A DNA stretch of 64,000 bases, taken from contig NZ_PGCK01000001.1 in the NCBI RefSeq assembly GCF_021023085.1, positions 248,001 through 312,000 on the forward strand, given 5' to 3'. The DNA is from Methanooceanicella nereidis (lineage in GTDB: Archaea; Halobacteriota; Methanocellia; Methanocellales; Methanocellaceae). The translations under genes were made by a program, and so were the position numbers. The notes beneath the pieces are model-generated. The model was not told the origin of the DNA and did no database searches. It saw nothing but the letters and a program-made list of their open reading frames with translations. This document shows, one piece after another, positions 1-64,000 of this stretch (position 1 is the stretch's first letter; each line of letters starts with the position of its first letter).

Positions 1-217
1 ATATTTATAGGTAATCGAACTCCCAGATAAGGGTTGACCGGATGACTTCATATGCAGCATAATGATAATTTATAATAAAATATGGATAATTCATAAGTAT
101 AAAATTAAAATATTCCATATATATCGACATAATAACAAAAATTTTAATAGGAAAAGCGTCATTCATAATTTAACATTTTGACCATATCAGCCGGATAATT
201 AAAAAACGAGGAGTGCA
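1..217. other. AT-rich intergenic leader upstream of the PocR/PAS kinase
   Basis: No gene is visible here. The stretch is very A/T rich, with TATA-like runs around 110-125 and 55-80 that could serve the downstream kinase. A purine-rich ribosome binding site (GAGGAG, 208-213) lies just before the ATG at 218. The first 40 bases on the minus strand resemble part of a tRNA T-arm but do not pair properly, so no RNA gene is called. Confidence 0.4.
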
Positions 218-2917
218 ATGCAGTACAAGTTTTCAGACCTCATTGACGTCCACAGGCTAAAAGAGTTACTAAATAAATTATATAATATCACAGGCATTCC
301 GGCAGGGATAATTGATAACAACGGCAATGTTATCGTGGAGACTGAATGGCCGGACATCTGTGCAAAGTTCCATAGAGCGAATCCCCTGACTGCGGATCGC
401 TGCCTTCAAAGCGACCTCGACATTATTTCAAATTTGATACAAGGAGAGTCCAGGGAACATAAATGTAAGAACGGGCTATGGGACATAGCGATACCGATAA
501 CCATATCAGGTGAGCGGATAGCCACGCTGTTCATCGGGCAATTTTTCTACGACGATGAGCCTATCGACTTAGACCGTTTCAGGTCCCAGGCGACCGAATC
601 GGGATTTAATATCAATGAGTACATAGAGGCCATTCATAAAGCTCCCGTCCACTCCAGGAAAAAGATCGGGGAAGCCATCGAGTATTATGTCAGCCTTGTC
701 AGCTTCATATGCGAGACCGGCTTAAGTAATCTCAAACATGTGGAGGCCGAGAAAAATATCAGGGATACCAATGAACGGTTTAAGATACTCCTGGAAAACT
801 CATTAGAATGCATCGTTGTTGTCGATAAAACAGGGATAATGAGAGACATATCCCCATCGTTTGAAAGAGTCATGGGCTATGATAAAAATGAGCTCCGGGG
901 AGAATCATGTTTTAAGTTTTTCAAGCCTGATGAATTATCACGCAATATTGAGCTCTTTAAAAAGCTTATGGAAACCCCCGGATGTGATGTAAGGTTAGAA
1001 ACGAGTTTTAGGCATAATGATGGTACCTATCGTATTTTTGAGACAGTGGCCAGGAACTTAATAGACGTGTCTATGATAAACGGTATCGTTATAAATGCAT
1101 ATGATATTACAAATATAAAAAAGACAGAAGAAGCTCTTAAAATGACGGAGGAGACTTTCAGGGTCATTACGGAGAACATGAGAGACGTTATCAGCCTCCG
1201 GGACCGCGATGGAAAATACATCTACATAAGTCCCTCGGTAAAGACATTACTTGGATATGATCCTGAAGAGCTTATCGGCAAAGACCCGCATTATTTTGTG
1301 CATCCGGACGACATGGGGAGTGTTCCAAAGAATCATGTCGAGCATTTATTTAGCACAGGAAAAGAATTCACCATAACCTACAGGACCAGGAAAAAGTCCG
1401 GTGAATATGTGTGGTTTGAGACCATAATGCAGCCCATAATGGATGATAAGGGTGACATGGTCGGTTTACAAACTTCCTCGAGAGACATATCAGATAGAAA
1501 AAAAGCAGAGGAAGAGATAAAAAGGTCAAAACAGATCATGGAAAAGATCATTTCGAGCCTGAATGAAGGAATATTCATCATAGACCCGGAGAACAGGAAA
1601 ATATTAGATGTAAATAAAAAAGGCGAAGATATATTCGGCTATTCCAGGGATGATCTCGTAGGTAATAATCTCCTGTTTTTAAATATGGATCATAAAAAGT
1701 ATGAGCAACACAAGAAAAATTTCTTTGGAAGTAAAGATTTAATTGATTTTGAGACGCTGATGCAAAGAAAGAACGGGGAAATATTTCCTGCCGAGCATCT
1801 AATAAGGCCATTATACAACGATGAAGGAAAAATGGAGAGCGCGATAGTAGTTATCCGGGATATTACGGAGCGTAAAAAAGCTGAGGAATCCATAATTGAG
1901 AGCAAGGAAAAATTCAGGAACATATTTGCCTCGTCTCCGATAGGCATCGCGCTTTACAACGAGAACGGTGAGCTTATAGAGTGTAACGATGCCGGTAAAA
2001 AAATATTTGGCATAACGGATGTATCACAATTAGGCGGGCTCAGATCATTGTACGATGCGTTTACACCTGATGATTGTAAGAACAGGATATTTAGCGGACA
2101 TATGGTGAAATATCAGGTGGACGTCGATATCAATAAGTTAAAATATCAAAATCCGGAGAATATCCCGGGAGCCAAAAACATAAAGATCGAAGTCACTGTC
2201 AAGCCTTTATTTATAAAGACCAGATCCATTCCCGACTATTATCTCGTCCTCGTCGAAGATATCACTCAAAGGATAATGGCCGAGGAAAAGATAAAGTCCT
2301 CATTACAGGAAAAAGAGCTACTTTTAAAAGAGGTCCATCACAGGGTCAAAAACAACATGCAGGTCATTTCGAGTATGCTCAATCTTCAGGCCAACTCGAT
2401 CAATGATCCTGTGATAGATGAAATGTTCAAGGATAGCTGTAATCGTATAAGGTCGATGGCGCTCATCCATGAAAAACTATACATGTCCAGTAATTTGGCG
2501 CAGATAGACATGGCCGACTATCTTAGAAGCCTTACGACACACCTGATAAGGTCATCGGGTAAGGACCGTATCGACTTAACGATAAATACCGATAAGATAT
2601 TCCTTGACATTGATACTGCCATACCATGTGGCCTGATCGTCAATGAGCTTATATCGAACTCCTTAAAACATGCGTTTACCGGTAATACGGGAGGGGCTAT
2701 TAAAATCGACTTTTATAGATCAGGGGATAAGTCGATGGTCTTGTCCATTGAAGACAATGGAGCTGGCATTCCGGAAAGCATCGATTTCCGGAACACGATA
2801 ACACTGGGACTGCAGCTTGTTAATTCCCTGGCAGAGCAACTGAGAGGCACTATTGAGCTTATCAAAAACCCCGGGACCAGGTTTATCATAAGGTTTGACG
2901 TGAAAGCCGAAAAATGA
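218..2917 (+). CDS. PocR/multi-PAS sensor histidine kinase (HisKA_2 type)
   Basis: A soluble sensor kinase of 899 residues with no membrane segments. Residues about 5-170 look like a PocR sensory domain (Cys-containing, with the pattern CAKFHRANPLTADRC), a fold known to bind small hydrocarbon-type ligands or metals. Four PAS domains follow at roughly 183-300, 312-432, 442-556 and 565-690. The dimerisation/phosphotransfer region is of the HisKA_2 (HWE-like) type, with EVHHRVKNNMQ around residues 705-715 supplying His707/708. A C-terminal HATPase has an N-box (NELISNSLKHA) and a G-box (DNGAGIP). ATG start with GAGGAG upstream. No response regulator is adjacent, so the output partner is unknown. 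The next gene is convergent. The kinase assignment is firm; the ligand is unknown. Confidence 0.92.
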   Translation: MQYKFSDLIDVHRLKELLNKLYNITGIPAGIIDNNGNVIVETEWPDICAKFHRANPLTADRCLQSDLDIISNLIQGESREHKCKNGLWDIAIPITISGERIATLFIGQFFYDDEPIDLDRFRSQATESGFNINEYIEAIHKAPVHSRKKIGEAIEYYVSLVSFICETGLSNLKHVEAEKNIRDTNERFKILLENSLECIVVVDKTGIMRDISPSFERVMGYDKNELRGESCFKFFKPDELSRNIELFKKLMETPGCDVRLETSFRHNDGTYRIFETVARNLIDVSMINGIVINAYDITNIKKTEEALKMTEETFRVITENMRDVISLRDRDGKYIYISPSVKTLLGYDPEELIGKDPHYFVHPDDMGSVPKNHVEHLFSTGKEFTITYRTRKKSGEYVWFETIMQPIMDDKGDMVGLQTSSRDISDRKKAEEEIKRSKQIMEKIISSLNEGIFIIDPENRKILDVNKKGEDIFGYSRDDLVGNNLLFLNMDHKKYEQHKKNFFGSKDLIDFETLMQRKNGEIFPAEHLIRPLYNDEGKMESAIVVIRDITERKKAEESIIESKEKFRNIFASSPIGIALYNENGELIECNDAGKKIFGITDVSQLGGLRSLYDAFTPDDCKNRIFSGHMVKYQVDVDINKLKYQNPENIPGAKNIKIEVTVKPLFIKTRSIPDYYLVLVEDITQRIMAEEKIKSSLQEKELLLKEVHHRVKNNMQVISSMLNLQANSINDPVIDEMFKDSCNRIRSMALIHEKLYMSSNLAQIDMADYLRSLTTHLIRSSGKDRIDLTINTDKIFLDIDTAIPCGLIVNELISNSLKHAFTGNTGGAIKIDFYRSGDKSMVLSIEDNGAGIPESIDFRNTITLGLQLVNSLAEQLRGTIELIKNPGTRFIIRFDVKAEK

Positions 2918-2940
2918 GGCTAGTGACATATCCACATGGC

Positions 2941-3960
2941 CTAATTAAATGATAATCCGTAAAATGCTTTCAATACCCTGATAGCATTTAATGTGACCCA
3001 TTTACCGGGCTTGTTTTTCCTTTCTATGTTTACCAGGAAACGTCCGTTAAAAGTGTTTTCTAAAGACCATCTTCCATGCTCATCCTGCTTTGAGACGATA
3101 AGGTCTATCGCCTCTTGCATCCTTTCATCCTTATAGCCGAGCCCGGCCAGAATGCCGGATATTTCCAGGACGTCGGTATTCCACATTAGCGGGAACCCGA
3201 ACCTGAGCCAGTCAGGCTTTGATATTTCTTTTATGTCGTGGCTTTTCTTAAAGATGTGATGCATCAATAGATATTCGGCAGCATTTTCAATAGTCTTATT
3301 TGCCGCCTTCGTCCTTTTATCTTCAGGGATCTCCGATAATGCCTTAAGAGATTTTATAACGCCCATATGGCAGGTATGCTTACCCCAGCAGATCTCGAAC
3401 CGGTCATAAGGCCATCCCTCAGGGGGCCTGTTCTCGCCATCATCGAATCTCTGGTATTTAGTTATCCAGCCTATGCCACGCTTCACCCTGGAGTCGGACA
3501 GGTATCCGAAACGAATAAGCCCCCATACCATATTCCCTGTCAGGCAAGGCAGTATCCTGTCCCTGTCGCCTGCTCCGCTCTTACCGCTAATATATGAGAA
3601 GCCGCCGCTTTCCGGGTCCTGTGACCTGCTTAGAATGAACTCGCAAGCGTTTTTAATGCGCTCATCTTTGCCGTCAGCGCCCAATCCCGCTAAAACAATG
3701 AACTGCCATACGGTACCCTTATATTTTGACCGCATGTAAAAATCGCCGGGTACTCCCCAGTAGCCGCCTTTTTCTTGCTTTGATAGTATTTTGGGAATAA
3801 CGCCGGTATCCATTATCCTTGCTTTTGCATCCCTGACTTCGGCATCCTTCTCCGGCCGGTCCAGGATGTCCCTGAGAGTAAAATATCTTACTGAAGGGTC
3901 ATCCGCCTCAAGAAGCCACTCGACAGGGCTCTCGTTCAGGACTGCGCTCCAATGGCTCAT
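2941..3960 (-). CDS. squalene-cyclase/prenyltransferase-like alpha-alpha toroid repeat protein
   Basis: About 339 residues with repeated helical blocks containing GG.W and GRW signatures (for example KGGYWGVPGDF, ESGGFSYI, EHGRWSLENTF). These resemble the prenyltransferase/squalene-oxidase repeat that builds an alpha-alpha barrel. No signal peptide or membrane segment is visible. I do not see the DxDD catalytic motif of true cyclases, so enzymatic function cannot be assigned. The ATG at 3960 is chosen over an upstream TTG at 3978 because GAGGGGG sits about 10 bases before it. The gene lies directly downstream of the PAS-GAF kinase on the same strand and is probably cotranscribed with it. A role in sensing or in binding an isoprenoid is only a guess. 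Confidence 0.75.
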   Translation of the reverse strand: MSHWSAVLNESPVEWLLEADDPSVRYFTLRDILDRPEKDAEVRDAKARIMDTGVIPKILSKQEKGGYWGVPGDFYMRSKYKGTVWQFIVLAGLGADGKDERIKNACEFILSRSQDPESGGFSYISGKSGAGDRDRILPCLTGNMVWGLIRFGYLSDSRVKRGIGWITKYQRFDDGENRPPEGWPYDRFEICWGKHTCHMGVIKSLKALSEIPEDKRTKAANKTIENAAEYLLMHHIFKKSHDIKEISKPDWLRFGFPLMWNTDVLEISGILAGLGYKDERMQEAIDLIVSKQDEHGRWSLENTFNGRFLVNIERKNKPGKWVTLNAIRVLKAFYGLSFN

Positions 3961-3981
3961 CGATGACCGCCCCCTCAAATC

Positions 3982-5436
3982 TCAGCCCTTTACCGGGCCG
4001 GCCATGAAAGTTATCACGGCACGGGCTCCCCTGGACGGATTCCCCGGGATTCGGTCCTCGATCCAGATCCTTCCGCCTTCTTTGTTCACTATCCTTTTCA
4101 CAAGATAAAGGCCTATGCCAGCACCCTTGTTCCTGAGAGAGTCTTTTCCGCGGCGGAATACTTCGGATTTAAGCTCGTCAGGTATGCCCGGGCCGTTATC
4201 GGCTATCTCAAGCCTCCTTGTCCCGGTCCGGTCTTTCAATATACGGATGTCTATGTCCACGGAAGGTAGTTTAGAGTGTTTTATACTATTATTAAGGACG
4301 TTGTAGATAGCTTCTTTGAATAGCGGGCTTACCATGACCTTAAGGTCTTCGTGAGGCGTGATCTTAAAACTGACCTTTTTATTGACCGAGATCGCAAAGT
4401 CCTCAGCCTCAGGTATGGCCTTCCTGATCGCTTCGTCAAGAGAAATCTTTTTGGCGCCTTCCGCCTGGGACATTATGTCCTTAATATTTTCTATCATCTC
4501 ATTGTTTCTCTTTACTATGCGTAGTGCTTCCCGGATATAGCCCCTTGAGACGTCCATGCTCGCAGTGCCGGTCATTTCAAGGTATTTGCTTATCATCATA
4601 TTATTATCAAGTGTCTTTAGCCCTATGATGTCCGCATACAGTCCGGCCTCATCCGCTGCTGTGGCCAGTTCATCTTCCTTCAGCCGAACGTTTAGAGATA
4701 CGGCTACCTGATTACAAAGTGTCTGTAGCACTTCAAGGTCATCGGCCAAAAGCTCCCTGTTATGGAATACAGTGAGAGTGCCTACGAGCTTGTCATGGTC
4801 CAGCAAGGGCGTGACAACGATGAACTCTCCGCCAATTCTCTCGATGGCTTTTTTAGCGGTCGGTAAATATGCATAGTCCTGGATGGTCGTGACCATCTGT
4901 TTACGATGATAGGCGCTCCGTCCGGCCATTCCAAGAGAATCGGGTGCTATCGGCTGTACTCCTATCATGGATTTCAGCTTTTCTGTCCAGCCTTTGCTGG
5001 ATACGACTTCCAGCTCGTCGCCCCGCGCGACGAAGCCCGCGATACCCATATATGCGTAAGTATCCTTAATAAGCCAGAGAACTTTCTCAAAAAATTCTTT
5101 TGTCGTTTTGGTCTGCGTGGAATATTTTGATATCTCGACCAGTGTCCTCATCAGGGTTACGTTCTGTAGAACGACAATATCGCCTATTTTTTCGCCCCGG
5201 ATATTGTTCGTCGAAAAGCACTCCGCCTTAAAGTGCCTTCTTCTGCCCAGCTTATCCCGGTCCTCAAATACTGCTCCCGGCCTGCATAAAAGGTCCGGGC
5301 CGGGAAAAAGCTCAGTGAACGTAGAGCCGAGCACGGGTGATCTGTGGGAAAAGTAATCGATAAAAACAGAGTTAGCCCATATTATCGTTCCCGTTTGATC
5401 CAGTATGCACGTGCCCTCTCCAGGTGTTATTTCCAT
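3982..5436 (-). CDS. PAS-GAF sensor kinase homologue with atypical H-box
   Basis: A soluble protein of 484 residues. A short PAS domain (about 5-95) is followed by a GAF domain (about 105-250), a helical dimerisation segment (about 255-340) and a HATPase domain (about 350-480). The ATPase has intact N-box (YNVLNNSIKHS) and G-boxes (DNGPGIP, GAGIGLYLVK). In related archaeal kinases the dimerisation helix reads roughly DIIGHDI with the phospho-acceptor His. Here residues 269-279 read DIIGLKTLDNN, so the His is absent. It may bind ATP without autophosphorylating, or use a different acceptor. The squalene-cyclase-like gene follows within 25 bases. No response regulator is nearby. Confidence 0.87.
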   Translation of the reverse strand: MEITPGEGTCILDQTGTIIWANSVFIDYFSHRSPVLGSTFTELFPGPDLLCRPGAVFEDRDKLGRRRHFKAECFSTNNIRGEKIGDIVVLQNVTLMRTLVEISKYSTQTKTTKEFFEKVLWLIKDTYAYMGIAGFVARGDELEVVSSKGWTEKLKSMIGVQPIAPDSLGMAGRSAYHRKQMVTTIQDYAYLPTAKKAIERIGGEFIVVTPLLDHDKLVGTLTVFHNRELLADDLEVLQTLCNQVAVSLNVRLKEDELATAADEAGLYADIIGLKTLDNNMMISKYLEMTGTASMDVSRGYIREALRIVKRNNEMIENIKDIMSQAEGAKKISLDEAIRKAIPEAEDFAISVNKKVSFKITPHEDLKVMVSPLFKEAIYNVLNNSIKHSKLPSVDIDIRILKDRTGTRRLEIADNGPGIPDELKSEVFRRGKDSLRNKGAGIGLYLVKRIVNKEGGRIWIEDRIPGNPSRGARAVITFMAGPVKG

Positions 5437-5648
5437 ACATATAGACAGGTCATGTTATCCATATTAAATTTTTATATCGGCAGCATAGAAATTATAAAAA
5501 TTTCAATGTTCAAAATGATCGGCCAGTTTAGATTTTCCGGGTCCGATTGAATATTTTTTATGATTATAAAAAGATCCACCTACAGGAAAATTTAAGATAA
5601 CATGGCGCTTACACAATAATTACGATCAATTTTGGGGGATGGGGAGAT

Positions 5649-5780
5649 ATGGATATATTAAGCATATTAGGCACGGAAAGAGCTCGAAAAGTCCTTGGAG
5701 AGAGCCTGGTGCCGATAGCGGTCATAGTGCTTCTGGGACTATGGTCTTTTATCGTCATCCTGAGTACAGGCTTCCAGTGA
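5649..5780 (+). CDS. 43-residue single-span membrane protein (small ORF)
   Basis: An ATG at 5649 opens a 43-codon frame ending at TGA 5778-5780. The product starts MDILSILGTERARKVLGESL and continues into one hydrophobic helix (VPIAVIVLLGLWSFIVIL) near the C-terminus. A strong purine-rich ribosome binding site (GGGGGATGGGGAG) lies immediately upstream, which argues for translation. Short single-span proteins of this kind are often subunits or modulators of membrane complexes. No family is recognised. A second small membrane ORF follows on the same strand. Confidence 0.55.
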   Translation: MDILSILGTERARKVLGESLVPIAVIVLLGLWSFIVILSTGFQ

Positions 5781-5858
5781 TATTAAGAGACTATATAATC
5801 AGGAGTTTTGCCTGAAAAGTATTTTAACTTAGTTAGCCCACAGTCTGATCGAGCCCAT

Positions 5859-6020
5859 ATGGAACGATTTTTTACGATACTTAGATATACGCCAGTAGCA
5901 TTCGCATTGCTCGGCTTTTCACTCATGCTGGCAGAACGCTTCACAGAAGGAGCGCTCTCACTTATACTATCCGGAGTGCTGGGCGTGGCTATCATGAAGT
6001 CATATAAAAAGGAAAAATAG
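5859..6020 (+). CDS. small two-helix membrane protein
   Basis: About 53 residues from the ATG at 5859 (MERFFTILRYTPVAFALLGF), with two hydrophobic helices and a basic C-terminus (KSYKKEK), consistent with a small inner-membrane protein. A TTG at 5808 would give 70 residues; AGGAG lies only two bases before that TTG, too close for a normal ribosome binding site, so the start is uncertain. It follows the 43-residue membrane ORF by less than 80 bases and is convergent with the TRAP permease. No family is recognised. The overlapping minus-strand ORF at 5783-6031 looks like a shadow. Confidence 0.4.
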   Translation: MERFFTILRYTPVAFALLGFSLMLAERFTEGALSLILSGVLGVAIMKSYKKEK

Positions 6021-6033
6021 AGATCAGCCACGA

Positions 6034-8250
6034 CTATTTGTTGAAAACGGTCATGCTGGACATCATCTTCTTGATACCGTCCATTGTGCTGCCTTCAGGG
6101 CCCGAAAGTATCCTTGCCTTATGCAGGATGGCCACTGTTATCAGCACTGTCACTCCGAAGACAGCTCCCGGGATGTTGGGGAATATCAGCGAAAGTGCCG
6201 CAACGAACAGGATAATTCGTTCTATCGTCTTCGTATGGGTGAACAGGTATCCGGATAATGCTGCCTGCAGACAGATTATACCAACGAACACGGTGGCAAT
6301 ATCGAACAGTGCTGAGCCTATCGACCACGGGTCGTTCCAGTCGATGCCGAGCAGCAGTATCGCCGGCGAGTATATGAACGCGAACGGCACGAAGAATTTA
6401 TTCAGCGATATCTTAAAAGCCTCGATACCGGTCCAGAACTGGTTGGAGTTAGATATTCCGGACGCAGCGTAAGCAGCCAGTGCGACGGGCGGAGTGATAT
6501 CCGCGACCACACCATAGTAAAGGACGAACATGTGGACTGCCAGCACAGGTATGATAGACCCGTCAGGAAGGCTCATACCAAGTATGGCCGGGGCTGCCAT
6601 CGTGACCAGGACGATATAGGTCGCGGTCGTCGGAAGGCCCATTCCAAGTATGATGCATGCGATAACCGTAAGGATAAGGGCTATGAAAAGCACTCCGCCG
6701 GAGATCGAACCTACCAGGGCCGCTATTTTAAGGCCGAGCCCGGTCAGCGTAGCGATGCCCGATATGATCCCCGCGCTGCCGCATGCGAGTGCGACGCCTA
6801 AAGAGCTCTTTGTACCGTCTTCAAGCGCACCTTTGAAATCTTTCAGGTACATGCCTTCGACGATGAGGTCTTTACGTACGAAGTTAACCGCAAGGACAAA
6901 AAGTATTGTCACCAGGGAGCCATAGAATATGGCATCCATGTTCGAGGCGTTTATGGCCGCCCTTGATAGTAAGTATACGACAGGGAACGGTATTATAAAT
7001 GCGGACACATCAATGTAGCGCCTCTCTTTTAACAGCCTCCACAGGTCAGGGATATAGCTGCATAATATAACAGCGAGCAGGCTGAAGAAGGCTGAATACA
7101 TTATTGTGAGCTTAACGAAGAGTAATAGGACCAATAGTAATATGACAGGGATGCACATGTATCCCCTGGTCCTCATGAGTTCCCGGACGTCAGGAAGCTC
7201 GGACTTAGGCACTGACTTCAGCCCGGCTTTGCCTGCCTCAAGGTGGGCCATGATCCAGAGCCCGAAGAAGAACGCGAATGCTGGTATCGCGGCTGAAACG
7301 ATAATATTGTTATATCCTATCCCGGTGAACTCGACCATTATGAAAGCCGCGGCCCCCATGACTGGAGGCATGATCTGGCCTCCGGTCGAGGATGCTGCTT
7401 CCATTCCCCCGGCAAATTCTTTCCTGTAACCGGCCTTTTTCATCAAAGGTATCGTAAATACTCCGGTGGTTACTGTATTGGCTATCGAGCTGCCGTTTAT
7501 CATGCCTAAAAATCCTGATGCCAGGATGGCGGTCTTGGCAGGGCCTCCTTTCCGGTAGCCGGTAAGGCCGTATGCAAGATTTATGAAAAACTCTCCTGCA
7601 CCGGAGTGTTTCAAGAACGCTCCGAACAGTATGAAAACTATGACATAAGTCGCTGATATGTAGAGCGGTACGCCGAACACGCCCTGGTCGGTATACCATA
7701 TGTGAGAGATGATCCTTTCAAAGCTATATCCCCTATGGGCGAAAATACCTGGAAGGTAAGGACCTACGTACGCGTATAGAAGGAAAAGGCCCGATAATAT
7801 GCTCAGTGCTACGCCCACGGTACGCCTCGTGGCCTCAAGGACGAGCAATATGCCTATCGCTCCGACAAGCAGGTCCAGGTCGGTCTCGATGCCGGCCCTC
7901 ATGATGATGTTATCGTAGTCATAGATCCAGTAAAGACATACAAATGCGCTCAGGGCAGCGAACGCCAGGTCATATACAGGGATCCGGTCCATTGACCGTT
8001 TTCCGCTGAGGACTTTCTTCGATATCGGGTAAATAGAGAACGCGAGCACGAGCATGAACATCAGGTGCATCGAAAGATGAAGCTGATATTTTGGCATATG
8101 CCACGCCGCGTATAAATGATAAAGAGAAGATATTATCGCGAAAGCAGAAACTACCAGTAAAGCCCATTCTCCAAGGCTACGGAAATTAGAGTATTTCGCT
8201 TCCAGCTCGTCTATCTCCGAATAATCCAGCTTGGCTTCTTGATCGCTCAT
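6034..8250 (-). CDS. TRAP transporter fused permease (4TM-12TM, TAXI type)
   Basis: A membrane protein of 738 residues with about 16-18 predicted helices. The N-terminal third resembles the small DctQ-like subunit and the rest the large DctM-like subunit, a fusion typical of TAXI-family TRAP systems. Conserved glycine-rich stretches include GGQIMPPVMGAAAF (around 295) and GMGLPTTATYIVL (around 545), characteristic of the large permease. It would import an organic anion such as a dicarboxylate or amino acid using an ion gradient; the substrate cannot be read from sequence. A TATA-like element on the minus strand (about 8375-8384) suggests its own promoter in the 168-base gap behind the DUF1850 gene. 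It forms one transport unit with the two genes upstream. Confidence 0.93.
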   Translation of the reverse strand: MSDQEAKLDYSEIDELEAKYSNFRSLGEWALLVVSAFAIISSLYHLYAAWHMPKYQLHLSMHLMFMLVLAFSIYPISKKVLSGKRSMDRIPVYDLAFAALSAFVCLYWIYDYDNIIMRAGIETDLDLLVGAIGILLVLEATRRTVGVALSILSGLFLLYAYVGPYLPGIFAHRGYSFERIISHIWYTDQGVFGVPLYISATYVIVFILFGAFLKHSGAGEFFINLAYGLTGYRKGGPAKTAILASGFLGMINGSSIANTVTTGVFTIPLMKKAGYRKEFAGGMEAASSTGGQIMPPVMGAAAFIMVEFTGIGYNNIIVSAAIPAFAFFFGLWIMAHLEAGKAGLKSVPKSELPDVRELMRTRGYMCIPVILLLVLLLFVKLTIMYSAFFSLLAVILCSYIPDLWRLLKERRYIDVSAFIIPFPVVYLLSRAAINASNMDAIFYGSLVTILFVLAVNFVRKDLIVEGMYLKDFKGALEDGTKSSLGVALACGSAGIISGIATLTGLGLKIAALVGSISGGVLFIALILTVIACIILGMGLPTTATYIVLVTMAAPAILGMSLPDGSIIPVLAVHMFVLYYGVVADITPPVALAAYAASGISNSNQFWTGIEAFKISLNKFFVPFAFIYSPAILLLGIDWNDPWSIGSALFDIATVFVGIICLQAALSGYLFTHTKTIERIILFVAALSLIFPNIPGAVFGVTVLITVAILHKARILSGPEGSTMDGIKKMMSSMTVFNK

Positions 8251-8374
8251 ATTATCTAAAAACCCCTGTAACTTGTAGGATCAGCCAGATATACATCATT
8301 GTTATGCTATATCATATCAATTGAAGTTGTATACGGGCAAACGATGGAAATTATTAGTAAAAAGTAACCAATAG

Positions 8375-8384
8375 CATATAAATC
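8375..8384 (-). promoter_or_regulatory. TATA-like element for the TRAP permease
   Basis: Reads GATTTATATG on the minus strand, in the gap between the DUF1850 gene and the permease. Transcription would start near 8355, giving a leader of about 100 bases. Inferred from position and composition only. Confidence 0.35.
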
Positions 8385-8418
8385 TTTTGTAAAACGAAAA
8401 TAGCCGCTAATAATCAAA

Positions 8419-8907
8419 TCAAATGCTTGAAAGCAAGGATTTAAGAGCGTAATTTTGCTCAATAGTTAAAATAAATTGTTTTCCTTCCGGAATAAGTGAA
8501 TATATGGGATATTTATTTTCATGAATAATAATATAATGCTTTGGTATATCGCCAGTCATATAGCTGATACTGTCAAACGTTTTATTGATATTGTCTATTA
8601 AAAAATAGCCGTTCCCATCATACGTGACATTGAACGTATCGTCGGAAGGTAATCCCGCCCCCATCGAGCCATATATTGTCCGGGTCAAGAGTAACTTACG
8701 ATCCCGCCCAACCTCAAAGTACTCGATATCAGGCACCTTTTCTACCGAATGAGTAAACCCGACCAGGATGACATCGCCGGGCTTTACAGGCTCGTAAAGG
8801 ATAACGCTACCATCTTTTTCTTTTACGACCGCGACCATGCCGGTAGGCAGGAAAGAAACAAGTAAAGCTGATAGCACCAGCATTAAAAAAATATGTTTTT
8901 TAAACAT
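8419..8907 (-). CDS. DUF1850-family exported protein, TRAP-associated
   Basis: A protein of 162 residues with an N-terminal hydrophobic helix (FLMLVLSALLVSFLP) that is a signal peptide or anchor, followed by a compact extracytoplasmic domain. The motif GFTHSVEKVPDIEYFEV (around 50-66) is the hallmark of DUF1850, a family repeatedly encoded between TAXI binding proteins and their fused permeases. Here it lies exactly there, 18 bases downstream of the binding protein. Its molecular role is not established; an accessory part of the transporter is the natural inference. No clear ribosome binding site precedes the ATG, suggesting coupling to the upstream gene. Confidence 0.8.
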   Translation of the reverse strand: MFKKHIFLMLVLSALLVSFLPTGMVAVVKEKDGSVILYEPVKPGDVILVGFTHSVEKVPDIEYFEVGRDRKLLLTRTIYGSMGAGLPSDDTFNVTYDGNGYFLIDNINKTFDSISYMTGDIPKHYIIIHENKYPIYSLIPEGKQFILTIEQNYALKSLLSSI

Positions 8908-8925
8908 AAAAAAGAGGAAAAGGCA

Positions 8926-9903
8926 TTATGCCTTTATCCCTTTCTCATCAAAGTACTTCTGTGCTCCCGGGTGGAGTGGTATGGACATTCCCTTGAGTGC
9001 CGTCTCGGTCGTGATCTTTGAAGCCATCGCATGGGCGTTCTTTAACGGCGCGTTCGGGTCGTACATAGCCTTCAGCAGGTTGTATACGTCATCAGCGGGT
9101 ATATCCTTGTTCGCGATGAGCATTGCCATAACGCTTACGGTCTCGATGTCCTCGTTAAGGTTGTTGTAAGTGCCTGCTTTGAGGGTCTCGGTCGCGTAGA
9201 ACGGGGACTCTGCCATAAGCTTGTCCCTTGCTTCGCCGCTTATTGGTACGATGTATATGTCATGGGTGGTCGCAAGCTCGGATATGGCTGCCGTCGGGGC
9301 ACCGCCAGTCCAGAATGCTGCGTCTGCCTGTCCGTTCTTTAAGAGCTCGGCTGCCTGTGAAAGCTTGGAGTTGTCCACGACTATGTCATCCTTTGTAAGG
9401 CCGTATGCAGCGAGGATCTCCAGCGCGTTGAACTCGGAGCCGCTTCCCTTGTCACCAACGACGACTCTCTTACCTTTCAGGTCACCTATGCTCTTTATGC
9501 CGGAGTCCTTGAGGACTATGACCTGGATGGTCTCCGGGTACAGACATGCGACACCCTGGAGATTCTCGAGCTTGCCGGCGGCAAAGTCTCTCTGCCCATT
9601 GATAGCAGAGTATGCGACATCGTTCTGCACTGTGGCAAAGTCAGCTTCCTTGTCATTGACGAGCCTGCAGTTCGCGACTGAAGCACCGGTAGATTCCACA
9701 CTCAGGATGAAACCGAGGCTTGCGTTGTTAACGGTCTGTGCGATACCTCCGCCTATGGGGTAGTATGTTCCCGCAGTTCCGCCGGTGGCAATGGTGTATT
9801 GCTTCGTTTCCGTTTCCGGCTGGGTGCAGCCTAAAGCGCACATCGACACTAACAGCATCGATATGACTAATAAAATCTTCATAGATCTATCGATCTTAAA
9901 CAT
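8926..9903 (-). CDS. TAXI-family TRAP transporter solute-binding lipoprotein
   Basis: A protein of 325 residues. The N-terminus is a lipoprotein-type signal (hydrophobic core then CALGC, with Cys about residue 26), so the mature protein should be lipid-anchored outside the membrane. The domain starts with TIATGGTAGTYYPIGGGIA, the hallmark of the TAXI (TRAP-associated extracytoplasmic immunogenic) family, and later carries GKRVVVGDKGSGSE and AAFWTGGAPT, typical of its ligand cleft. It delivers a small organic solute to the fused permease. A strong ribosome binding site (GGGAGGG) precedes the ATG. A TATA-like element on the minus strand at about 9987-9999 gives a leader of about 60 bases. First gene of the transporter unit. 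Confidence 0.93.
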   Translation of the reverse strand: MFKIDRSMKILLVISMLLVSMCALGCTQPETETKQYTIATGGTAGTYYPIGGGIAQTVNNASLGFILSVESTGASVANCRLVNDKEADFATVQNDVAYSAINGQRDFAAGKLENLQGVACLYPETIQVIVLKDSGIKSIGDLKGKRVVVGDKGSGSEFNALEILAAYGLTKDDIVVDNSKLSQAAELLKNGQADAAFWTGGAPTAAISELATTHDIYIVPISGEARDKLMAESPFYATETLKAGTYNNLNEDIETVSVMAMLIANKDIPADDVYNLLKAMYDPNAPLKNAHAMASKITTETALKGMSIPLHPGAQKYFDEKGIKA

Positions 9904-10327
9904 TGTAACCCTCCCTGAACGATCTTACAAGCTATTTAATAAGTGCTTGAAATGATGTTCGTTGATGTACAACGTATGTACTTACTTGATATAAAATTTT
10001 GTATACGATGTTATATGGTAGCACTCGTCAGAAGAAAACACGACAATACAGCCCTTTAAAATAACGGGCGGATGGATATACGAATGAATATTTTATATGG
10101 CAATATACAAAATTTGAATAAAAGGTTAAAATCATCGGCTTATTTTTCATGCAGGGCCGTCATACTGACATACAAGGCCCTTGTATACCTAAAGACTATA
10201 ATGTAAAAAAAGTTTTTTTGCTAAGACAGTATGTGTCGTACTGACACGGAAATGAAAATATTCTTTTCTACCACCTATGGTCTTCCGAATAAAGTTTTAT
10301 ATAACTTGAGAATATCTTGAAATCCGT
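9904..10327. promoter_or_regulatory. divergent control region between TAXI-TRAP and LysE genes
   Basis: A gene-free A/T-rich stretch with several candidate regulatory motifs. A perfect inverted repeat ATACAAGG-C-CCTTGTAT spans 10170-10186. The 12-mer GTC[A/G]TACTGACA occurs twice in the same orientation (10159-10170 and 10235-10246). CGTTG-ATGTA-CAACG forms another short palindrome near 9959-9973. On the minus strand a TATA-like run (about 9987-9999) suits the TRAP binding protein. On the plus strand TTTTATATAA (10295-10304) suits the LysE gene. No ORF of credible quality is seen. Confidence 0.5.
10295..10304 (+). promoter_or_regulatory. TATA box for leaderless LysE transcript
   Basis: TTTTATATAA is centred about 28 bases upstream of the ATG at 10328. 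Archaeal transcription begins roughly 25 bases downstream of the TATA centre, so the mRNA should begin at or next to the start codon. This agrees with the absence of any ribosome binding site. Confidence 0.55.
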
Positions 10328-10981
10328 ATGTTCGAGTTATTGGCGGCAGGCTTTATTATCGGGCTGACACATGCTGTACCTCCCGGCCCTATAACCTTCG
10401 AGGTGTTAAGGCGGGGTGTCATAGAAGGGTTCTTTTCATCATTAAAAGCGAACATGGGAGCTGTCGCCGCAGACGCAATATACTTCACCCTTATAGTCAT
10501 CGGCATAGTACAGCTGATAAATAACCCGACTGGAAAGCTCTTTATGTGGGTTTCGGGCTGTGCTTTACTGCTATTCCTGGGTATCAGGGGAATATACAGA
10601 GTCCTGGCTGGAAAAGGCAACTATAAGGTCGAGATCAGGAATGGCAACGGAAAAGGGAAAGGCAACGGAGAGATGTCCTCGTTCATATCGGGGTTCTCGA
10701 TATGTATAACAAGCCCGTTCGCGCTGATATGGTGGACAGGAGTATTTGCCAGTTCTCTTGCCGCTGATCTTTTTAGTACAGGACTTCTAGAGCTTATATC
10801 GATGTTCACAGGAATAGCCGGAGCATGCCTGATATGGTATGCGATTGTCGGCATGGTCGGCTCCGCGAGCAGGAAGTTCATGGATGAAAAGGCTATGAAG
10901 ATCATGTCACTGCTTTGTGCGCTGATGATGATAGTATTCGCTGCGCTGCTATTCTACCGCGGATATGGCACGTTCATATAA
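10328..10981 (+). CDS. LysE-family exporter
   Basis: A membrane protein of 217 residues with about six helices. It opens with GLTHAVPPGPITFEVLRRG (about 12-30), matching the conserved N-terminal G.....PGP motif of the LysE/RhtB superfamily, and a second conserved block (ICITSPFALIWWTGVF, about 126-141) follows a charged cytoplasmic loop rich in Gly/Lys (NGNGKGKGNGE). Such proteins export amino acids or other small metabolites using the proton gradient. The substrate is not predictable. Likely leaderless transcription from the TATA element just upstream. Transcribed alone and divergent from the TRAP system. Confidence 0.88.
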   Translation: MFELLAAGFIIGLTHAVPPGPITFEVLRRGVIEGFFSSLKANMGAVAADAIYFTLIVIGIVQLINNPTGKLFMWVSGCALLLFLGIRGIYRVLAGKGNYKVEIRNGNGKGKGNGEMSSFISGFSICITSPFALIWWTGVFASSLAADLFSTGLLELISMFTGIAGACLIWYAIVGMVGSASRKFMDEKAMKIMSLLCALMMIVFAALLFYRGYGTFI

Positions 10982-11045
10982 GACCGGAACAGTAGCGGGG
11001 CATAAGGCAATTAATTCTTTTTTAGGCGCAATTTATCATATTGTG

Positions 11046-11067
11046 CATGCCGATAAGTACCGGCATG
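11046..11067. terminator. hairpin downstream of LysE gene
   Basis: CATGCCG (11046-11052) pairs with CGGCATG (11061-11067) across an 8-base loop. It lies 65 bases past the LysE stop and is not followed by a strong T-run, so it may be a terminator, an RNA-stabilising hairpin or a protein site. Confidence 0.35.
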
Positions 11068-11183
11068 TCATTATTGATTCGCCAAAAGGAATGCGGATTT
11101 CCTAAGTAGTTCGGGATATCCCAGGGCTAAGTCGTTTTAACTCTTGACAATCTTTTTAGTAGTACATCACGAATGCCTGAACC

Positions 11184-11399
11184 ATGAGATCCAGAGAACT
11201 GCTCATAGCATGTTTAAGCCTGATAATATGCAGTATCCTGATATTACCCGGATCAACCTATGTGGGTGTCCCGGAGAATATTGCGATGATGCTATCCTCA
11301 ATGGCACTTCTTGCAGGCATTGCTTCAGCCATAAAGACCATAGACGCGGATCTAAAACACGAAAAAGAACGTAAGAACGTCCATCCGGATAAAAAATGA
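11184..11399 (+). CDS. small two-helix membrane protein, unknown
   Basis: A frame of 71 residues with two hydrophobic helices (ELLIACLSLIICSILIL, then IAMMLSSMALLAGIASAI) and a charged, Lys/Glu/His-rich cytoplasmic tail. There is no clear ribosome binding site. No family is recognised. Convergent with the pilus-like operon. Coding status rests on length and amphipathic layout only. Confidence 0.42.
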   Translation: MRSRELLIACLSLIICSILILPGSTYVGVPENIAMMLSSMALLAGIASAIKTIDADLKHEKERKNVHPDKK

Positions 11400-11457
11400 T
11401 CGGATGTTCGCAGGATAACGTAAAAGATGATACAAAAATGATAGGTGACATCGAGTC

Positions 11458-12225
11458 TTACGCGATGTCCCTGGAGGTATCGATATAGATGCGGTCGCTT
11501 ACCTTGAACTTGATATAATCAGTGATCGGTGTAAGCCCGCGTATCTTTGGTATGGAGAGCTTATTGACTATCTTATCGCCTTTACGCTCCATTTCGACGT
11601 CGAACACGACATCGCAATTGCTCTGCAACAGGCTTTCTATCCGATCGTTATGAACGCCTTTTAGCAGCAGAAGGTAACAGGTACTGTTACTCTGGCCTAT
11701 AAGGTCATAGATCTTATCCATAAGCCTCTTGATAAAGTTAAAATCGATGCCCAGTTCAATAAAGAACGTGAAATGGTCAAAGATTAACGTATAGCCGTTC
11801 TGGCCGCTTCCGTAGATATAGTCTAGCTTCCCGTCGATGAACTCGATCACTTTCCTGGCAGCATCGGAGCTATCGGTTGCTGTAAGCAATATATTGTTAT
11901 AATACTCATCATGCAGGTCGATAAATTCGAGGTTTTCCGCGGAGAAATTCAGCTCATCCAGGTTCCTGGTTATGATCCGTGGGCTCTTTTCGGTCGTCAC
12001 GTAAAAGGTCTTACGCGGTGTCGTAAGCTCATAAAGGAATACGTCAGGCATCGACTTCGGGTCGGCACCAAAATAAACAAGAGAGCCTTTCGGTATACCA
12101 CCGTTAAGGCTCCTGTCCAGTATGTCTATGCCCGTGGCAAGCTTATTACCGAACAGATCATGGCTATCTACGCCTGTGCCTTCTGTATCAAAATTGTTAT
12201 GCTCATTCATCAATTCTTCAGCCAT
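11458..12225 (-). CDS. RecA/KaiC-like (FlaH-like) protein with degenerate Walker A
   Basis: A protein of 255 residues that follows the archaeal RecA/KaiC pattern: [25 protein letters not shown] at about 28-52 is the usual lead-in to the P-loop. The P-loop itself is missing. Where GxxxxGK[ST] is expected, residues 53-61 read [10 protein letters not shown] Walker-B-like hydrophobic strand ([13 protein letters not shown]) remains. FlaH of the archaellum has the same fold and works beside the FlaI ATPase and FlaJ platform. This gene likewise follows a FlaI-like and a FlaJ-like gene, 48 bases downstream of the latter. It is probably a structural or regulatory ring component that no longer hydrolyses ATP. 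Last gene of the operon. Confidence 0.78.
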
Positions 12226-12273
12226 GGTTATTCTCTTCGCATGTGTAAGTCTTTTTCTCTTTTTCCACCATGG

Positions 12274-14316
12274 TCAGATAAAAATGGTGAACATCACATA
12301 GGCAATAACGGTCATGATTATCGCGTATTTAAGGCCTGACATCCATTTACCTTCACCCATCTGGCCTGCAAGCATTCCCGCACACAGCCCTTGAATGATG
12401 GCCGCATGGAAGAAAAGCCTCACATAATCTTCCGGATTGAACTGTTGTATGAAGGTAGCTCCTGCGGTCGCTGCGGATGAGCTGGCAGCGCTGTTATCAG
12501 CGGCTGATGCCATGACCGGGATAAAGCTGGACGTAAGCGTGTAGACACAATAGATGAACACGCAGAACGAGATGAATATGATCACCACATAGATAAGCAT
12601 CCCGTCAAAACGCTCCCTCCTTATCTGTTCGCCTATTTTCGCGTCATTGGCAGCAACGTTAAGCACATCTTTGATGTCTCCGCTGGATTCGCTGGCCTTT
12701 GTGATAAGGGTCATGACCCTGGTCGACATGCTCGTCTTTAGCGAGTTCGCGAATCTCTTCATGGCAGTATTGACATCTGTGCCCCATTGCATATCACGCC
12801 ATACCTTTTTAACTTCTGAGCTCAATGTGCCGAAGTTCGAGTTCGAAATAAGGTTAAGGGACTGCGTCAGCGTCATACCTGTCTCGTTCGTCGATGCAAG
12901 CTTTTTAAGGAAGTCCGGCATTTCACTGGCGATCCTCTTCGCACGCCTTTCTTTTCGTTCATAGAATAACGAGAGCGGTGTTATCACCAGTAATATGAAG
13001 AATATGAGGAAATCGTCAAAATACCCGATGATAGGTCCATATAATACCAGCGGGTCTCCGGGATCTTTCATCAATCCGTTGCCGATCTTTGTCTGCATGC
13101 TCGATACCTGCTGGAACGCATCCGTCATGTTCGAGAATGTCAGCAGTATCAGGACAGATATGATTATTAAAGCCACAGGAACGCTGATCAATAGCGATAA
13201 CGTCGGGTCGTTCTTTATCGGGCCCAGAGGGTTTGACGTGAATTCCTTGAACTTAAGCTTTTTCTTTGATTCCCTAAGATCCTGTATCAGCTTTTGCTGC
13301 TGCTTCTCGGTTACCCCTGATTCCTCTATGGGCACACTATCATAAGAATTTATTATGGGTATCTCGAACTTTTTAGGGGACTCGTCGTCCGTCGGCGTTA
13401 GCATACTGATAAGGACGACGAACATTACCGAACCGATGGGCAGCACGGCATATACGATAGCATACAGGATGACAGGGCTGCCTCCGTTCATGATGGTCAT
13501 GACAGAGGACATGATTATAATGAATAACGGTCCTGCGACGAACGCAGTCACGTACGACTCTGCGATAAGTCCGAGGATCTCAAGGAATGACTTCTGGTCC
13601 TGCATGACACGCTGTAGGTACTGGTCGGTCTTACCCTGAAGATATACAGTAGCGTCTCCACCACTGTCTATGACAGATAATAGATTCGACAGCAGGTCCT
13701 GAAGCATATCTGAAGGAGTCTGGCCTATACAGTTAAGTATCGCCGTACGAAGGTCGCTGCCGAAGTAGTCCATGTCCCTTATGATCAGGCCGACCTCTTT
13801 GGAAACTTCCCCGTAGGTGTTCTCAGCTTCCTGAAGGGACCTGAGAATGCTGATGACGTCCATGCCGCCTTTGGATAATGCGTACATGAACGTGACCGCG
13901 TACGGTAAGGATTTATTTATCTTGGTCTTACGCTCGCTCGCGTTGAACGAGGGGATGAGCATTACGATGGAATAGGTCACGAAATAGCCTATAAGCGACA
14001 TCAAGGCCATGCCAAATATTATGACAATGATGTCCGTAAATGGCGTAAGGAACGCTAAAGTATCCGGAAGGTGGATATTAGTAAAATTGCCCTGCGCATC
14101 TACCATCCTGAGCACCAGGAAGGCAAGCAAGACGCCTACTATCGCCCCGATGAACCCGATTATGATTGAGACGAGGTAAGCCATCGACACATATACCTCA
14201 TACGATTGAGACATACGTGCCTGCCTGAGCTGTTTTTGAAGGTTATAGAACTTCTCCTTACGCTTTTTTACTTCCCCGCCAAATATAGTGTGTGCGATGG
14301 TGCTTATCTGGTCCAT
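12274..14316 (-). CDS. FlaJ/TadC-like pilus assembly platform membrane protein
   Basis: A protein of 680 residues with two repeats of the type II secretion F (T2SSF) fold and clusters of membrane helices near 60-135, 250-310, 365-440 and 570-680. Each repeat has the typical cytoplasmic helical block (ALSKGGMDVISILRSL at about 145-160; LASTNETGMTLTQSLNLI in the second). Such proteins are the membrane platform that the motor ATPase acts on to assemble archaeal type IV-like pili or archaella. Starts 4 bases after the ATPase stop, so translation is coupled. No pilin gene is next to it. A prepilin peptidase is encoded 30 kb away in this window. Confidence 0.9.
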   Translation of the reverse strand: MDQISTIAHTIFGGEVKKRKEKFYNLQKQLRQARMSQSYEVYVSMAYLVSIIIGFIGAIVGVLLAFLVLRMVDAQGNFTNIHLPDTLAFLTPFTDIIVIIFGMALMSLIGYFVTYSIVMLIPSFNASERKTKINKSLPYAVTFMYALSKGGMDVISILRSLQEAENTYGEVSKEVGLIIRDMDYFGSDLRTAILNCIGQTPSDMLQDLLSNLLSVIDSGGDATVYLQGKTDQYLQRVMQDQKSFLEILGLIAESYVTAFVAGPLFIIIMSSVMTIMNGGSPVILYAIVYAVLPIGSVMFVVLISMLTPTDDESPKKFEIPIINSYDSVPIEESGVTEKQQQKLIQDLRESKKKLKFKEFTSNPLGPIKNDPTLSLLISVPVALIIISVLILLTFSNMTDAFQQVSSMQTKIGNGLMKDPGDPLVLYGPIIGYFDDFLIFFILLVITPLSLFYERKERRAKRIASEMPDFLKKLASTNETGMTLTQSLNLISNSNFGTLSSEVKKVWRDMQWGTDVNTAMKRFANSLKTSMSTRVMTLITKASESSGDIKDVLNVAANDAKIGEQIRRERFDGMLIYVVIIFISFCVFIYCVYTLTSSFIPVMASAADNSAASSSAATAGATFIQQFNPEDYVRLFFHAAIIQGLCAGMLAGQMGEGKWMSGLKYAIIMTVIAYVMFTIFI

Positions 14317-14320
14317 AGTT

Positions 14321-16444
14321 TCAGTCCCTTATGCCAAGCTTTTCAAGAACTCTGTCCGGCCTTACGCTGTATGCCTGAATGATAGCGCTGACCTGCTTGA
14401 AGTCACGTATATTGTTCTTGACCATATACTCCAGCACGCGCTGCCTTCGTAACACTTCGGTGCTCAGGTCTTTTCTGGACCATGCCCTTCTTTGTGCGAT
14501 CTCCGCGAGCATCCTGGACTCTCCGACCCTGTCGAACCTGTCCGTCCCGGAGTTCCATACATAAATATCGTTGGTCCGTATGTTCCTCGTATTCGGGTCG
14601 ATGTCGTGGATCTCCACAAGCTTCATGTTACGCCTGACACGCTTGTTCCTGAGATATGTCTGCGACTGAATGCTGATGATATTGAGCGCCGTGATCATGG
14701 TACGGGGTACGCTTATGGGCGGGTTCTCAAGACGGTGGATGGCCGATTCTACCGAGTCGGCGTGCATTGTCGAGAACGTGGTGTGGCCCGTGGACATCGC
14801 CTGGAATAATGTAAGCGCTTCCTTACCTCTGACCTCACCCACGAGCAGGTATTCGGGACGCTGTCTCAAAGCTGCTTTAAGCAGCGCGAACATCTCTATC
14901 GCGCCTTTGCCGTCCGCAGTGAATGAATCCCTGGTAAGTCCCGGGATCCAGTTCTGGTGAGGCAGTTTTAGCTCTCTTGTATCTTCGAGAGAGATGACCT
15001 TTGCCTTAGGCGGTATGAACAACGCTACCGCGTTAAGGGACGACGTCTTACCCGAAGCCGTTCCTCCAGAGAATATCAGGCTCTTGTTATTCTCTATACA
15101 TATCCACATATAGGCCATGGTCTCCGACGAGAACGTGTTCCACGCGATAAGGTCGATCGGCGTTATGGGTATATCCTTGAACTTACGGATGGTGAACGTG
15201 CTTCCCCTGGTCGTGATCTCCTTACCCAGGGTCATCTGGATACGGGAACCGTCCGGCATCGTCGCATCCACCATCGGCTCAGCGATGGAAATATGCTTTC
15301 CGCAGCGCTGGGCTAATTTTATGACAAATGAGTCAAGCTGTTTTTCCGAGAACGTGATGTTCGTCATGATGTTCTCGTAGTTCTTATGATAAAGGAATAC
15401 CGGTGTATCAAACCCGTTGTTGGAGATATCCTCTATGAAGTTATCGTGCATTATGGCATTGATCTTGCCGAACTCCAGATAATCTCTCTGGATATAATAA
15501 AGGATCTTATGATATGATTTAGTGTCGATCTTGCCGATATAGTCGTTGATGACCTCTGTGGTCTTTAGTTTCAACAGTTCCTTCTTATCGGTCTTTGTGT
15601 CGAGGTCCTCAAGCACTAGAACGTCCTGCAGACGCTCGTAGACTTCTTCAAGCAGCTCTTTTTCAAATACAGTTAATGATGGTTCGACTACATAATAGAG
15701 ATAATTGTTTGTCTGCTCGTTGTAAAGGATGACTATGAAGGAGTACGGTTCGATGACCCAGTAGCGTTCGATCTCCTCATATCCGGCGACTCCCGGAAAT
15801 ACAGACATAGGCCCGTGTTTATCCGGATTGTACGGCTCGAACTCTATTGTCTTTTTAATTTTCTTCTTGTCCTTTACTTTCGAAATGCCTGTCTGCGCAT
15901 CGATGGCAGTCTCTTTCTGTTCAGTCGAGGTGCCCTTGTTAAGCAGTGCATTGAACTCGTTAATAATATCTTCTTCCGACTTTGACGAAGATGAGGGTGA
16001 TACGATAGACTCTCCCGGAACCTCTGTGGAGTGAGATAAAGTACCTTTCAGCCCGATGTCTTTAATAAAGCTCTCTGTGGCCGTGGTAGTTTCCTGCTGC
16101 GCGGCCTCGAACATAGCTGTCTTTTTGAAAATACTTTTAAGCGCTTCAGGCTCGTCGTTTACCGAGACCGGAGTCTCTGCGGCTGGGCTGTCAATATCTG
16201 ATACTACTTTCTCAGTATCATCCTTATCAAGTTTTTCAGGGCCCTGTCCCGGACTTTTTTTAGCGCCGTCTACTGAATCCCCGACCGACGTTGTGATGGG
16301 CTCTGTCGCTACCTGCGATCTCTGTTCATTTTCTTTCTCTGTCTGCTTTTTCTTAAGAAGCCCATAAAAATTTTTTCGATCTTCGTCGTGGAGGTTGATA
16401 TTCAGGTCATTATTTTCCGATTCCGTCACGTTTACCTCTCCCAT
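14321..16444 (-). CDS. type II/IV secretion (VirB11/FlaI-like) pilus motor ATPase
   Basis: A protein of 707 residues. The first about 200 residues are acidic, Ser/Thr/Glu-rich and probably disordered. They are followed by an N-terminal helical domain and a C-terminal RecA-fold ATPase. The Walker A is SGGTASGKTSSLNA (around 455-470). Further on come the Asp box (SLEDTRELKLPHQNW), Walker B (PEYLLVGEVRGKEA) and His box (STGHTTFSTMHADS). This is the hexameric motor that powers assembly of archaeal type IV pili. First gene of a three-gene operon with the platform and RecA-like genes. A TATA-like run on the minus strand near 16581-16594 would leave a leader of about 110 bases. The long acidic extension is unusual and could be a docking arm. 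Confidence 0.92.
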   Translation of the reverse strand: MGEVNVTESENNDLNINLHDEDRKNFYGLLKKKQTEKENEQRSQVATEPITTSVGDSVDGAKKSPGQGPEKLDKDDTEKVVSDIDSPAAETPVSVNDEPEALKSIFKKTAMFEAAQQETTTATESFIKDIGLKGTLSHSTEVPGESIVSPSSSSKSEEDIINEFNALLNKGTSTEQKETAIDAQTGISKVKDKKKIKKTIEFEPYNPDKHGPMSVFPGVAGYEEIERYWVIEPYSFIVILYNEQTNNYLYYVVEPSLTVFEKELLEEVYERLQDVLVLEDLDTKTDKKELLKLKTTEVINDYIGKIDTKSYHKILYYIQRDYLEFGKINAIMHDNFIEDISNNGFDTPVFLYHKNYENIMTNITFSEKQLDSFVIKLAQRCGKHISIAEPMVDATMPDGSRIQMTLGKEITTRGSTFTIRKFKDIPITPIDLIAWNTFSSETMAYMWICIENNKSLIFSGGTASGKTSSLNAVALFIPPKAKVISLEDTRELKLPHQNWIPGLTRDSFTADGKGAIEMFALLKAALRQRPEYLLVGEVRGKEALTLFQAMSTGHTTFSTMHADSVESAIHRLENPPISVPRTMITALNIISIQSQTYLRNKRVRRNMKLVEIHDIDPNTRNIRTNDIYVWNSGTDRFDRVGESRMLAEIAQRRAWSRKDLSTEVLRRQRVLEYMVKNNIRDFKQVSAIIQAYSVRPDRVLEKLGIRD

Positions 16445-16670
16445 TAAGGCTTACCAGTGTGTTCATCAACAAGCCGAGTTGGATTACGAACGCCCAGTCG
16501 CCCCCACGCGTTAAATTAGAATCGTCTGGACAGCCCACAATTAAGCAGGCATCGTAACTTTATCTATCTAAAACTTTTGAATATATAAACTTACTGCCGA
16601 TTACTACAAAATTTGTTTTTATTTTATTGATTAATGTATATTTTAAAATAAAGAAAAAAAGATTAAAAAA

Positions 16671-17687
16671 TTATGCTATTATATACCACCTATCATCCAG
16701 CAATGCCAGTTTAAAGTAGCCTTCGATATTATAGACCTTAATAGGATACCTCTCGTATTGAGAACTGCTCCAGTGAACGGTTGCGATAGTGGTACCGCTA
16801 ATATCGGACATGGTAACCTCGTCGACGTACACATACTGTACGTGCATCTTTTCACCTTTCTCTCCATAGGTATTTGCCATGTTCATGCTCAGCTGATCTC
16901 TGCCGGCCTTATCGAGAGGCACGTATTTTCCGCCGCTGTCAGACATCACGACCAGGTCGGCCGCCTTTTTAAAGTCTCCGGCGTCAAGGTCATCAAAGTA
17001 GCTTTGAACGGCCCTTTCGGGGGAACTGTTAATATCGTCAGGACCGTAAACGCTTTGTAGCTCATAGACCTCTGAGCCCTGAGCGCTGTCGACCTCATAC
17101 TTTACCGGGACAGGGCATGACGGGTGCATGATATAGAATACGTTGACAGTGTACTCCTTATCCCCGTATCTCATCGTCTTTGAAGCGCCATACATCGAGC
17201 AGTCCTTGAAAGAACCGGCTGGAGTGGTGACATCTACGTTCTGGATGAACCTATATTCTGCTTCCAGGGTGTTCCATGCCGTATCCATGACCGTCAGGTT
17301 GAACGGAACGCTTATCTCGTCGATCTTCATTAGATTTTTACGGACGTCGGAGATAACCATCTTATTCGTCATGGTGCGCGGTTTATTCAGCCAAATGTCA
17401 GTTCTCGAAGAGCCGTTCTCGATAAGCTCTATAGTGCTCAGGCGGTCTCCGTCCGTCTCATGCATGCCGGTCAGTACCATAAGAGGCTTTTGCGTGATGT
17501 CTCCGCTTTCGTTGACCGTAAGGGTATATCTTGCCATGCTGAAACCGGAAGGTTCAAATACGTCCTTTCCGTAGAGCACTTCTCCAAGTTTTTTCTCGCC
17601 AGCGCAGCCAGATACTGATAATATTGCCGCTAAGACAATAACTGTTAAAATGATCTCGATCCTTTTTACCATTTTTACCACGACCAT
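16671..17687 (-). CDS. membrane lipoprotein, function unknown
   Basis: About 338 residues. The N-terminus has a lipoprotein signal (hydrophobic run ending LSVSGC, then AGEKK), so the protein is probably anchored on the outside of the cell. The body holds beta-rich segments. The last about 100 residues, beginning NSSPERAVQSYFDDLDAGDFKKAADLV, resemble the small cone-shaped NTF2/DUF4878-type domains found in secreted proteins. ATG 17687 is chosen because AGGA lies six bases upstream; TTG 17693 and ATG 17672 are alternatives. It follows mfnF with a few bases' overlap or gap, so it may share its transcript, but nothing ties it to methanofuran synthesis. Confidence 0.75.
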   Translation of the reverse strand: MVVVKMVKRIEIILTVIVLAAILSVSGCAGEKKLGEVLYGKDVFEPSGFSMARYTLTVNESGDITQKPLMVLTGMHETDGDRLSTIELIENGSSRTDIWLNKPRTMTNKMVISDVRKNLMKIDEISVPFNLTVMDTAWNTLEAEYRFIQNVDVTTPAGSFKDCSMYGASKTMRYGDKEYTVNVFYIMHPSCPVPVKYEVDSAQGSEVYELQSVYGPDDINSSPERAVQSYFDDLDAGDFKKAADLVVMSDSGGKYVPLDKAGRDQLSMNMANTYGEKGEKMHVQYVYVDEVTMSDISGTTIATVHWSSSQYERYPIKVYNIEGYFKLALLDDRWYIIA

Positions 17688-17689
17688 GA

Positions 17690-18664
17690 TCAATCCTGAA
17701 CAGTATTCCCGAGCAGCCTGGCGACCGCATATGCAGGGAATACTTTAGATATCTCATCCCCGTACTCCGCAGATAGCATCGTGAACGGGATATGCATTCC
17801 AAGAAGCGCATCCTTTGCGATGAATGACCCCTGGCCACAAATTATGGCCTTATTGAGCCCGTGGAGCTTTACAAGTTCATCGACCGCTTCTTTTAGCGTA
17901 TCGACCTGATACGTATGGACCTGTCGTGCGATATCCATCACATCACCCATATCAAGCTCTTCAAGGTCACAGCACACCACCCTTGCGAGCCTCAATGCAG
18001 CGCCTTTGCTATCCTTGCTTCCGCAGTCGGGAGTGTCGCAGGTATACTCTTCCGGAGTTATGCGCTCCAGTAAAAGATATGCGTCGCCGGTTATAGCAAA
18101 AAGCTCGGAGGACGTTCTTACGTCCATATCCTTTATATTGACACGCTGCAGCAATGCCGCTATGTTGGTCCTCAGGGCTCCTGCGTAGATAAGCTCGTTA
18201 TGCGCCAGCCGCTGGAAATCTGTCATACCTGCCGCTGGCAGGCTGCCTACAACAGGGATGATGTCCGTAGTAGTACTTCCGATGTCTATGAAAAGAATGT
18301 CTTTATGGACCATACCGACATATCTGGCTGACGCCACCCAGTTCGCGGCCGAGAATAGCTTATGGTCCGGCGTATCCCGGTAAAACTTACCGTCACTGCC
18401 ATAAAAGACCGCGTTCTTGAATACTTTTTTTACTACGCTTGAAATATGTTCTATGCCTTCTTTTTTCGTAGGATAGCAATCTGCAAGCTCTCCGGTTATT
18501 GCCACGCCAACGGCATCGATGTCCCCGGCAGCTTCCTTTATCGATCGCAGCGTGCCTTCAAGGTCTGCTTCCTTCCAGAGCGGAAGGTATTTAGACATGG
18601 TGAATTTTCCATCAGAAGACGCTGCCTTTGTGTTCGCTCCGCCAATATCAATTCCAAGTATCAT
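17690..18664 (-). CDS. mfnF: MfnF, methanofuran biosynthesis (H4MPT-linked C1 pathway family)
   Basis: A protein of 324 residues with the acetate/sugar-kinase (actin-like) fold: MILGIDIGGANTKAA at 1-15, DILFIDIGSTTTDIIPV at about 124-140, and AIICGQGSFIAKDAL near 275. This is the pattern of the family once called H4MPT-linked C1 transfer pathway protein. Its Methanocaldococcus member is MfnF, which couples the furan amine diphosphate to gamma-glutamyltyramine to form the core of methanofuran, the C1 carrier of methanogenesis. Its start codon overlaps the mfnD stop (ATGA), so the two are translationally coupled, which strongly supports the pathway. Family assignment is confident; the exact reaction rests on homology. 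Confidence 0.85.
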   Translation of the reverse strand: MILGIDIGGANTKAASSDGKFTMSKYLPLWKEADLEGTLRSIKEAAGDIDAVGVAITGELADCYPTKKEGIEHISSVVKKVFKNAVFYGSDGKFYRDTPDHKLFSAANWVASARYVGMVHKDILFIDIGSTTTDIIPVVGSLPAAGMTDFQRLAHNELIYAGALRTNIAALLQRVNIKDMDVRTSSELFAITGDAYLLLERITPEEYTCDTPDCGSKDSKGAALRLARVVCCDLEELDMGDVMDIARQVHTYQVDTLKEAVDELVKLHGLNKAIICGQGSFIAKDALLGMHIPFTMLSAEYGDEISKVFPAYAVARLLGNTVQD

Positions 18665-19515
18665 CGTAAATTCTCCAGGTCACGTTTTGTGAACGAGCAG
18701 TGCCCCGTCACGTTTACTTTTTTAGGCAATATCCCGAATCGCGCCCTGAGTATCAGATCCGCGATATTCTCATCCATCACCCGGGATATGCAAAGCACGG
18801 CAGTCGTAGGCCTCGGGTTGACATCGACGACATATGGCTTATCGCCGTAGACGATATCGACGCCAAAAAGCCCCCGGCAGCCCAGCATATGGCCGGCTTT
18901 CATCGCTATACTGAATATTTCATCTTTTCCGGGATGAGCATAAGGGGTCTCGTTCCCGTTATATTCGATAGTATCTTTAAAATCTATGAATTGCCGGTTC
19001 AGGGTTAGCGGTAGCATCGTGCTTCCGCCAATGAGAGAAACGCTCATATGGTCGCCTTCAATGTATTCCGTCGATATGCAACCTTCCTTTTCCGACGGAC
19101 TCTCCGATAGGTATACGCCTTCTGATGCGCACCCATATCTTGGCTTTACCACACACTTAACGCCTTCCTCCCTGACTATTCGTGGCGCGGGTATCCCGTT
19201 ATGGATAAGTGTCTCCGTAGTCTCCAGCTTATCCGCGCATAATCTTATGACAGACGAAGGGCATCCAAGATTTATGCAGTTCTCTTCAATTACCTTAGTG
19301 TATCCCTCGAGTATGTCGTCCGGGGCTATCACAAGGCCGCAGTCACATTCCCGGGACTGCCTTTCAAGATCGTCCTCAAAATCGTCCGGTATGAGAACGC
19401 TGCATCCTGCCTTCTCAAATGAGCTTTTAAGCGTGTTCAGCATTGCACGGCCTTCTTTTTGGATGGCCCCCTCCATGCCCGTGCAAACCGAATACTCCGC
19501 CAGTAATATTTTCAT
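18661..19515 (-). CDS. mfnD: MfnD, tyramine--L-glutamate ligase (ATP-grasp)
   Basis: An ATP-grasp protein of 284 residues. It begins MKILLAEYSVCTGM, has the central ATP-binding strand VKCVVKPRYGCASEGVYLSE (about 125-145), and ends with the metal-binding DVNPRPTTAVLCIS motif (about 232-245). This matches MfnD, which joins tyramine to the gamma-carboxyl of glutamate with ATP in methanofuran synthesis. The last four bases overlap the mfnF start, giving an mfnD-mfnF operon with the lipoprotein gene behind it. No decarboxylase (mfnA) or other mfn gene is in the window. Confidence 0.88.
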   Translation of the reverse strand: MKILLAEYSVCTGMEGAIQKEGRAMLNTLKSSFEKAGCSVLIPDDFEDDLERQSRECDCGLVIAPDDILEGYTKVIEENCINLGCPSSVIRLCADKLETTETLIHNGIPAPRIVREEGVKCVVKPRYGCASEGVYLSESPSEKEGCISTEYIEGDHMSVSLIGGSTMLPLTLNRQFIDFKDTIEYNGNETPYAHPGKDEIFSIAMKAGHMLGCRGLFGVDIVYGDKPYVVDVNPRPTTAVLCISRVMDENIADLILRARFGILPKKVNVTGHCSFTKRDLENLR

Positions 19516-19612
19516 AATGACCTCAGATTAGATGGCTATCAGGTATAATAGATTTTGGGTTAAGGAATATAATAAAATAAGGGACCGTTTTGTCCGCTTG
19601 CTTCCGATAAAC

Positions 19613-19999
19613 TTAATAGTACCGTATGCCGCGGTTTATTTTTTCTGCCGTCAGGTACGCATCGTACATGGCATATACCCATAATCCCAGAAATATGAAG
19701 ATGCCAATGCATACGGATGTCAAAAGCCATGCCATGAGCGTGCCTATCACAAAAAGTATCCCGCGGTTAGTATCTCCGTTATAGATCTGGCCAAGTCCGG
19801 GCAATAAGAAAGACAGGACAAGGGCAAGTATAGGCTCCCTTCTACTTGTCGGCGCACAGGACGCCTTAGCCATCAAGCTCGCACAGTTTTTACAGGTAAA
19901 CCTGTTACCTACCAGGACGTTACATTCTCCGCAAATCGGCCTGCCGCATCTGGAACACGTCCCGATGGCGCCTCTTTCGGGGTGGTTGATACATCGCAT
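19613..19999 (-). CDS. B-box zinc-finger and TM2-type membrane protein
   Basis: A protein of 128 residues. The first 45 carry a B-box-like zinc-finger pattern (MRCINHPERGAIGTCSRCGR, then C..C and CKNC), with eight Cys/His ligands for two zinc ions. After a short linker come two membrane helices of the TM2 type, including PGLGQIYNGDTNRG between residues about 72 and 85. The fusion of a cytoplasmic zinc finger with TM2 helices is common in archaea, but its role is unknown. Transcribed divergently from surE with a 130-base gap holding A/T-rich promoter-like sequence. Confidence 0.8.
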   Translation of the reverse strand: MRCINHPERGAIGTCSRCGRPICGECNVLVGNRFTCKNCASLMAKASCAPTSRREPILALVLSFLLPGLGQIYNGDTNRGILFVIGTLMAWLLTSVCIGIFIFLGLWVYAMYDAYLTAEKINRGIRYY

Positions 20000-20129
20000 G
20001 CTATATCCCCTCTAAAAGATATGCTGCTATTTCATAAAATCAGCTAATATATATACCTTATCTACTCAAGCCCCTGTAGACCGCGTTACCTTATGATCTC
20101 GATAATAATATATCCTTTAGGACTACAAT

Positions 20130-20942
20130 ATGATTCCAATGACATACAGGATCCTTATCACAAACGATGACGGGGTCAACTCTTCCGGGCTCTATGCAGC
20201 CTACGAGGCCGTTAAGGGCCTTGGGGAGGTCACGATAGTCGCGCCTGCGACACAGCAGAGCGCCGTCGGACGCTCTATGACGCTTTTCGAGCCCCTCAGG
20301 ATATCCAAGCACACCACGAATGGGATCCTGGCCTATGGCGTTAGCGGCAGGCCCACCGATGCAGTACTTCTGGGCATGTTCACTATCATGGACAAAAAAC
20401 CCGACCTTGTGATATCAGGCGTGAACATAGGTGAGAACCTTAGTACCGAAGCTGTGACGACCTCCGGCACCATAGGCGCGGCACTTGAAGCGGCAAGCCA
20501 GGACGTCCCTGCAATAGCCGTGTCCATGAAGGTAGAGGACGAGGGCGACAAGTTCATGGATATGGACCACATGCGCGATTATTCCGTCACTATGAGCGTT
20601 ATCAACAGGCTGGCGAAGTGTGTGCTCGAAGGCGCCATTCCTGAAGGCATAGACGTGCTGAACGTCAACGTTCCGTCAAGGGCTATGCCGGACACTGAAG
20701 TCGTCGTCACGAGCCTGGCAAGGAAGATGTATAACACTTGCATTCATCACAGGCACGACCCGAGAGGACGCCCATACTACTGGATCGACGGCACGATCAT
20801 CGAGGATGCGCCCGAAGGTACGGACCTGCATACCGTTTTAAAGCTGAATAAAATATCCGTCACCCCGCTGTCTCTGGACCTTACGGCTAGTTCGTCAAGC
20901 GTTGAGCTGAAAAAAATGCTGGGACGCGCTTTCAATATATAA
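20130..20942 (+). CDS. surE: SurE, 5'/3'-nucleotidase
   Basis: A protein of 270 residues. The N-terminus RILITNDDGVNSSGLYAAYEA holds the Asp-Asp pair that binds the divalent metal. VVAPATQQSAVG (around 42-53, read here as IVAPATQQSAVGRSMT) and DLVISGVNIGENLS (around 93-106) are further SurE signatures. The enzyme dephosphorylates nucleoside monophosphates and has a Rossmann-like fold. AGGA lies 7 bases upstream of the ATG at 20130, supporting that start over the ATG at 20139. Transcribed alone. A repeat cluster follows. Confidence 0.94.
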   Translation: MIPMTYRILITNDDGVNSSGLYAAYEAVKGLGEVTIVAPATQQSAVGRSMTLFEPLRISKHTTNGILAYGVSGRPTDAVLLGMFTIMDKKPDLVISGVNIGENLSTEAVTTSGTIGAALEAASQDVPAIAVSMKVEDEGDKFMDMDHMRDYSVTMSVINRLAKCVLEGAIPEGIDVLNVNVPSRAMPDTEVVVTSLARKMYNTCIHHRHDPRGRPYYWIDGTIIEDAPEGTDLHTVLKLNKISVTPLSLDLTASSSSVELKKMLGRAFNI

Positions 20943-20999
20943 AATGCCGGGATGCTGTGATTTTTTTCTGCAAATGATACGTGGGCCTGTTATTACTTA

Positions 21000-21390
21000 C
21001 CACTAAGCGCACGAAGGCGAACAAGGAACACAAAACTGCCAACCACTAAGCGCACGAAGGCGAACAAGGAACACAAAACTGCCAACCACTAAACGCACAA
21101 AGGCAAACAAGGAACACAAAACTGCCAACCACTAAGCGCACGAAGGCGAACAAGGACACGGTTTCCAACCACAAAGCGCACAAAGGCGAACAAGGAACAC
21201 AAAGGACTTTTTTAGAAGATTAGCATATTTTAAAAAAAATTTTGTGTACCTTACTCGCCTTCGTGCGCTTAGTGGTTAACAATTAGTGAACCTTACTCGC
21301 CTTCGTGCGCTTCGTGGTTAACAATTAGTGAACCTTAGTCGCCTTCGTGCGCTTCGTGGTGAAAAACCGTGTCCTTGGTTGCCTTAGTGT
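21000..21390. repeat. repeat cluster A: tandem 43-bp units and inverted copies around an A/T core
   Basis: Four units (21000-21042, 21043-21085, 21086-21128 and a shorter 21129-21168) share the core AAGCGCACGAAGGCGAACAA, with a fifth partial unit up to about 21204. A core of A/T-rich sequence follows (about 21205-21247, with GGACTTTTTT and AAAAAAAATTTTG arms). After it come three or four copies in reverse orientation (GCCTTCGTGCGCTTCGTGGT type, period about 42), ending exactly at the truA stop. The whole block could fold as a long imperfect hairpin in either strand. There are no unique spacers, so it is not a CRISPR array. Matching clusters lie near 40.5, 55.2 and 62.1 kb. Confidence 0.9.
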
Positions 21391-22197
21391 TTATCTCATC
21401 GCATCGCGGAATTCCCGGTATATTTCGGACATCGTATAATACGATTCAAAGGATTCCGATAGCCTCCTGTATGCCCGTTTCTTTGCATACTCATCATCGA
21501 TGAAGTCGATCCCGGGATAGTTGATCTTCATAAGGTATAAGCCCCCGGCAGGCGCCGCGGGAACGCCTTCCCTGTGTTCGCCGGGATCAAGCAGCATCTC
21601 CACCCATTCCGGCTGCTGCTCGCCGCTTCCCACCATCCGCAGGACGCTCACTATCTTTCTGACCATGTTCCATAAAAAAGAATTGGCTTCTATGTCGATA
21701 AAGAAAAAGTCGCCATGCTTTCTGATCCCGATATTTTTTACCATACGGACCGGGTCTTTTCCCGGCTCAAGTGTGGCAAAGTTCGTAAAATCATGGGTGC
21801 CGAGAAGCATTTCGGAGCACATAGCCATCGTCACTTCATCCAGGCCGGGAGCGTGCAGGATATACCTGTACTCCCTGCTCTCCGGGTCCCTCCGCGGGTC
21901 GAAACCGTCGGGCACTTCCGCCTTTGAATAAGACCATAGGTCTTTTGGCATCTTTGAGTTGATGATCCTCGGCTCCGCCAGCTTTATATCGGCAGGCTCG
22001 AACGCCGCAACCTGGCATAATGCATGTACTCCCGCATCGGTCCTTCCCGAAAGATATACCCGGGTATTTTCATTTATGGTCCCGGCCTCGACCAGTCCTT
22101 TTTTTAATTCTCCCTCCACAGTCCTTCGGTCAGGCTGGTACTGGGAACCGGAAAAATCAGTGCCGATATATGCTATCTTAATGGCGGTCTTCATCAT
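21391..22197 (-). CDS. truA: TruA, tRNA pseudouridine(38-40) synthase
   Basis: About 268 residues. The active-site Asp lies in SGRTDAGVHALCQVAAF (about 48-65). YIGTDFSGSQYQPD near the start and NSFLWNMVRKIVSVLRMVG (about 170-190) are family signatures. The enzyme converts uridine to pseudouridine at positions 38-40 of the tRNA anticodon arm. Adjacent ATGs at 22197 and 22194 and a GTG at 22203 are all possible; the gene overlaps or abuts the stop of the upstream PsiE-like gene, implying cotranscription. The stop codon directly adjoins repeat cluster A. Confidence 0.92.
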   Translation of the reverse strand: MMKTAIKIAYIGTDFSGSQYQPDRRTVEGELKKGLVEAGTINENTRVYLSGRTDAGVHALCQVAAFEPADIKLAEPRIINSKMPKDLWSYSKAEVPDGFDPRRDPESREYRYILHAPGLDEVTMAMCSEMLLGTHDFTNFATLEPGKDPVRMVKNIGIRKHGDFFFIDIEANSFLWNMVRKIVSVLRMVGSGEQQPEWVEMLLDPGEHREGVPAAPAGGLYLMKINYPGIDFIDDEYAKKRAYRRLSESFESYYTMSEIYREFRDAMR

Positions 22198-22199
22198 CG

Positions 22200-22637
22200 T
22201 CACTTTTCATGGGTAAACTTCTTATCGCCTATAAGATATATGCCTATTATCAGAACCAGTAACAGCAAAGCCGTTAAGACTATGTCCTCCCACGGCCTCT
22301 GGTTTGCCCCGAAAACGAGGACACGCCTGATCACCGCGGTAAGTCCTACGCTGAGTATAAGCCTCGGGTCAAGCTGTCCGCTTTTTATATACTCTATCAG
22401 CGTCTGGATAAGCGCGGCGATGATAAGTATCACCAGCAGGTCTTCAAGCGCATTATCGATGCCGATGATGCTTGGAGAATGCATTATTAAATTCAACAGG
22501 TCGATGGCCACTATATAGAACGCAATAAGTGCCATTATCACCAGGAACGCGGTCACAGCAAGGTATATCCAAAACTGGACCCTCTCGAGTACCTGGTCGG
22601 TTATATAATCGATACGGGGATCCTTCAATGCAGCCAT
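22200..22637 (-). CDS. PsiE-like membrane protein (copy 1)
   Basis: About 145 residues, four predicted helices. The pattern LEDLLVILIIAALIQTLIEYIKSGQLDPRLILSVGLTA and IRRVLVFG is that of the PsiE (phosphate-starvation-inducible E) family. An upstream TTG at 22664 would overlap the preceding gene; the ATG at 22637 with GTGAT before it is preferred and makes the protein the same length as its neighbour. The two neighbouring genes are clearly paralogous. Function is unknown beyond the membrane location. Possibly a heteromeric pair with copy 2. Confidence 0.82.
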   Translation of the reverse strand: MAALKDPRIDYITDQVLERVQFWIYLAVTAFLVIMALIAFYIVAIDLLNLIMHSPSIIGIDNALEDLLVILIIAALIQTLIEYIKSGQLDPRLILSVGLTAVIRRVLVFGANQRPWEDIVLTALLLLVLIIGIYLIGDKKFTHEK

Positions 22638-22641
22638 ATTA

Positions 22642-23070
22642 TCACTTTTGTGAAGATCTTTCAATCCTTATCTTTTTATCTCCTATATAGTATATAGCCA
22701 CTACAAGTGCCACTATCAGAACAGCGGTTATGGCCATTTCTTCCCATGGGATCTTCTCCACGCCGAACACGAGCACACGCCTTATCATTGCCGTCAATCC
22801 CGCGCCCAGGATAAGCTTAAGGTCCAGCTGGTGGCTTTCGATATACACGATGACGGTCTGGATGAGCTCTGCTATGATAAGCGTCACAAGAAGGTCTTGA
22901 AGACCGTGGACTAGCGTGTTCATGCTGAAAGGCTCGAACATGAACTGAGCCATGTCCTTTCCCACAATAAAAAAGGACATGAGAGCCATTATGACAAGGA
23001 ACAGCGCTACGAGCAGGTATATGGCCGACTCTATTTTTGCCAGCAGCCCGGCAATCGTTTCATTATACAT
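22642..23070 (-). CDS. PsiE-like membrane protein (copy 2)
   Basis: About 142 residues, four helices, with HGLQDLLVTLIIAELIQTV and MIRRVLVFGVEKIPWEE matching copy 1 closely. The frame extends upstream to an ATG at 23121, but a TATA element on the minus strand at 23125-23136 predicts transcription starting near 23104, which excludes that codon. The ATG at 23070 is therefore chosen. First gene of a likely transcript PsiE2-PsiE1-truA. A tandem duplication that kept both copies intact. Confidence 0.82.
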   Translation of the reverse strand: MYNETIAGLLAKIESAIYLLVALFLVIMALMSFFIVGKDMAQFMFEPFSMNTLVHGLQDLLVTLIIAELIQTVIVYIESHQLDLKLILGAGLTAMIRRVLVFGVEKIPWEEMAITAVLIVALVVAIYYIGDKKIRIERSSQK

Positions 23071-23124
23071 AGAACCAGATGGGTTATTAGCCAGTAAGAC
23101 CACCAGATAATATAGGTTCATGGG

Positions 23125-23136
23125 AATATATAATAT
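23125..23136 (-). promoter_or_regulatory. TATA box for the PsiE/truA transcript
   Basis: ATATTATATATT on the minus strand. It predicts transcription from about 23104 and so decides the translation start of the first PsiE-like gene (23070, not 23121). Confidence 0.5.
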
Positions 23137-23150
23137 GGTCGATATGGAAG

Positions 23151-24854
23151 TTATTTTGAAATAGCATCTTCTTCAGAGGCTTCCTTAAGATCGTACAATT
23201 CCAGGCAGGTATCCAGCTGCCTTAATGTCCCCACCGCTATTATCGTCATGTTTTCATTTAATTTCATGGAAGGGTCCGGGCTGGGGTAGAACTTATGGTC
23301 CTCGATAACGCCAAGGATCGTGCATCCGGACCGTGCCCTCATCATTGACTCCCGGATAGTTTTGCCTTCCAGCTTTGATCCCTTAACATTGAACCGCGAT
23401 AATAATACGTCCTCGGAAATAGGGACGGCTCCCTCGAACTCGCCGCTCTCCACTATGCGTGCGAGCATTTGTCCGCCTATGGTCGAAAGTGACATCACGT
23501 AATCGGCCCCGGCACGGTATAATTTAGCCACCGATCGGTCAAGGTTCGCCCGTGATACGATATTGATGTGAGGGTTGAGGTTTCTGGCCAGGAGCGTAGT
23601 CAGCATGTTCTTGTCGTCGTTGTTAAGCGTCACGATAAGAGTGAACGCGTCCTCTATGCCGGCCTTGATCAATATATCCCTGTCAGTGGAGTTACCCACG
23701 ACCTGTTCGACGCCGGGATATTCCTTGATGTCAATGACCGTATAGGGTATTTTCCGCTCATCGAAGCGTTTAGCGACTTCCTGACCCACATCGCCAAAGC
23801 CTGCGATGATACATTTCCCCTTCTTTGCAAAATTTTTTACCCGGGCCATGGTACTGATGTTCTTAAGCTGATCCATCGTACCCATGGCTACCAGGACCAT
23901 GGACTCTCTTATGACCAGCTTTGGAAGCGGGTTCACCGTGAATTCTCCGTTCCTGAACACAGCGACTATCGTAGCCCCGGTCCTTTCCCTTATGCCAAGA
24001 TCCATCAACTTTTTACCTATCATGGGATTATCCGGATATATCGGCAGTTTGCATATTTTCATGTCGCCGCCGATGTCCACGATATTCGTGACCTCGAGAT
24101 TTATGGAGGATACCGCCGACGCCCCGATATTGATCCCCAGCATTTTCTTAGGGGATACGACAACGTCGGCTCCTGCGAACTCCAGGTAATGGGCCATGTC
24201 AAGGTTTTCGACAAGGGCGACGATGTAACATTTCGATAGCTGCGAAGCGGTCAATACAATCGCCGCGTTCTTTGGGTCCCCCGAATTGGCTATCATTGCG
24301 CTGGCTCTCTCGATGTGCGCCATTTTTAGGATATCCTCGTCCGACGGGTCCCCCTGTATAGCATAATAGCCCCTGCGCTGGAGCATTAGAACGTGATCCA
24401 GGGACTCGTCCACGACCGCGAATGGCTTTTCTTCCGACGCCAGTTCCTTTACCAGCGAATCGACAAGTGCGTTATAGCCGCAAATGACCACATGCTCCTT
24501 CATCCAGTCAGGAAGCCTGCTGACCGGAGACCTTATCCACTTTTCCATAATAGGGGTTACCAGCAATGGCAGGACTATCGCAAAAAATATTATGATGCCT
24601 GTGATTATCACGATCGTCGAAAATATCTGGCCTGCCTGTGTCATGGGTACGATGTCGCCAAATCCGGTCGTTGTCATGGTCGTGATGACCCAGTAAATCG
24701 CCGTTAAAAAATCAGGGTCCTGTACGTTAAAATCGTTTTTTAGCAGTAAAAATATCCTTGCGTATATAAGGACTATGGTGATTATGGCTATCGGGTACAA
24801 CAGGTAACGCGACTTTAACGCTCTTCTCGAAAAGATCCCTGAAATCTTATGCAT
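23151..24854 (-). CDS. potassium channel with tandem RCK (TrkA) domains
   Basis: A protein of 567 residues with one pore module. Helix M1 is at about 16-36; the pore loop has the selectivity filter TTTGFGDIVP around 60-69; M2 lies at about 77-102. The cytoplasmic part has two regulator-of-K+-conductance units. The first TrkA-N Rossmann domain starts HVVICGYNALVD (about 122) and has its own TrkA-C. The second starts KCIIAGFGDVGQEVA (about 343) and is followed by another TrkA-C (about 480-550). This resembles MthK-like and Kch-type channels gated by ligand binding to the RCK ring; the second Rossmann keeps the GxGxxG motif, the first has GYNALV instead. Monocistronic by spacing. Confidence 0.93.
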   Translation of the reverse strand: MHKISGIFSRRALKSRYLLYPIAIITIVLIYARIFLLLKNDFNVQDPDFLTAIYWVITTMTTTGFGDIVPMTQAGQIFSTIVIITGIIIFFAIVLPLLVTPIMEKWIRSPVSRLPDWMKEHVVICGYNALVDSLVKELASEEKPFAVVDESLDHVLMLQRRGYYAIQGDPSDEDILKMAHIERASAMIANSGDPKNAAIVLTASQLSKCYIVALVENLDMAHYLEFAGADVVVSPKKMLGINIGASAVSSINLEVTNIVDIGGDMKICKLPIYPDNPMIGKKLMDLGIRERTGATIVAVFRNGEFTVNPLPKLVIRESMVLVAMGTMDQLKNISTMARVKNFAKKGKCIIAGFGDVGQEVAKRFDERKIPYTVIDIKEYPGVEQVVGNSTDRDILIKAGIEDAFTLIVTLNNDDKNMLTTLLARNLNPHINIVSRANLDRSVAKLYRAGADYVMSLSTIGGQMLARIVESGEFEGAVPISEDVLLSRFNVKGSKLEGKTIRESMMRARSGCTILGVIEDHKFYPSPDPSMKLNENMTIIAVGTLRQLDTCLELYDLKEASEEDAISK

Positions 24855-24880
24855 ATAACAACAATAAATTAAACTTCACA

Positions 24881-24919
24881 ATAAAAAAGCATTATGCGTG
24901 AGAGTGTACCCACGCATAA
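24881..24919 (-). terminator. intrinsic-type terminator of mtd
   Basis: TTATGCGTG (24892-24900) pairs perfectly with CACGCATAA (24911-24919) over a 10-base loop. In the mtd direction the stem is followed by a T-run (rc of ATAAAAAAGC, 24881-24890). It sits 25 bases after the mtd stop, before the K+ channel start. Confidence 0.7.
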
Positions 24920-24943
24920 CATAGGATAAATCGATCAGCGGTC

Positions 24944-25768
24944 TTACTCTGGCTTTGTCAGGAGCGCGGTCTTGGATAAGACCTTGCCGTCTGCAGCGTG
25001 AGGAGTCCTGAGGACAGAGTCCGTGGCCTTCTCGAGTTCCCTTGCTTCCTCGGCGAGCTTTGCAGCGTGCCTGAGCAGCTCGTGGGCGGTTGCGACTGTC
25101 GGGACGTACTGGTCCATCTCCTTCTGCATGAAGCAGCCCTTGAGGTCTACGTCTGCGACTTTCTCTGACATGACGAACGCTGCCCTTGCCTTGGCGACTG
25201 CGTACGGGTTCTTGTAGCCTGCGGCTGCGACAGCCTTCTCGTCGTCGATGACGATCTGCGGGAGAGCCGGGGTCTGGCCTGCGGCGTATCCTGCGATGAC
25301 CTCGTCCAGAGCTTTCTGGATGAGCCTTACGACACCGGTGGCTGCGAGCACCTTTACGGCGTCCGCGTTGAACAGGACCATTTCGGTCGGGTCAAGGAAC
25401 TGCCTGCGTGCTCCGATCATGGGGTCGCACTTGACGATGAAGTAACCAAAGCCCTTTGCTTTGAGATCGTCCTTGATCTTGAGTGCGGGCGGGTCGGATA
25501 CTACGATGGTCGGGATGCCTGCTTCCTTGAGCATTTCCCTTGCCTTGGTCGGGCCCGGTACTGTGCAGTTCGGGCTGATGACTATGCAGAACTGTGGCTT
25601 GAAGTCGAGGATCGCTTTCATCTCTTCGGCCTCAGCTTCGCCCATCTTGGCGCCGGCTCCGACTGTCCTTACGTAGATGTCTCTGTCTGCACGCTCATCG
25701 AGGACCAGGTCGATAAACCTTGAGGTTCCGATGTTTCCTAATTTAACGATTCCTACTCTTACGGTCAT
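24944..25768 (-). CDS. mtd: Mtd, F420-dependent methylene-H4MPT dehydrogenase
   Basis: A protein of 274 residues, the usual length of the family. It begins VRVGIVKLGNIGTSRFIDLVLDERADR and contains FCIVISPNCTVPGP and KCDPMIGARRQFLDPTEMVLFNADA, patterns specific to Mtd. The enzyme reversibly reduces methenyl-H4MPT to methylene-H4MPT with reduced F420 in the CO2-reducing branch of methanogenesis. It is the firmest taxonomic marker here. The gene is single, has its own TATA box about 36 bases before the ATG and a clear hairpin/T-run terminator. The gene body is noticeably more G/C-biased in codon choice than the flanks, as expected for a highly expressed gene. Confidence 0.97.
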   Translation of the reverse strand: MTVRVGIVKLGNIGTSRFIDLVLDERADRDIYVRTVGAGAKMGEAEAEEMKAILDFKPQFCIVISPNCTVPGPTKAREMLKEAGIPTIVVSDPPALKIKDDLKAKGFGYFIVKCDPMIGARRQFLDPTEMVLFNADAVKVLAATGVVRLIQKALDEVIAGYAAGQTPALPQIVIDDEKAVAAAGYKNPYAVAKARAAFVMSEKVADVDLKGCFMQKEMDQYVPTVATAHELLRHAAKLAEEARELEKATDSVLRTPHAADGKVLSKTALLTKPE

Positions 25769-26118
25769 AATAATCTTTATTCAATATGCCATAAAATCGA
25801 TATATATCTTTCTGCCAAAACAAATATCCATGTCTGTTAGTGGCATGTACAGGTAAACTTTTTTATTGGTTTTACAGGCATACAGGTAAATATTCCAAAT
25901 TAATTGGAATCATTCCGTAAATTAAATATAGTAGTGATAATTCCTACCTTTATCATGCCAGCGCATTTAATTATTGTTAAAATGTACGGTACGTAAAGGG
26001 TGCTATGTTCCGGGCGAACCCCAAATGTTAAAAAATACTAAAATCCTTTAATGGACTTTTTTTTGCAAATGATTAAATATCAAGCGATTATACAATAAGA
26101 CTAGGGAGGTATTACTAT
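25769..26118. promoter_or_regulatory. mtd / DUF4870 divergent promoter region
   Basis: Gene-free and A/T rich. On the minus strand AAGATATATATCGA (25797-25810) is a strong TATA box, leaving an mtd leader of only about 10 bases. ACAGGTAAA occurs at 25849-25857 and again at 25882-25890, 33 bases apart (about three helical turns). ATTCCAA-ATTAA-TTGGAAT (25892-25910) is a palindrome beside the second copy. On the plus strand an A/T run near 26066-26080 could serve the DUF4870 gene, which has a strong ribosome site (AGGGAGGT). The repeated motif and the palindrome are candidate regulator sites for mtd. Confidence 0.5.
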
Positions 26119-26433
26119 ATGGTAGGTCAATCTCCAGAAGATGAAAGGCTCAAGGGCGCCTTGGCATATGTTTTAACATGGTTAACAGGAATAATAATTT
26201 TGATAATAGCCGGTGACAGCAGGTTCTTAAAATTCCATGCAATGCAGTCAATCGTATTCGGCATTATCGTAACTGTTCTTGCAATGGTATTATCGGTAAT
26301 ATGCATCGGTGCCATAATAGGCCTGCTCGGATGGCTTTACAGCCTTTACGGCGCTTATGTCGTATATACAGGAAGGGAATTCCGCATTCCGTATATTGCA
26401 GACTTCGTCGAGAACAGCTTAATGAAGGCGTAA
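26119..26433 (+). CDS. DUF4870-like small membrane protein
   Basis: A protein of 104 residues with three predicted helices. The pattern LKGALAYVLTWLTGIIILI, RFLKFHAMQSIVFG and a final GREFRIPYIADFVE matches the DUF4870 family (also called chloroplast import Tic20-like in some databases). The final segment is cytosolic. AGGGAGGT gives a very strong ribosome binding site before the ATG. Function unknown. Followed by a T-rich stretch likely to end transcription. Confidence 0.8.
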   Translation: MVGQSPEDERLKGALAYVLTWLTGIIILIIAGDSRFLKFHAMQSIVFGIIVTVLAMVLSVICIGAIIGLLGWLYSLYGAYVVYTGREFRIPYIADFVENSLMKA

Positions 26434-26450
26434 AACTTTCAAATAGATTA

Positions 26451-26478
26451 TAAATTTTTTATTTCTTTTTTCTCATTT
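26451..26478 (+). terminator. poly-T terminator behind DUF4870 gene
   Basis: Several T-runs (ATTTTTTATTTCTTTTTTCTC) within 45 bases of the stop codon, the common archaeal termination signal without a hairpin. Confidence 0.5.
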
Positions 26479-26545
26479 TAAGGCAATGCCTGTTAATTAT
26501 GCTAAAAGATTTAAGCCATAAAGCCTAATTTGAGTGCGGATCTAT

Positions 26546-27517
26546 ATGGAATGCAAAAGAGTGCTGGGCATAGAGGGTACAGCATGGAGCCTTTCGGCTG
26601 CGATAGCAGGATGGGATAGAGTTTACGTGGAAGCATCAAATCCTTACGTCCCCGAGAAAGGCGGGATACATCCGATGGCGGCGGCGCAGCATCATGCCAA
26701 CCATATAGGAGATGTCATAAAGGAAGTTTTATCCTCGGGCATAGATTTTGACGGCGTGGCATTCTCCCAGGGCCCTGGCCTGGGCCCCTGCCTGAGAACA
26801 GTGGCGACTGCGGCGAGAGCCCTCGCTCTTGCATATGATGTGCCGCTTATAGGTGTCAACCACTGCGTTGCGCACATAGAGGTGGGCAGGTGGCAGACCG
26901 GATGCTATGACCCCGTAGTGTTATACGTCAGCGGCGCTAACTCGCAGGTGCTGGCATACCGTGCCGGACGCTACAGGATATTCGGGGAGACGCTTGACAT
27001 AGGGATAGGTAATGCGCTTGACAAGTTCGGAAGATATCTTGGCCTGCAGCATCCCGGCGGCCCGAAGATAGAGGCGCTGGCAAAAGAAGGGAAGCAGTAT
27101 ATAGAGCTTCCTTATGTGGTAAAGGGAATGGATCTTTCTTTCTCGGGCATGATGTCGGCCGCAAAAGATGCCGCGCAGCGATACTCGAAAGAAGATGTCT
27201 GTTTTTCATTACAGGAAAACTCTTTCGCGATGCTGGTCGAGGTCACCGAAAGGGCGCTGGCGCACACCGGCAAGAACGAGGTCCTGATAGGCGGAGGCGT
27301 CGGCGCTAACATGAGACTGCAAAAAATGCTCGAAGATATGTGCAATGATAGGGGCGCCAGGTTCTATGCGCCGCCGAGAAGGTATTTTGGCGATAACGGT
27401 TCCATGATAGCATACACAGGGCTTTTACAATTAAAATATGATATGACGCTTGAAGTTGAGGATTCGGCTGTAAACCCGTGTTACAGGCCTGACGAGGTGG
27501 ATATCCCATGGCTTTAG
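26546..27517 (+). CDS. kae1: Kae1, KEOPS tRNA t6A37 synthase subunit
   Basis: About 323 residues. The ASKHA fold is clear: VLGIEGTAWSLSAA at the start, the metal-binding HCVAHIEVGR (around 110-119), SGANSQVLAY (around 135) and GGVGANMRLQKML near 255. With Sua5-type threonylcarbamoyl-AMP it installs t6A at A37 of ANN-decoding tRNAs. ATG 26546 gives a family-like N-terminus; a GTG at 26534 is the alternative. The last 10 bases overlap the Bud32 gene in another frame. In some other archaea these two are one fused polypeptide, so this is the split form in the same order. Other KEOPS subunits are not in the window. Confidence 0.95.
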   Translation: MECKRVLGIEGTAWSLSAAIAGWDRVYVEASNPYVPEKGGIHPMAAAQHHANHIGDVIKEVLSSGIDFDGVAFSQGPGLGPCLRTVATAARALALAYDVPLIGVNHCVAHIEVGRWQTGCYDPVVLYVSGANSQVLAYRAGRYRIFGETLDIGIGNALDKFGRYLGLQHPGGPKIEALAKEGKQYIELPYVVKGMDLSFSGMMSAAKDAAQRYSKEDVCFSLQENSFAMLVEVTERALAHTGKNEVLIGGGVGANMRLQKMLEDMCNDRGARFYAPPRRYFGDNGSMIAYTGLLQLKYDMTLEVEDSAVNPCYRPDEVDIPWL

Positions 27518-28098
27518 AGGAGAGGAGAGGTGCAGAGGCCGTCGTCGAGATATTCGAGGATAAGGTCATAAAGACCAGGATCCCGAAGAGCTACAGGGTA
27601 AAGCAGCTTGACGAAAAGCTAAGAAGCGAGCGTACGCGCGCCGAGGCGAAGATAATGTCGGAAGCGCGCAGGGCGGGCATACCTACACCGATAATATATG
27701 ATATCCGGAGGTTCTCGCTGGAAATGGAGAGGATCGCCGGCCCGCAGCTAAAAGCGGCCATAGATGAGGAAAAGGCAAGAAGGGCCGGCATACTTATCGG
27801 AAAGCTGCATAGCCGCGGCCTGATCCATGGAGACCTGACCACATCAAATATGATCGTAAAGGATGACAGGATATATCTTATCGACTTCGGACTGTCATTC
27901 TGGGATGAGACGCTGGAGGCGCGCGGTGTCGACGTGCACGTGTTCTATCAGACGATAGTCAGCAGCCACGAGAACCATGAAAAGCTCATGGAGGCATTCG
28001 CCGACGGTTACAGGTCATACTTCGATGGTGCCGACGATGTGCTAAAAAGGGTCAGGGAGATAGAGTACAGGGGCAGGTATAAGACCGAGACCCCTTAA
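27508..28098 (+). CDS. bud32: Bud32, KEOPS atypical kinase/ATPase subunit
   Basis: A protein of 196 residues, the size of free archaeal Bud32. The core kinase motifs are HGDLTTSNMIV (about 109-119) and IDFGLSF (about 126-132), and the N-lobe has DKVIKTRIPKSYRVKQLD with the usual Lys. Bud32 stimulates Kae1 and hydrolyses ATP during t6A formation. The start codon lies inside the end of kae1, so translation is coupled. Start is ATG 27508 (MALEERRGAEAVVE). The overlap in a shifted frame means one frame-shifting indel would separate this form from the fused one. Confidence 0.93.
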   Translation: MALEERRGAEAVVEIFEDKVIKTRIPKSYRVKQLDEKLRSERTRAEAKIMSEARRAGIPTPIIYDIRRFSLEMERIAGPQLKAAIDEEKARRAGILIGKLHSRGLIHGDLTTSNMIVKDDRIYLIDFGLSFWDETLEARGVDVHVFYQTIVSSHENHEKLMEAFADGYRSYFDGADDVLKRVREIEYRGRYKTETP

Positions 28099-28165
28099 TA
28101 TACAAATAGTCGCTCTTGATTTTTTAAGCATATCATTAAATCTTTTGTGACCATTATCATAAATA

Positions 28166-29101
28166 ATGCTTTTAGAACTCGCCTTATTGGCCATAGGGCT
28201 TGTCTTGCTTGTCAAAGGTTCAGATATCCTTGTGGACTCTGCCTCAGATATAGCGCTCTCGAAAGGCATCTCCATAGGCGTGGTCGGCCTGTCGGTCGTT
28301 GCCATAGGCACGTCGTTGCCTGAGCTTGTTATAGGTATCGAGTCATCGCTGGAAGGATACGGAGATGTCGCGCTGGGTAATGTGGTAGGGTCGAACATAG
28401 CGAACATATGCCTGATACTCGGGATCTGCGTGTTAATAAGGCCGATAATAGCGGCACCCGGGGCGTTCACGGAGGATATACCGGTCACCATGGCAGCCGG
28501 ATCGTTATTGCTGCTGTTATCGCTGGACAATGTCCTGAGCAGGGCGGATGGCATGGTATTGATCCTTGCCACGTTCATCTACTTTTTTTGGTTATTTAAG
28601 AAATCCTCCGGTGAAGGCCTTCTAAAAGAGAAAGAAGAAAAGCAGAAGATCAAGTTCATCAAGTATATCATGATAGTGATAGGGATCGTCCTGACGCTTG
28701 CCGGCGGCAAGCTTACCGTGGACTCTGCCATCATGATCTCCAAGAGCCTTGGGATACAGCCTTATCTCATCGCCATCACGGTCATAGCTATCGGTACGAA
28801 CTTGCCGGAGCTTGCGACGGGCATCATCGCGTCATTCAAGAACAAAGGCGATCTGGCGCTCGGGAACAGCCTGGGTAGCATATGTGTCAACACTCTGCTC
28901 ATCATGGGGATCTGCGCCATCATAAATCCCATAATCGTCCCCGATCAGATGGACATAATTTTTGCTCTGCTTTCGATCATATTGTTACTCCCGCTGGTAA
29001 TAAGAGGTAACATCCTGTCGAGATGGGAGGGAATATTCTTATTGATCTTCTACGCGATCTACCTGGCATATAAGATCGTACTGTCGCCTGTAGCCCCGTA
29101 A
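28166..29101 (+). CDS. calcium/sodium antiporter (CaCA family)
   Basis: A protein of 311 residues with about ten helices in two inverted repeats. The alpha repeats are GTSLPELVIGI (about 51-61) with GNVVGSNIANICLILG (about 73-88), and GTNLPELATGI (about 210-220) with GNSLGSICVNTLLIMG (about 232-247). These carry the ion-binding Glu residues of the YrbG/NCX_Mj family. It exchanges cytoplasmic Ca2+ for external Na+ or H+. An acidic/basic cytosolic loop lies between the two halves. No visible operon partner; follows bud32 by 67 bases. Confidence 0.93.
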   Translation: MLLELALLAIGLVLLVKGSDILVDSASDIALSKGISIGVVGLSVVAIGTSLPELVIGIESSLEGYGDVALGNVVGSNIANICLILGICVLIRPIIAAPGAFTEDIPVTMAAGSLLLLLSLDNVLSRADGMVLILATFIYFFWLFKKSSGEGLLKEKEEKQKIKFIKYIMIVIGIVLTLAGGKLTVDSAIMISKSLGIQPYLIAITVIAIGTNLPELATGIIASFKNKGDLALGNSLGSICVNTLLIMGICAIINPIIVPDQMDIIFALLSIILLLPLVIRGNILSRWEGIFLLIFYAIYLAYKIVLSPVAP

Positions 29102-29213
29102 TATCTCATCGCATGACATAAGGACATACTTGACACGGTTGCCTTTTAATGTATAAGCAGGGTATGTACCGATCGCACTTAAAAGATCAAATCAACACAA
29201 AAATAGGAATGAA

Positions 29214-29227
29214 CGCCCTTTCGGGCG
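29214..29227 (-). terminator. hairpin behind the PGF-CTERM gene
   Basis: CGCCC-TTTC-GGGCG, just after the stop of the minus-strand surface-protein gene and followed in that direction by a T-containing run. A likely terminator. Confidence 0.5.
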
Positions 29228-29235
29228 CCATCATT

Positions 29236-30120
29236 TTACTTGAATTTTCTTATCGCTGCCAGGAACCCGATGGCGCATAGAACTGCTATCAGCTCAAATC
29301 CGGGAGTCGGCGTCGGGGTCGGGACAGGCGTCGCTGTCGCGGTCGCCGTCACAGTCGGCACCTCTGTGGGTTCCGGGGTCGGAGTTATCGTAGGCTCTAC
29401 AGTAGGTGATGCAGCCGGAGTCGCTGTGGGAGATGGCTCCGGGGTCGGAGTGGGCATCTTGGCTGCGCTTTGAAGCTGATAATAGGTACCGTTGCTCGAC
29501 TTTGCATAAACGCTTATCTCCGCGTATGAGCCGCTTTCGGGCGATATCAAAGACGTGCGCAGGCTGCCGTTCGCATCTGTCTCGGCATAGGTCGGGTCAA
29601 GCGTGCCTGCCGTCGTATGCATAGTGATGAACCATCCGGCGCCTACCGGATTACCCATATAATCGTAAACATAGACATTGATGTCGGATTTATACCCTCC
29701 GAGATATACGGTCCCCGGCTTTGCGGTTATATCTGCATAATATGGCTTTGCCAATAATATAATGCCGCAGGACGCCGTACTTCCCGGTGTCACGGTGAAG
29801 CTGTTAGACATTCCCTCGGAATGGTACGGGCTCCATGCATATGCCGTATAATTTCCGGCCGGGACGTTCGCGAATATGAAGAATCCTTCATTATCTACGG
29901 TGGTATTGAATTCATCATAGGCTATCGAAGTGTTTGTCGCATTTAGCAGCGTGACGCGTGTCTCTTCGGGGAGAAGGCCGACGTTCGTCGAGACTTTTCC
30001 TGAGACACTGCCGTTAGTAGGCGATTGTGCCGCGGCGGACGCGATAAAGAAATATCCGCATGCTAAAAGCGTAAATATGATAAGTATCATAGGGGCATAC
30101 TTTCGCTTCATAATCATCAA
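29236..30120 (-). CDS. PGF-CTERM surface protein with carboxypeptidase-regulatory-like domain
   Basis: A protein of 294 residues. A signal peptide (about 8-32, hydrophobic then AAAQS) leads into a carboxypeptidase-regulatory-like beta domain (about 38-110) and a second Ig-like domain (about 125-215). A low-complexity stalk of Pro/Thr repeats (TPTPEPSPTATPAASP and on, about 225-272) would be heavily glycosylated. The C-terminus has PGF, then a hydrophobic helix and RKFK. This is the PGF-CTERM sorting signal, processed by an archaeosortase (ArtA-type) and lipid-attached. It is a cell-surface protein tethered to the S-layer or membrane; partner unknown. Confidence 0.87.
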   Translation of the reverse strand: MMIMKRKYAPMILIIFTLLACGYFFIASAAAQSPTNGSVSGKVSTNVGLLPEETRVTLLNATNTSIAYDEFNTTVDNEGFFIFANVPAGNYTAYAWSPYHSEGMSNSFTVTPGSTASCGIILLAKPYYADITAKPGTVYLGGYKSDINVYVYDYMGNPVGAGWFITMHTTAGTLDPTYAETDANGSLRTSLISPESGSYAEISVYAKSSNGTYYQLQSAAKMPTPTPEPSPTATPAASPTVEPTITPTPEPTEVPTVTATATATPVPTPTPTPGFELIAVLCAIGFLAAIRKFK

Positions 30121-30163
30121 ATAAATTTAAACCACTTATTTATATAAGAATGTTTTTTAAACT

Positions 30164-31060
30164 TCAAGAAATATCGAAGTTATGTGACGAACTGATATTT
30201 TTTATGAATTCGAGTATATCCGCCTCGGAAAATATTCGATAGCTGCCCCGGGATAAGCATTTATATGCCCCTGCTGCGCTGGCGAACTTAATGCTATCCA
30301 TAAAGTTACGGCCCGACAGCCGGGATTTTATAAAACCGGCGGCGAATGCGGCTCCTGCACCCGTAGTATCCACAGGTTCGACATCGAATGCGGGAAAATT
30401 CTGCACATTTTCTTTTTCTCGACAATGGAAGCAGCCTTTCTCACCCACGGTCACGATAGCGGTATCTTTATTGACATCGAATATCCTCGCTGCCGCCTCA
30501 CCAGGGTCAAGCGAGAAAAGCCCGGATACGGTCTCACAGGCTATGACAGTGTTAAAAAGCCCCATATAAGGTATTGACGGGACGTTAAGGTTTAAAACCG
30601 TGGGGATACCTGTATCCCGTGCCGTTCCGGCCGCGATCCCGCTGTTTTTTCCATAGCACCCGTCAACGTACAGGTATTTTGAATCCTTTATTTCCTTTTC
30701 CTGTACTGGGATCTCTTCTTCAGGCGTGTTCTCGTGGAACGTAAGGGAAGAGCGGCGGCCGATGTCATCTATGATCACAAAAGAAATACTTGTCTTACCC
30801 ATAGAAGGCGCTATCAGGTCGACTCCCATACTTTTTAATATCCTGCGGATATGCTCCCCCATGGCATCATCCCCGACAGGGCCTCCGCCGAGAGCCACCT
30901 TCAATCCCAGACCGGCCAGCATGATGGATACTATCGCCGCATCCCCGCCGACCGACATTTTATAATCGGTGGCGCTGGCCTGTCCGCTTTGGGGCCATGA
31001 GTACTCGAGCTTTCCCGATATGTCTAAAGATATGGCACCATAGCAAAAGACATCGTACAT
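30164..31060 (-). CDS. PfkB-family sugar kinase homologue lacking the catalytic Asp
   Basis: A protein of 298 residues with the ribokinase fold. The N-terminal glycine-rich block (KMSVGGDAAIVSIMLAGLG, about 34-52) and the C-terminal anion-hole motif (VDTTGAGAAFAAGF) are typical. In active members the latter reads GAGD; here residue 237 is Ala (codon at 30350-30352, GCC instead of GAC/GAT). That Asp is the catalytic base, so phosphoryl transfer should be very weak or absent unless another residue replaces it. It lies 37 bases behind the TrmB regulator and probably shares its transcript. It may bind a sugar or nucleoside as a sensor. AAGGT precedes the ATG. Confidence 0.85.
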   Translation of the reverse strand: MYDVFCYGAISLDISGKLEYSWPQSGQASATDYKMSVGGDAAIVSIMLAGLGLKVALGGGPVGDDAMGEHIRRILKSMGVDLIAPSMGKTSISFVIIDDIGRRSSLTFHENTPEEEIPVQEKEIKDSKYLYVDGCYGKNSGIAAGTARDTGIPTVLNLNVPSIPYMGLFNTVIACETVSGLFSLDPGEAAARIFDVNKDTAIVTVGEKGCFHCREKENVQNFPAFDVEPVDTTGAGAAFAAGFIKSRLSGRNFMDSIKFASAAGAYKCLSRGSYRIFSEADILEFIKNISSSHNFDIS

Positions 31061-31097
31061 ATTACCTTAATTGGCATTCATCTTTATTAGATAGTAT

Positions 31098-31928
31098 CTA
31101 TGAGGAGAGCGATTTTACCCAGCTCTGGAAAAACATCTTGGTAAGCATTATCATCGTCTTATTCGCGGTGTACAGGGCGTTTGAAAAGTTACCGGCAAGA
31201 GGAGGTATGTAAAGGAAGTCCGAATCGTCCGATATCGCTATGAACATGTTGTTCGCGTCTATCATGTCAATGGCATCCTTATATTTAGATAATTCCGTGC
31301 CCGGAGGAAGCTTCAGCTCTAATGCCGCCTTCATAATGGCCGAGGATGACATGACTTTAATATTAGCCCTATTCTTGCCGAATATGCCTTCAAGCTTGCT
31401 CTCCAGACCTTCATCATCCGAGATTATCATCAGGTTGACGCTAAAGTCCCTTCCTGCAAGTGATTCAATATAGGGTAGATAGCGGTCCGATGCTATGCAG
31501 GAGATATTCTCTTTGACGTTCTTAAACATGTCGCGGATCTTATAATCGATGGCGGCGTCACCGTAAAGTGACAGGAACGCGCTTTCGCCTTTCTCCTTTA
31601 TTTTTTCCTTCTCCAGGGCTTTTAATTCCTCAAGAGCGTCTTCTGAAGCTCTTTTATGTATATCGAGCAGGATCTTTACGGCCATTTCCGGCGGTAATAC
31701 TTTATATACCGATGGCTTGGTATCTGTCATTACCACAAGGCCCATTTCCTCAAGGCTCCTTAAGCTTTCATATACGCTTGGCTTCGAAATGTCCAGATAT
31801 TCGATGATCTCCTTCGCCTCCGCATAGTCGTGGACGACGAGCGCGGAATATACCTTTGCCTCATATTCTGAAAGCCCCAGTGTCTTTAGGCCCCTGATAA
31901 GTTTAGTCGATATCCTGTTCATACCCAT
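31098..31928 (-). CDS. TrmB-family transcriptional regulator (module 1)
   Basis: A protein of 276 residues. The N-terminal winged helix (about 8-70) has the recognition helix ISKPSVYESLRSLEEMG, identical over its core to the paralogue at 33919-34737. The C-terminal part (about 110-275) is the TrmB effector domain with an alpha/beta sandwich. TrmB proteins bind palindromic DNA as dimers and are released or recruited by sugars or other ligands. It is transcribed away from the ABC-2 genes, with two palindromes around a central TATA element in between. The PfkB-like gene follows. Autoregulation together with control of the ABC genes is the obvious inference. Confidence 0.9.
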   Translation of the reverse strand: MGMNRISTKLIRGLKTLGLSEYEAKVYSALVVHDYAEAKEIIEYLDISKPSVYESLRSLEEMGLVVMTDTKPSVYKVLPPEMAVKILLDIHKRASEDALEELKALEKEKIKEKGESAFLSLYGDAAIDYKIRDMFKNVKENISCIASDRYLPYIESLAGRDFSVNLMIISDDEGLESKLEGIFGKNRANIKVMSSSAIMKAALELKLPPGTELSKYKDAIDMIDANNMFIAISDDSDFLYIPPLAGNFSNALYTANKTMIMLTKMFFQSWVKSLSS

Positions 31929-31945
31929 ACATCGTAACGCAGTCA

Positions 31946-31965
31946 GTAGTTAAATAATTTACTAC
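31946..31965. promoter_or_regulatory. TrmB-1 operator, trmB side
   Basis: GTAGTTAA-ATAA-TTTACTAC: 8-bp half-sites with one mismatch and a 4-bp spacer. Its centre is where transcription of trmB should begin if the TATA element near 31981 is used on the minus strand. Confidence 0.65.
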
Positions 31966-31972
31966 ATACTCG

Positions 31973-31991
31973 TAAAATATATATACTTTTA
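31973..31991. promoter_or_regulatory. shared TATA element, module 1
   Basis: TAAAATATATATACTTTTA is nearly symmetric and lies midway between two operators. It could serve TrmB on one strand and the ABC genes on the other. Confidence 0.55.
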
Positions 31992-32008
31992 CGCCTTTTC
32001 TTCTATTT

Positions 32009-32028
32009 GTAGTAAAACAATTTACTAC
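32009..32028. promoter_or_regulatory. TrmB-1 operator, ABC side
   Basis: GTAGTAAA-ACAA-TTTACTAC: a perfect palindrome of 8-bp half-sites and a 4-bp spacer, overlapping the expected start of the ABC transcript. Occupancy would block initiation. Confidence 0.7.
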
Positions 32029-32119
32029 ATTAGAATGGATCGCTTAGATTATCAGAGCGTTTGCCAGCCACATGGCAGGCAATATATTCATTCCGGAAAA
32101 ACCCACAGGGGGTTTAAAT

Positions 32120-33007
32120 ATGGAAACCATAATCGAAACGAAGAACCTGACAAAATCCTACGGCAAGAACCGCGGGATAATCAATGTGAACTTGAAAGTA
32201 GGAAGGGGAGAAATCTTCGGTTTCCTGGGCCCGAACGGTGCCGGAAAGTCGACGACCATCAGGACTCTTCTGGATTTTATAAGGCCGACCAGCGGCAGTG
32301 CCACGATATTTGGCATGGACTGCCAGCAGGATACGGTCGCCATTAAAAACCGATTAAGCTATATCCCGGGTGACGTCAGCCTCTACGGGAACATGACCGG
32401 TAAGAGGTTCCTGGAATATTTTGGCAGTATAAGAGGAAGGTACGACGAAGATAAAGTTCGAGACCTGTCCGCGAGATTTGACATCGGCCTTGACCGCAAG
32501 ATGAAAGAATACTCCAAAGGAATGAGGCAAAAAGTCGCACTGATACAGGCTTTCATGAACGACCCCGATCTCATCATAATGGACGAGGCGACCAGCGGGC
32601 TCGATCCGCTTGTGCAGCAGACGTTCAACGATGTGGTCAAAGAGGAGGTCAGGGACGGAAAGACCATCTTCATGTCATCACACATCCTTTCCGAGGTAGA
32701 GAAGGTCTGCGAGAGGGTGGCGATAATCAGGGAAGGCTCGATCGTTGCTGAAGAAAACGTCGAGGACCTGCGGAGGAAATCGGGCAAGGTCATAGAGGTA
32801 AAGTTTGCCGACAGAGTAGAGGAGGAATCCTTAAAAGCTCTCGGAATCGGTAACTTATCCAGGCATAACGGATATTACAGGATGACTGTCACGGGTAATA
32901 TCCAGGAGACGCTTCAGGAATTAACTGCCCGAAAGGTAGCAGACATCAACATTCACCCCATGACTCTTGAGGATATATTCATGCAATATTATGCAGGAGG
33001 GAAATAA
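32120..33007 (+). CDS. ABC-2 transporter ATP-binding protein (module 1)
   Basis: A protein of 295 residues. Walker A is GPNGAGKSTT (about 39-48), the signature is YSKGMRQKVAL, and Walker B reads IIMDEATSGLD, with Ala where its paralogue has Pro. An H-loop (SSHILSEVEKVC) follows. ATG 32120 is chosen by alignment with the module 2 copy, which begins METVIETKNLTKSYG and has the same G-rich/TTAAA leader sequence. It powers the permease encoded one base behind its stop codon. The C-terminal about 70 residues form a family-specific regulatory domain. Substrate unknown; ABC-2 systems with paired permease often export drugs, lipids or peptides. Confidence 0.93.
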   Translation: METIIETKNLTKSYGKNRGIINVNLKVGRGEIFGFLGPNGAGKSTTIRTLLDFIRPTSGSATIFGMDCQQDTVAIKNRLSYIPGDVSLYGNMTGKRFLEYFGSIRGRYDEDKVRDLSARFDIGLDRKMKEYSKGMRQKVALIQAFMNDPDLIIMDEATSGLDPLVQQTFNDVVKEEVRDGKTIFMSSHILSEVEKVCERVAIIREGSIVAEENVEDLRRKSGKVIEVKFADRVEEESLKALGIGNLSRHNGYYRMTVTGNIQETLQELTARKVADINIHPMTLEDIFMQYYAGGK

Positions 33008-33008
33008 T

Positions 33009-33812
33009 ATGGCCGCAGTAGAGATATTTACGCAGACCGTGCGTGAAAAAGGAAGAGGAGCGGTCATTGCCGCGATCTTACTGTTACTATACGTGTTCTG
33101 GATAGGGACAATGTATCCGGAAATAAGTAAAGTCGGCGACCTTTATACCTCGATGCTGGAAAACCCGGCGATAAAGGCGTTCATCGGTGATGCCCTGGCG
33201 CCTATGACACAGTATGAAGGATTCCTCTCCATGGAGGTCTTCAGCTATATGGGCCTGGTGCTGGGCGGATATGTCGCGTTCATGACAGCGTCGTTCATCG
33301 CCGGGGAGATCGAGCATGAGACCAGCGAACTTCTGCTGTCATTGCCGATAAAAAGAGAAACGATAGTACTTTCGAGATATGCGGTGCTGGTGCCCGTTGC
33401 CATACTACTGTCAGGGGCGATATCTGTCGGAGCAGTACTGGGCGCACAGTACATCAACGAGAGCATCAACATGGGGACTTACCTGAACGTGACATTGTTC
33501 CTGACCGTGTTCATACTGGCGACAGCGTCCATATCCCTGTTCATATCCAGCCTGATGAGCGATAGTAAACAGGCGGCGCTCGCATCGCTGGGCGTGTTCA
33601 TACTGATGTACTTTATGAATAACATCGGAGGAATGGTCACCAGCATCGATGCGATAAGGTCTCTTTGCCTGTTCCATTATATGGACATGACAGACATGCT
33701 GGTTAACGGCACGATGGACTGGGGCAACTTCGGTGTGCTCCTGCTTGTTGCAGTGGTGTTCCTGGTATTGTCGGTCATCGTGTTCAAGAGAAGAGAGATA
33801 AACACAGTCTGA
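33009..33812 (+). CDS. ABC-2 transporter permease (module 1)
   Basis: A protein of 267 residues, six helices. It contains FIAGEIEHETSELLLSLPIKRETIVLSRY (about 95-123), the conserved cytoplasmic elbow of ABC-2 permeases. The ATG at 33009 follows the ATPase stop by one base, so the two are translationally coupled. Permease and ATPase would form a homodimeric or heterodimeric exporter. The closest relative in the window is the permease at 35826. No signal peptide or substrate-binding protein is present, consistent with export. A T-rich tract (33833-33850) follows the stop. Confidence 0.9.
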   Translation: MAAVEIFTQTVREKGRGAVIAAILLLLYVFWIGTMYPEISKVGDLYTSMLENPAIKAFIGDALAPMTQYEGFLSMEVFSYMGLVLGGYVAFMTASFIAGEIEHETSELLLSLPIKRETIVLSRYAVLVPVAILLSGAISVGAVLGAQYINESINMGTYLNVTLFLTVFILATASISLFISSLMSDSKQAALASLGVFILMYFMNNIGGMVTSIDAIRSLCLFHYMDMTDMLVNGTMDWGNFGVLLLVAVVFLVLSVIVFKRREINTV

Positions 33813-33832
33813 TCCTTAAACCTTCAACCACC

Positions 33833-33850
33833 CATTTTTCTTTTTTTATT
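33833..33850 (+). terminator. T-rich terminator of ABC module 1
   Basis: TTTTTCTTTTTTTATTC shortly behind the permease stop, a typical archaeal termination tract. Confidence 0.5.
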
Positions 33851-33918
33851 CTTTGTATTTTTGTTATGAAGCGTTATTTGTTGGTTATTTCAGATGACAA
33901 CACCCATAGGAAAGTCCA

Positions 33919-34737
33919 TTAAAACAATCCAGGCCTCAGGAAGAACATCTGGCTGCCCATTATCATGGTCTTATTGTTAGTGTTCAGGGCGCTGACAGTA
34001 TCCCCTTTTACCGGCGGCACATAAAGGAACTCCGAATCGTCGACGATAATGGTCGTAAGATTGGTATAATCGAACTGAGACATGACCTCGGAATATTCAG
34101 GAAGGGATTTTTGGTCCTGATGTGCCCTGTTGAACGCGGACATCTTTAACATTTCTGACGCCGACATGATACGATAACGAATGTCATCCTGTGAAAATAC
34201 TTTCTCTATTCGCTCTTTAATTCCATTGTCGTCCGATATCAAAAGAAAGCTGATCTTTATGCCTTTGCCTGCAATCTCCTCGAGATAATGCAGGTACCTC
34301 TCCGGCAAGACACATTGAACGCTTTCTTTTGCGTTCCGAAGCATATCCGCCACCTTATACTCTATCGTCGTGCTGCCATATATGGACCATAATGTCCCGG
34401 ACGGCCTCTCTTTCACCCTTTCTTTTTGTAATATGTCCAGATATCCGGATGCCTCCTCCGATGCGTCCAGATACGTGTCGGTCAGGAGTTTCAATGCGAT
34501 CTTCGGGTCTACCGCCTGGTATAAAGCAGGCCGGGTATTGATCTGTACCACGATCCCGCGGTCCTCAAGTCCCCTGAGGCTCTCATATACGCTGGGCTTG
34601 GATATGTCTAAAAAGTCCAGTAGTTCTTTCGGCTCTGCCTGTCCGAACAGGACCAGCGCAGAATACACTTTAGCCTCTGACTCAAGGAGGCCGAGCGTCC
34701 TCAGTGAAGAGATGAGCTTTGGCGGTATACGCTTCAT
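33919..34737 (-). CDS. TrmB-family transcriptional regulator (module 2)
   Basis: A protein of 272 residues, paralogous over its length with the module 1 regulator. The helix-turn-helix is LLESEAKVYSALVLFGQAEP through ISKPSVYESLRGLEDRG. The effector domain differs more strongly than the DNA-binding part. No PfkB-like gene follows; the next gene behind it is the module 1 permease, convergent. Divergent from the second ABC pair, with three palindromes of the GTTGTTAA type in between. It probably represses both its own gene and the ABC genes until its ligand arrives. Confidence 0.9.
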   Translation of the reverse strand: MKRIPPKLISSLRTLGLLESEAKVYSALVLFGQAEPKELLDFLDISKPSVYESLRGLEDRGIVVQINTRPALYQAVDPKIALKLLTDTYLDASEEASGYLDILQKERVKERPSGTLWSIYGSTTIEYKVADMLRNAKESVQCVLPERYLHYLEEIAGKGIKISFLLISDDNGIKERIEKVFSQDDIRYRIMSASEMLKMSAFNRAHQDQKSLPEYSEVMSQFDYTNLTTIIVDDSEFLYVPPVKGDTVSALNTNNKTMIMGSQMFFLRPGLF

Positions 34738-34759
34738 ATTTTTTTATTTAGTGCATTTG

Positions 34760-34779
34760 GTTGTTAAATAGTTAACTAT
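34760..34779. promoter_or_regulatory. TrmB-2 imperfect operator inside the trmB leader
   Basis: GTTGTTAA-ATAG-TTAACTAT: same spacing as the two perfect sites nearby, with two mismatches in the right half. It lies 22 bases before the regulator start codon and could give extra autoregulation. Confidence 0.5.
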
Positions 34780-34784
34780 CATAG

Positions 34785-34804
34785 GTTGTTAACTACTTAA
34801 CAAC
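34785..34804. promoter_or_regulatory. TrmB-2 operator, trmB side
   Basis: GTTGTTAA-CTAC-TTAACAAC, a perfect palindrome of 8-bp half-sites. It is the exact reverse complement of the site at 34847-34866. It overlaps the predicted start of the regulator transcript. Confidence 0.72.
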
Positions 34805-34812
34805 TAATTAGT

Positions 34813-34826
34813 AAACTTTAAATAGT
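34813..34826. promoter_or_regulatory. shared TATA-like element, module 2
   Basis: AAACTTTAAATAGT, between the two perfect operators. Fires possibly in both directions, as in module 1. Weaker as a TATA box than the module 1 element. Confidence 0.4.
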
Positions 34827-34846
34827 TTGATGTTGTTTGATAATTT

Positions 34847-34866
34847 GTTGTTAAGTAGTTAACAAC
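34847..34866. promoter_or_regulatory. TrmB-2 operator, ABC side
   Basis: GTTGTTAA-GTAG-TTAACAAC, a perfect palindrome just downstream of the TATA-like element, where ABC transcription should start. Confidence 0.72.
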
Positions 34867-34937
34867 TAATCAAAAATAAAATACTGGCCCATAGAGGCCC
34901 TTAATTGATAGATAACTAAGTCCATGGGGGCTTAAAA

Positions 34938-35825
34938 ATGGAAACTGTGATCGAGACTAAGAACCTGACAAAATCCTATGGCAAAAACCGCGGCATAATC
35001 GATGTGAACATAAAAGTGAACAAAGGAGAGATCTTCGGGTTCCTCGGCCCGAACGGTGCCGGAAAGTCGACGACAATAAGGACGTTGCTTGACATCATCA
35101 GGCCGACATCGGGTTCCGCTACGATATTCGGGCTTGACTGCCATAAGGACGCCGTGGCCATTCACTGGCGCCTGAGCTACGTGCCGGGCGACGTCAACCT
35201 TTACGGCAACATGACCGGTAAGAAATTCCTCGAATACTTCGGCAGCGTAAGAGGCAGTTACGACGAAGATGAGGCTAAAAAGTACGCTGAAAAGTTTGAT
35301 GTGAACCTTAACCGGAAATTAAAGGAATATTCAAAAGGCAACAGGCAGAAGGTAGCCCTCATTCAGGCATTTATGAACGACCCTGACCTGTTGATACTTG
35401 ATGAGCCAACAAGCGGCCTGGACCCCCTCATACAGCAGACATTCCTCGAAGTGATCCGTGAGGAAGCATCTAATGGAAGGACAGTGTTCATGTCATCCCA
35501 CGTCCTTTCGGAAGTGGAAAAAGTCTGTGACAGGGTGGCGATCATCAAGGAAGGAAAGATCGTCGCGCAGGAAAGTATCGGGGACCTGAAAAAGAAATCG
35601 GGCAGTGTGCTCGCTGTAAAGTTCTCTGAGGAAGTAAGACCTGAATCGTTTAAGATCGACGGCATTGCAGGAGTATCCAGGTTAAACGGGTCCTACAGGA
35701 TGACCGTGACAGGCAACATTAGAAAAGTGCTTAAAGAGATATCGGACCATGATGTCGAGAGCATCGCCATCCAGCCGATGAACCTCGAGGACATATTCAT
35801 GCAATATTATGCGGGAGGGAAGTAA
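34938..35825 (+). CDS. ABC-2 transporter ATP-binding protein (module 2)
   Basis: A protein of 295 residues, the same length as the module 1 copy and highly similar throughout (METVIETKNLTKSYGKNRG, GPNGAGKST, YSKGNRQKVAL, LDEPTSGLDPL). The signature region and Walker B match the standard ABC form, including Pro before Thr. The stop abuts the permease start with no gap. It powers the neighbouring permease. High identity between the two ATPases and lower identity between their permeases suggests the permeases set specificity. Confidence 0.94.
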   Translation: METVIETKNLTKSYGKNRGIIDVNIKVNKGEIFGFLGPNGAGKSTTIRTLLDIIRPTSGSATIFGLDCHKDAVAIHWRLSYVPGDVNLYGNMTGKKFLEYFGSVRGSYDEDEAKKYAEKFDVNLNRKLKEYSKGNRQKVALIQAFMNDPDLLILDEPTSGLDPLIQQTFLEVIREEASNGRTVFMSSHVLSEVEKVCDRVAIIKEGKIVAQESIGDLKKKSGSVLAVKFSEEVRPESFKIDGIAGVSRLNGSYRMTVTGNIRKVLKEISDHDVESIAIQPMNLEDIFMQYYAGGK

Positions 35826-36626
35826 ATGTCTTTCAACATATTCAGGCAGAGCATTAAGGACAAAGCAAGAGGGGCAATAATAGCGACATTGATAATATCA
35901 GGGTTCGTCTTTTTCATGGGCTCGATGTTCCCTGAGGCAAAGAAAATGAGCGGCGCCTATGACGAGATGCTCCAGAACCCCGCTTTCAAGGCGATGATAG
36001 GGGATAGCATAACGAGCCTTTCTACCTTTGAGGGGTTCATGTCAGCTGAGCTTTACAGCTATATGGGTTTGATAATAGGCTGTTATGTCGCATTCCTTAC
36101 AGCGTCGTTCATAGCCGGAGAGATAGAGAACAGGACAGCTGACCTGTTATTATCCCTGCCTGTGAGCAGAGCTGGCATAGTTATATCAAGGTACATGGCC
36201 CTGATACCGGTCGTTACGCTTTTCGTGCTTGGCCTGGTGGGTTCGGCAGTTATCAGCGCCGCCTATATCAATGTCCCTGTAGACATCGTGTGGTTCGCAT
36301 ATGCAGGCCTGTCCTTTATTATACTTGGACTGGCCACCGGGGCGATATCAATGCTTGTATCGAGCTTCCTGAGCGACAGCAAGCAATCTGCTATAATATC
36401 CATAGGCATCTTTGTGCTGATGTATTTCACGGAGACAATCGGTTCGATGTCATCGAGCCTGGATACGATAAGCGTGCTGTCAATATTCCACTACGTGGAT
36501 ACTCCCGCAATGCTCATATCTCATACATCTAACCTGGCGGACCTGGGTGTGCTGGTCGCAATGACGATCCTGATACTTGCCTTAGCGGTCTTAAATTTCC
36601 AGCGCAGGGATATTAATTTTGCATAA
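35826..36626 (+). CDS. ABC-2 transporter permease (module 2)
   Basis: A protein of 266 residues, six helices, same layout as the module 1 permease with FIAGEIENRTADLLLSLPVSRAGIV in the elbow. The start codon follows the ATPase stop immediately, so the pair is coupled. Probably an exporter. A 7-bp stem whose first bases are the stop codon region, then T-run, ends the transcript (36624-36657). Confidence 0.9.
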   Translation: MSFNIFRQSIKDKARGAIIATLIISGFVFFMGSMFPEAKKMSGAYDEMLQNPAFKAMIGDSITSLSTFEGFMSAELYSYMGLIIGCYVAFLTASFIAGEIENRTADLLLSLPVSRAGIVISRYMALIPVVTLFVLGLVGSAVISAAYINVPVDIVWFAYAGLSFIILGLATGAISMLVSSFLSDSKQSAIISIGIFVLMYFTETIGSMSSSLDTISVLSIFHYVDTPAMLISHTSNLADLGVLVAMTILILALAVLNFQRRDINFA

Positions 36627-36657
36627 GGGTTAAAATACCCTTATCAGCCTTTTTTTC
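36624..36657 (+). terminator. intrinsic-type terminator of ABC module 2
   Basis: TAAGGGT (36624-36630) pairs with ACCCTTA (36637-36643), and the stem includes the permease stop codon. It is followed by CAGCCTTTTTTT. Confidence 0.65.
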
Positions 36658-36743
36658 TTTATTATCAAATATTTTCAGTGAGCTCTCGAAAGCCATATAT
36701 GGTTATGGCATATATTCTCACTTCCAGAAGGATAGTGGGCACT

Positions 36744-38831
36744 ATGGGCGTGAGCGTTGTATCATCCGTACAAAAGTGGAAGGAGTTCCTTACACGATAT
36801 TATAAGAACAGCATACATCAGCTAGCCGTTTCTGACAGTAAGACGAAGTCATTGATAGTCGAGTTCCCGGACCTGATTAATTTTGATGTCAGGCTGGCGG
36901 AGGCTCTGATATCCAATCCCGGAGAGGTCCTGAAACACGCCGAGGACGCCCTGCCCCTTGTAGACCTCCCGGTAAAAAAGCAAATATCAGCCTATATACG
37001 CGTGGTAAAAGTCCCGAAGAAGACACAGGTGAGGGACCTTAGAAGCGAGCATATCAACACCATGATATCGATCGACGGCACCGTAAGAAAGATCACGGAC
37101 GTCAGGCCGCGCATCGTGGAAGCCGCTTTCGAATGTGCAAGATGCGGCCAGATAACATATATACCGCAGGAAGGGACGGGGAAATTTATCGAGCCTTCCT
37201 ACTGCGTCTGTAACGAGGAGAAAAAAGGAGTATTCCGCTTATTGTTCAAGGAGTCGAGGTTCGAGGACTACCAGAGGATCAAGATACAGGAGTCGCCCGA
37301 AGACCTGAAAGGAGGAGAGCAGCCGCAGACGCTGGACATCAATGTCAGCAATGACATAGCAGGCATTGTGACACCGGGAGAGCGCATAATAGTCAACGGC
37401 ATACTCAGGTCCGCTCAAAAGATCAACAAGGACGGTAAATCGACCTATTTCGATATCTACCTGGACGGGAACTCTCTGGAGCAGGAGCAGCAAGAGTTCG
37501 ATGAGCTGGAGATAAGCCCCGAAGAAGAGGAGACTATCCTTAAACTTTCCAGGGACCCCCGCATATACACAAAGATGGTCAACTCCATAGCACCGTCCAT
37601 CTACGGCTACTCGGAGGTCAAGGAGGCCATAGCGCTTCAGTTGTTCTCGGGCATCCCGAAACACCTGCCCGACGGTACGCGAATAAGAGGGGACATTCAT
37701 ATCCTGCTCGTGGGTGACCCGGGTATAGCAAAATCACAGATCTTAAGGTACGTCGTCAAGCTAGCCCCCAGAGGCGTTTATGCTTCAGGTAAAAGCGCGT
37801 CTTCAGCCGGTCTGACAGCAGCGGCGGTCAAGGATGAGTTCGACGGAAGCTGGACGCTTGAGGCGGGAGCTTTAGTCCTTGCTGACAAAGGCGTAGCAGC
37901 CGTTGATGAGATGGACAAGATGAAAAACGAGGACAGAAGCAGCCTTCACGAAGCGATGGAGCAACAATCGATCAGCGTAGCCAAGGCAGGCATTATGGCG
38001 ACGCTCAAATGCCGGTGCTCCTTACTGGGCGCGGCTAACCCAAAGCTGGGGCGTTTCGATCCGTTCGAGAGCATCCCCGAGCAGATCAACATGCCGCCTT
38101 CTCTGATGTCGCGTTTTGACCTTATTTTCATACTTCAGGATAAGCCCGAGGAAAGAAGAGACCAGAACATCGCCACGCATATCCTTAAATCGCACTATGC
38201 GGGAGAGCTTAACGAGCACAGGAAGAACATTCCGACGAGCCATGTCAGAGAGGAAAGCGTCCTCGATGCCATGAAGCCCATACAGCCGGAGATCACCGCG
38301 CAGCTGTTAAGAAAATATATTGCCTATGCCAAGCGTAAGGTGTTCCCGATAATGCGTGAGGATGCAAAGGAGCGCATAATCAAATTCTATCTCGAGCTGC
38401 GTAAGCAGGGCGAGGGCGATAATGCCCCCATAGCTGTCACGGCCAGACAGCTGGAAGGCCTTGTCAGGCTCGCTGAGGCCAGCGCACGAATGCGGCTGGA
38501 AGACGAAGTAACGATCGATGACGTTGAAAAGACCATCGATATAGTCATGACCAGCCTGAAGCAGGTAGGCATGGACAAGGATACAGGAAAGCTGGACATA
38601 GACATATTGACCGTGGGCGTCGGCAAATCGCAAAGAGAAAGGATCAAGGACCTTAAGCATATGATCGAGGACCTGTCTAAAGAGCTCGGAGGCTCTGTGC
38701 CGGTAGAGAAGGTCATCGAAAAAGCAGCCGAACACGGCCTCACGAAAGAAAAAGTAGAAAAGGAATTAAAGAAACTAAAAGAGATAGGCGAAATATTTGA
38801 GCCGACACACGGCAGCATTAAGCTATCATAA
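36744..38831 (+). CDS. mcm: MCM replicative DNA helicase
   Basis: About 695 residues from the ATG at 36744 (a GTG at 36678 would extend the frame). The N-terminal DNA-binding part has a four-Cys zinc motif (CARCGQ and CVCNEE). The AAA+ core has Walker A GDPGIAKSQ, Walker B VDEMDKM and the arginine-finger MSRFDLIF. A winged helix ends the protein (ELGGSVPVEKVIEKAAEHG). Hexameric 3'-5' helicase of archaeal replication. No intein is present. Followed by aIF2-beta and a DUF424 gene. No origin-like repeats or Cdc6 gene were seen nearby. Confidence 0.97.
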   Translation: MGVSVVSSVQKWKEFLTRYYKNSIHQLAVSDSKTKSLIVEFPDLINFDVRLAEALISNPGEVLKHAEDALPLVDLPVKKQISAYIRVVKVPKKTQVRDLRSEHINTMISIDGTVRKITDVRPRIVEAAFECARCGQITYIPQEGTGKFIEPSYCVCNEEKKGVFRLLFKESRFEDYQRIKIQESPEDLKGGEQPQTLDINVSNDIAGIVTPGERIIVNGILRSAQKINKDGKSTYFDIYLDGNSLEQEQQEFDELEISPEEEETILKLSRDPRIYTKMVNSIAPSIYGYSEVKEAIALQLFSGIPKHLPDGTRIRGDIHILLVGDPGIAKSQILRYVVKLAPRGVYASGKSASSAGLTAAAVKDEFDGSWTLEAGALVLADKGVAAVDEMDKMKNEDRSSLHEAMEQQSISVAKAGIMATLKCRCSLLGAANPKLGRFDPFESIPEQINMPPSLMSRFDLIFILQDKPEERRDQNIATHILKSHYAGELNEHRKNIPTSHVREESVLDAMKPIQPEITAQLLRKYIAYAKRKVFPIMREDAKERIIKFYLELRKQGEGDNAPIAVTARQLEGLVRLAEASARMRLEDEVTIDDVEKTIDIVMTSLKQVGMDKDTGKLDIDILTVGVGKSQRERIKDLKHMIEDLSKELGGSVPVEKVIEKAAEHGLTKEKVEKELKKLKEIGEIFEPTHGSIKLS

Positions 38832-38885
38832 GGTAAAGCTCTCCGAATAGCCATAGCCTAAAAAATTAACAGGAGATAAAACGTC

Positions 38886-39287
38886 ATGGATTACGATGAG
38901 CTGTTAAAAAGGGGAAAATCAGGCATTCCCGAACAGATGGAAGAAAAAAAGCGTTTTGAGATCCCGGCCGTAAAAAAGCATACAGAGGGTAAAAAGACGA
39001 TAATAACGAATTTTAACGACATCTGTAGCACGATAAACCGGGACCCTGATGCCGTGGCTAAATACCTGCTGAGAGATATAGGCACTGCAGGTGTCAGGGC
39101 CGACGGCAGGCTAATATTGAACGGCTCGTTCACGAACGATGAATTGAACGGCACGATAAAGAAGTACGTGGATAACTACGTCATATGTAAAGTATGTAAT
39201 CTTCCGGATACAAATATAATAAAAGTCGACAGGATAGATATGATAAAGTGTGACGCTTGCGGGGCGTCATATCAGATAAAGATGTAA
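38886..39287 (+). CDS. eif2b: translation initiation factor aIF2 subunit beta
   Basis: A protein of 133 residues. The central domain has KKTIITNFNDICSTINRDPDAVAKYLLRDIGTAG (about 35-68) and the C-terminal zinc ribbon has CKVCNLPDT and KCDACGASY. It is part of the heterotrimer that brings Met-tRNAi to the small subunit. ATG at 38886. Followed within 12 bases by the DUF424 gene, and preceded by mcm with a 54-base gap carrying a ribosome-site-like AGGAG (38871-38875). Confidence 0.95.
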   Translation: MDYDELLKRGKSGIPEQMEEKKRFEIPAVKKHTEGKKTIITNFNDICSTINRDPDAVAKYLLRDIGTAGVRADGRLILNGSFTNDELNGTIKKYVDNYVICKVCNLPDTNIIKVDRIDMIKCDACGASYQIKM

Positions 39288-39298
39288 GGTGAAACAAA

Positions 39299-39589
39299 TT
39301 GTATCTTAAAGTATACAGGATCGATAACGAGGTGCTTGTCGCAGTTTGCGATGAAAAATATCTCGGCAGAGAGCTTTTGGAGGGAGACCTACAATTAAAG
39401 GTCTCAAAAGAGTTCTATGGAGACAGCACAGCAACGCGGGAAGAGATAGCTGACGCTTTAAAGGATGCGACAGTGGCCAATCTGGTCGGGGAAGAAAGCG
39501 TAGCGGTCGCCGTTGATCTCGGCCTTGTCGATACAGGGCATATAATATTTATTCAGAACATACCCCATGCTCAGATGGTACGGGTATAG
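39299..39589 (+). CDS. DUF424-family protein
   Basis: A protein of 96 residues that starts at a TTG, 12 bases behind aIF2-beta. It has the pattern LKVYRIDNEVLVAVCDEKYLGRELLEGDLQLKV and a final HIIFIQNIPHAQMVRV, matching the archaeal DUF424 family, typically a small beta-rich protein next to aIF2-beta or MCM genes. Its function is unknown; conserved placement suggests translation or RNA handling. Confidence 0.82.
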   Translation: MYLKVYRIDNEVLVAVCDEKYLGRELLEGDLQLKVSKEFYGDSTATREEIADALKDATVANLVGEESVAVAVDLGLVDTGHIIFIQNIPHAQMVRV

Positions 39590-39786
39590 TTTTATTTCGA
39601 AAATACACGATATTAATTCAAATTACTTTTATAATAGAGCATTAATTATTTATGAGATAAGCGCGCTAATTATTATTGGATTATAGTGAGAGAGCCGACA
39701 ATAGCTTTATCTCAGGCTACCGGGCTTAGCTATAAGGGCATTATCATAAAAATTGCTATAAGTACAAGGCTGGTGTTTTTGAAAAT

Positions 39787-40368
39787 ATGGAGATCGATAA
39801 ACTTAATAAAAGGATATTACAACTCCTTCAGAGGGACGGCAGGATAACCTACAAAGACATCACCAAGGAGATGGACAGGGCAGAGTCCACAGTGAGGGAA
39901 CGTATCAGCTTCATGGAAGAACAGGGCATTATCGAGGGTTATACCGCAATCATCGATAAACCTCGGGTCGGCTTGAACTGTAGCGCCATAGTTTACGCAA
40001 AAGTGCCTCCGACGAGCCTCGACGAGATCGCGGGGAAATTAAAGCTAGTGAACGGCGTCCTTCAGATCTACCATAGCAGTGGCGACAAGAACCTTGTATT
40101 TTTCATGACAGCCAGCGATTTTGATGAGTTGAACAGGATCATCAAGAATAAGATAACACCGCTGGGGATCAACGATATTAAAATTTCGATAATACTCAAG
40201 GCCGTCCGCGAGATCGCAGAAGTCAATATCCTGAGCGTAGACGAGCGCGAAGAGATGGAACGCGCGAAGAAGAAGAAACAGATGGCGCCGACGCCTGCCG
40301 CTCTAAAGAGCAGCGGCATGAAAGTCGGAGAAGCGCTGGGAGTCACATACGAGCACTTCAAGGTCTAA
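39787..40368 (+). CDS. Lrp/AsnC-family transcriptional regulator
   Basis: A protein of 193 residues. The helix-turn-helix is RITYKDITKEMDRAESTVRERISFMEEQGII (about 19-49), followed by a RAM/effector domain of alpha/beta sandwich type (about 65-145). The last 45 residues form a basic extension (EMERAKKKKQMAPTPAALKSS) not usual in the family. Probably a dimer or octamer responding to an amino acid. Transcribed alone with an A/T-rich leader of about 200 bases. Target genes cannot be deduced. Confidence 0.9.
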   Translation: MEIDKLNKRILQLLQRDGRITYKDITKEMDRAESTVRERISFMEEQGIIEGYTAIIDKPRVGLNCSAIVYAKVPPTSLDEIAGKLKLVNGVLQIYHSSGDKNLVFFMTASDFDELNRIIKNKITPLGINDIKISIILKAVREIAEVNILSVDEREEMERAKKKKQMAPTPAALKSSGMKVGEALGVTYEHFKV

Positions 40369-40489
40369 AAAAATTTTCTACTTTTTCTGTACTATTTTTT
40401 CATAGGATAGTTTCTCTTTAGATCTTAGATAACAACATCAAATCGATAATCGCAGGGTATTTCATTTTAAGAAAAGGCCGACAAAGACC
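40369..40489. other. gene-free stretch behind the Lrp gene
   Basis: A T-rich tract immediately behind the Lrp stop probably ends transcription. Nothing else is recognised before the repeat remnant at 40490. Confidence 0.4.
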
Positions 40490-40612
40490 CGCAACTTAAC
40501 CAAAAAGCGCACAAAGGCAACAAGGGAACATTTATCACTTTTTTTATAAATGTATCATATCCAAAAAAACTTAGTGTACATTAGGGCATTTCGTGAGCTT
40601 AGCGGTCACAAG
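40490..40612. repeat. repeat cluster B: degenerate single copy with inverted arm
   Basis: One left arm (AAAAAGCGCACAAAGGCAACAA near 40502-40523) and one right arm (about 40572-40612, with TAGTGTACATTAGG and GCTTAGCGGT) flank a core of A/T sequence that includes an 8-base T-run and an A-run. Same architecture as clusters A, C and D but minimal and diverged. An old insertion or erosion product. Confidence 0.7.
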
Positions 40613-40737
40613 GTAATTGATCATTAGTGCCTTCATATAACGGAGTTTTTATAAACGCCTACAGCTTCCTGCATTATGATCGTTCAAATAGCCGGGAGAT
40701 TAACAAGACGAACGACTGGCTATGATTACAGTCTTCC

Positions 40738-41478
40738 TTATAGGTCAATTATCATGCCATCATATCCTAGCGAGTATTTTTGTGCCGCTTCATCATGGGG
40801 CGGAAAAAGATGGCTTAGATGTATGAATATGCTGCGTTTTGCATTGACTTTTTTAGAAAGGTAGACCGCGTCGTCTATGTTCATGTGTTTTTGGACCCGG
40901 ATGTCCCGGGGGAAGATCGCGTCCGCAAGTAAAAGATCAGTATCCCTCATAAGATCCAGGCTTCTTTCGGGTATCTCGAGGTTAGTATCCCCGGTCACTA
41001 TCGCTGTCTTTCCATTATTCCTGACACGGATACCTGTCGAGACGTCGATAGGCGGATGGTTCACCTCGAAAAGAGTGAACTCCATATCTCCGATCTTGAA
41101 CGGGATGTACATCTCCTGGTCATGGCGCTCGAAAGTCATGAAATGAAATTCGCCCAGGGTATAGTCAAGGACTCTTTTTTCGCCATACACAGGCATGAAA
41201 TTTTTTACCCGCCAAAAATCGCCGAAACCTCCGGTATGGTCGCGGTGCGAATGCGTCCAGATAACGGCATCCACTTTATCGATGCCGTTATCTATAAGCT
41301 GAGTGCGAAGGTCCGGCCCGGTATCTACGAGAACGTTGACGTTACCGTCGGAAAAAAGTAAACATGGGCGGTAGCGCTTGCTTTTTCCGCCCTTTTTTGC
41401 ATCCAGGCATGCGGGACATTTACAGCCTATTTTCGGAGTTCCGACTGCATCACCGGTACCCAGAAGCGTTATGCGCAT
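40738..41478 (-). CDS. MBL-fold metallo-hydrolase (PhnP-like)
   Basis: A protein of 246 residues. The metal-binding motif is THSHRDHTGG (about 75-84), with the further ligands TGDTNLE (about 157) and IHLSH (about 220-224). A pair of Cys residues at CKCPACLDA (about 19-27) matches the zinc-binding loop of PhnP-like cyclic phosphate phosphodiesterases. It is expected to hydrolyse a phosphodiester; the exact substrate is unknown. The gene begins 10 bases behind the AAA ATPase, so the pair is probably cotranscribed. Confidence 0.87.
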   Translation of the reverse strand: MRITLLGTGDAVGTPKIGCKCPACLDAKKGGKSKRYRPCLLFSDGNVNVLVDTGPDLRTQLIDNGIDKVDAVIWTHSHRDHTGGFGDFWRVKNFMPVYGEKRVLDYTLGEFHFMTFERHDQEMYIPFKIGDMEFTLFEVNHPPIDVSTGIRVRNNGKTAIVTGDTNLEIPERSLDLMRDTDLLLADAIFPRDIRVQKHMNIDDAVYLSKKVNAKRSIFIHLSHLFPPHDEAAQKYSLGYDGMIIDL

Positions 41479-41488
41479 TATATATCAC

Positions 41489-42775
41489 TTAACTGCTCTG
41501 TCCGTCGTTAAGCCTGAGGTTAATACGCTCCTCGAACTGTTTTACGGCGCGTATCATGTCATCCTGCTTGAGCTTTGTACGGTCCTCTGTTAAAGCGTTC
41601 AACACGGCCTCCCTGACGACCAGGCGCAAGTCTGAGCCCGAATAGTTCTCGGTCATCATCGCAAGCTGTTTAAGGTCGAATTCGCCGTCTATAGGCTCCA
41701 GGACCATCTCGAATATCTTCTGCCTCATGTCCATATCCGGAAGCGGGAACATGACGATCTCGTCAAACCTTCTCCATGCCGCACTGTCGAGCAGTTTCGG
41801 GTGGTTGGTCGCGCCTATCAGAAGGACGCCGTCGTTGACAAGGCTTATGTCATCGATACACTTTAAGAGCGTGTTGACGGCTCTCTTGAGCGCTGCATGC
41901 TCGTCCGACGTACGGGTCTTTGCCACGAAGTCGAACTCGTCGATGAACAGGATGCACGGGCTAAGCTTTTTCGCCAGCTCGAATACCTTATCTATGTTCT
42001 TGGAGGTCTCGCCGAGGTATTGAGAGGTAATCATGGATAGCTTGACCTCAAGGAACGGCAGGCCTAGCTTCGCAGACATCGCCCTTGCCGTAGATGTCTT
42101 TCCGGTTCCCGGAGGCCCTACGAACAGTAGCTTGCCTATTTCGCGAAGGCCTATCTGGCGAAGGTAATCACGGTACTGTATTGCCTTGACTATCTTTTCG
42201 ACCTCTGCGTTCTGCTCCTGGGTAAGGACTATCTCGTCGAATTTTTGCTGAATGTCCTCGGGAGGATAAATGTGCACGAGCTTAAGCATCTCGATGGAGT
42301 CGGCGCCTTCTTCTGCGACGCTCTTACTAAGCCCCTCTATCCAGCCGCGATCGGACTCCTTCGATGGGTTCCTGGCGCGGACGTCCTTATAGTCCACATC
42401 AAAGGTTCCGTAGTTCTGATAGTAAAACGCTAACACAGGGTTAGTGTTAATACGATCCTTCACCTCTTTCTTGGCAAACCACTTGGTTCCCAGGTCCAGG
42501 ACCGTAAGCGTATATATGGACCCGAACTCGTCGAAGTTAACGAATGGCAGTGAGGACATGATCGATTTAGCGTTATCAAGGTCATAGATCGCCTTGATGT
42601 CCGAATCCACCACCTTTATCGGCCTTTTGACCTTTTTAGTCGCAGGGTCCCAGTAATGTTTTCGCATATTAGGCGGCAGGTCATCTTCATTCAAGTTACC
42701 TGAGTTATTGTAAATCTCCGCCGTGAGCAAAAGCTCTAAAACGTCGAGTATTTCTTTTTCATCAATATTTGCCAT
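41489..42775 (-). CDS. AAA-family ATPase
   Basis: About 428 residues. A single AAA module has Walker A FVGPPGTGKTSTARAM, Walker B CILFIDEFDFVAK and sensor-1 GATNH, followed by AWRRFDEIVMFPLPD. The N-terminal about 190 residues are a distinct helical domain lacking the coiled coil and OB fold of the proteasome activator PAN, so it is not PAN. The ATG at 42775 has GGAAGGT before it; an upstream start would be 42793. It resembles Cdc48-like or archaeal-specific AAA proteins that remodel an unknown target. The MBL hydrolase follows immediately. The neighbouring gene upstream is a prepilin peptidase, but separated by a 130-base gap. Confidence 0.88.
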   Translation of the reverse strand: MANIDEKEILDVLELLLTAEIYNNSGNLNEDDLPPNMRKHYWDPATKKVKRPIKVVDSDIKAIYDLDNAKSIMSSLPFVNFDEFGSIYTLTVLDLGTKWFAKKEVKDRINTNPVLAFYYQNYGTFDVDYKDVRARNPSKESDRGWIEGLSKSVAEEGADSIEMLKLVHIYPPEDIQQKFDEIVLTQEQNAEVEKIVKAIQYRDYLRQIGLREIGKLLFVGPPGTGKTSTARAMSAKLGLPFLEVKLSMITSQYLGETSKNIDKVFELAKKLSPCILFIDEFDFVAKTRTSDEHAALKRAVNTLLKCIDDISLVNDGVLLIGATNHPKLLDSAAWRRFDEIVMFPLPDMDMRQKIFEMVLEPIDGEFDLKQLAMMTENYSGSDLRLVVREAVLNALTEDRTKLKQDDMIRAVKQFEERINLRLNDGQSS

Positions 42776-42907
42776 AGTTACCTTCCGCGTCATGTAAATT
42801 TCAATGTTAGTTAGCTCTAGTACTTGTTGTTTTCGGTTACATATACATTTTGGGCTTTATGTTTTAGGACCCAAAGTTTAAAATATTTACTCTCGCAGTC
42901 AAAATGT

Positions 42908-43702
42908 TCATAATAGCAACATTATGGAACCGATGAGCTGCATCAGGATATCTCCCCAAATGGCTGCAGTTAAGAAGCCCAGTGTGATAGGGATGAGGAA
43001 CGGTAGCTTAGGAGTTATCCATACTTTATCCCCGATTTTTCCTTCCTTATTCCATTTCATTAATTTATTGAATAGTTTTTCATCTGCTTCCGAACCGCTA
43101 AACTTCACCCGTCTCTCGACATTGCCGTCGTTTTCTTCATACTGATGCATAAGGCGTACATGTTTCCCTTTGATGTCCTCGATTTTCATCATATATCCTG
43201 TGAATGCTCCGAGCGGATTTGACTTCAGCTCAGGGAAAGACACCGTGAACAGGTTCCTGATGAATACGGTTATGGGCACAATAAGTGTAAGCACTACAGC
43301 GTTGCCAAGCACCGCCAGCGAAAATATGGGAGATCTTACACCGGTAGATAAAGGCAGTATCGTGCCGGAAATTAAGACTTCCGGGTACAATGGGAACAAT
43401 ATGGCTATTGCGATGAGCGATTTGGCATCTGCGCCCCCGAATCCCCCCACCCTGAATATCACATAAACAAGGACATAGATGAATATGACCCCGATGGCAA
43501 GGTAGATCAGGAAATAATAGTCAAATGACCTGACCCAGAACTCTATGAACCCCAGAACTATGCCGGCGCCTCCGAGGACATACCATAGCTGGTTGGGTGC
43601 CCGCCTTGACCTCCAGTCCGTGACGCATGAGTATGAAAGTATCGCTGTACAAATGATTATACGAATAATGTTTAGAAGATTGATCAGTTCCCAGGGAAAC
43701 AT
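42908..43702 (-). CDS. archaeal A24-family prepilin peptidase (FlaK/EppA-like)
   Basis: A protein of 264 residues with about six membrane helices. The two catalytic Asp motifs are CVTDWRSRRAPN (about 26-37) and GGFGGADAKSL (about 87-97). Between helices 5 and 6 lies a soluble domain (about 160-235) typical of the archaeal preflagellin type. It cleaves the class III leader of type IV-like pilins and archaellins. Candidate substrates for the FlaI/FlaJ motor at 12-16 kb, although no pilin gene was found in the window. Next to an actin-like gene on the same strand. Confidence 0.85.
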   Translation of the reverse strand: MFPWELINLLNIIRIIICTAILSYSCVTDWRSRRAPNQLWYVLGGAGIVLGFIEFWVRSFDYYFLIYLAIGVIFIYVLVYVIFRVGGFGGADAKSLIAIAILFPLYPEVLISGTILPLSTGVRSPIFSLAVLGNAVVLTLIVPITVFIRNLFTVSFPELKSNPLGAFTGYMMKIEDIKGKHVRLMHQYEENDGNVERRVKFSGSEADEKLFNKLMKWNKEGKIGDKVWITPKLPFLIPITLGFLTAAIWGDILMQLIGSIMLLL

Positions 43703-43789
43703 AGCCTAAAAAATGTACTATAACATATAAATTCTTTATTACACAGAGAACAAAAAATATAGAAAAAGAGTATATCCGGAAGGATATAC

Positions 43790-44929
43790 TTAGTCGCGGT
43801 AATTCAACGTGTATTCTGAGATCCTGTATGCGCCTATCGCAGGAGCAAGGTCCGGCCTGTCGCTGGATATTACGGTGACCTTCTGCTCGAGCTCATCAGA
43901 TAGCAGCATCTCGACACGCTCTTTGAGCCCGGGTATGCATGCCATTCCGCCCGTCAGTATTATCGGCTCGGACAGTACCCTCTTGTAGGTCTGATAGTGG
44001 TCCTGAGCCAGCTGCGGGAAGAAGTTTTCCATGATAGCCTCTATGACGTTGTTAACGTACTCTTCGACGGGCTTCATGATGCTTTTCTCGATCTTAAAGC
44101 CATACTGGCCGCGGTCATGAATATGCACTGAATCGTATACGGGCTTGTATTCGATGAAGTTCGCGAACTCCTCTTTGTATTTCCTTGCGGTGTTAAGGTC
44201 TATGTTCACGATACCCTGTGTCTCGTTCTGTACACCGAGCCTTATCTTTCTATCGACTATATTGCCGCTGATAGTGCCTAAGGTCACTGTGTGCACAGGC
44301 TCTCCGTTCCTGAATGCGCTTATCTCTAAAGTCGTCGAGCCCATATTGACGCTCATGAAAGTCTTCTTGATCGCATCAAGGCCGTCGAACGCAGGTATTG
44401 CGCCGCAGAATGCCTCAGACCATGCCTGCCTGCCTGCCCTTCCTATGGACATGCCGGATATGATCTCTTTAAGGTTCTTGCGTCCCCTGTCGTTCTCGAC
44501 CGCGGGGTGAGCCAGCGTAACATAGCTGTTCTCAGGTATGTTATATTTATAAACAAGATATTCGATGAACTGCGCTGCAAGCTTTACGCTGTCCTCATCC
44601 TGAGGAAGTCCGGCGCGGAACATGAAATATACCGAATCGGCGTATTCTTCTGCGGCTTCATCACCAAACTTCGTGGCGAGCTTTCCCGTGAACAGGTCCC
44701 TGTATCTTGCCACGCAGGTAAGAGTCCTGACAATGTCAAGCGTGCCTTCGTAGTTAGGCATTACGAGCACCGTACGGGTAGAACCGATCTTCAGACCTAT
44801 TGGTATGGCATCTGATTCCTTTCTTTTAAGATAGCCACCGGCCTCAACGAGCCCGAACTCGACATCGTTCTCCATACCGGCTCCATCAGCCGCTAATTCC
44901 CCACTCGGATTTTTATTAGCTTCCACCAT
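43790..44929 (-). CDS. actin/MreB-like fold protein with altered nucleotide loops
   Basis: A protein of 379 residues. It has the ASKHA fold: phosphate-1-like PIGLKIGSTRTVLV (about 43-56), phosphate-2-like VNMGSTTLEISAF (about 194-206) and adenosine-type ILTGGMACIPGLKERV near 340-355. In actin, MreB and FtsA the first loop has D.G[TS] and the second D.G.... Here they are K47 and N195. Loss of both catalytic Asp residues suggests altered or absent hydrolysis. N-terminal about 25 residues look disordered. It lies 16 bases behind a transmembrane surface protein on the same strand and before a prepilin peptidase. PilM, the actin-like partner of bacterial type IV pili, is a distant analogy. Confidence 0.8.
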   Translation of the reverse strand: MVEANKNPSGELAADGAGMENDVEFGLVEAGGYLKRKESDAIPIGLKIGSTRTVLVMPNYEGTLDIVRTLTCVARYRDLFTGKLATKFGDEAAEEYADSVYFMFRAGLPQDEDSVKLAAQFIEYLVYKYNIPENSYVTLAHPAVENDRGRKNLKEIISGMSIGRAGRQAWSEAFCGAIPAFDGLDAIKKTFMSVNMGSTTLEISAFRNGEPVHTVTLGTISGNIVDRKIRLGVQNETQGIVNIDLNTARKYKEEFANFIEYKPVYDSVHIHDRGQYGFKIEKSIMKPVEEYVNNVIEAIMENFFPQLAQDHYQTYKRVLSEPIILTGGMACIPGLKERVEMLLSDELEQKVTVISSDRPDLAPAIGAYRISEYTLNYRD

Positions 44930-44945
44930 TTCATTCCCAGCCTAT

Positions 44946-47048
44946 TTACTTATCTCCATCAAGTCTCCAGACCACGACAGATGACGTGTTATCGAGAGGA
45001 GACATATCATGCGATTTATAATAATATAAACCTTTGACCTTTTCGACATCATCGCTGATGACGAGCTCTTTCATCATTATTGTGAGATTGTTCGGTTGTA
45101 TGTCCAGGTCGTTGCTCATCTGTATGAACGATACTCCATCAGGATGCTCTTTTATATATTTAAGTATCCTCTCTTTATCCTTTATGGTCGACACCGGATC
45201 TTTACCTTGCACCGTGGTCTTCGGTACCTTTATCCTGCCATCTTTTTCAGGCTGCTGCGGCGGTACTGACGACGATTTTGGAGTGTACGGCACGCGTTCG
45301 GCATTCGAATAGGACGACGGGGACTTATACACGTCGCTCGCATATGCGACCGAAGGCTTTTCTGCCGGCTCGCTCTCCTGAATCTTTCCTCCAAGCCTTG
45401 GCAGGTTATTGGCTATGTTTCCAATCCCCTTTACATCAGGCAATATTTTCTTTTCGCCTAATTTCGGCGGTATTGAAGTCGCCGGAGGAGACTCGCGCTT
45501 CGGTGCCTGCTTCTGCTGGTCCTCGGCCCTTTTTTGTTCAGCCTTTTCTGCTTTATGGGCTTTTGCCACGTCTCTGGCGGCTTTGTTATTTTCGACCTTA
45601 TTCTTGTAGGAGTTTGCCACACCGGCGAGAGGTCCCAGGAACATGTTCTTTTTAGAGATAAGCATGTATCCGACGATACCGGCAACGATTATCAATATCA
45701 ATGCCGCTACGACGACGGGTGTCCATGACGGCACAAGCGATCTCTCAAGGCTTGCGAATACCGACTGGTGCTCCTTATTCTCTTCCATCTCGATCATGAA
45801 GGCCTTATCGCTATATCCCTCATAGGCAAGCTTGACCTCATGATTGCCGGCAGGAATATAAGCGACGCATGGCGTCACATACTGTTTCCCGTTCCCGTCG
45901 AGCAATGGCTGGCCGTCAACATATAATGCTGCTCCGGGAGGATCTGAGTTAATGTTAACCCATCCCATCGTAGTGAATGGCAGTTTTATGTCAAGCGTAA
46001 CGTTGCGTGCTGCCTGTTCCATGTTCCATGGCATGATAACGTTGGGGTGGTAAAGCGGAGTGTATTCAGACACGTTAGCTTTGGCACCGTTAGTGTCAGT
46101 ATACTCCACACTTATCATGAAGTTCTTTCTTCCGAATACCTCTTTATCGTCATCGCTTCGGACATCTATGCCGTAGATCTCGAAATAGCCGTCGGCGTTA
46201 GTCTTCGCGGTAAAGATGTCCCTCTTGATATATCGTGACATATCATCGGACTGTTGATATACGGATATTACGGCATCAGCGTAGGGTTTACCATCCTTTG
46301 TCTTGACAGTACCGTTTATCTTATTATGGTATGTCTGAGGTATGCTGGCCGGATCCGGCGAAGATGCCGGCGCCGTAAGAGGCACGGTCACCATCGTAGG
46401 TGCAGGGACATCAGTCAGATAGAGATTTCCTTCTACTGTGACTTGCACTCTTTTTGTGGATTGATATATAACGCCTCCGTTCTCGTGCTGAGCATAGAGG
46501 TTATATGTGCCTTTTGGAAGATAGAATGTGAACTGGCCGTTACCGCCGTTAGTCTTCTGGGCGAACGAGTAGAACGTTTGTTCTCCGGTGGTGCTTACTG
46601 CGTAAACGACACCGTCGATAGTATTACCGTTCTCGTTCTGTATAAAGCCCCAGACATAACCGTATTCCGGAGGCGGGTACAATTCTAACTTAGTATCAGC
46701 CCTATCGACCTGGATGATACCGCTCGTAGCCATGTACCACTTAGTGAGAGAAAGCTTGGTCTCATATACCGTACTGCCTTCTTTATATGATACTTTAACT
46801 TTACATGTATCTGTCTTTAGATTTGCATTGACAAACTCAAAATTACCATTCTGGTCGGTAATGGTTTGATCAACTTCCAGATAGATTGCGTCGATCAGGG
46901 TCGCAACTGCACCCTGTACAGGATTTCCGTGCCTGTCCGTTACCTGTCCCATCACTGTCACGGTATTGCTTCCGGCAGTGGCGTTTGTAATAGCTAGGAC
47001 TGGTAACAGCATGATGCTAATAAGCAATAAACTGAGTATCTTTTTCAT
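44946..47048 (-). CDS. transmembrane protein: CarbReg-like domains, PEGA, TM helix, cytoplasmic winged helix
   Basis: A protein of 700 residues. A signal peptide (1-25) leads to three carboxypeptidase-regulatory-like domains (about 28-100, 130-205 and 243-340) and a PEGA domain (about 361-430: INSDPPGAALYVDGQ, IPAGNHEVKLAYEGY). One membrane helix (about 443-465) follows. The cytoplasmic side has a Lys/Ala/Glu-rich helix (about 475-515), a long Pro/Ser linker and a C-terminal winged helix (about 622-680, GVSFIQMSNDLDIQPNNLTIMMKELV). Such an arrangement could relay a surface signal to DNA. Divergent from amrS; the actin-like gene follows. ATG 47048 has GAGG directly before it. Confidence 0.85.
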   Translation of the reverse strand: MKKILSLLLISIMLLPVLAITNATAGSNTVTVMGQVTDRHGNPVQGAVATLIDAIYLEVDQTITDQNGNFEFVNANLKTDTCKVKVSYKEGSTVYETKLSLTKWYMATSGIIQVDRADTKLELYPPPEYGYVWGFIQNENGNTIDGVVYAVSTTGEQTFYSFAQKTNGGNGQFTFYLPKGTYNLYAQHENGGVIYQSTKRVQVTVEGNLYLTDVPAPTMVTVPLTAPASSPDPASIPQTYHNKINGTVKTKDGKPYADAVISVYQQSDDMSRYIKRDIFTAKTNADGYFEIYGIDVRSDDDKEVFGRKNFMISVEYTDTNGAKANVSEYTPLYHPNVIMPWNMEQAARNVTLDIKLPFTTMGWVNINSDPPGAALYVDGQPLLDGNGKQYVTPCVAYIPAGNHEVKLAYEGYSDKAFMIEMEENKEHQSVFASLERSLVPSWTPVVVAALILIIVAGIVGYMLISKKNMFLGPLAGVANSYKNKVENNKAARDVAKAHKAEKAEQKRAEDQQKQAPKRESPPATSIPPKLGEKKILPDVKGIGNIANNLPRLGGKIQESEPAEKPSVAYASDVYKSPSSYSNAERVPYTPKSSSVPPQQPEKDGRIKVPKTTVQGKDPVSTIKDKERILKYIKEHPDGVSFIQMSNDLDIQPNNLTIMMKELVISDDVEKVKGLYYYKSHDMSPLDNTSSVVVWRLDGDK

Positions 47049-47361
47049 CCTCTAACCATCCGACCTTCTGAATTAAGCTTTTACAACTACAAATATTTTA
47101 TCGTGTTTTCCGATAACTGAATTATTTTTATTAATACGCCGATATATGGCATTTTATTCACATAATGCCCGAATATTTTTATACTCGATAATCACACCCC
47201 AATCTAGCGATATAATATATAAAGCCATCGCTTTTTCGGAAATTTTTTTGGACAAATTAATACGAATAAATTATTATATAAATGCCTGACTTTTTAGTGT
47301 AATGGAGGGATTACATTTAAAGCCGGGAAAAATCATATTTAAATAGTCTGGAGTGAACTCA
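47049..47361. promoter_or_regulatory. divergent promoter region: PEGA protein / amrS
   Basis: A/T-rich and gene-free. On the minus strand GATAAAATATTTG (about 47092-47104) is a TATA-like box for the PEGA gene. On the plus strand TTATTATATAAATG (about 47270-47283) would start amrS transcription near 47303. A 14-codon ATG frame (47302-47346) could be a leader peptide in front of amrS, but the evidence is thin. GTAAT-GGAGGG-ATTAC (near 47299-47314) is a weak hairpin. Confidence 0.45.
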
Positions 47362-48384
47362 ATGATAAAAGAGGCCATCCTTTGGGAACCCCTTGAAGAT
47401 AAAAAGGTAAGATGCTTTTCATGCTCGTTTAAATGTATCATACCTGAGGGAAAGATCGGTCATTGCAGGACCAGGAAAAATTTCGACGGAAAATTAAAAA
47501 GCCTGATATACGGCACCGTGACGTCTGTTGCAAGCGATCCCATAGAGAAAAAGCCGCTTTATCATTTTTACCCGGGTAGCTACTCATATTCGATGGGTAC
47601 GGTCGGATGCAATTTCAGGTGCGAGCATTGTCAGAACTGGACGATTTCCCAGGCAGACATCGAAAGCGTCTATACGGAGGACATAATGCCGGCAATGGCA
47701 GTGAAGAACGCTATAGACACGGGTTGTAAAAGCCTGTCCTTCACGTACAACGAGCCTACAATATGGGTGGAGTTCACACATGATACTTCGATGCTGGGAC
47801 ATGAAAAAGGCCTTAAGTCTATTTATGTGACGAACGGCTATGCGACGGCAGAGCACCTTGAGGCAATGAAGGGATTGCTTGACGCTTACCGTGTGGACAT
47901 CAAAGCTTTCAAGGACGCGTTCTATAAAAAAGTCTGCAGCGCAAGGCTGGAGCCTGTGCTTACCTCTACGAAGATAGCAAAGGATATGGGGATGCATATC
48001 GAGGTCATAAACCTGGTCATACCGGGTCTTAATGATTCTGCAGAGGAAATAGGCGAGCTTTCAAAATGGGTCTATGAGAACTTAGGACCGGAAACACCGA
48101 CACATTTCACAAGATTCCAGCCCATGTATCACATGACAGATCTGGCAGCCACTTCCCTGGAGACGCTTGAAAGAGCATATAATGTTGCAAAAGAGACCGG
48201 ATTAAAATATGTTTATCTCGGTAACGTCCCGGGACATAAATATGAGAGCACCTGGTGCCCGTCATGTAACGAGCTCCTTATCGAGCGCTTAGGGTTCAGG
48301 ATAATGAACCTGAACCTCACGAAGGATAAAAAGTGCCCGAAATGCGGGGAAAAGATCCCCATTATAGGAAATATCGGCCCTTAG
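47362..48384 (+). CDS. amrS: AmrS, radical SAM protein of the AmmeMemoRadiSam system
   Basis: About 340 residues. The radical-SAM cluster motif appears as CNFRCEHCQNW (about 90-100). The N-terminal Cys cluster (CFSCSFKCIIPEGKIGHC, about 15-32) and the C-terminal CPSCNELLIERLG and CPKCGEKIP (about 300-335) match the zinc-ribbon ends of AmrS. Related proteins work with AmmeMemo partners on an unknown substrate. The ATG at 47362 has GGAGTG upstream, preferable to GTG 47353. Convergent with the SAM synthetase gene, whose last codons overlap. No AmmeMemo partner is in the window. Confidence 0.85.
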   Translation: MIKEAILWEPLEDKKVRCFSCSFKCIIPEGKIGHCRTRKNFDGKLKSLIYGTVTSVASDPIEKKPLYHFYPGSYSYSMGTVGCNFRCEHCQNWTISQADIESVYTEDIMPAMAVKNAIDTGCKSLSFTYNEPTIWVEFTHDTSMLGHEKGLKSIYVTNGYATAEHLEAMKGLLDAYRVDIKAFKDAFYKKVCSARLEPVLTSTKIAKDMGMHIEVINLVIPGLNDSAEEIGELSKWVYENLGPETPTHFTRFQPMYHMTDLAATSLETLERAYNVAKETGLKYVYLGNVPGHKYESTWCPSCNELLIERLGFRIMNLNLTKDKKCPKCGEKIPIIGNIGP

Positions 48385-49493
48385 CACTTTCCGGCGAGAA
48401 AATCTTCCATTACTCCCGGGATCATCTCCAGCCAGTAATCTATTACATACTCTATTTTATCGGGAGCGGCATCCCCGTATATTCTGGCTGCCTTAAGCTG
48501 AGGCTTATCAAGCGGAGCGCCGATCTTGCTTACCAGATAGACGTAGGCTTCTTCAACCCCGCATTGCCTGACCAGGTCATCCGCAGCCCGAATGGCTATC
48601 AGGTTATATATCTTGCCCACGTGGTTCCGGGGGTTCTTTCCGGCATGGGCTTCAAGCGTCATAGGCCTGCCCGGGGTGATAAGGCCATTGGCCCGGTTAC
48701 CCCTGCCGGTCTCTCCGTCATCGCCCATCTCTGCCGATGTCCCCGTCTTCGTAAGGTAAATATTCTTATTCGTGTCCGCAGCATTGACTGTGACGGAAAG
48801 CCCCTCCCATCCCGAGGATAGGGAGTCTGTCACCTTTTGTCTAACACGCGATTTAATACTCTCGTATTCATCCATGCCTGTCGCATATTTTGATACGATC
48901 GCCGCTGACAGCGTCAGCAACAGGTCATCGTTCGTGCGCAGTCCCATGACCTTGACATCCTCGCCGACGCCCGTCACTGTCCTCATTATGACCTCTGCCT
49001 TGTGCACATCCGTTTCAAGCCGGCTCAAAGGCGCGAATCCCACACCTATGGACGTATCATTCGCCGTGACCTTCTCTGCCAGGCTTTTTAGCTCGGAGGC
49101 TCCCATACCAAGCCTGGGTTCTACTTCAAAATAATTATCTATGTTCTTTAAAGTGGACTTCATGTATTTTTCAGTGCACTCCCTGGCGATCTCATACACA
49201 GGGATATTCTGCCCCTGGAACCTATCCGTGGCCCTTCCCCCTATGATGATACTCATCAGCTTTAATATCTCTCCGCCGCCAAAGCCCGTTTCGGACCTGC
49301 CTGCCGATATCAGGACCTTGTCCACGTTATGGTGAAGTATGTGGCCGAAGTGGTCCATATAATATTTACATAGACCCCTGGAGACTGCATCGGAGATCCC
49401 GTCGCAAAGGCTATCAGGGTGCCCGAGCCCTTTTTTCTCGACTATCTCGAACCTGTGTTCGCTATACGGAATAGGTAGCTTCTCGATGATCAC
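48381..49493 (-). CDS. mat: S-adenosylmethionine synthetase, archaeal type
   Basis: About 370 residues. [26 protein letters not shown] near the start and [35 protein letters not shown] (about 262-296, with shorter parts visible) identify the archaeal MAT family. It makes SAM from methionine and ATP. The frame extends to a TTG at 49514, but GTG at 49493 with AGAGG eight bases upstream is the likelier start. A palindrome of the module 1 TrmB type lies at 49545-49564 just upstream of its TATA-like region. It is convergent with amrS, sharing 4 bases. Confidence 0.95.
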
Positions 49494-49525
49494 GAAAAAT
49501 GCCTCTAGATACAATAATTAGCGCT

Positions 49526-49540
49526 GATTATAGATATTAA
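49526..49540 (-). promoter_or_regulatory. TATA-like element for mat
   Basis: Minus strand reads AATTAATATCTATAA. Transcription near 49508 would give a leader of about 15 bases with AGAGG before the GTG. Confidence 0.4.
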
Positions 49541-49544
49541 TTTT

Positions 49545-49564
49545 GTAGTAAAAAATATTACTAC
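49545..49564. promoter_or_regulatory. TrmB-1-like operator upstream of mat
   Basis: GTAGTAAA-AAAT-ATTACTAC: same half-sites and 4-bp spacer as the operators of TrmB module 1, with one mismatch. It lies just before the mat promoter. Confidence 0.5.
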
Positions 49565-49704
49565 TAATTGTAAGATATTAACCGATAAACTTACTCGGGG
49601 ATTTTGAATTCAAAAAATGTCTACTGAGTTTTCGTGAGGTTAGCATTCGCATATACCCGAAAAGATATGATAGACATCATCCAAAAAACGCATAAGGACA
49701 AAAA

Positions 49705-50310
49705 TTACTTAATATCTGTATTTTTATTCATCACGGGAACAAGTCGCTTTACTGCATTGAAGGCGTTGATGTCAGGCACTCCGGACTCTATCCATTTTGT
49801 CAGCGACTCTTTTTTGAACTTTGCCTTGTTCTTTATCTGCTTTTTTATGGATTCCACGTCGCCCGGGGTCAAGCCGAAATAATCGCAAAAAGCGTCAGTC
49901 GTGGTGATCTCGTATGTCCTGCCATTCTTTCTTTTCTCTATTAGCCCCCTTTCTTCCAGAACGGTGACATGGTCATAGGTAGCCTGTCCTCTCACGTTGA
50001 CAAGCTCGTTTTGCATTATAGGCTGATAGTATGCGATAATAGATAGCGTCCTCAGCACCGGGCTTGTAAGCTCTTTAGGGGATATAGACATCACACTGGC
50101 AGAGTATTCCGCTTTGAGCTGCATGACATACTTGCCCTCGAGCTTTACGATCTCAAGGGGGGAATGCCTTAGCCGGTATTCTTCAATGAGCTTATCGATG
50201 ATCGGCGCCATATACGTGCTTGAGCGGTTAAGGAGGCTCTTGAGCTGTGCCTCGGTCACCGGGCCTCCCGCTGCGAACAGCGCGGCCTCTATAAGGTTTT
50301 TCTCATCCAA
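49705..50310 (-). CDS. scpB: ScpB, condensin accessory protein
   Basis: A protein of 201 residues with two winged helices. LIEAALFAAGGPVTEAQLKSLL at the start and LRTLSIIAYYQPIMQNELVNVRGQATYDHVTVLEERGLI in the middle are family signatures. The TTG start at 50310 has GGAGAT six bases upstream and overlaps the scpA stop by eight bases. It binds ScpA and helps close the SMC ring in chromosome organisation. Last gene of the smc operon. Confidence 0.9.
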   Translation of the reverse strand: MDEKNLIEAALFAAGGPVTEAQLKSLLNRSSTYMAPIIDKLIEEYRLRHSPLEIVKLEGKYVMQLKAEYSASVMSISPKELTSPVLRTLSIIAYYQPIMQNELVNVRGQATYDHVTVLEERGLIEKRKNGRTYEITTTDAFCDYFGLTPGDVESIKKQIKNKAKFKKESLTKWIESGVPDINAFNAVKRLVPVMNKNTDIK

Positions 50311-50983
50311 GCTTATCTCCCCTGCGGATGAATATTTCGTCGAATAATATTTCCTGTGTGAGAGTCACATATTTTCTATTGGCAAGAAATAGGAGCGGAA
50401 GATAAACGTCAATGATGCCTCTGGGCGTCTTTTCCTTCACAAGCTCGCTCATCGTGACGAAATCCCGGTAAGCGTACTCCGCATCAAGGACTTTTATCAT
50501 TTCCACGATGCTCTTTTCAATATCCTCTTCATGGGCGATACCCAGGACTTCCTCAAGCGTCTTTCGCCTGGGCTTTTCAACCTTTCTTGCCTGCCTTAAC
50601 GCCGGAATATCCTTTGTGGCCACCGCCCTCTTGAGCTCGTCGATAAGCTCCTGAAGCGTGACAGGCCTCGAGGCCACGTGCCTGAGCCGGGGTTCCAGGA
50701 CGGGATAATCATCCTCTGCCATGTCTAAAAAGGGATCGTCTTCCTCAAACGGCTCCGGAGGAGGTACGTTGACGAGGATGTCCGATTTCATACGTAACAA
50801 TATCGAGGCGTAAAGCAGGGTACGGGCGGAGACCCTGAGGTCAAGCTTTTCCATCTCCGTGAGCTTTTTCAGGAACTTGTCCGTCACATCTATGATATTA
50901 ATGTTCCAGGGGTCGATCTCGCCGCCCCTGGCCATCTCCAGCAATATCTCCACGGACTGCTCCATTACGGGAGTTTCGATCAC
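50303..50983 (-). CDS. scpA: ScpA, condensin kleisin subunit
   Basis: A protein of 226 residues. The N-terminal kleisin helix is EQSVEILLEMARGGEIDPWNINIIDVTDKFLKKL (visible in parts, about 7-40); the C-terminal winged helix runs from about 150. Kleisin bridges the two SMC heads. It begins at a GTG (50983) ten bases behind smc, with GAGG nearby; ATG 50965 is an alternative. Overlaps scpB. Charged middle section (about 80-140) is variable in the family. Confidence 0.9.
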   Translation of the reverse strand: MIETPVMEQSVEILLEMARGGEIDPWNINIIDVTDKFLKKLTEMEKLDLRVSARTLLYASILLRMKSDILVNVPPPEPFEEDDPFLDMAEDDYPVLEPRLRHVASRPVTLQELIDELKRAVATKDIPALRQARKVEKPRRKTLEEVLGIAHEEDIEKSIVEMIKVLDAEYAYRDFVTMSELVKEKTPRGIIDVYLPLLFLANRKYVTLTQEILFDEIFIRRGDKLG

Positions 50984-50993
50984 CGCCTCGCCT

Positions 50994-53900
50994 TCAGTTG
51001 TTATAGAGCTTCACCCCCGTTATGCTGGAGATGTTATTTTCCTGCATCGCGACGCCTATCGTGCGGTTAGCGGACTCTATCATCGGCTTTCTCAGAGACA
51101 CTACGACGAACTGTGCGTTCTCCGAAAGCTTCTTGATCATCCTGGCTACGCGCTCCGCGTTAGCGCCGTCCAGAAACATGTCCACCTCGTCAAAAGCGTA
51201 AAATGGCGCAGGCTTATGGCGCTGGATGGAAAATATGAACGCTAATGCCGTAAGGCTCTTTTCCCCTCCGGACATAGCCTCGAGACGCTGAAGGGCTTTG
51301 CCGTGAGGCTGTGCCCTTATGGTAAGGCCGCCTGCGAACGGGTCTTCCGGATTCTCCAGGATCAGCTCTCCGAAGCCGTCGGACAGTTCCATGAATATGT
51401 CCTTGAAATTTTCATTGATCGAGTGGAAGGTCTTTAAAAATGTCTCTTTCTTCATCGCCTTATAGTGCTCGATCTTATTCAGTATATCCTGGCGCTCGTT
51501 CATGAGCGTGTCCCGTTTGCCGGTAAGCTCTACAAGCCTTTCGTTGACAGAATCGTATTCCGTGATCGCAAGCATGTTAACCGGCTCAAGGGCCTGCATC
51601 TTCTTATCCAGTATCGATATGTTAGCGCGGACCTTATCCAGAGGCGGGACGTCCTCTTCAGGCACCATGTCCTTTTCCCGGACTTCCTCTTCCATTCGCT
51701 TTATCTTTTCCAGGCTTTCATCGCGGCTTATCTCAAGCGTGTTAAGGATACTCGTTATTCTTTCCATGCCCCTCTTTACGTCATATAGCTCATGGTCGGC
51801 CTTCGATAGTTCCTCCGACATATCATCGCGCTGCTTTTTGAGGCCGGTAAGCTCTGACTCTATCTCTTTTTCGCGCTTACCTTTCTCCTCGATCTGCCCC
51901 TGATACTCGGTTATCTGCTCCTCGTTCTGCGCGATCTTAGACTTTAGCGAGGCAATGTTATCGTCAACTTCGCGTATGCGCTTCCCGTTCCCTTCGATCC
52001 CGGACTGCACATATGCCTGTTCCAGCTTTATTGAAGATATGCTCGATTCCGTATCGCGGATACGGCCGTCAAGCCTCTTCATCTCATCCTCGATGCGTGC
52101 GGCTTCCTCGGTCAGCTTCGGTATCTCCGAGCCCCTGAGCTCGTCCTCGAGTTTGGATACATCGGACGTCAGCGAGTTTATTTCGACATCGGCCTTAGCA
52201 ATTGCTTCCTCGATCGCTATCATCTCATCGCGAAGCACCCTGCGGCTGTCACGTAATGCGCTGATGGCGGCTTCCTTTTCTTTGATCACGGCATCAAGCC
52301 TTACGATGCGGCCTGCAAGCTCGTCGCGCTTTGCTGAAAGCCTTGTAGCCTGCGTCTCGAACTCTGACCTGTCTTTCTTAATAGTGTAAATATGACTGTC
52401 GATCGACTCGATCTTCTTCAGGATACCGTCCCTTTCGGACTCCAGTACGGCTAACTGCTCCGAAAGCTCTTTTATATGCTCCTCTTCGGACGCCTTGAAC
52501 TTTAGTTTTGACTTTGCGCGGAAACCTCCGGTCATCGCACCGCTCTTCTCCACAAGGTCACCGTCGAGCGTTACAAGCCTGACGCTGCCTATAAGGCGCC
52601 TTGCGGTCTCGAGTGTATCCACCACAAGCGTGTCGCCGAAAACATAGTAGAACGCTTTTTCATAGCGCGGATTGAACTCTACAAGATCTATTGCGTACCC
52701 TATGACGCCCCTTTCCCCGCTCAGGTCCCTTAGCGGCGGCCTGGGCCTCATTTTATTAAGCGGTAAAAATGTCGCCGTGCCTTTTCTCAGGTCCTTTAAA
52801 TAGTAAATACAGCGCGACGCGTCCTCATCATTATCTACGACGATGTTCTGCAGCCTGTTCCCTGCCGCGACCTCAAGCGCGGTGGCATATCTTTCGTCGA
52901 CTTTACCGAGCTCGGCGATAATGCCATAGATGCCCGGCAGTTCATGGGAATCGCGCGCACGAAGTATGGCTTCGACAGCCTGTGAGTACCCGTCAAATTC
53001 CTCATATGCCTTTACCCTGGCTTCCGCTTTCGCATATTCTGCCTGAAGCTTCCTCAGCTGGCTCTCGACGCCAAGCTGCTCCTGCTTTGCCCTGGACCTG
53101 GCGCCTTCCATGTCGGTTATATCGGCTGCCAGCGCCTGCGCCCTGCGCTGCAGTTCTGCTATGTCGCGCCCTATGTTCTGCGCTTCGACGCGGGCTTCCT
53201 CTATGCGGCTTCTGCTCGACGCGATCTCGGCCTCGGCGTCCTGCTCCTCGTCCTGCTTACGCCTTGCCGCGTCCAGTATCCTGTCCTTTTCCCTTAATTT
53301 TTCATTGCGAAGGTTTCTGGAGCCCTCCAAGGAGTTCTTTAGCTCTGATAGCTTTACCCTGACACCCTTGAATTTCTCATCTATGACGGATATTTTTTTA
53401 TGGACCTCATCCAGGCTGGACTTCCTGAAGGAATATTCATTATTGAGGCTTAGCTTCCTGTTCTCCTCTTCCTCCAGCCTCTTATTCATCTCCTCTATCT
53501 GGCCGCGGGCCTTTTCGATGTCCAGGAACAGTTTTTGCTTCTCCGTTTCACGGTTGAGCACCTCAGTCCGGGAGAAATCTATGACGTTGTTACATCCCTT
53601 TATTCCGGCCTTTGCTTCCTCTATCTCCCGCCTTATCAGTATCTGTTCTCCCTCGCCCTTACGGGATATCATGTCGCTAAGGGATTTGATCTCTTCCTTA
53701 AGTTTTTGGACAGCTGCGCTCTTGACCTCTACATCCGCGATGATCGACTCTCTTTTCTCAGCCTTATCGCGAATGTCTTCGAGTATGGAGTCAAGGATCT
53801 TTTTGGCCTCTTTAAGCTCCGAAAGAAGGAGATAGCCTTCGTTCTTTATCTTTTCATCCTTATATGACTGGTATAGCAGTGCCTGGTCCCTTTCGGCCTT

Positions 53901-54518
53901 CAGCTGGAAAAGCCTTGACTCGACCTCTGCGAGAATGATGTTGACTCGCTCGATCCTTTCCCTGACCACTTCGAGCTCGGAAAGCGCTTTATCGGTCTTA
54001 TCGTCAAATTCGGCGGTACCTGCTATCTCGTCTATTATCCTGCGGCGCTCCGTATCGCTCGTTTCGATTATACGGGTGACATCTCCCTGCATTATCACAT
54101 TGTAGCCGTCAGGGGATATTTGCGCCTTGCCAAGCTGCTCATGCATCTCGGATAGCGAGCATGGCTTATCGTTGAAATAGTAATAACTGTAATAACCGCT
54201 GTCACTGGATTTTATTCGCCTGGTGACGCTTATCTCATCCTGGTCAATAGGCATCTCGCGGTCAGTGTTATCGAAGCGTATCGTTACCTCGGCCGATCCG
54301 GGCCCTTTTCCGTCTACGCTGTATATAAGATCGGTGAGCTTTTCAGCCCTCATTGTGCGTGAGTTGGAAAGCCCCAGACAAAAGAGTACACTATCTATGA
54401 CATTGCTCTTACCCGAGCCGTTCGGCCCGGAAATAGTTGTAAAGTCGTCAAAAAAAGGTATCTTTACCTTTTTCCCGAACGACTTAAAGTTAGTAAGCTC
54501 TATCTCTTTGATATGCAT
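50994..54518 (-). CDS. smc: SMC, chromosome condensation ATPase
   Basis: About 1174 residues, the normal length. The N-terminal Walker A is GPNGSGKSNVIDSV (about 32-45), followed by two long coiled coils (about 165-500 and 670-1010) around a hinge (about 515-640, with LPGIYGIIAELGKVDERYATALEVAAG visible in parts). The C-terminal head has SGGEKSLTALAFIF (signature) and FYAFDEVDMFLDGANAERVA (Walker B and D-loop). With ScpA and ScpB it makes the ring that organises the chromosome. The ATG at 54518 is preferred; GTG 54527 is nine bases earlier. It lies 18 bases behind a coiled-coil gene. Confidence 0.97.
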   Translation of the reverse strand: MHIKEIELTNFKSFGKKVKIPFFDDFTTISGPNGSGKSNVIDSVLFCLGLSNSRTMRAEKLTDLIYSVDGKGPGSAEVTIRFDNTDREMPIDQDEISVTRRIKSSDSGYYSYYYFNDKPCSLSEMHEQLGKAQISPDGYNVIMQGDVTRIIETSDTERRRIIDEIAGTAEFDDKTDKALSELEVVRERIERVNIILAEVESRLFQLKAERDQALLYQSYKDEKIKNEGYLLLSELKEAKKILDSILEDIRDKAEKRESIIADVEVKSAAVQKLKEEIKSLSDMISRKGEGEQILIRREIEEAKAGIKGCNNVIDFSRTEVLNRETEKQKLFLDIEKARGQIEEMNKRLEEEENRKLSLNNEYSFRKSSLDEVHKKISVIDEKFKGVRVKLSELKNSLEGSRNLRNEKLREKDRILDAARRKQDEEQDAEAEIASSRSRIEEARVEAQNIGRDIAELQRRAQALAADITDMEGARSRAKQEQLGVESQLRKLQAEYAKAEARVKAYEEFDGYSQAVEAILRARDSHELPGIYGIIAELGKVDERYATALEVAAGNRLQNIVVDNDEDASRCIYYLKDLRKGTATFLPLNKMRPRPPLRDLSGERGVIGYAIDLVEFNPRYEKAFYYVFGDTLVVDTLETARRLIGSVRLVTLDGDLVEKSGAMTGGFRAKSKLKFKASEEEHIKELSEQLAVLESERDGILKKIESIDSHIYTIKKDRSEFETQATRLSAKRDELAGRIVRLDAVIKEKEAAISALRDSRRVLRDEMIAIEEAIAKADVEINSLTSDVSKLEDELRGSEIPKLTEEAARIEDEMKRLDGRIRDTESSISSIKLEQAYVQSGIEGNGKRIREVDDNIASLKSKIAQNEEQITEYQGQIEEKGKREKEIESELTGLKKQRDDMSEELSKADHELYDVKRGMERITSILNTLEISRDESLEKIKRMEEEVREKDMVPEEDVPPLDKVRANISILDKKMQALEPVNMLAITEYDSVNERLVELTGKRDTLMNERQDILNKIEHYKAMKKETFLKTFHSINENFKDIFMELSDGFGELILENPEDPFAGGLTIRAQPHGKALQRLEAMSGGEKSLTALAFIFSIQRHKPAPFYAFDEVDMFLDGANAERVARMIKKLSENAQFVVVSLRKPMIESANRTIGVAMQENNISSITGVKLYNN

Positions 54519-54536
54519 GTGTTCCACGCATTAGTT

Positions 54537-55010
54537 TCAAGGGTTCCTGTTCATATGGAAGAATCGCAGCGCATTTTTGCCGCTTTCTTCGGACGCTCCA
54601 TCCGGGGATAGGTTCTCAGCCTCGCTCATGATGCTCGCGGGATCGGTCTTTGCGGCCACGTATTTGCCATATAGGTTGAAGCTTTCCGGATTGGGCACGC
54701 CTCCAAGGCCAAGGTCCGGGTCAATGACATCGTCCATTTCCTCATCTTCTGCGGCATTCGCTATCATGATGCCGGTCAGGACACTTTCAAGCGAGCCTAT
54801 CTTTTTCATGACCTCGGATAACGTAGTCTGGGTCTGCCTGAGCTCGCTCTCAAGATGTTCTGTTTTTTTCTCGAGCCCTTTGACTTTTTCTTTCAGGTCT
54901 TCAGGCTGTTTTTCACGAAGGCGGTTCTTTAAAGAGCGGATCTCCTCGTCCTTGTCCTTGAGCCTCCTCTCTAACCTTGCAAGCACAATATCCTTCATAT
55001 CCCCTTCCAT
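54537..55010 (-). CDS. coiled-coil protein upstream of smc, unknown
   Basis: A protein of 157 residues. The first half is a long charged coiled coil (LARLERRLKDKDEEIRSLKNRL and on, about 10-75). The C-terminal half is acidic and probably unstructured (DEEMDDVIDPDLGLGGVPN). ATG at 55010 with AGGGGT upstream; ATG 54998 is possible. It begins the smc-scpA-scpB operon, 18-30 bases before smc. The position suggests a condensin partner, but no family is recognised. Confidence 0.75.
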   Translation of the reverse strand: MEGDMKDIVLARLERRLKDKDEEIRSLKNRLREKQPEDLKEKVKGLEKKTEHLESELRQTQTTLSEVMKKIGSLESVLTGIMIANAAEDEEMDDVIDPDLGLGGVPNPESFNLYGKYVAAKTDPASIMSEAENLSPDGASEESGKNALRFFHMNRNP

Positions 55011-55140
55011 TTTTACCCCTAAATGACTAAACGAAGTTTAGATATTTAATTCTTGCTTCTATTGCCCATAGGCGCAAAGAAGTCTTGAAAGTTAGTAGCC
55101 AAAGATTTGATGTCGCGATTAAAAAAGAGGTATAACTATC

Positions 55141-55415
55141 ACCACAAAGGTAACCAGGGAACACTAACTGCTAACCACGAAGCGCACAAAGGCAACCAAG
55201 GGCACGATTTTTTAACCACGAAGCGCACAAAGGCAACCAGGGAACACTAACTGCTAACCACAAAGCGCACAACGGCGAAAAAAGGTACACTAAGGACTTT
55301 TTTGGAAGGTTATTATACCCTAAAAAAATCTTTGTGTACCTTACTCGCCTTCATGCGCTTCGTGGTTAGCAGTTTAGTGTACCTTCGAGCCCTTTGTATG
55401 CTTCGTGGTGAAGAA
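55141..55415. repeat. repeat cluster C: direct copies, A/T core, inverted copies
   Basis: Left arm: three or four units with GAAGCGCACAAAGGCAACCA cores (from about 55141 to 55285). Core about 55292-55330 (GGACTTTTTTGG, then TAAAAAAATC). Right arm: one or two inverted copies ending at the DUF3160 stop (55419), with CTCGCCTTCATGCGCTTCGTGG. Same pattern as clusters A, B and D. The ends touch the end of the downstream gene, as in cluster A with truA. The 130 bases before it (55011-55140) hold the leader of the coiled-coil gene and nothing else recognisable. Confidence 0.88.
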
Positions 55416-55418
55416 TTA

Positions 55419-57581
55419 TCATAAGGTGAAGCTTTCTGTCCATTCTGGCGTTGCAGGCGCTTTACCTTCCTGTAGCATCTCCTGCCATTTTTCATCGGTA
55501 AGCCTGTCGGACATCGGATGAGTGAACTCGTAGTATGAGAACGCACCTCCCTTCGTGAGGACGAGATCGCCGTCTATCTCCACAATAACGAAGATATGGT
55601 ACGGGTTGCCTACACCCTCTTCCAGTACCATGTCGGTATTGACATCCGTGTGGACATCTGCGACAACCGCCATCTTTTTATCGGCGTCATTTGACACTTT
55701 ATCGTTCACCGCAGAAGAGAACGTGGTAATGCTTTCGAGCGTGTTCCCGATATTCTCTATGAGCTTGTATTCGTCTTCGACCAGTGTTTTGCCGGTAAGC
55801 TCCTTCTCTGAGATGTCCTTGAGCGAGACCAGAAGCCCTTTCAGGCTCTTAAGCTTGCCTGCGAACTCATCGTCGAGAAGCCCGCGAGACTGTAGACCTT
55901 CCTCGGTCATCGCGGCGAGAGAGGCGAGGCGCGCATAAAGCTCCGCGTTGGGTTCTACATAGCCGCGAGGAGTGGTCCCCGAAGGCATTATCGCTGTTGC
56001 TTTCATCGTATAGCTCTGCTTTGCGTAAAGGATGGTATCATGCCTTAGCTCGGTCCAGCTGCCGAGAGAAGTGTTCAGCTCTTTGTCGGTCCACGCCTGG
56101 TTTTTCATGAATGTCGGATATCCGTCGCCTTTTTTGTTCAGAAGAGCGAAAAGGCAGTAGAGCCAGCACCAGTACAGGTTCTGGGTCCATGTGTCATCCT
56201 TGAAAGCGGCGAACTGTTCCTTTAATGACGCAAGCTGTTTATCATAATTGTAAAACCTGGTCTCGTTATACACTTTATCGAGGATCTCATAAGCCCTCTC
56301 CGATCCGAGAACTGCCATTACATCAAGCCCTTTCGGGAACAGCCTGGGATCTTCCGGAGTGCCTACCTTATTATAGACCAGCTCCTGGAACATATATGAG
56401 TCGGGGATGAAGCGCTGGCCCATGAACCTGAAGCCTTTTAGATTCTCTTTACTCTCCGTGTCCTCTATATAAGTGGAGATGATCTTAGGCTCTTTCAGCT
56501 TCGCGGCTTTTTCCATGAAAGCCTCAAGCTTCGTATCGTCAGCCAGATCGGAAAGTGAGACTTCGCTGCCGTATATTTCCTTTATCAGGGCAAGATAGTC
56601 GAACACCGACAGGTCGTCGGTCTCGCCGACAAAGAACACCGTCGGCTCATAGATGCCCTTCCACATGTCGAACAGCCTGGACTTAAGAGCGAGCGTTATA
56701 AGTATAGCCATCCTGGTCTGTTCCTTGTTAAGCTCCATATCGTCAGTATTAACGACGAAAGACATCCTGCCGAACCACATCATCGCCTTGAAATATTTTT
56801 TGAGCGTGTCGTTTCGGGTATAGTGGCCCCTCGGAACATACTGGCTGTAGTCCTCTTTGTACTGGAATATGGGCGAATCGCCAAAGCCCTTGTGAGCCTC
56901 GATCAGCGCAAGCTCCTTATTGACATACTGCATCACGTCCGCCGGAATACTCGCATCGGGATCTAAAAGCGATAGCGCTACGCTGAAGAACGCGGCATTT
57001 TTCAGTGCGGGGACCTTTATCTCTTCGATCCCCGAGTTAAGCTGAGCCAGCGACTCCGTTAGCATCGACTTCGTCAATTCTATAAGGCCCGGGCTGAAAT
57101 GGTCGACCTCAAGGACACGCAGGATATAGTCATAGAGGATGTGATAGCTGTGCAGCAATGCATCGGTAGTTACAAAAGCAGGTATTCCGGCGTCCTTACA
57201 GTGCTTGTAGACGTCGTATATTTGATCGTCCGCGGATGCCTTCATGTAAAATTGATCTGAAGTAAGTGCTTTTTTCTCCGCCACCCCCGGGTTCATTCTG
57301 TCAACGTTGGAAACATTCGACAGGTCCGGCAATACTGAATATGGCTTTACTGCCGGCGCAGATATGACTTCCATCGGCCTGTATTCCGCGAACCTTGAAT
57401 TTACGCTATTGACGATCGTATAAGTGATATTCCCCGTCGGGCGGGGTGGCTGTAAATCTCCGCCTGTAAGGGATATGCATCCCCATGAGCTTGCGCTTAA
57501 TGCAATTATTCCCCCGGCAGCCCCAATAGCTTTTAAAAATTCTCTCCTGCTGGTAAGTCCCGATCTGCTATCGTCCCTCAT
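55419..57581 (-). CDS. DUF3160 family lipoprotein with Tat-type signal
   Basis: A protein of 720 residues. The N-terminus has a twin-arginine pattern (SRREFLKAIGAAGG) followed by a hydrophobic run and a lipobox-like SSWGC (Cys about 39), so it probably folds in the cytoplasm and is then exported and lipid-anchored. The rest matches the DUF3160 family (FVTTDALLHSYHILYDYILR, about 140-160). No enzymatic motif is known. Transcribed divergently from mtnA. Repeat cluster C lies directly behind. It may be a large surface protein of unknown role. Confidence 0.85.
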   Translation of the reverse strand: MRDDSRSGLTSRREFLKAIGAAGGIIALSASSWGCISLTGGDLQPPRPTGNITYTIVNSVNSRFAEYRPMEVISAPAVKPYSVLPDLSNVSNVDRMNPGVAEKKALTSDQFYMKASADDQIYDVYKHCKDAGIPAFVTTDALLHSYHILYDYILRVLEVDHFSPGLIELTKSMLTESLAQLNSGIEEIKVPALKNAAFFSVALSLLDPDASIPADVMQYVNKELALIEAHKGFGDSPIFQYKEDYSQYVPRGHYTRNDTLKKYFKAMMWFGRMSFVVNTDDMELNKEQTRMAILITLALKSRLFDMWKGIYEPTVFFVGETDDLSVFDYLALIKEIYGSEVSLSDLADDTKLEAFMEKAAKLKEPKIISTYIEDTESKENLKGFRFMGQRFIPDSYMFQELVYNKVGTPEDPRLFPKGLDVMAVLGSERAYEILDKVYNETRFYNYDKQLASLKEQFAAFKDDTWTQNLYWCWLYCLFALLNKKGDGYPTFMKNQAWTDKELNTSLGSWTELRHDTILYAKQSYTMKATAIMPSGTTPRGYVEPNAELYARLASLAAMTEEGLQSRGLLDDEFAGKLKSLKGLLVSLKDISEKELTGKTLVEDEYKLIENIGNTLESITTFSSAVNDKVSNDADKKMAVVADVHTDVNTDMVLEEGVGNPYHIFVIVEIDGDLVLTKGGAFSYYEFTHPMSDRLTDEKWQEMLQEGKAPATPEWTESFTL

Positions 57582-57622
57582 AATAAAAAGATTTGGAAAG
57601 AGACCACATATATATTGCTATA

Positions 57623-57642
57623 ACTACGGATGCCGCCGTAGT
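57623..57642. promoter_or_regulatory. palindrome between DUF3160 and mtnA genes
   Basis: ACTACGG-ATGCCG-CCGTAGT: perfect 7-bp arms over a 6-base spacer. It lies just upstream of a TATA-like run (57607-57620) that reads toward DUF3160, so it may be an operator for that gene or for mtnA. Confidence 0.5.
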
Positions 57643-57726
57643 ATAAACTATGATCATGTTAGATACAGTTCACATATGTGCATGAAAACCAATAACTTTT
57701 TATTTTCATTTTATAATTTTAATGTG

Positions 57727-58758
57727 ATGCGCACAATCTATTGGGATGACAAGAAAGGCTGTGTCACGCTTGTTGACCAGACCGCTCTGCCGGTAAAGCT
57801 TCTTTTGCTTGATATTCATGAGGTAAGGGACCTCGAGGACGCCATACTCAAGCTGAAGGTGAGAGGGGCCCCCGCATTAGGCGCGGCGGGCGGGTTCGGC
57901 GTCGCGCTGCTCGCGTACACGATCAAAAGCCGGGACATAAAGGAATATATCGAAAAATTAATGTCGGGCGCAGATGAGCTGAAAGGAACGCGGCCTACGG
58001 CGGTCAATCTTTCATGGGGCGTCGAGCGGACCATGAGAAAAGCTTTAACAGGAAAAGACATTAGTGAAATCCAGTCCCTGGCACTCGAAGAGGCAAAGGC
58101 AATAGCTGACGACGATGTTGCCCGGTGTAAAGCCATAGGAGAGCACGGCTCAAAGCTTCTGGAAGATGGCGACACGGTCATGACGCATTGTAATGCGGGC
58201 AGGATGGCGTGTGTCGACTGGGGTACCGCGCTGGGCGTGATCCGCTCCGCCGTAGCCGAAGGTAAAAAGATCAAAGTGATCTCATGCGAGACAAGGCCGC
58301 TCAACCAGGGCTGCAGGATCACGACCTGGGAGCTTATGGAGGACGGGATACCCGTCACGCTGATAACGGACAGCATGTCCGGCCATGTCATGCGTAAAGG
58401 AATGGTGGATAAGGTCATTGTGGGCGCCGACCGCATAGTCGAGGACGCGGTGTTCAATAAGATAGGCACTTACACGCATTCCGTGGTCGCGAAGGCCCAT
58501 GGCATACCGTTCTATGTCGCGGCGCCGTTCTCTACGTTCGATTTCACGAAAAAGGAAAAGGACGTTGTGATCGAGGAGCGAAGCGGCGACGAGTTAAGGT
58601 ACTGGGGCGGAATGCAGATCGCCCCGAAGGACGTCCAGGTGTATAATCCGGCTTTCGACGCCACCCCGATGGAAAATGTCACGGCGATCATAACCGAGCT
58701 CGGGATACTGAAGCCTCCGATGGATTTCAGCGAGATAAAGAAAAAATTCAATATATAA
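57727..58758 (+). CDS. mtnA: MtnA, S-methyl-5-thioribose-1-phosphate isomerase family
   Basis: About 343 residues from the ATG at 57727. KVRGAPALGAAGGFG (about 39-53) and MTHCNAGRMACVDWGTALGVI (active-site Cys in CNAG, about 154) are clear MtnA motifs, with GADRI (catalytic Asp, about 233) and TDSMSGHVM. The enzyme isomerises methylthioribose-1-phosphate in the methionine salvage route. Some archaeal homologues act on ribose-1,5-bisphosphate instead, so the substrate is not certain. The frame is open far upstream to 57424, but that part covers the divergent gene's start and is not real. A TATA-like run near 57695-57705 suggests leaderless transcription. Confidence 0.9.
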   Translation: MRTIYWDDKKGCVTLVDQTALPVKLLLLDIHEVRDLEDAILKLKVRGAPALGAAGGFGVALLAYTIKSRDIKEYIEKLMSGADELKGTRPTAVNLSWGVERTMRKALTGKDISEIQSLALEEAKAIADDDVARCKAIGEHGSKLLEDGDTVMTHCNAGRMACVDWGTALGVIRSAVAEGKKIKVISCETRPLNQGCRITTWELMEDGIPVTLITDSMSGHVMRKGMVDKVIVGADRIVEDAVFNKIGTYTHSVVAKAHGIPFYVAAPFSTFDFTKKEKDVVIEERSGDELRYWGGMQIAPKDVQVYNPAFDATPMENVTAIITELGILKPPMDFSEIKKKFNI

Positions 58759-58794
58759 AGGGACATATTCAATCAATCTAAGCAGGGAAACAGG

Positions 58795-59904
58795 ATGAGC
58801 TATAGATACAATTCACAGGAAATGAAAAAAGCCGTAGAGACGGTCATCGACACGATAGAGCAGCAGGTGGAGCTGAAAGAACATTACCTATCAGGGCTCC
58901 AGCATGTCTACAGAGTTGACGGACAATACCTGCTCATAATACGCTATAGCAAGAATAAGGACGGCCACTTCTATTTTTCGATCCCGCCCGAATTCCTCAA
59001 TAACCTCAGCATCAAGCATCTTGTGCTCATCTGCGAAAAAGATGACCACGTGATAGTCCTTCCGTCTTCACAGTTGAACGATATACTGGAGGACATCGAG
59101 CCCGGAAAGAAGGGATGGACGCTGGACGTCTACGATAAGGAAGGCTGGGAACTGAAGGTGGCCAAGACCGAGAAGGTCCTCTACATTGATAATTATGTGA
59201 ACGAATATGACCTGATCTATTCCAGGAGCCCTGTGGTAGCGGGAAAATCCGCCATAAACATGATATGCAAGGACAAGCCGGGCGTGCTTCGCGACATAGC
59301 CGGCGTCATAGCCAAGCATGGCGGAAATATCACATTTACTCAGCAGTTCATCATAGACAAGGGCGTCAACGAGGGTATGTCTTCGCTATACCTTGAGGTC
59401 GAGGACGTAATGGATATAGAAGACCTGGTGGTTGCCCTTAAAAAGATGAACGTTATCCAGGAGATCACGCTTCATCCGACGCTGGAGAGAATATTCGGCT
59501 CCCGTGTCATCATAGTGGGAGGAGGCGCGCAGGTCGCCCAGGTAGCCATGGGCGCTATTAATGAAGCGGACCGCCATAATTTAAGGGGCGAGCGCATCAG
59601 TGTGGACACGATACCCCTTGTGGGAGAAGATAACCTTGCCGACGCCGTTGAGGCGGTAAAAAGGCTTCACAGGGCTCAGATACTCGTCCTTGCCGGTTCC
59701 ATAATGGGAGGCAGGATATCCGAAGAGGTCAAGAAGCTGCATGGAGAGGGGATGCCCGTCATATCCCTCAATATGGCAGGAAGCGTGCCGGATTACGCGG
59801 ACCTGGTCGTCACGGACCCGATACAGGCGGGCACATTCGCGGTGATGCACGTCGCAAAGACCGCAGTGTTCGACATAGACCGCGTGAGAGGCAAAAAGTT
59901 CTGA
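58795..59904 (+). CDS. ACT-domain protein with DUF5612-like C-terminal domain
   Basis: A protein of 369 residues. An N-terminal domain (about 1-130) is followed by an ACT domain (about 155-228: NMICKDKPGVLRDIAGVIAKHGGNIT). The C-terminal about 145 residues (RVIIVGGGAQVAQVAMGAINEADRHNLRGE and on) look like an archaeal DUF5612-type fold with a Gly-rich start. ACT domains bind amino acids. The protein is conserved in methanogens, but its role is unknown. Lies 36 bases behind mtnA, probably in one transcript. Confidence 0.82.
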   Translation: MSYRYNSQEMKKAVETVIDTIEQQVELKEHYLSGLQHVYRVDGQYLLIIRYSKNKDGHFYFSIPPEFLNNLSIKHLVLICEKDDHVIVLPSSQLNDILEDIEPGKKGWTLDVYDKEGWELKVAKTEKVLYIDNYVNEYDLIYSRSPVVAGKSAINMICKDKPGVLRDIAGVIAKHGGNITFTQQFIIDKGVNEGMSSLYLEVEDVMDIEDLVVALKKMNVIQEITLHPTLERIFGSRVIIVGGGAQVAQVAMGAINEADRHNLRGERISVDTIPLVGEDNLADAVEAVKRLHRAQILVLAGSIMGGRISEEVKKLHGEGMPVISLNMAGSVPDYADLVVTDPIQAGTFAVMHVAKTAVFDIDRVRGKKF

Positions 59905-59940
59905 TCGCCATCCCATCGCGACATCTTTCGCTTAAAATGA

Positions 59941-59986
59941 CTTGCATCCGATAGGTGGATCAAACCCTAAAGATAAAGGATGCAAG
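59941..59986. terminator. 9-bp hairpin with long loop behind the ACT-domain gene
   Basis: CTTGCATCC (59941-59949) pairs perfectly with GGATGCAAG (59978-59986) across a 28-base loop, then CCCTATTTTCTT. It could be a terminator, a processed 3' end or a structured RNA. No protein-coding frame crosses it. Confidence 0.4.
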
Positions 59987-60134
59987 CCCTATTTTCTTAA
60001 ATTTATAGTATCTTACAGGACTGATACTAAGATAGTCACCTGTCCATGCCTTTTTCTTACACCCCGATAGGTAAATAAGGTATTTATAATATAATTATAA
60101 ATTAAGTTATATAAAAATAAAAAAGCCGGGGTTC

Positions 60135-60692
60135 ATGATACGGAATATACTAAAACGGATAACTTCATTATCATTATTGCTCGCTTTTTCAATCCTCCTG
60201 ACGGCCGCCTCATCATACTGCAGCGCGTTAGAGGAAAGAGTCGGCATTATCGAAGGCCTGGTCATTAGCGAGGATATAGACAGGGTAGACACTGCGAAAG
60301 TGACAGTATGGCAGTGTATCTATAACGGAGATACGGGGGCATACAAGAACATTAAGATAGCTGAAATAGACATGAACCCGCAGTTCACAGGCCCCGGACG
60401 CAAGGGAGAAAAAGGGTCGTTCACATTCGAGAATGTGCCGTCGGGGCTTTACAATATCACAGCCGAGAAAAACGGTCACATGGGATATAAAATAATAAAT
60501 TTTGATGCCAGAAGACTGTTTGAAAACACTTACATCGTGATCACGGGCTATAACACATCGACATATGTCGCCCATGTGCATGAAGAAGGGCCTGTAACGA
60601 CATTCCAGGTTGACTCGCGGACGTCGACGCTGGTGGCCATCGGCCTGATAATCATGATCAGCTATTTCAATAACAGGAAAAAGAGGGCATAA
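60135..60692 (+). CDS. exported small protein with carboxypeptidase-regulatory-like domain and C-terminal TM
   Basis: A protein of 185 residues. A signal sequence (LLLAFSILLTAASSYCSA, about 14-31) is followed by a beta domain (about 38-130) with FTFENVPSGLYNITAEKNGHMGY, the pattern of a carboxypeptidase-regulatory-like fold. A final helix (TLVAIGLIIMISYF) and basic tail (NNRKKRA) anchor it in the membrane. GGGG precedes the ATG, with TATA-like runs about 25-40 bases upstream. Surface protein of unknown role. Confidence 0.72.
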   Translation: MIRNILKRITSLSLLLAFSILLTAASSYCSALEERVGIIEGLVISEDIDRVDTAKVTVWQCIYNGDTGAYKNIKIAEIDMNPQFTGPGRKGEKGSFTFENVPSGLYNITAEKNGHMGYKIINFDARRLFENTYIVITGYNTSTYVAHVHEEGPVTTFQVDSRTSTLVAIGLIIMISYFNNRKKRA

Positions 60693-60703
60693 GCCGTTCG
60701 GGC

Positions 60704-60706
<3 letters not shown>
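60690..60706. terminator. bidirectional hairpin spanning both stop codons
   Basis: TAAGCC-GTTCG-GGCTTA. The left arm begins with the TAA of the upstream plus-strand gene; the right arm ends with the TTA that is the minus-strand stop of SepCysS. One compact hairpin serves both convergent genes. Confidence 0.55.
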
Positions 60707-61858
<1,152 letters not shown>

Positions 61859-61966
61859 CTATTCATTCAATTCCTGATTAATTATATTTAAGCTTGTCCA
61901 GACGGAGTATTTTAAGTGTTAAGTTATGTGTCCCGTTAATTAATAGCTATATTATATCTCCCCATA
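61859..61966. other. leader of pscS, A/T rich
   Basis: No gene. TATA-like runs on the minus strand near 61880-61900 probably drive pscS. Confidence 0.35.
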
Positions 61967-62332
61967 AAGACAAAGCGCACAAAGGCGAACAAGGAACACA
62001 AAACTGCTAACCACAAAGTGCACGAAGGCGAACAAGGAACACAAAACTGCTAACCACAAAGCGCACGAAGGCGAACAAGGAACACAAAATAATTTTAAGT
62101 ATATGATAATAGTCAAAAAAAGTCCTTTGTGAACCCTCGAGCCCCTGGAGCCCTTCGTGGTGAAAATTAGTGTATCCTTGTGCCCGTTGAGCGCTTTGTG
62201 GTGGAAACTGGTGGTCCTTGTTCGCATTCGTGCGCTCTCATGAAAATTATCTTTTCATCCTTAAAACCTGAGCAAGACCCCGCTCATCAAAGATTTCGTG
62301 GTGAAAGCCAGTGTTCCCTGGTTGCCTTTGTG
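61967..62332. repeat. repeat cluster D: direct copies, A/T core, diverged inverted copies
   Basis: Left arm: three units with AAGCGCACGAAGGCGAACAA cores (about 61971-62090; unit period about 42-43). Core about 62088-62130 with AAAAAAAGTCC, so its polarity is reversed relative to clusters A and C. Right arm about 62131-62332: several diverged inverted copies (CCCTTCGTGGTGAAA, GCGCTTTGTGGTGGAAAC). The minus-strand frame 61952-62227 lies inside and is not a gene. Confidence 0.88.
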
Positions 62333-62590
62333 ACGGACTTGATCATTGATTAACGAAAACGCGCATTAATGATATAACGGAATACTCAACAAAGTGGACT
62401 GTTCCGCTTTGAAGGATTGAACCCCGCTCCGCCTATGGGATTCATGAGTTAAATAATCCATGAAACATGCCATATAAAATTTTATGTAGCCTTATATTAT
62501 CTTAATTTCAATTCGTTAACAAAAATTATTTATTAAAACTTCTCTTAATTTTAAAAATTAACCATTCAGACTTGAAATTGAGACGTTTAT
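62333..62590. other. A/T-rich intergenic leader before the HEAT-repeat gene
   Basis: No gene. A TATA-like run lies near 62490-62500 (AATTTTATGTAGCC area) and further A/T tracts before the ATG at 62591. No ribosome binding site is evident. Confidence 0.4.
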
Positions 62591-64000
62591 ATGGCTACCG
62601 ATGGAAATATGGATGCCCGAACCGCACAGACCCATGACATCAGCGACCTCAGGAGGAAGAAAGACCTGCCGGGCATTGTCAATGTACTCAGGACGGCAGA
62701 TGACCCTTCTTTGAGGAAAGAGGCTGCATGGACGCTGGGGGAGATAGGAGCTTCGGATTCCGCCAGGGCGCTGATCGAAGCCCTAAAGGATAACGACTGG
62801 AAGGTCCGGAGGGAATCCGCATGGGCCCTGGGGAAGATAGGCAGGCCTGCCATAGATCATCTTATTCTTGCATTGAATGATAAAGAAGGATACGTACAGA
62901 GAAATGCGGCAGAAGCACTGGGCTGGATAGGGGATGAACGTGCAGTCGGGCCTTTGATGATAGCCCTCAAGGACAATGGATGGTATGTCCGAAGGGATGC
63001 CGCATGCGCACTGGGGAAGATAGGTGACCCTCGTGCTGTGGAGCTTTTAATAGAGTCGCTAAGAGATGAAAACAATAAGGTCAGGCGCGAGGCGGCATGG
63101 GCACTTGGTAAGCTGGGAGACAGGCGGGCCCTGGAGCCGCTGGAAAAAGCTTTATCGGACGCTGATCCCGGGGTCAGGGACATCGCTCAAGACGCCCTTA
63201 AGAAAGGGAAATTAACAGTAATAGAAAATGACAATGACGTAGAGCGAAAACCATTCTCGGCCGAAGAAAAAGTCGATAAGTCAGTGATCATCGACACCCT
63301 GATCTGTTCCCTTAGCAGCAAAGACGCATTCATAAGGCGTGACGCTGCCCGTATGTTAGGAAATATGAAGGATCCGCGGGCAGTTGAGCCGCTGATTAAC
63401 ACATTATCGGACACCGAATGGTCCATAAGGCAGGCTGCCTCGGAATCCCTTGGAAATATCGGAGATAAAAGAGCTGTCAGATCACTGATAGTCGCTTTAA
63501 AGGATACTAGCTGGTATGTCAGGAAGAACGCTGCCCGTGCACTGGGAAAAATTGGCGACCATGCTGCAGTAGAGCCGCTTTCCTGCCTGTTAAGGGACGA
63601 GGCAAGGTTCGTGCGTGAGGATGCGGCGTGGGCGCTGGGAGAGACGGGCGACCCGATAGTTGTGGACGTGCTGAAAAAAGCATTAAGCGATGAAGACCCG
63701 GATGTCAGAATGAATGCGTCCGAAGCCCTTAAAAAGCTGGTAGAGCCGCTGATCCTAGCTCTGAAAAGCGATGATGCGAACGTTAGAGAGAATGCCGCGT
63801 CTTCGCTGGGAAAGATAGGTGATGCCAGGGCAGTGAAGCCATTAATAGACGCGCTAAAAGACGATGACGCAGTAGTGAGGGAAAGCGTCGTCGAAGCCCT
63901 TGGAAAAATATCGGATAAGTCTGCGGTGGAACCGTTGATCAGCGTCTTAAGATCGGAGCATGGCTACGTTAAGAAAGACGCTGCATATGCACTGGGAATG
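62591..64000 (+). CDS. HEAT-repeat (PBS lyase-like) protein, incomplete at window edge
   Basis: An open frame of exactly 470 codons from ATG 62591 (MATDGNMDARTAQ) with no stop before the window end. It is built from about 30-residue units such as REAAWTLGEIG, RRESAWALGKIG, RRDAACALGKIGD and RENAASSLGKIGDARA, each with a variable first helix (PLIDALKDDD). About 14 units are visible, with one break near residues 210-225 (LKKGKLTVIENDNDVERKP). Such repeats form a solenoid used for protein binding, or in cyanobacteria for bilin attachment. No catalytic domain is seen in the visible part. The true C-terminus lies outside. Confidence 0.9.
   Translation, partial: MATDGNMDARTAQTHDISDLRRKKDLPGIVNVLRTADDPSLRKEAAWTLGEIGASDSARALIEALKDNDWKVRRESAWALGKIGRPAIDHLILALNDKEGYVQRNAAEALGWIGDERAVGPLMIALKDNGWYVRRDAACALGKIGDPRAVELLIESLRDENNKVRREAAWALGKLGDRRALEPLEKALSDADPGVRDIAQDALKKGKLTVIENDNDVERKPFSAEEKVDKSVIIDTLICSLSSKDAFIRRDAARMLGNMKDPRAVEPLINTLSDTEWSIRQAASESLGNIGDKRAVRSLIVALKDTSWYVRKNAARALGKIGDHAAVEPLSCLLRDEARFVREDAAWALGETGDPIVVDVLKKALSDEDPDVRMNASEALKKLVEPLILALKSDDANVRENAASSLGKIGDARAVKPLIDALKDDDAVVRESVVEALGKISDKSAVEPLISVLRSEHGYVKKDAAYALGM

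Follow-up and report, generated by a model that had tools for sequence, protein, structure and literature searches.

ParMRC is a plasmid segregation system composed of an actin-like gene, a DNA-binding adaptor, and an upstream cis element with iterons (parC).

Salactin of Halobacterium salinarum forms dynamically unstable filaments that grow out from the poles (PMC10746226). Loss of salactin perturbs DNA distribution at low ploidy and causes no motility defect (PMC10746226). The same study places salactin homologues in Methanocellales, reports poor synteny, and names no partner or anchor (PMC10746226). No described salactin partner was found in the literature searched, a scope that excludes most subscription journals.

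ArnR and ArnR1 are membrane-bound regulators of Sulfolobus that possess an N-terminal HTH, a HAMP domain, a sensor, and two C-terminal transmembrane (TM) helices (PMC6396743).

CdvB has an acidic winged helix (wH; segment pI 4.12) that docks a peptide of CdvA, and CdvA is modelled as the membrane recruiter of CdvB (PMC5840170). As this precedent shows, DNA binding is not a necessary function of a wH in a cytoskeletal protein.

A membrane protein encoded beside salactin

The window is the whole 64,000-nucleotide stretch of Methanooceanicella nereidis DNA that was analysed. It encodes salactin next to a membrane protein referred to here as TM-wH. The features of the locus are as follows.

47049..47108, (-) strand: conserved single-copy promoter/leader element; 44 of 60 columns invariant in four genomes, no gaps
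44946..47048, (-) strand: TM-wH protein, 700 aa, ATG start; surface domains, TM, cytosolic linker, winged helix
46971..47048, (-) strand: signal peptide, residues 1-26; hydrophobic stretch and A-x-A-like site in orthologues
45999..46958, (-) strand: three CarboxypepD_reg-like beta domains, residues ~31-350; Pfam PF13620 in three stretches, E 2.2e-18
45741..45962, (-) strand: PEGA domain, residues 363-436; PF08308, E 1.1e-8, above cut-off
45654..45722, (-) strand: single transmembrane helix, residues 443-465; hydropathy in 4/4 orthologues, AlphaFold2 helix
45513..45584, (-) strand: basic Lys/Glu/Ala-rich helix after the TM, residues 489-512; AlphaFold2 helix, linker net charge +8 to +10
45318..45347, (-) strand: linker motif AYASDVYKSP, residues 568-577; consensus [FYS]A.[DE][IV]Y[KR][KS], 4/4 orthologues
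44949..45185, (-) strand: winged-helix-like domain and conserved tail SSVVVWRLDG, residues 622-700; 72% mean identity, wHTH profile match
43790..44929, (-) strand: salactin, 379 aa; PF25229 484.8 bits (cut-off 27.1), NF053533 462.9 bits (cut-off 400)
43769..43790, (-) strand: terminator-like hairpin and T-run at the salactin stop
42908..43702, (-) strand: archaeal type II prepilin peptidase (Arc_PepC_II); a single match per genome, adjacent in 3/4

Judged by its profile matches, the actin-like protein is salactin. PF25229 is matched at E=1.7e-145, and both the Pfam and the curated NCBIfam equivalog cut-offs are passed; the filament behaviour is that described for the H. salinarum protein. The salactin start lies 16 nt past the TM-wH stop, as an earlier note on this DNA had placed an actin-like gene, and its identity is now sharpened to salactin.

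TM-wH has only two hydrophobic stretches, at residues ~1-27 (signal peptide) and ~440-466 (TM), and both are present in 4/4 orthologues. The CarboxypepD_reg and PEGA matches each lie above the Pfam cut-off, and the tail past the TM has a net charge of +8 to +10 in the four orthologues. In the AlphaFold2 model of the full protein, the beta domains are mostly confident up to residue ~437, helices span residues 443-465 and 489-512, and confidence is low past residue 511. The domain order given in the earlier note therefore agrees with Pfam, hydropathy, and AlphaFold2, and the topology it proposed, a signal peptide and a single TM, is upheld by all four orthologues and by the positively charged tail. 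N-glycosylation sequons in the orthologues did not separate outside from inside and were of no use for topology. In Foldseek, the ectodomain model matches pilins and adhesins of Gram-positive bacteria, and the list also includes SlaA/SlaB, an archaeal S-layer assembly. The TM-scores are low, as is expected for a flexible multi-domain model.

The comparison is made up of four genomes of one family, Methanocellaceae, which are all those available for the class. TM-wH is found directly upstream of salactin in each of them, on the same strand and with a gap of 13-16 nt. This membrane protein is thus paired with salactin in 4/4 genomes, whereas the H. salinarum study found poor synteny and named no partner. 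Because the order is conserved throughout, the arrangement is not due to chance. The pair is retained in the genome assigned to M. paludicola despite different genes downstream of salactin. Terminator-like hairpins are expected by chance 0.9 times in the region, and what is notable is the position of this one at the salactin stop. Since the pair is conserved and the hairpin lies exactly at that stop, TM-wH and salactin are probably co-transcribed as a two-gene operon. The link between the two genes that the earlier note suggested is borne out by the four genomes, the tight spacing, and the conserved promoter region. The expected co-occurrence across genomes holds within Methanocellaceae (4/4) and fails in haloarchaea and Archaeoglobi, where no TM-wH protein was found beside salactin. 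The adjacency is also weaker than it appears, since regional synteny is generally conserved and the four genomes represent one family.

Upstream, SMC-ScpA-ScpB-MetK and a divergent radical SAM (rSAM) gene are conserved in 4/4 genomes, with the rSAM and metK genes lying between SMC-ScpAB and the operon. Downstream of salactin, three of the four genomes have a prepilin peptidase, an AAA ATPase, and an MBL-fold gene, and the genes differ in the genome assigned to M. paludicola. The prepilin peptidase was rejected as part of the unit and probably lies outside it, since it adjoins salactin in only three of the four genomes and no genome has a second match. The AAA ATPase beside this single prepilin peptidase (41489-42793) has anti-phage IteA as its best NCBIfam match, under cut-off, and is 84% identical to the copies in two other Methanocellaceae genomes. 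At 12274-16444, ~28 kb from salactin, are type IV pilus genes (T2SSF, T2SSE/PilB3).

The cytosolic tail and the upstream element

The four TM-wH orthologues have a mean pairwise identity of 38-40% across the outer domains and 30-39% across the linker (30-43% over ectodomain, linker, and TM). The wH reaches 72%, and its core 80%. Salactin of the other Methanocellaceae is 87-92% identical to the window copy. The genome assigned to M. paludicola also encodes, away from salactin, a paralogue of the ectodomain and TM that ends right after the TM and has no wH. The cytosolic tail is therefore specific to the salactin-linked copy. Slow evolution of the wH and its absence from this paralogue indicate that the wH is the constrained, pair-specific part of the protein.

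A winged-helix fold is likely for this C-terminus, as judged from profile comparison. Pfam gives a weak match under the cut-off (HTH_HVO_0163_N, E=0.026). In hhalign, the profile of the four orthologues matches six archaeal wHTH domains with a probability of 93.8% over 54 columns, and the controls reach <=4.1% (40 column shuffles) and 0.1% (three unrelated neighbour families). The six wHTHs were themselves picked from matches of wH searches, so the comparison checks consistency more than it makes an independent discovery. AlphaFold2 did not fold the isolated wH (pLDDT 42), for which there are too few homologues, and the model is no evidence on the fold. A PDB sequence search with the wH returned a designed protein and chance matches only. 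Across 394 genomes of the phylum, the matches outside Methanocellaceae are generic wHTHs of PAS proteins, short ORFs, and frames with stops, and none is a TM protein beside salactin. One genome (G051) encodes a 107-aa wH-like ORF (E 7e-7) without a TM and has no salactin match.

The wH has a net charge of -3 to -7, compared with 0 to +6 in related wHTHs, and its putative recognition helix contains one Lys and no Arg. Such a charge would be unfavourable to DNA binding, and it is not decisive. The pI of the wH is 5.5-6.1, close to the 6.2-6.3 of the AsnC HTH and the MCM wH encoded in the window, so the charge argument is only moderate. Net charge was dropped as proof against DNA binding for the same reason.

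The 60 bp before the TM-wH start have a mean identity of 84% in the four genomes. Regions of equal length upstream of seven neighbouring genes have 2-18 invariant columns and 43-64% identity, values that are lowered for several genes by ORF starts differing between genomes and that for three genes come from three genomes only. Either half of the element occurs exactly once in each of the four genomes, even with three mismatches, and the element is absent from 96 other genomes of the phylum. It contains a stop codon in frame with the TM-wH gene. A regulatory RNA leader was considered and rejected (folding z = +0.5, no Rfam match). No clear palindrome or repeat was found in the element, and the iteron search gave nothing beyond two AT-rich 24-mers that form a 75% pair upstream in the window and that the other three genomes lack. 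The element resembles a promoter overlapped by a regulatory site, which would fit control by another factor as well as autoregulation through the wH.

The linker motif resembles a sequence found beside another actin. Methanosarcina-type genomes have an actin that is nearer to MreB than to salactin, and in 5/5 loci (L115, L116, L146-L148) the gene after it encodes a coiled-coil protein that carries FTPNIYRKP as an invariant N-terminal motif, the similar motif being VFTPNIYRKP. Two other loci (L117, L149) have an archaellum-D/E-like domain and a giant coiled coil after the actin and no FTPNIYRKP protein. Motif matrices were trained on the four Methanocellaceae linker sequences only and ranked against 2584 other ORFs. 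With a 10-mer matrix, three of the five coiled-coil proteins rank first among these ORFs. With a 13-mer matrix, the best ranks first and the third is at rank 24, and with an 8-mer matrix they are at rank ~19-23 among non-training ORFs. The match is post hoc and length-dependent, and the motif is treated as a suggestive hint of an actin-binding peptide common to both.

Possible roles of the pair

The most economical reading is that the operon of TM-wH and salactin serves an actin filament linked to the envelope, with TM-wH as the envelope-side partner that would contact and anchor it. This is put forward tentatively, at slightly under an even chance. It builds on the architecture, conservation, gene pairing, and conserved upstream region observed in the four genomes. 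TM-wH would be exported, with its beta-domain array in or beneath the S-layer and a single helix through the membrane. In the cytosol, a long tail that is basic and disordered and carries the short motif and the acidic wH would recruit or hold salactin filaments at the membrane. The wH may serve as a docking module, as in CdvB, instead of or besides binding DNA. CdvA-CdvB is similar in its acidic C-terminal winged helix, archaeal cytoskeletal setting, and membrane recruitment. It differs in that CdvB is soluble and belongs to ESCRT-III; TM-wH showed no sequence relationship to it, and Pfam matched no ESCRT-III core domain in TM-wH. Support for the partner reading comes from the pair in 4/4 genomes, the hairpin after salactin, the wH conservation, the tail-less paralogue, the linker motif, the salactin neighbours elsewhere, the CdvB precedent, and the growth of salactin filaments from poles where no anchor is named (PMC10746226). 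Against it stand the few genomes of one family, generally conserved synteny, a post hoc and length-dependent motif match, and the nearness of the other actin to MreB. Of what might hold or control salactin filaments in Methanocella, TM-wH is so far the strongest candidate.

The main rival is a transmembrane one-component regulator, in which the ectodomain senses the envelope and the wH binds the 60-bp element and controls its own gene and salactin. The resemblance of the wH profile to archaeal DNA-binding-type wHTHs agrees with this, as does an upstream region that is exceptionally conserved, single-copy, and operator-like, without significant RNA folding or an Rfam match. Membrane-bound regulators also exist in archaea (PMC6396743), and the absence of any described counterpart claimed in the earlier note was too strong. 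TM-wH has a membrane anchor and a likely HTH-type domain in common with ArnR/ArnR1. Its large exported ectodomain, which ArnR lacks, single TM, and C-terminal wH stand in the reverse order, and the N-terminal HTH, HAMP, sensor, and two C-terminal TMs of the ArnR family are not what it contains. Of the parts of a membrane-bound one-component regulator, the anchor and cytosolic-side topology are present, and the wH is assigned from a profile match (AlphaFold2 pLDDT 42). The negative charge of the wH, its Arg-free recognition helix with one Lys, and an element without a clear palindrome or repeat speak against autoregulation. With a single site, the regulon would moreover be one operon, and a membrane sensor whose ectodomain has 400 residues is elaborate for so small a regulon. 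Autoregulation is accordingly judged unlikely, while far from negligible.

A membrane-anchored, ParR-like DNA tether would have the wH on the element or chromosome and the tail on salactin, and the filament would move or hold DNA at the envelope. The locus resembles ParMRC in its actin-like gene beside a possible DNA-binding adaptor and conserved upstream cis element. It differs in that the adaptor candidate is transmembrane with a surface ectodomain, the locus is chromosomal, and no iteron centromere like parC lies beside the operon. SMC-ScpA-ScpB just upstream in 4/4 genomes and one conserved cis element per genome favour a tether, as does the perturbed DNA distribution at low ploidy on salactin loss (PMC10746226). 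The acidic wH and the intervening rSAM and metK genes do not, and in one genome (G001) the locus is >330 kb from both Cdc6 matches, so proximity to an origin is unsupported there. The tether is considered improbable. The same low standing is given to the broader idea that one protein joins the surface, the dynamically unstable salactin filament, and, by way of its wH, one conserved chromosomal site as a membrane-embedded tether for segregation or nucleoid positioning, each archaeal lineage having its own partner module on salactin. The tether merges the partner and regulator readings, since an adaptor of the ParR type would engage DNA as well as the filament. It is very improbable that TM-wH is an ordinary surface protein, beside salactin merely through conserved synteny. 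In favour of this, the families in its ectodomain are widespread as surface modules and have paralogues within these genomes, and upstream synteny is conserved in general. Strong selective conservation of the wH, tight spacing, a conserved promoter, and the lack of a wH on the paralogues that were read speak against it.

Salactin neighbours in other lineages

Outside Methanocellaceae, salactin usually also has an adjacent, lineage-specific neighbour. The loci examined comprise 22 haloarchaeal and 17 others, where the haloarchaeal and Archaeoglobi labels are our own assignment, with the salactin score among its bases. A small archaellum-D/E-domain protein adjoins salactin on the same strand in 17/22 haloarchaeal loci (L038, L039, L080-L083, L085, L087, L088, L090-L093, L095-L098) and was not seen at L084, L086, L089, L094, and L099. 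PF04659 is present in all seven of these neighbours that were scanned, with E down to 2e-26. Three of the 17 loci also have ParA-like and CheW-like genes close by, with one CheW confirmed.

In the non-haloarchaeal loci, from Archaeoglobi and other non-halophiles, the protein encoded after salactin is coiled-coil or of low complexity and has [ST]PR[IL]L as its C-terminal end in 16/16 cases with a next gene on the contig (L040, L041, L101-L114). The otherwise different 499-aa protein of L113 shares this ending, which is possibly a docking tail. A MinD/ParA-like ATPase follows in most loci, and type IV pilus genes are nearby in some. Neither the archaellum-D/E nor the [ST]PR[IL]L association is reported in the main text of the salactin paper (PMC10746226).

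Salactin is without a described polar anchor or DNA adaptor, and the lineage-specific neighbour genes are named candidates. Beyond Methanocella, these include the archaellum-D/E-domain protein in genetically tractable haloarchaea. With these neighbours comes the question of what salactin is for: partitioning chromosomes, organising archaella and pili at the poles, or both tasks. One further genome (G063, L111:4614-5987) encodes a 457-aa protein, apparently exported and membrane-anchored and with no Pfam match, 14 nt upstream of salactin. It is a second lineage with a surface protein directly upstream of salactin.
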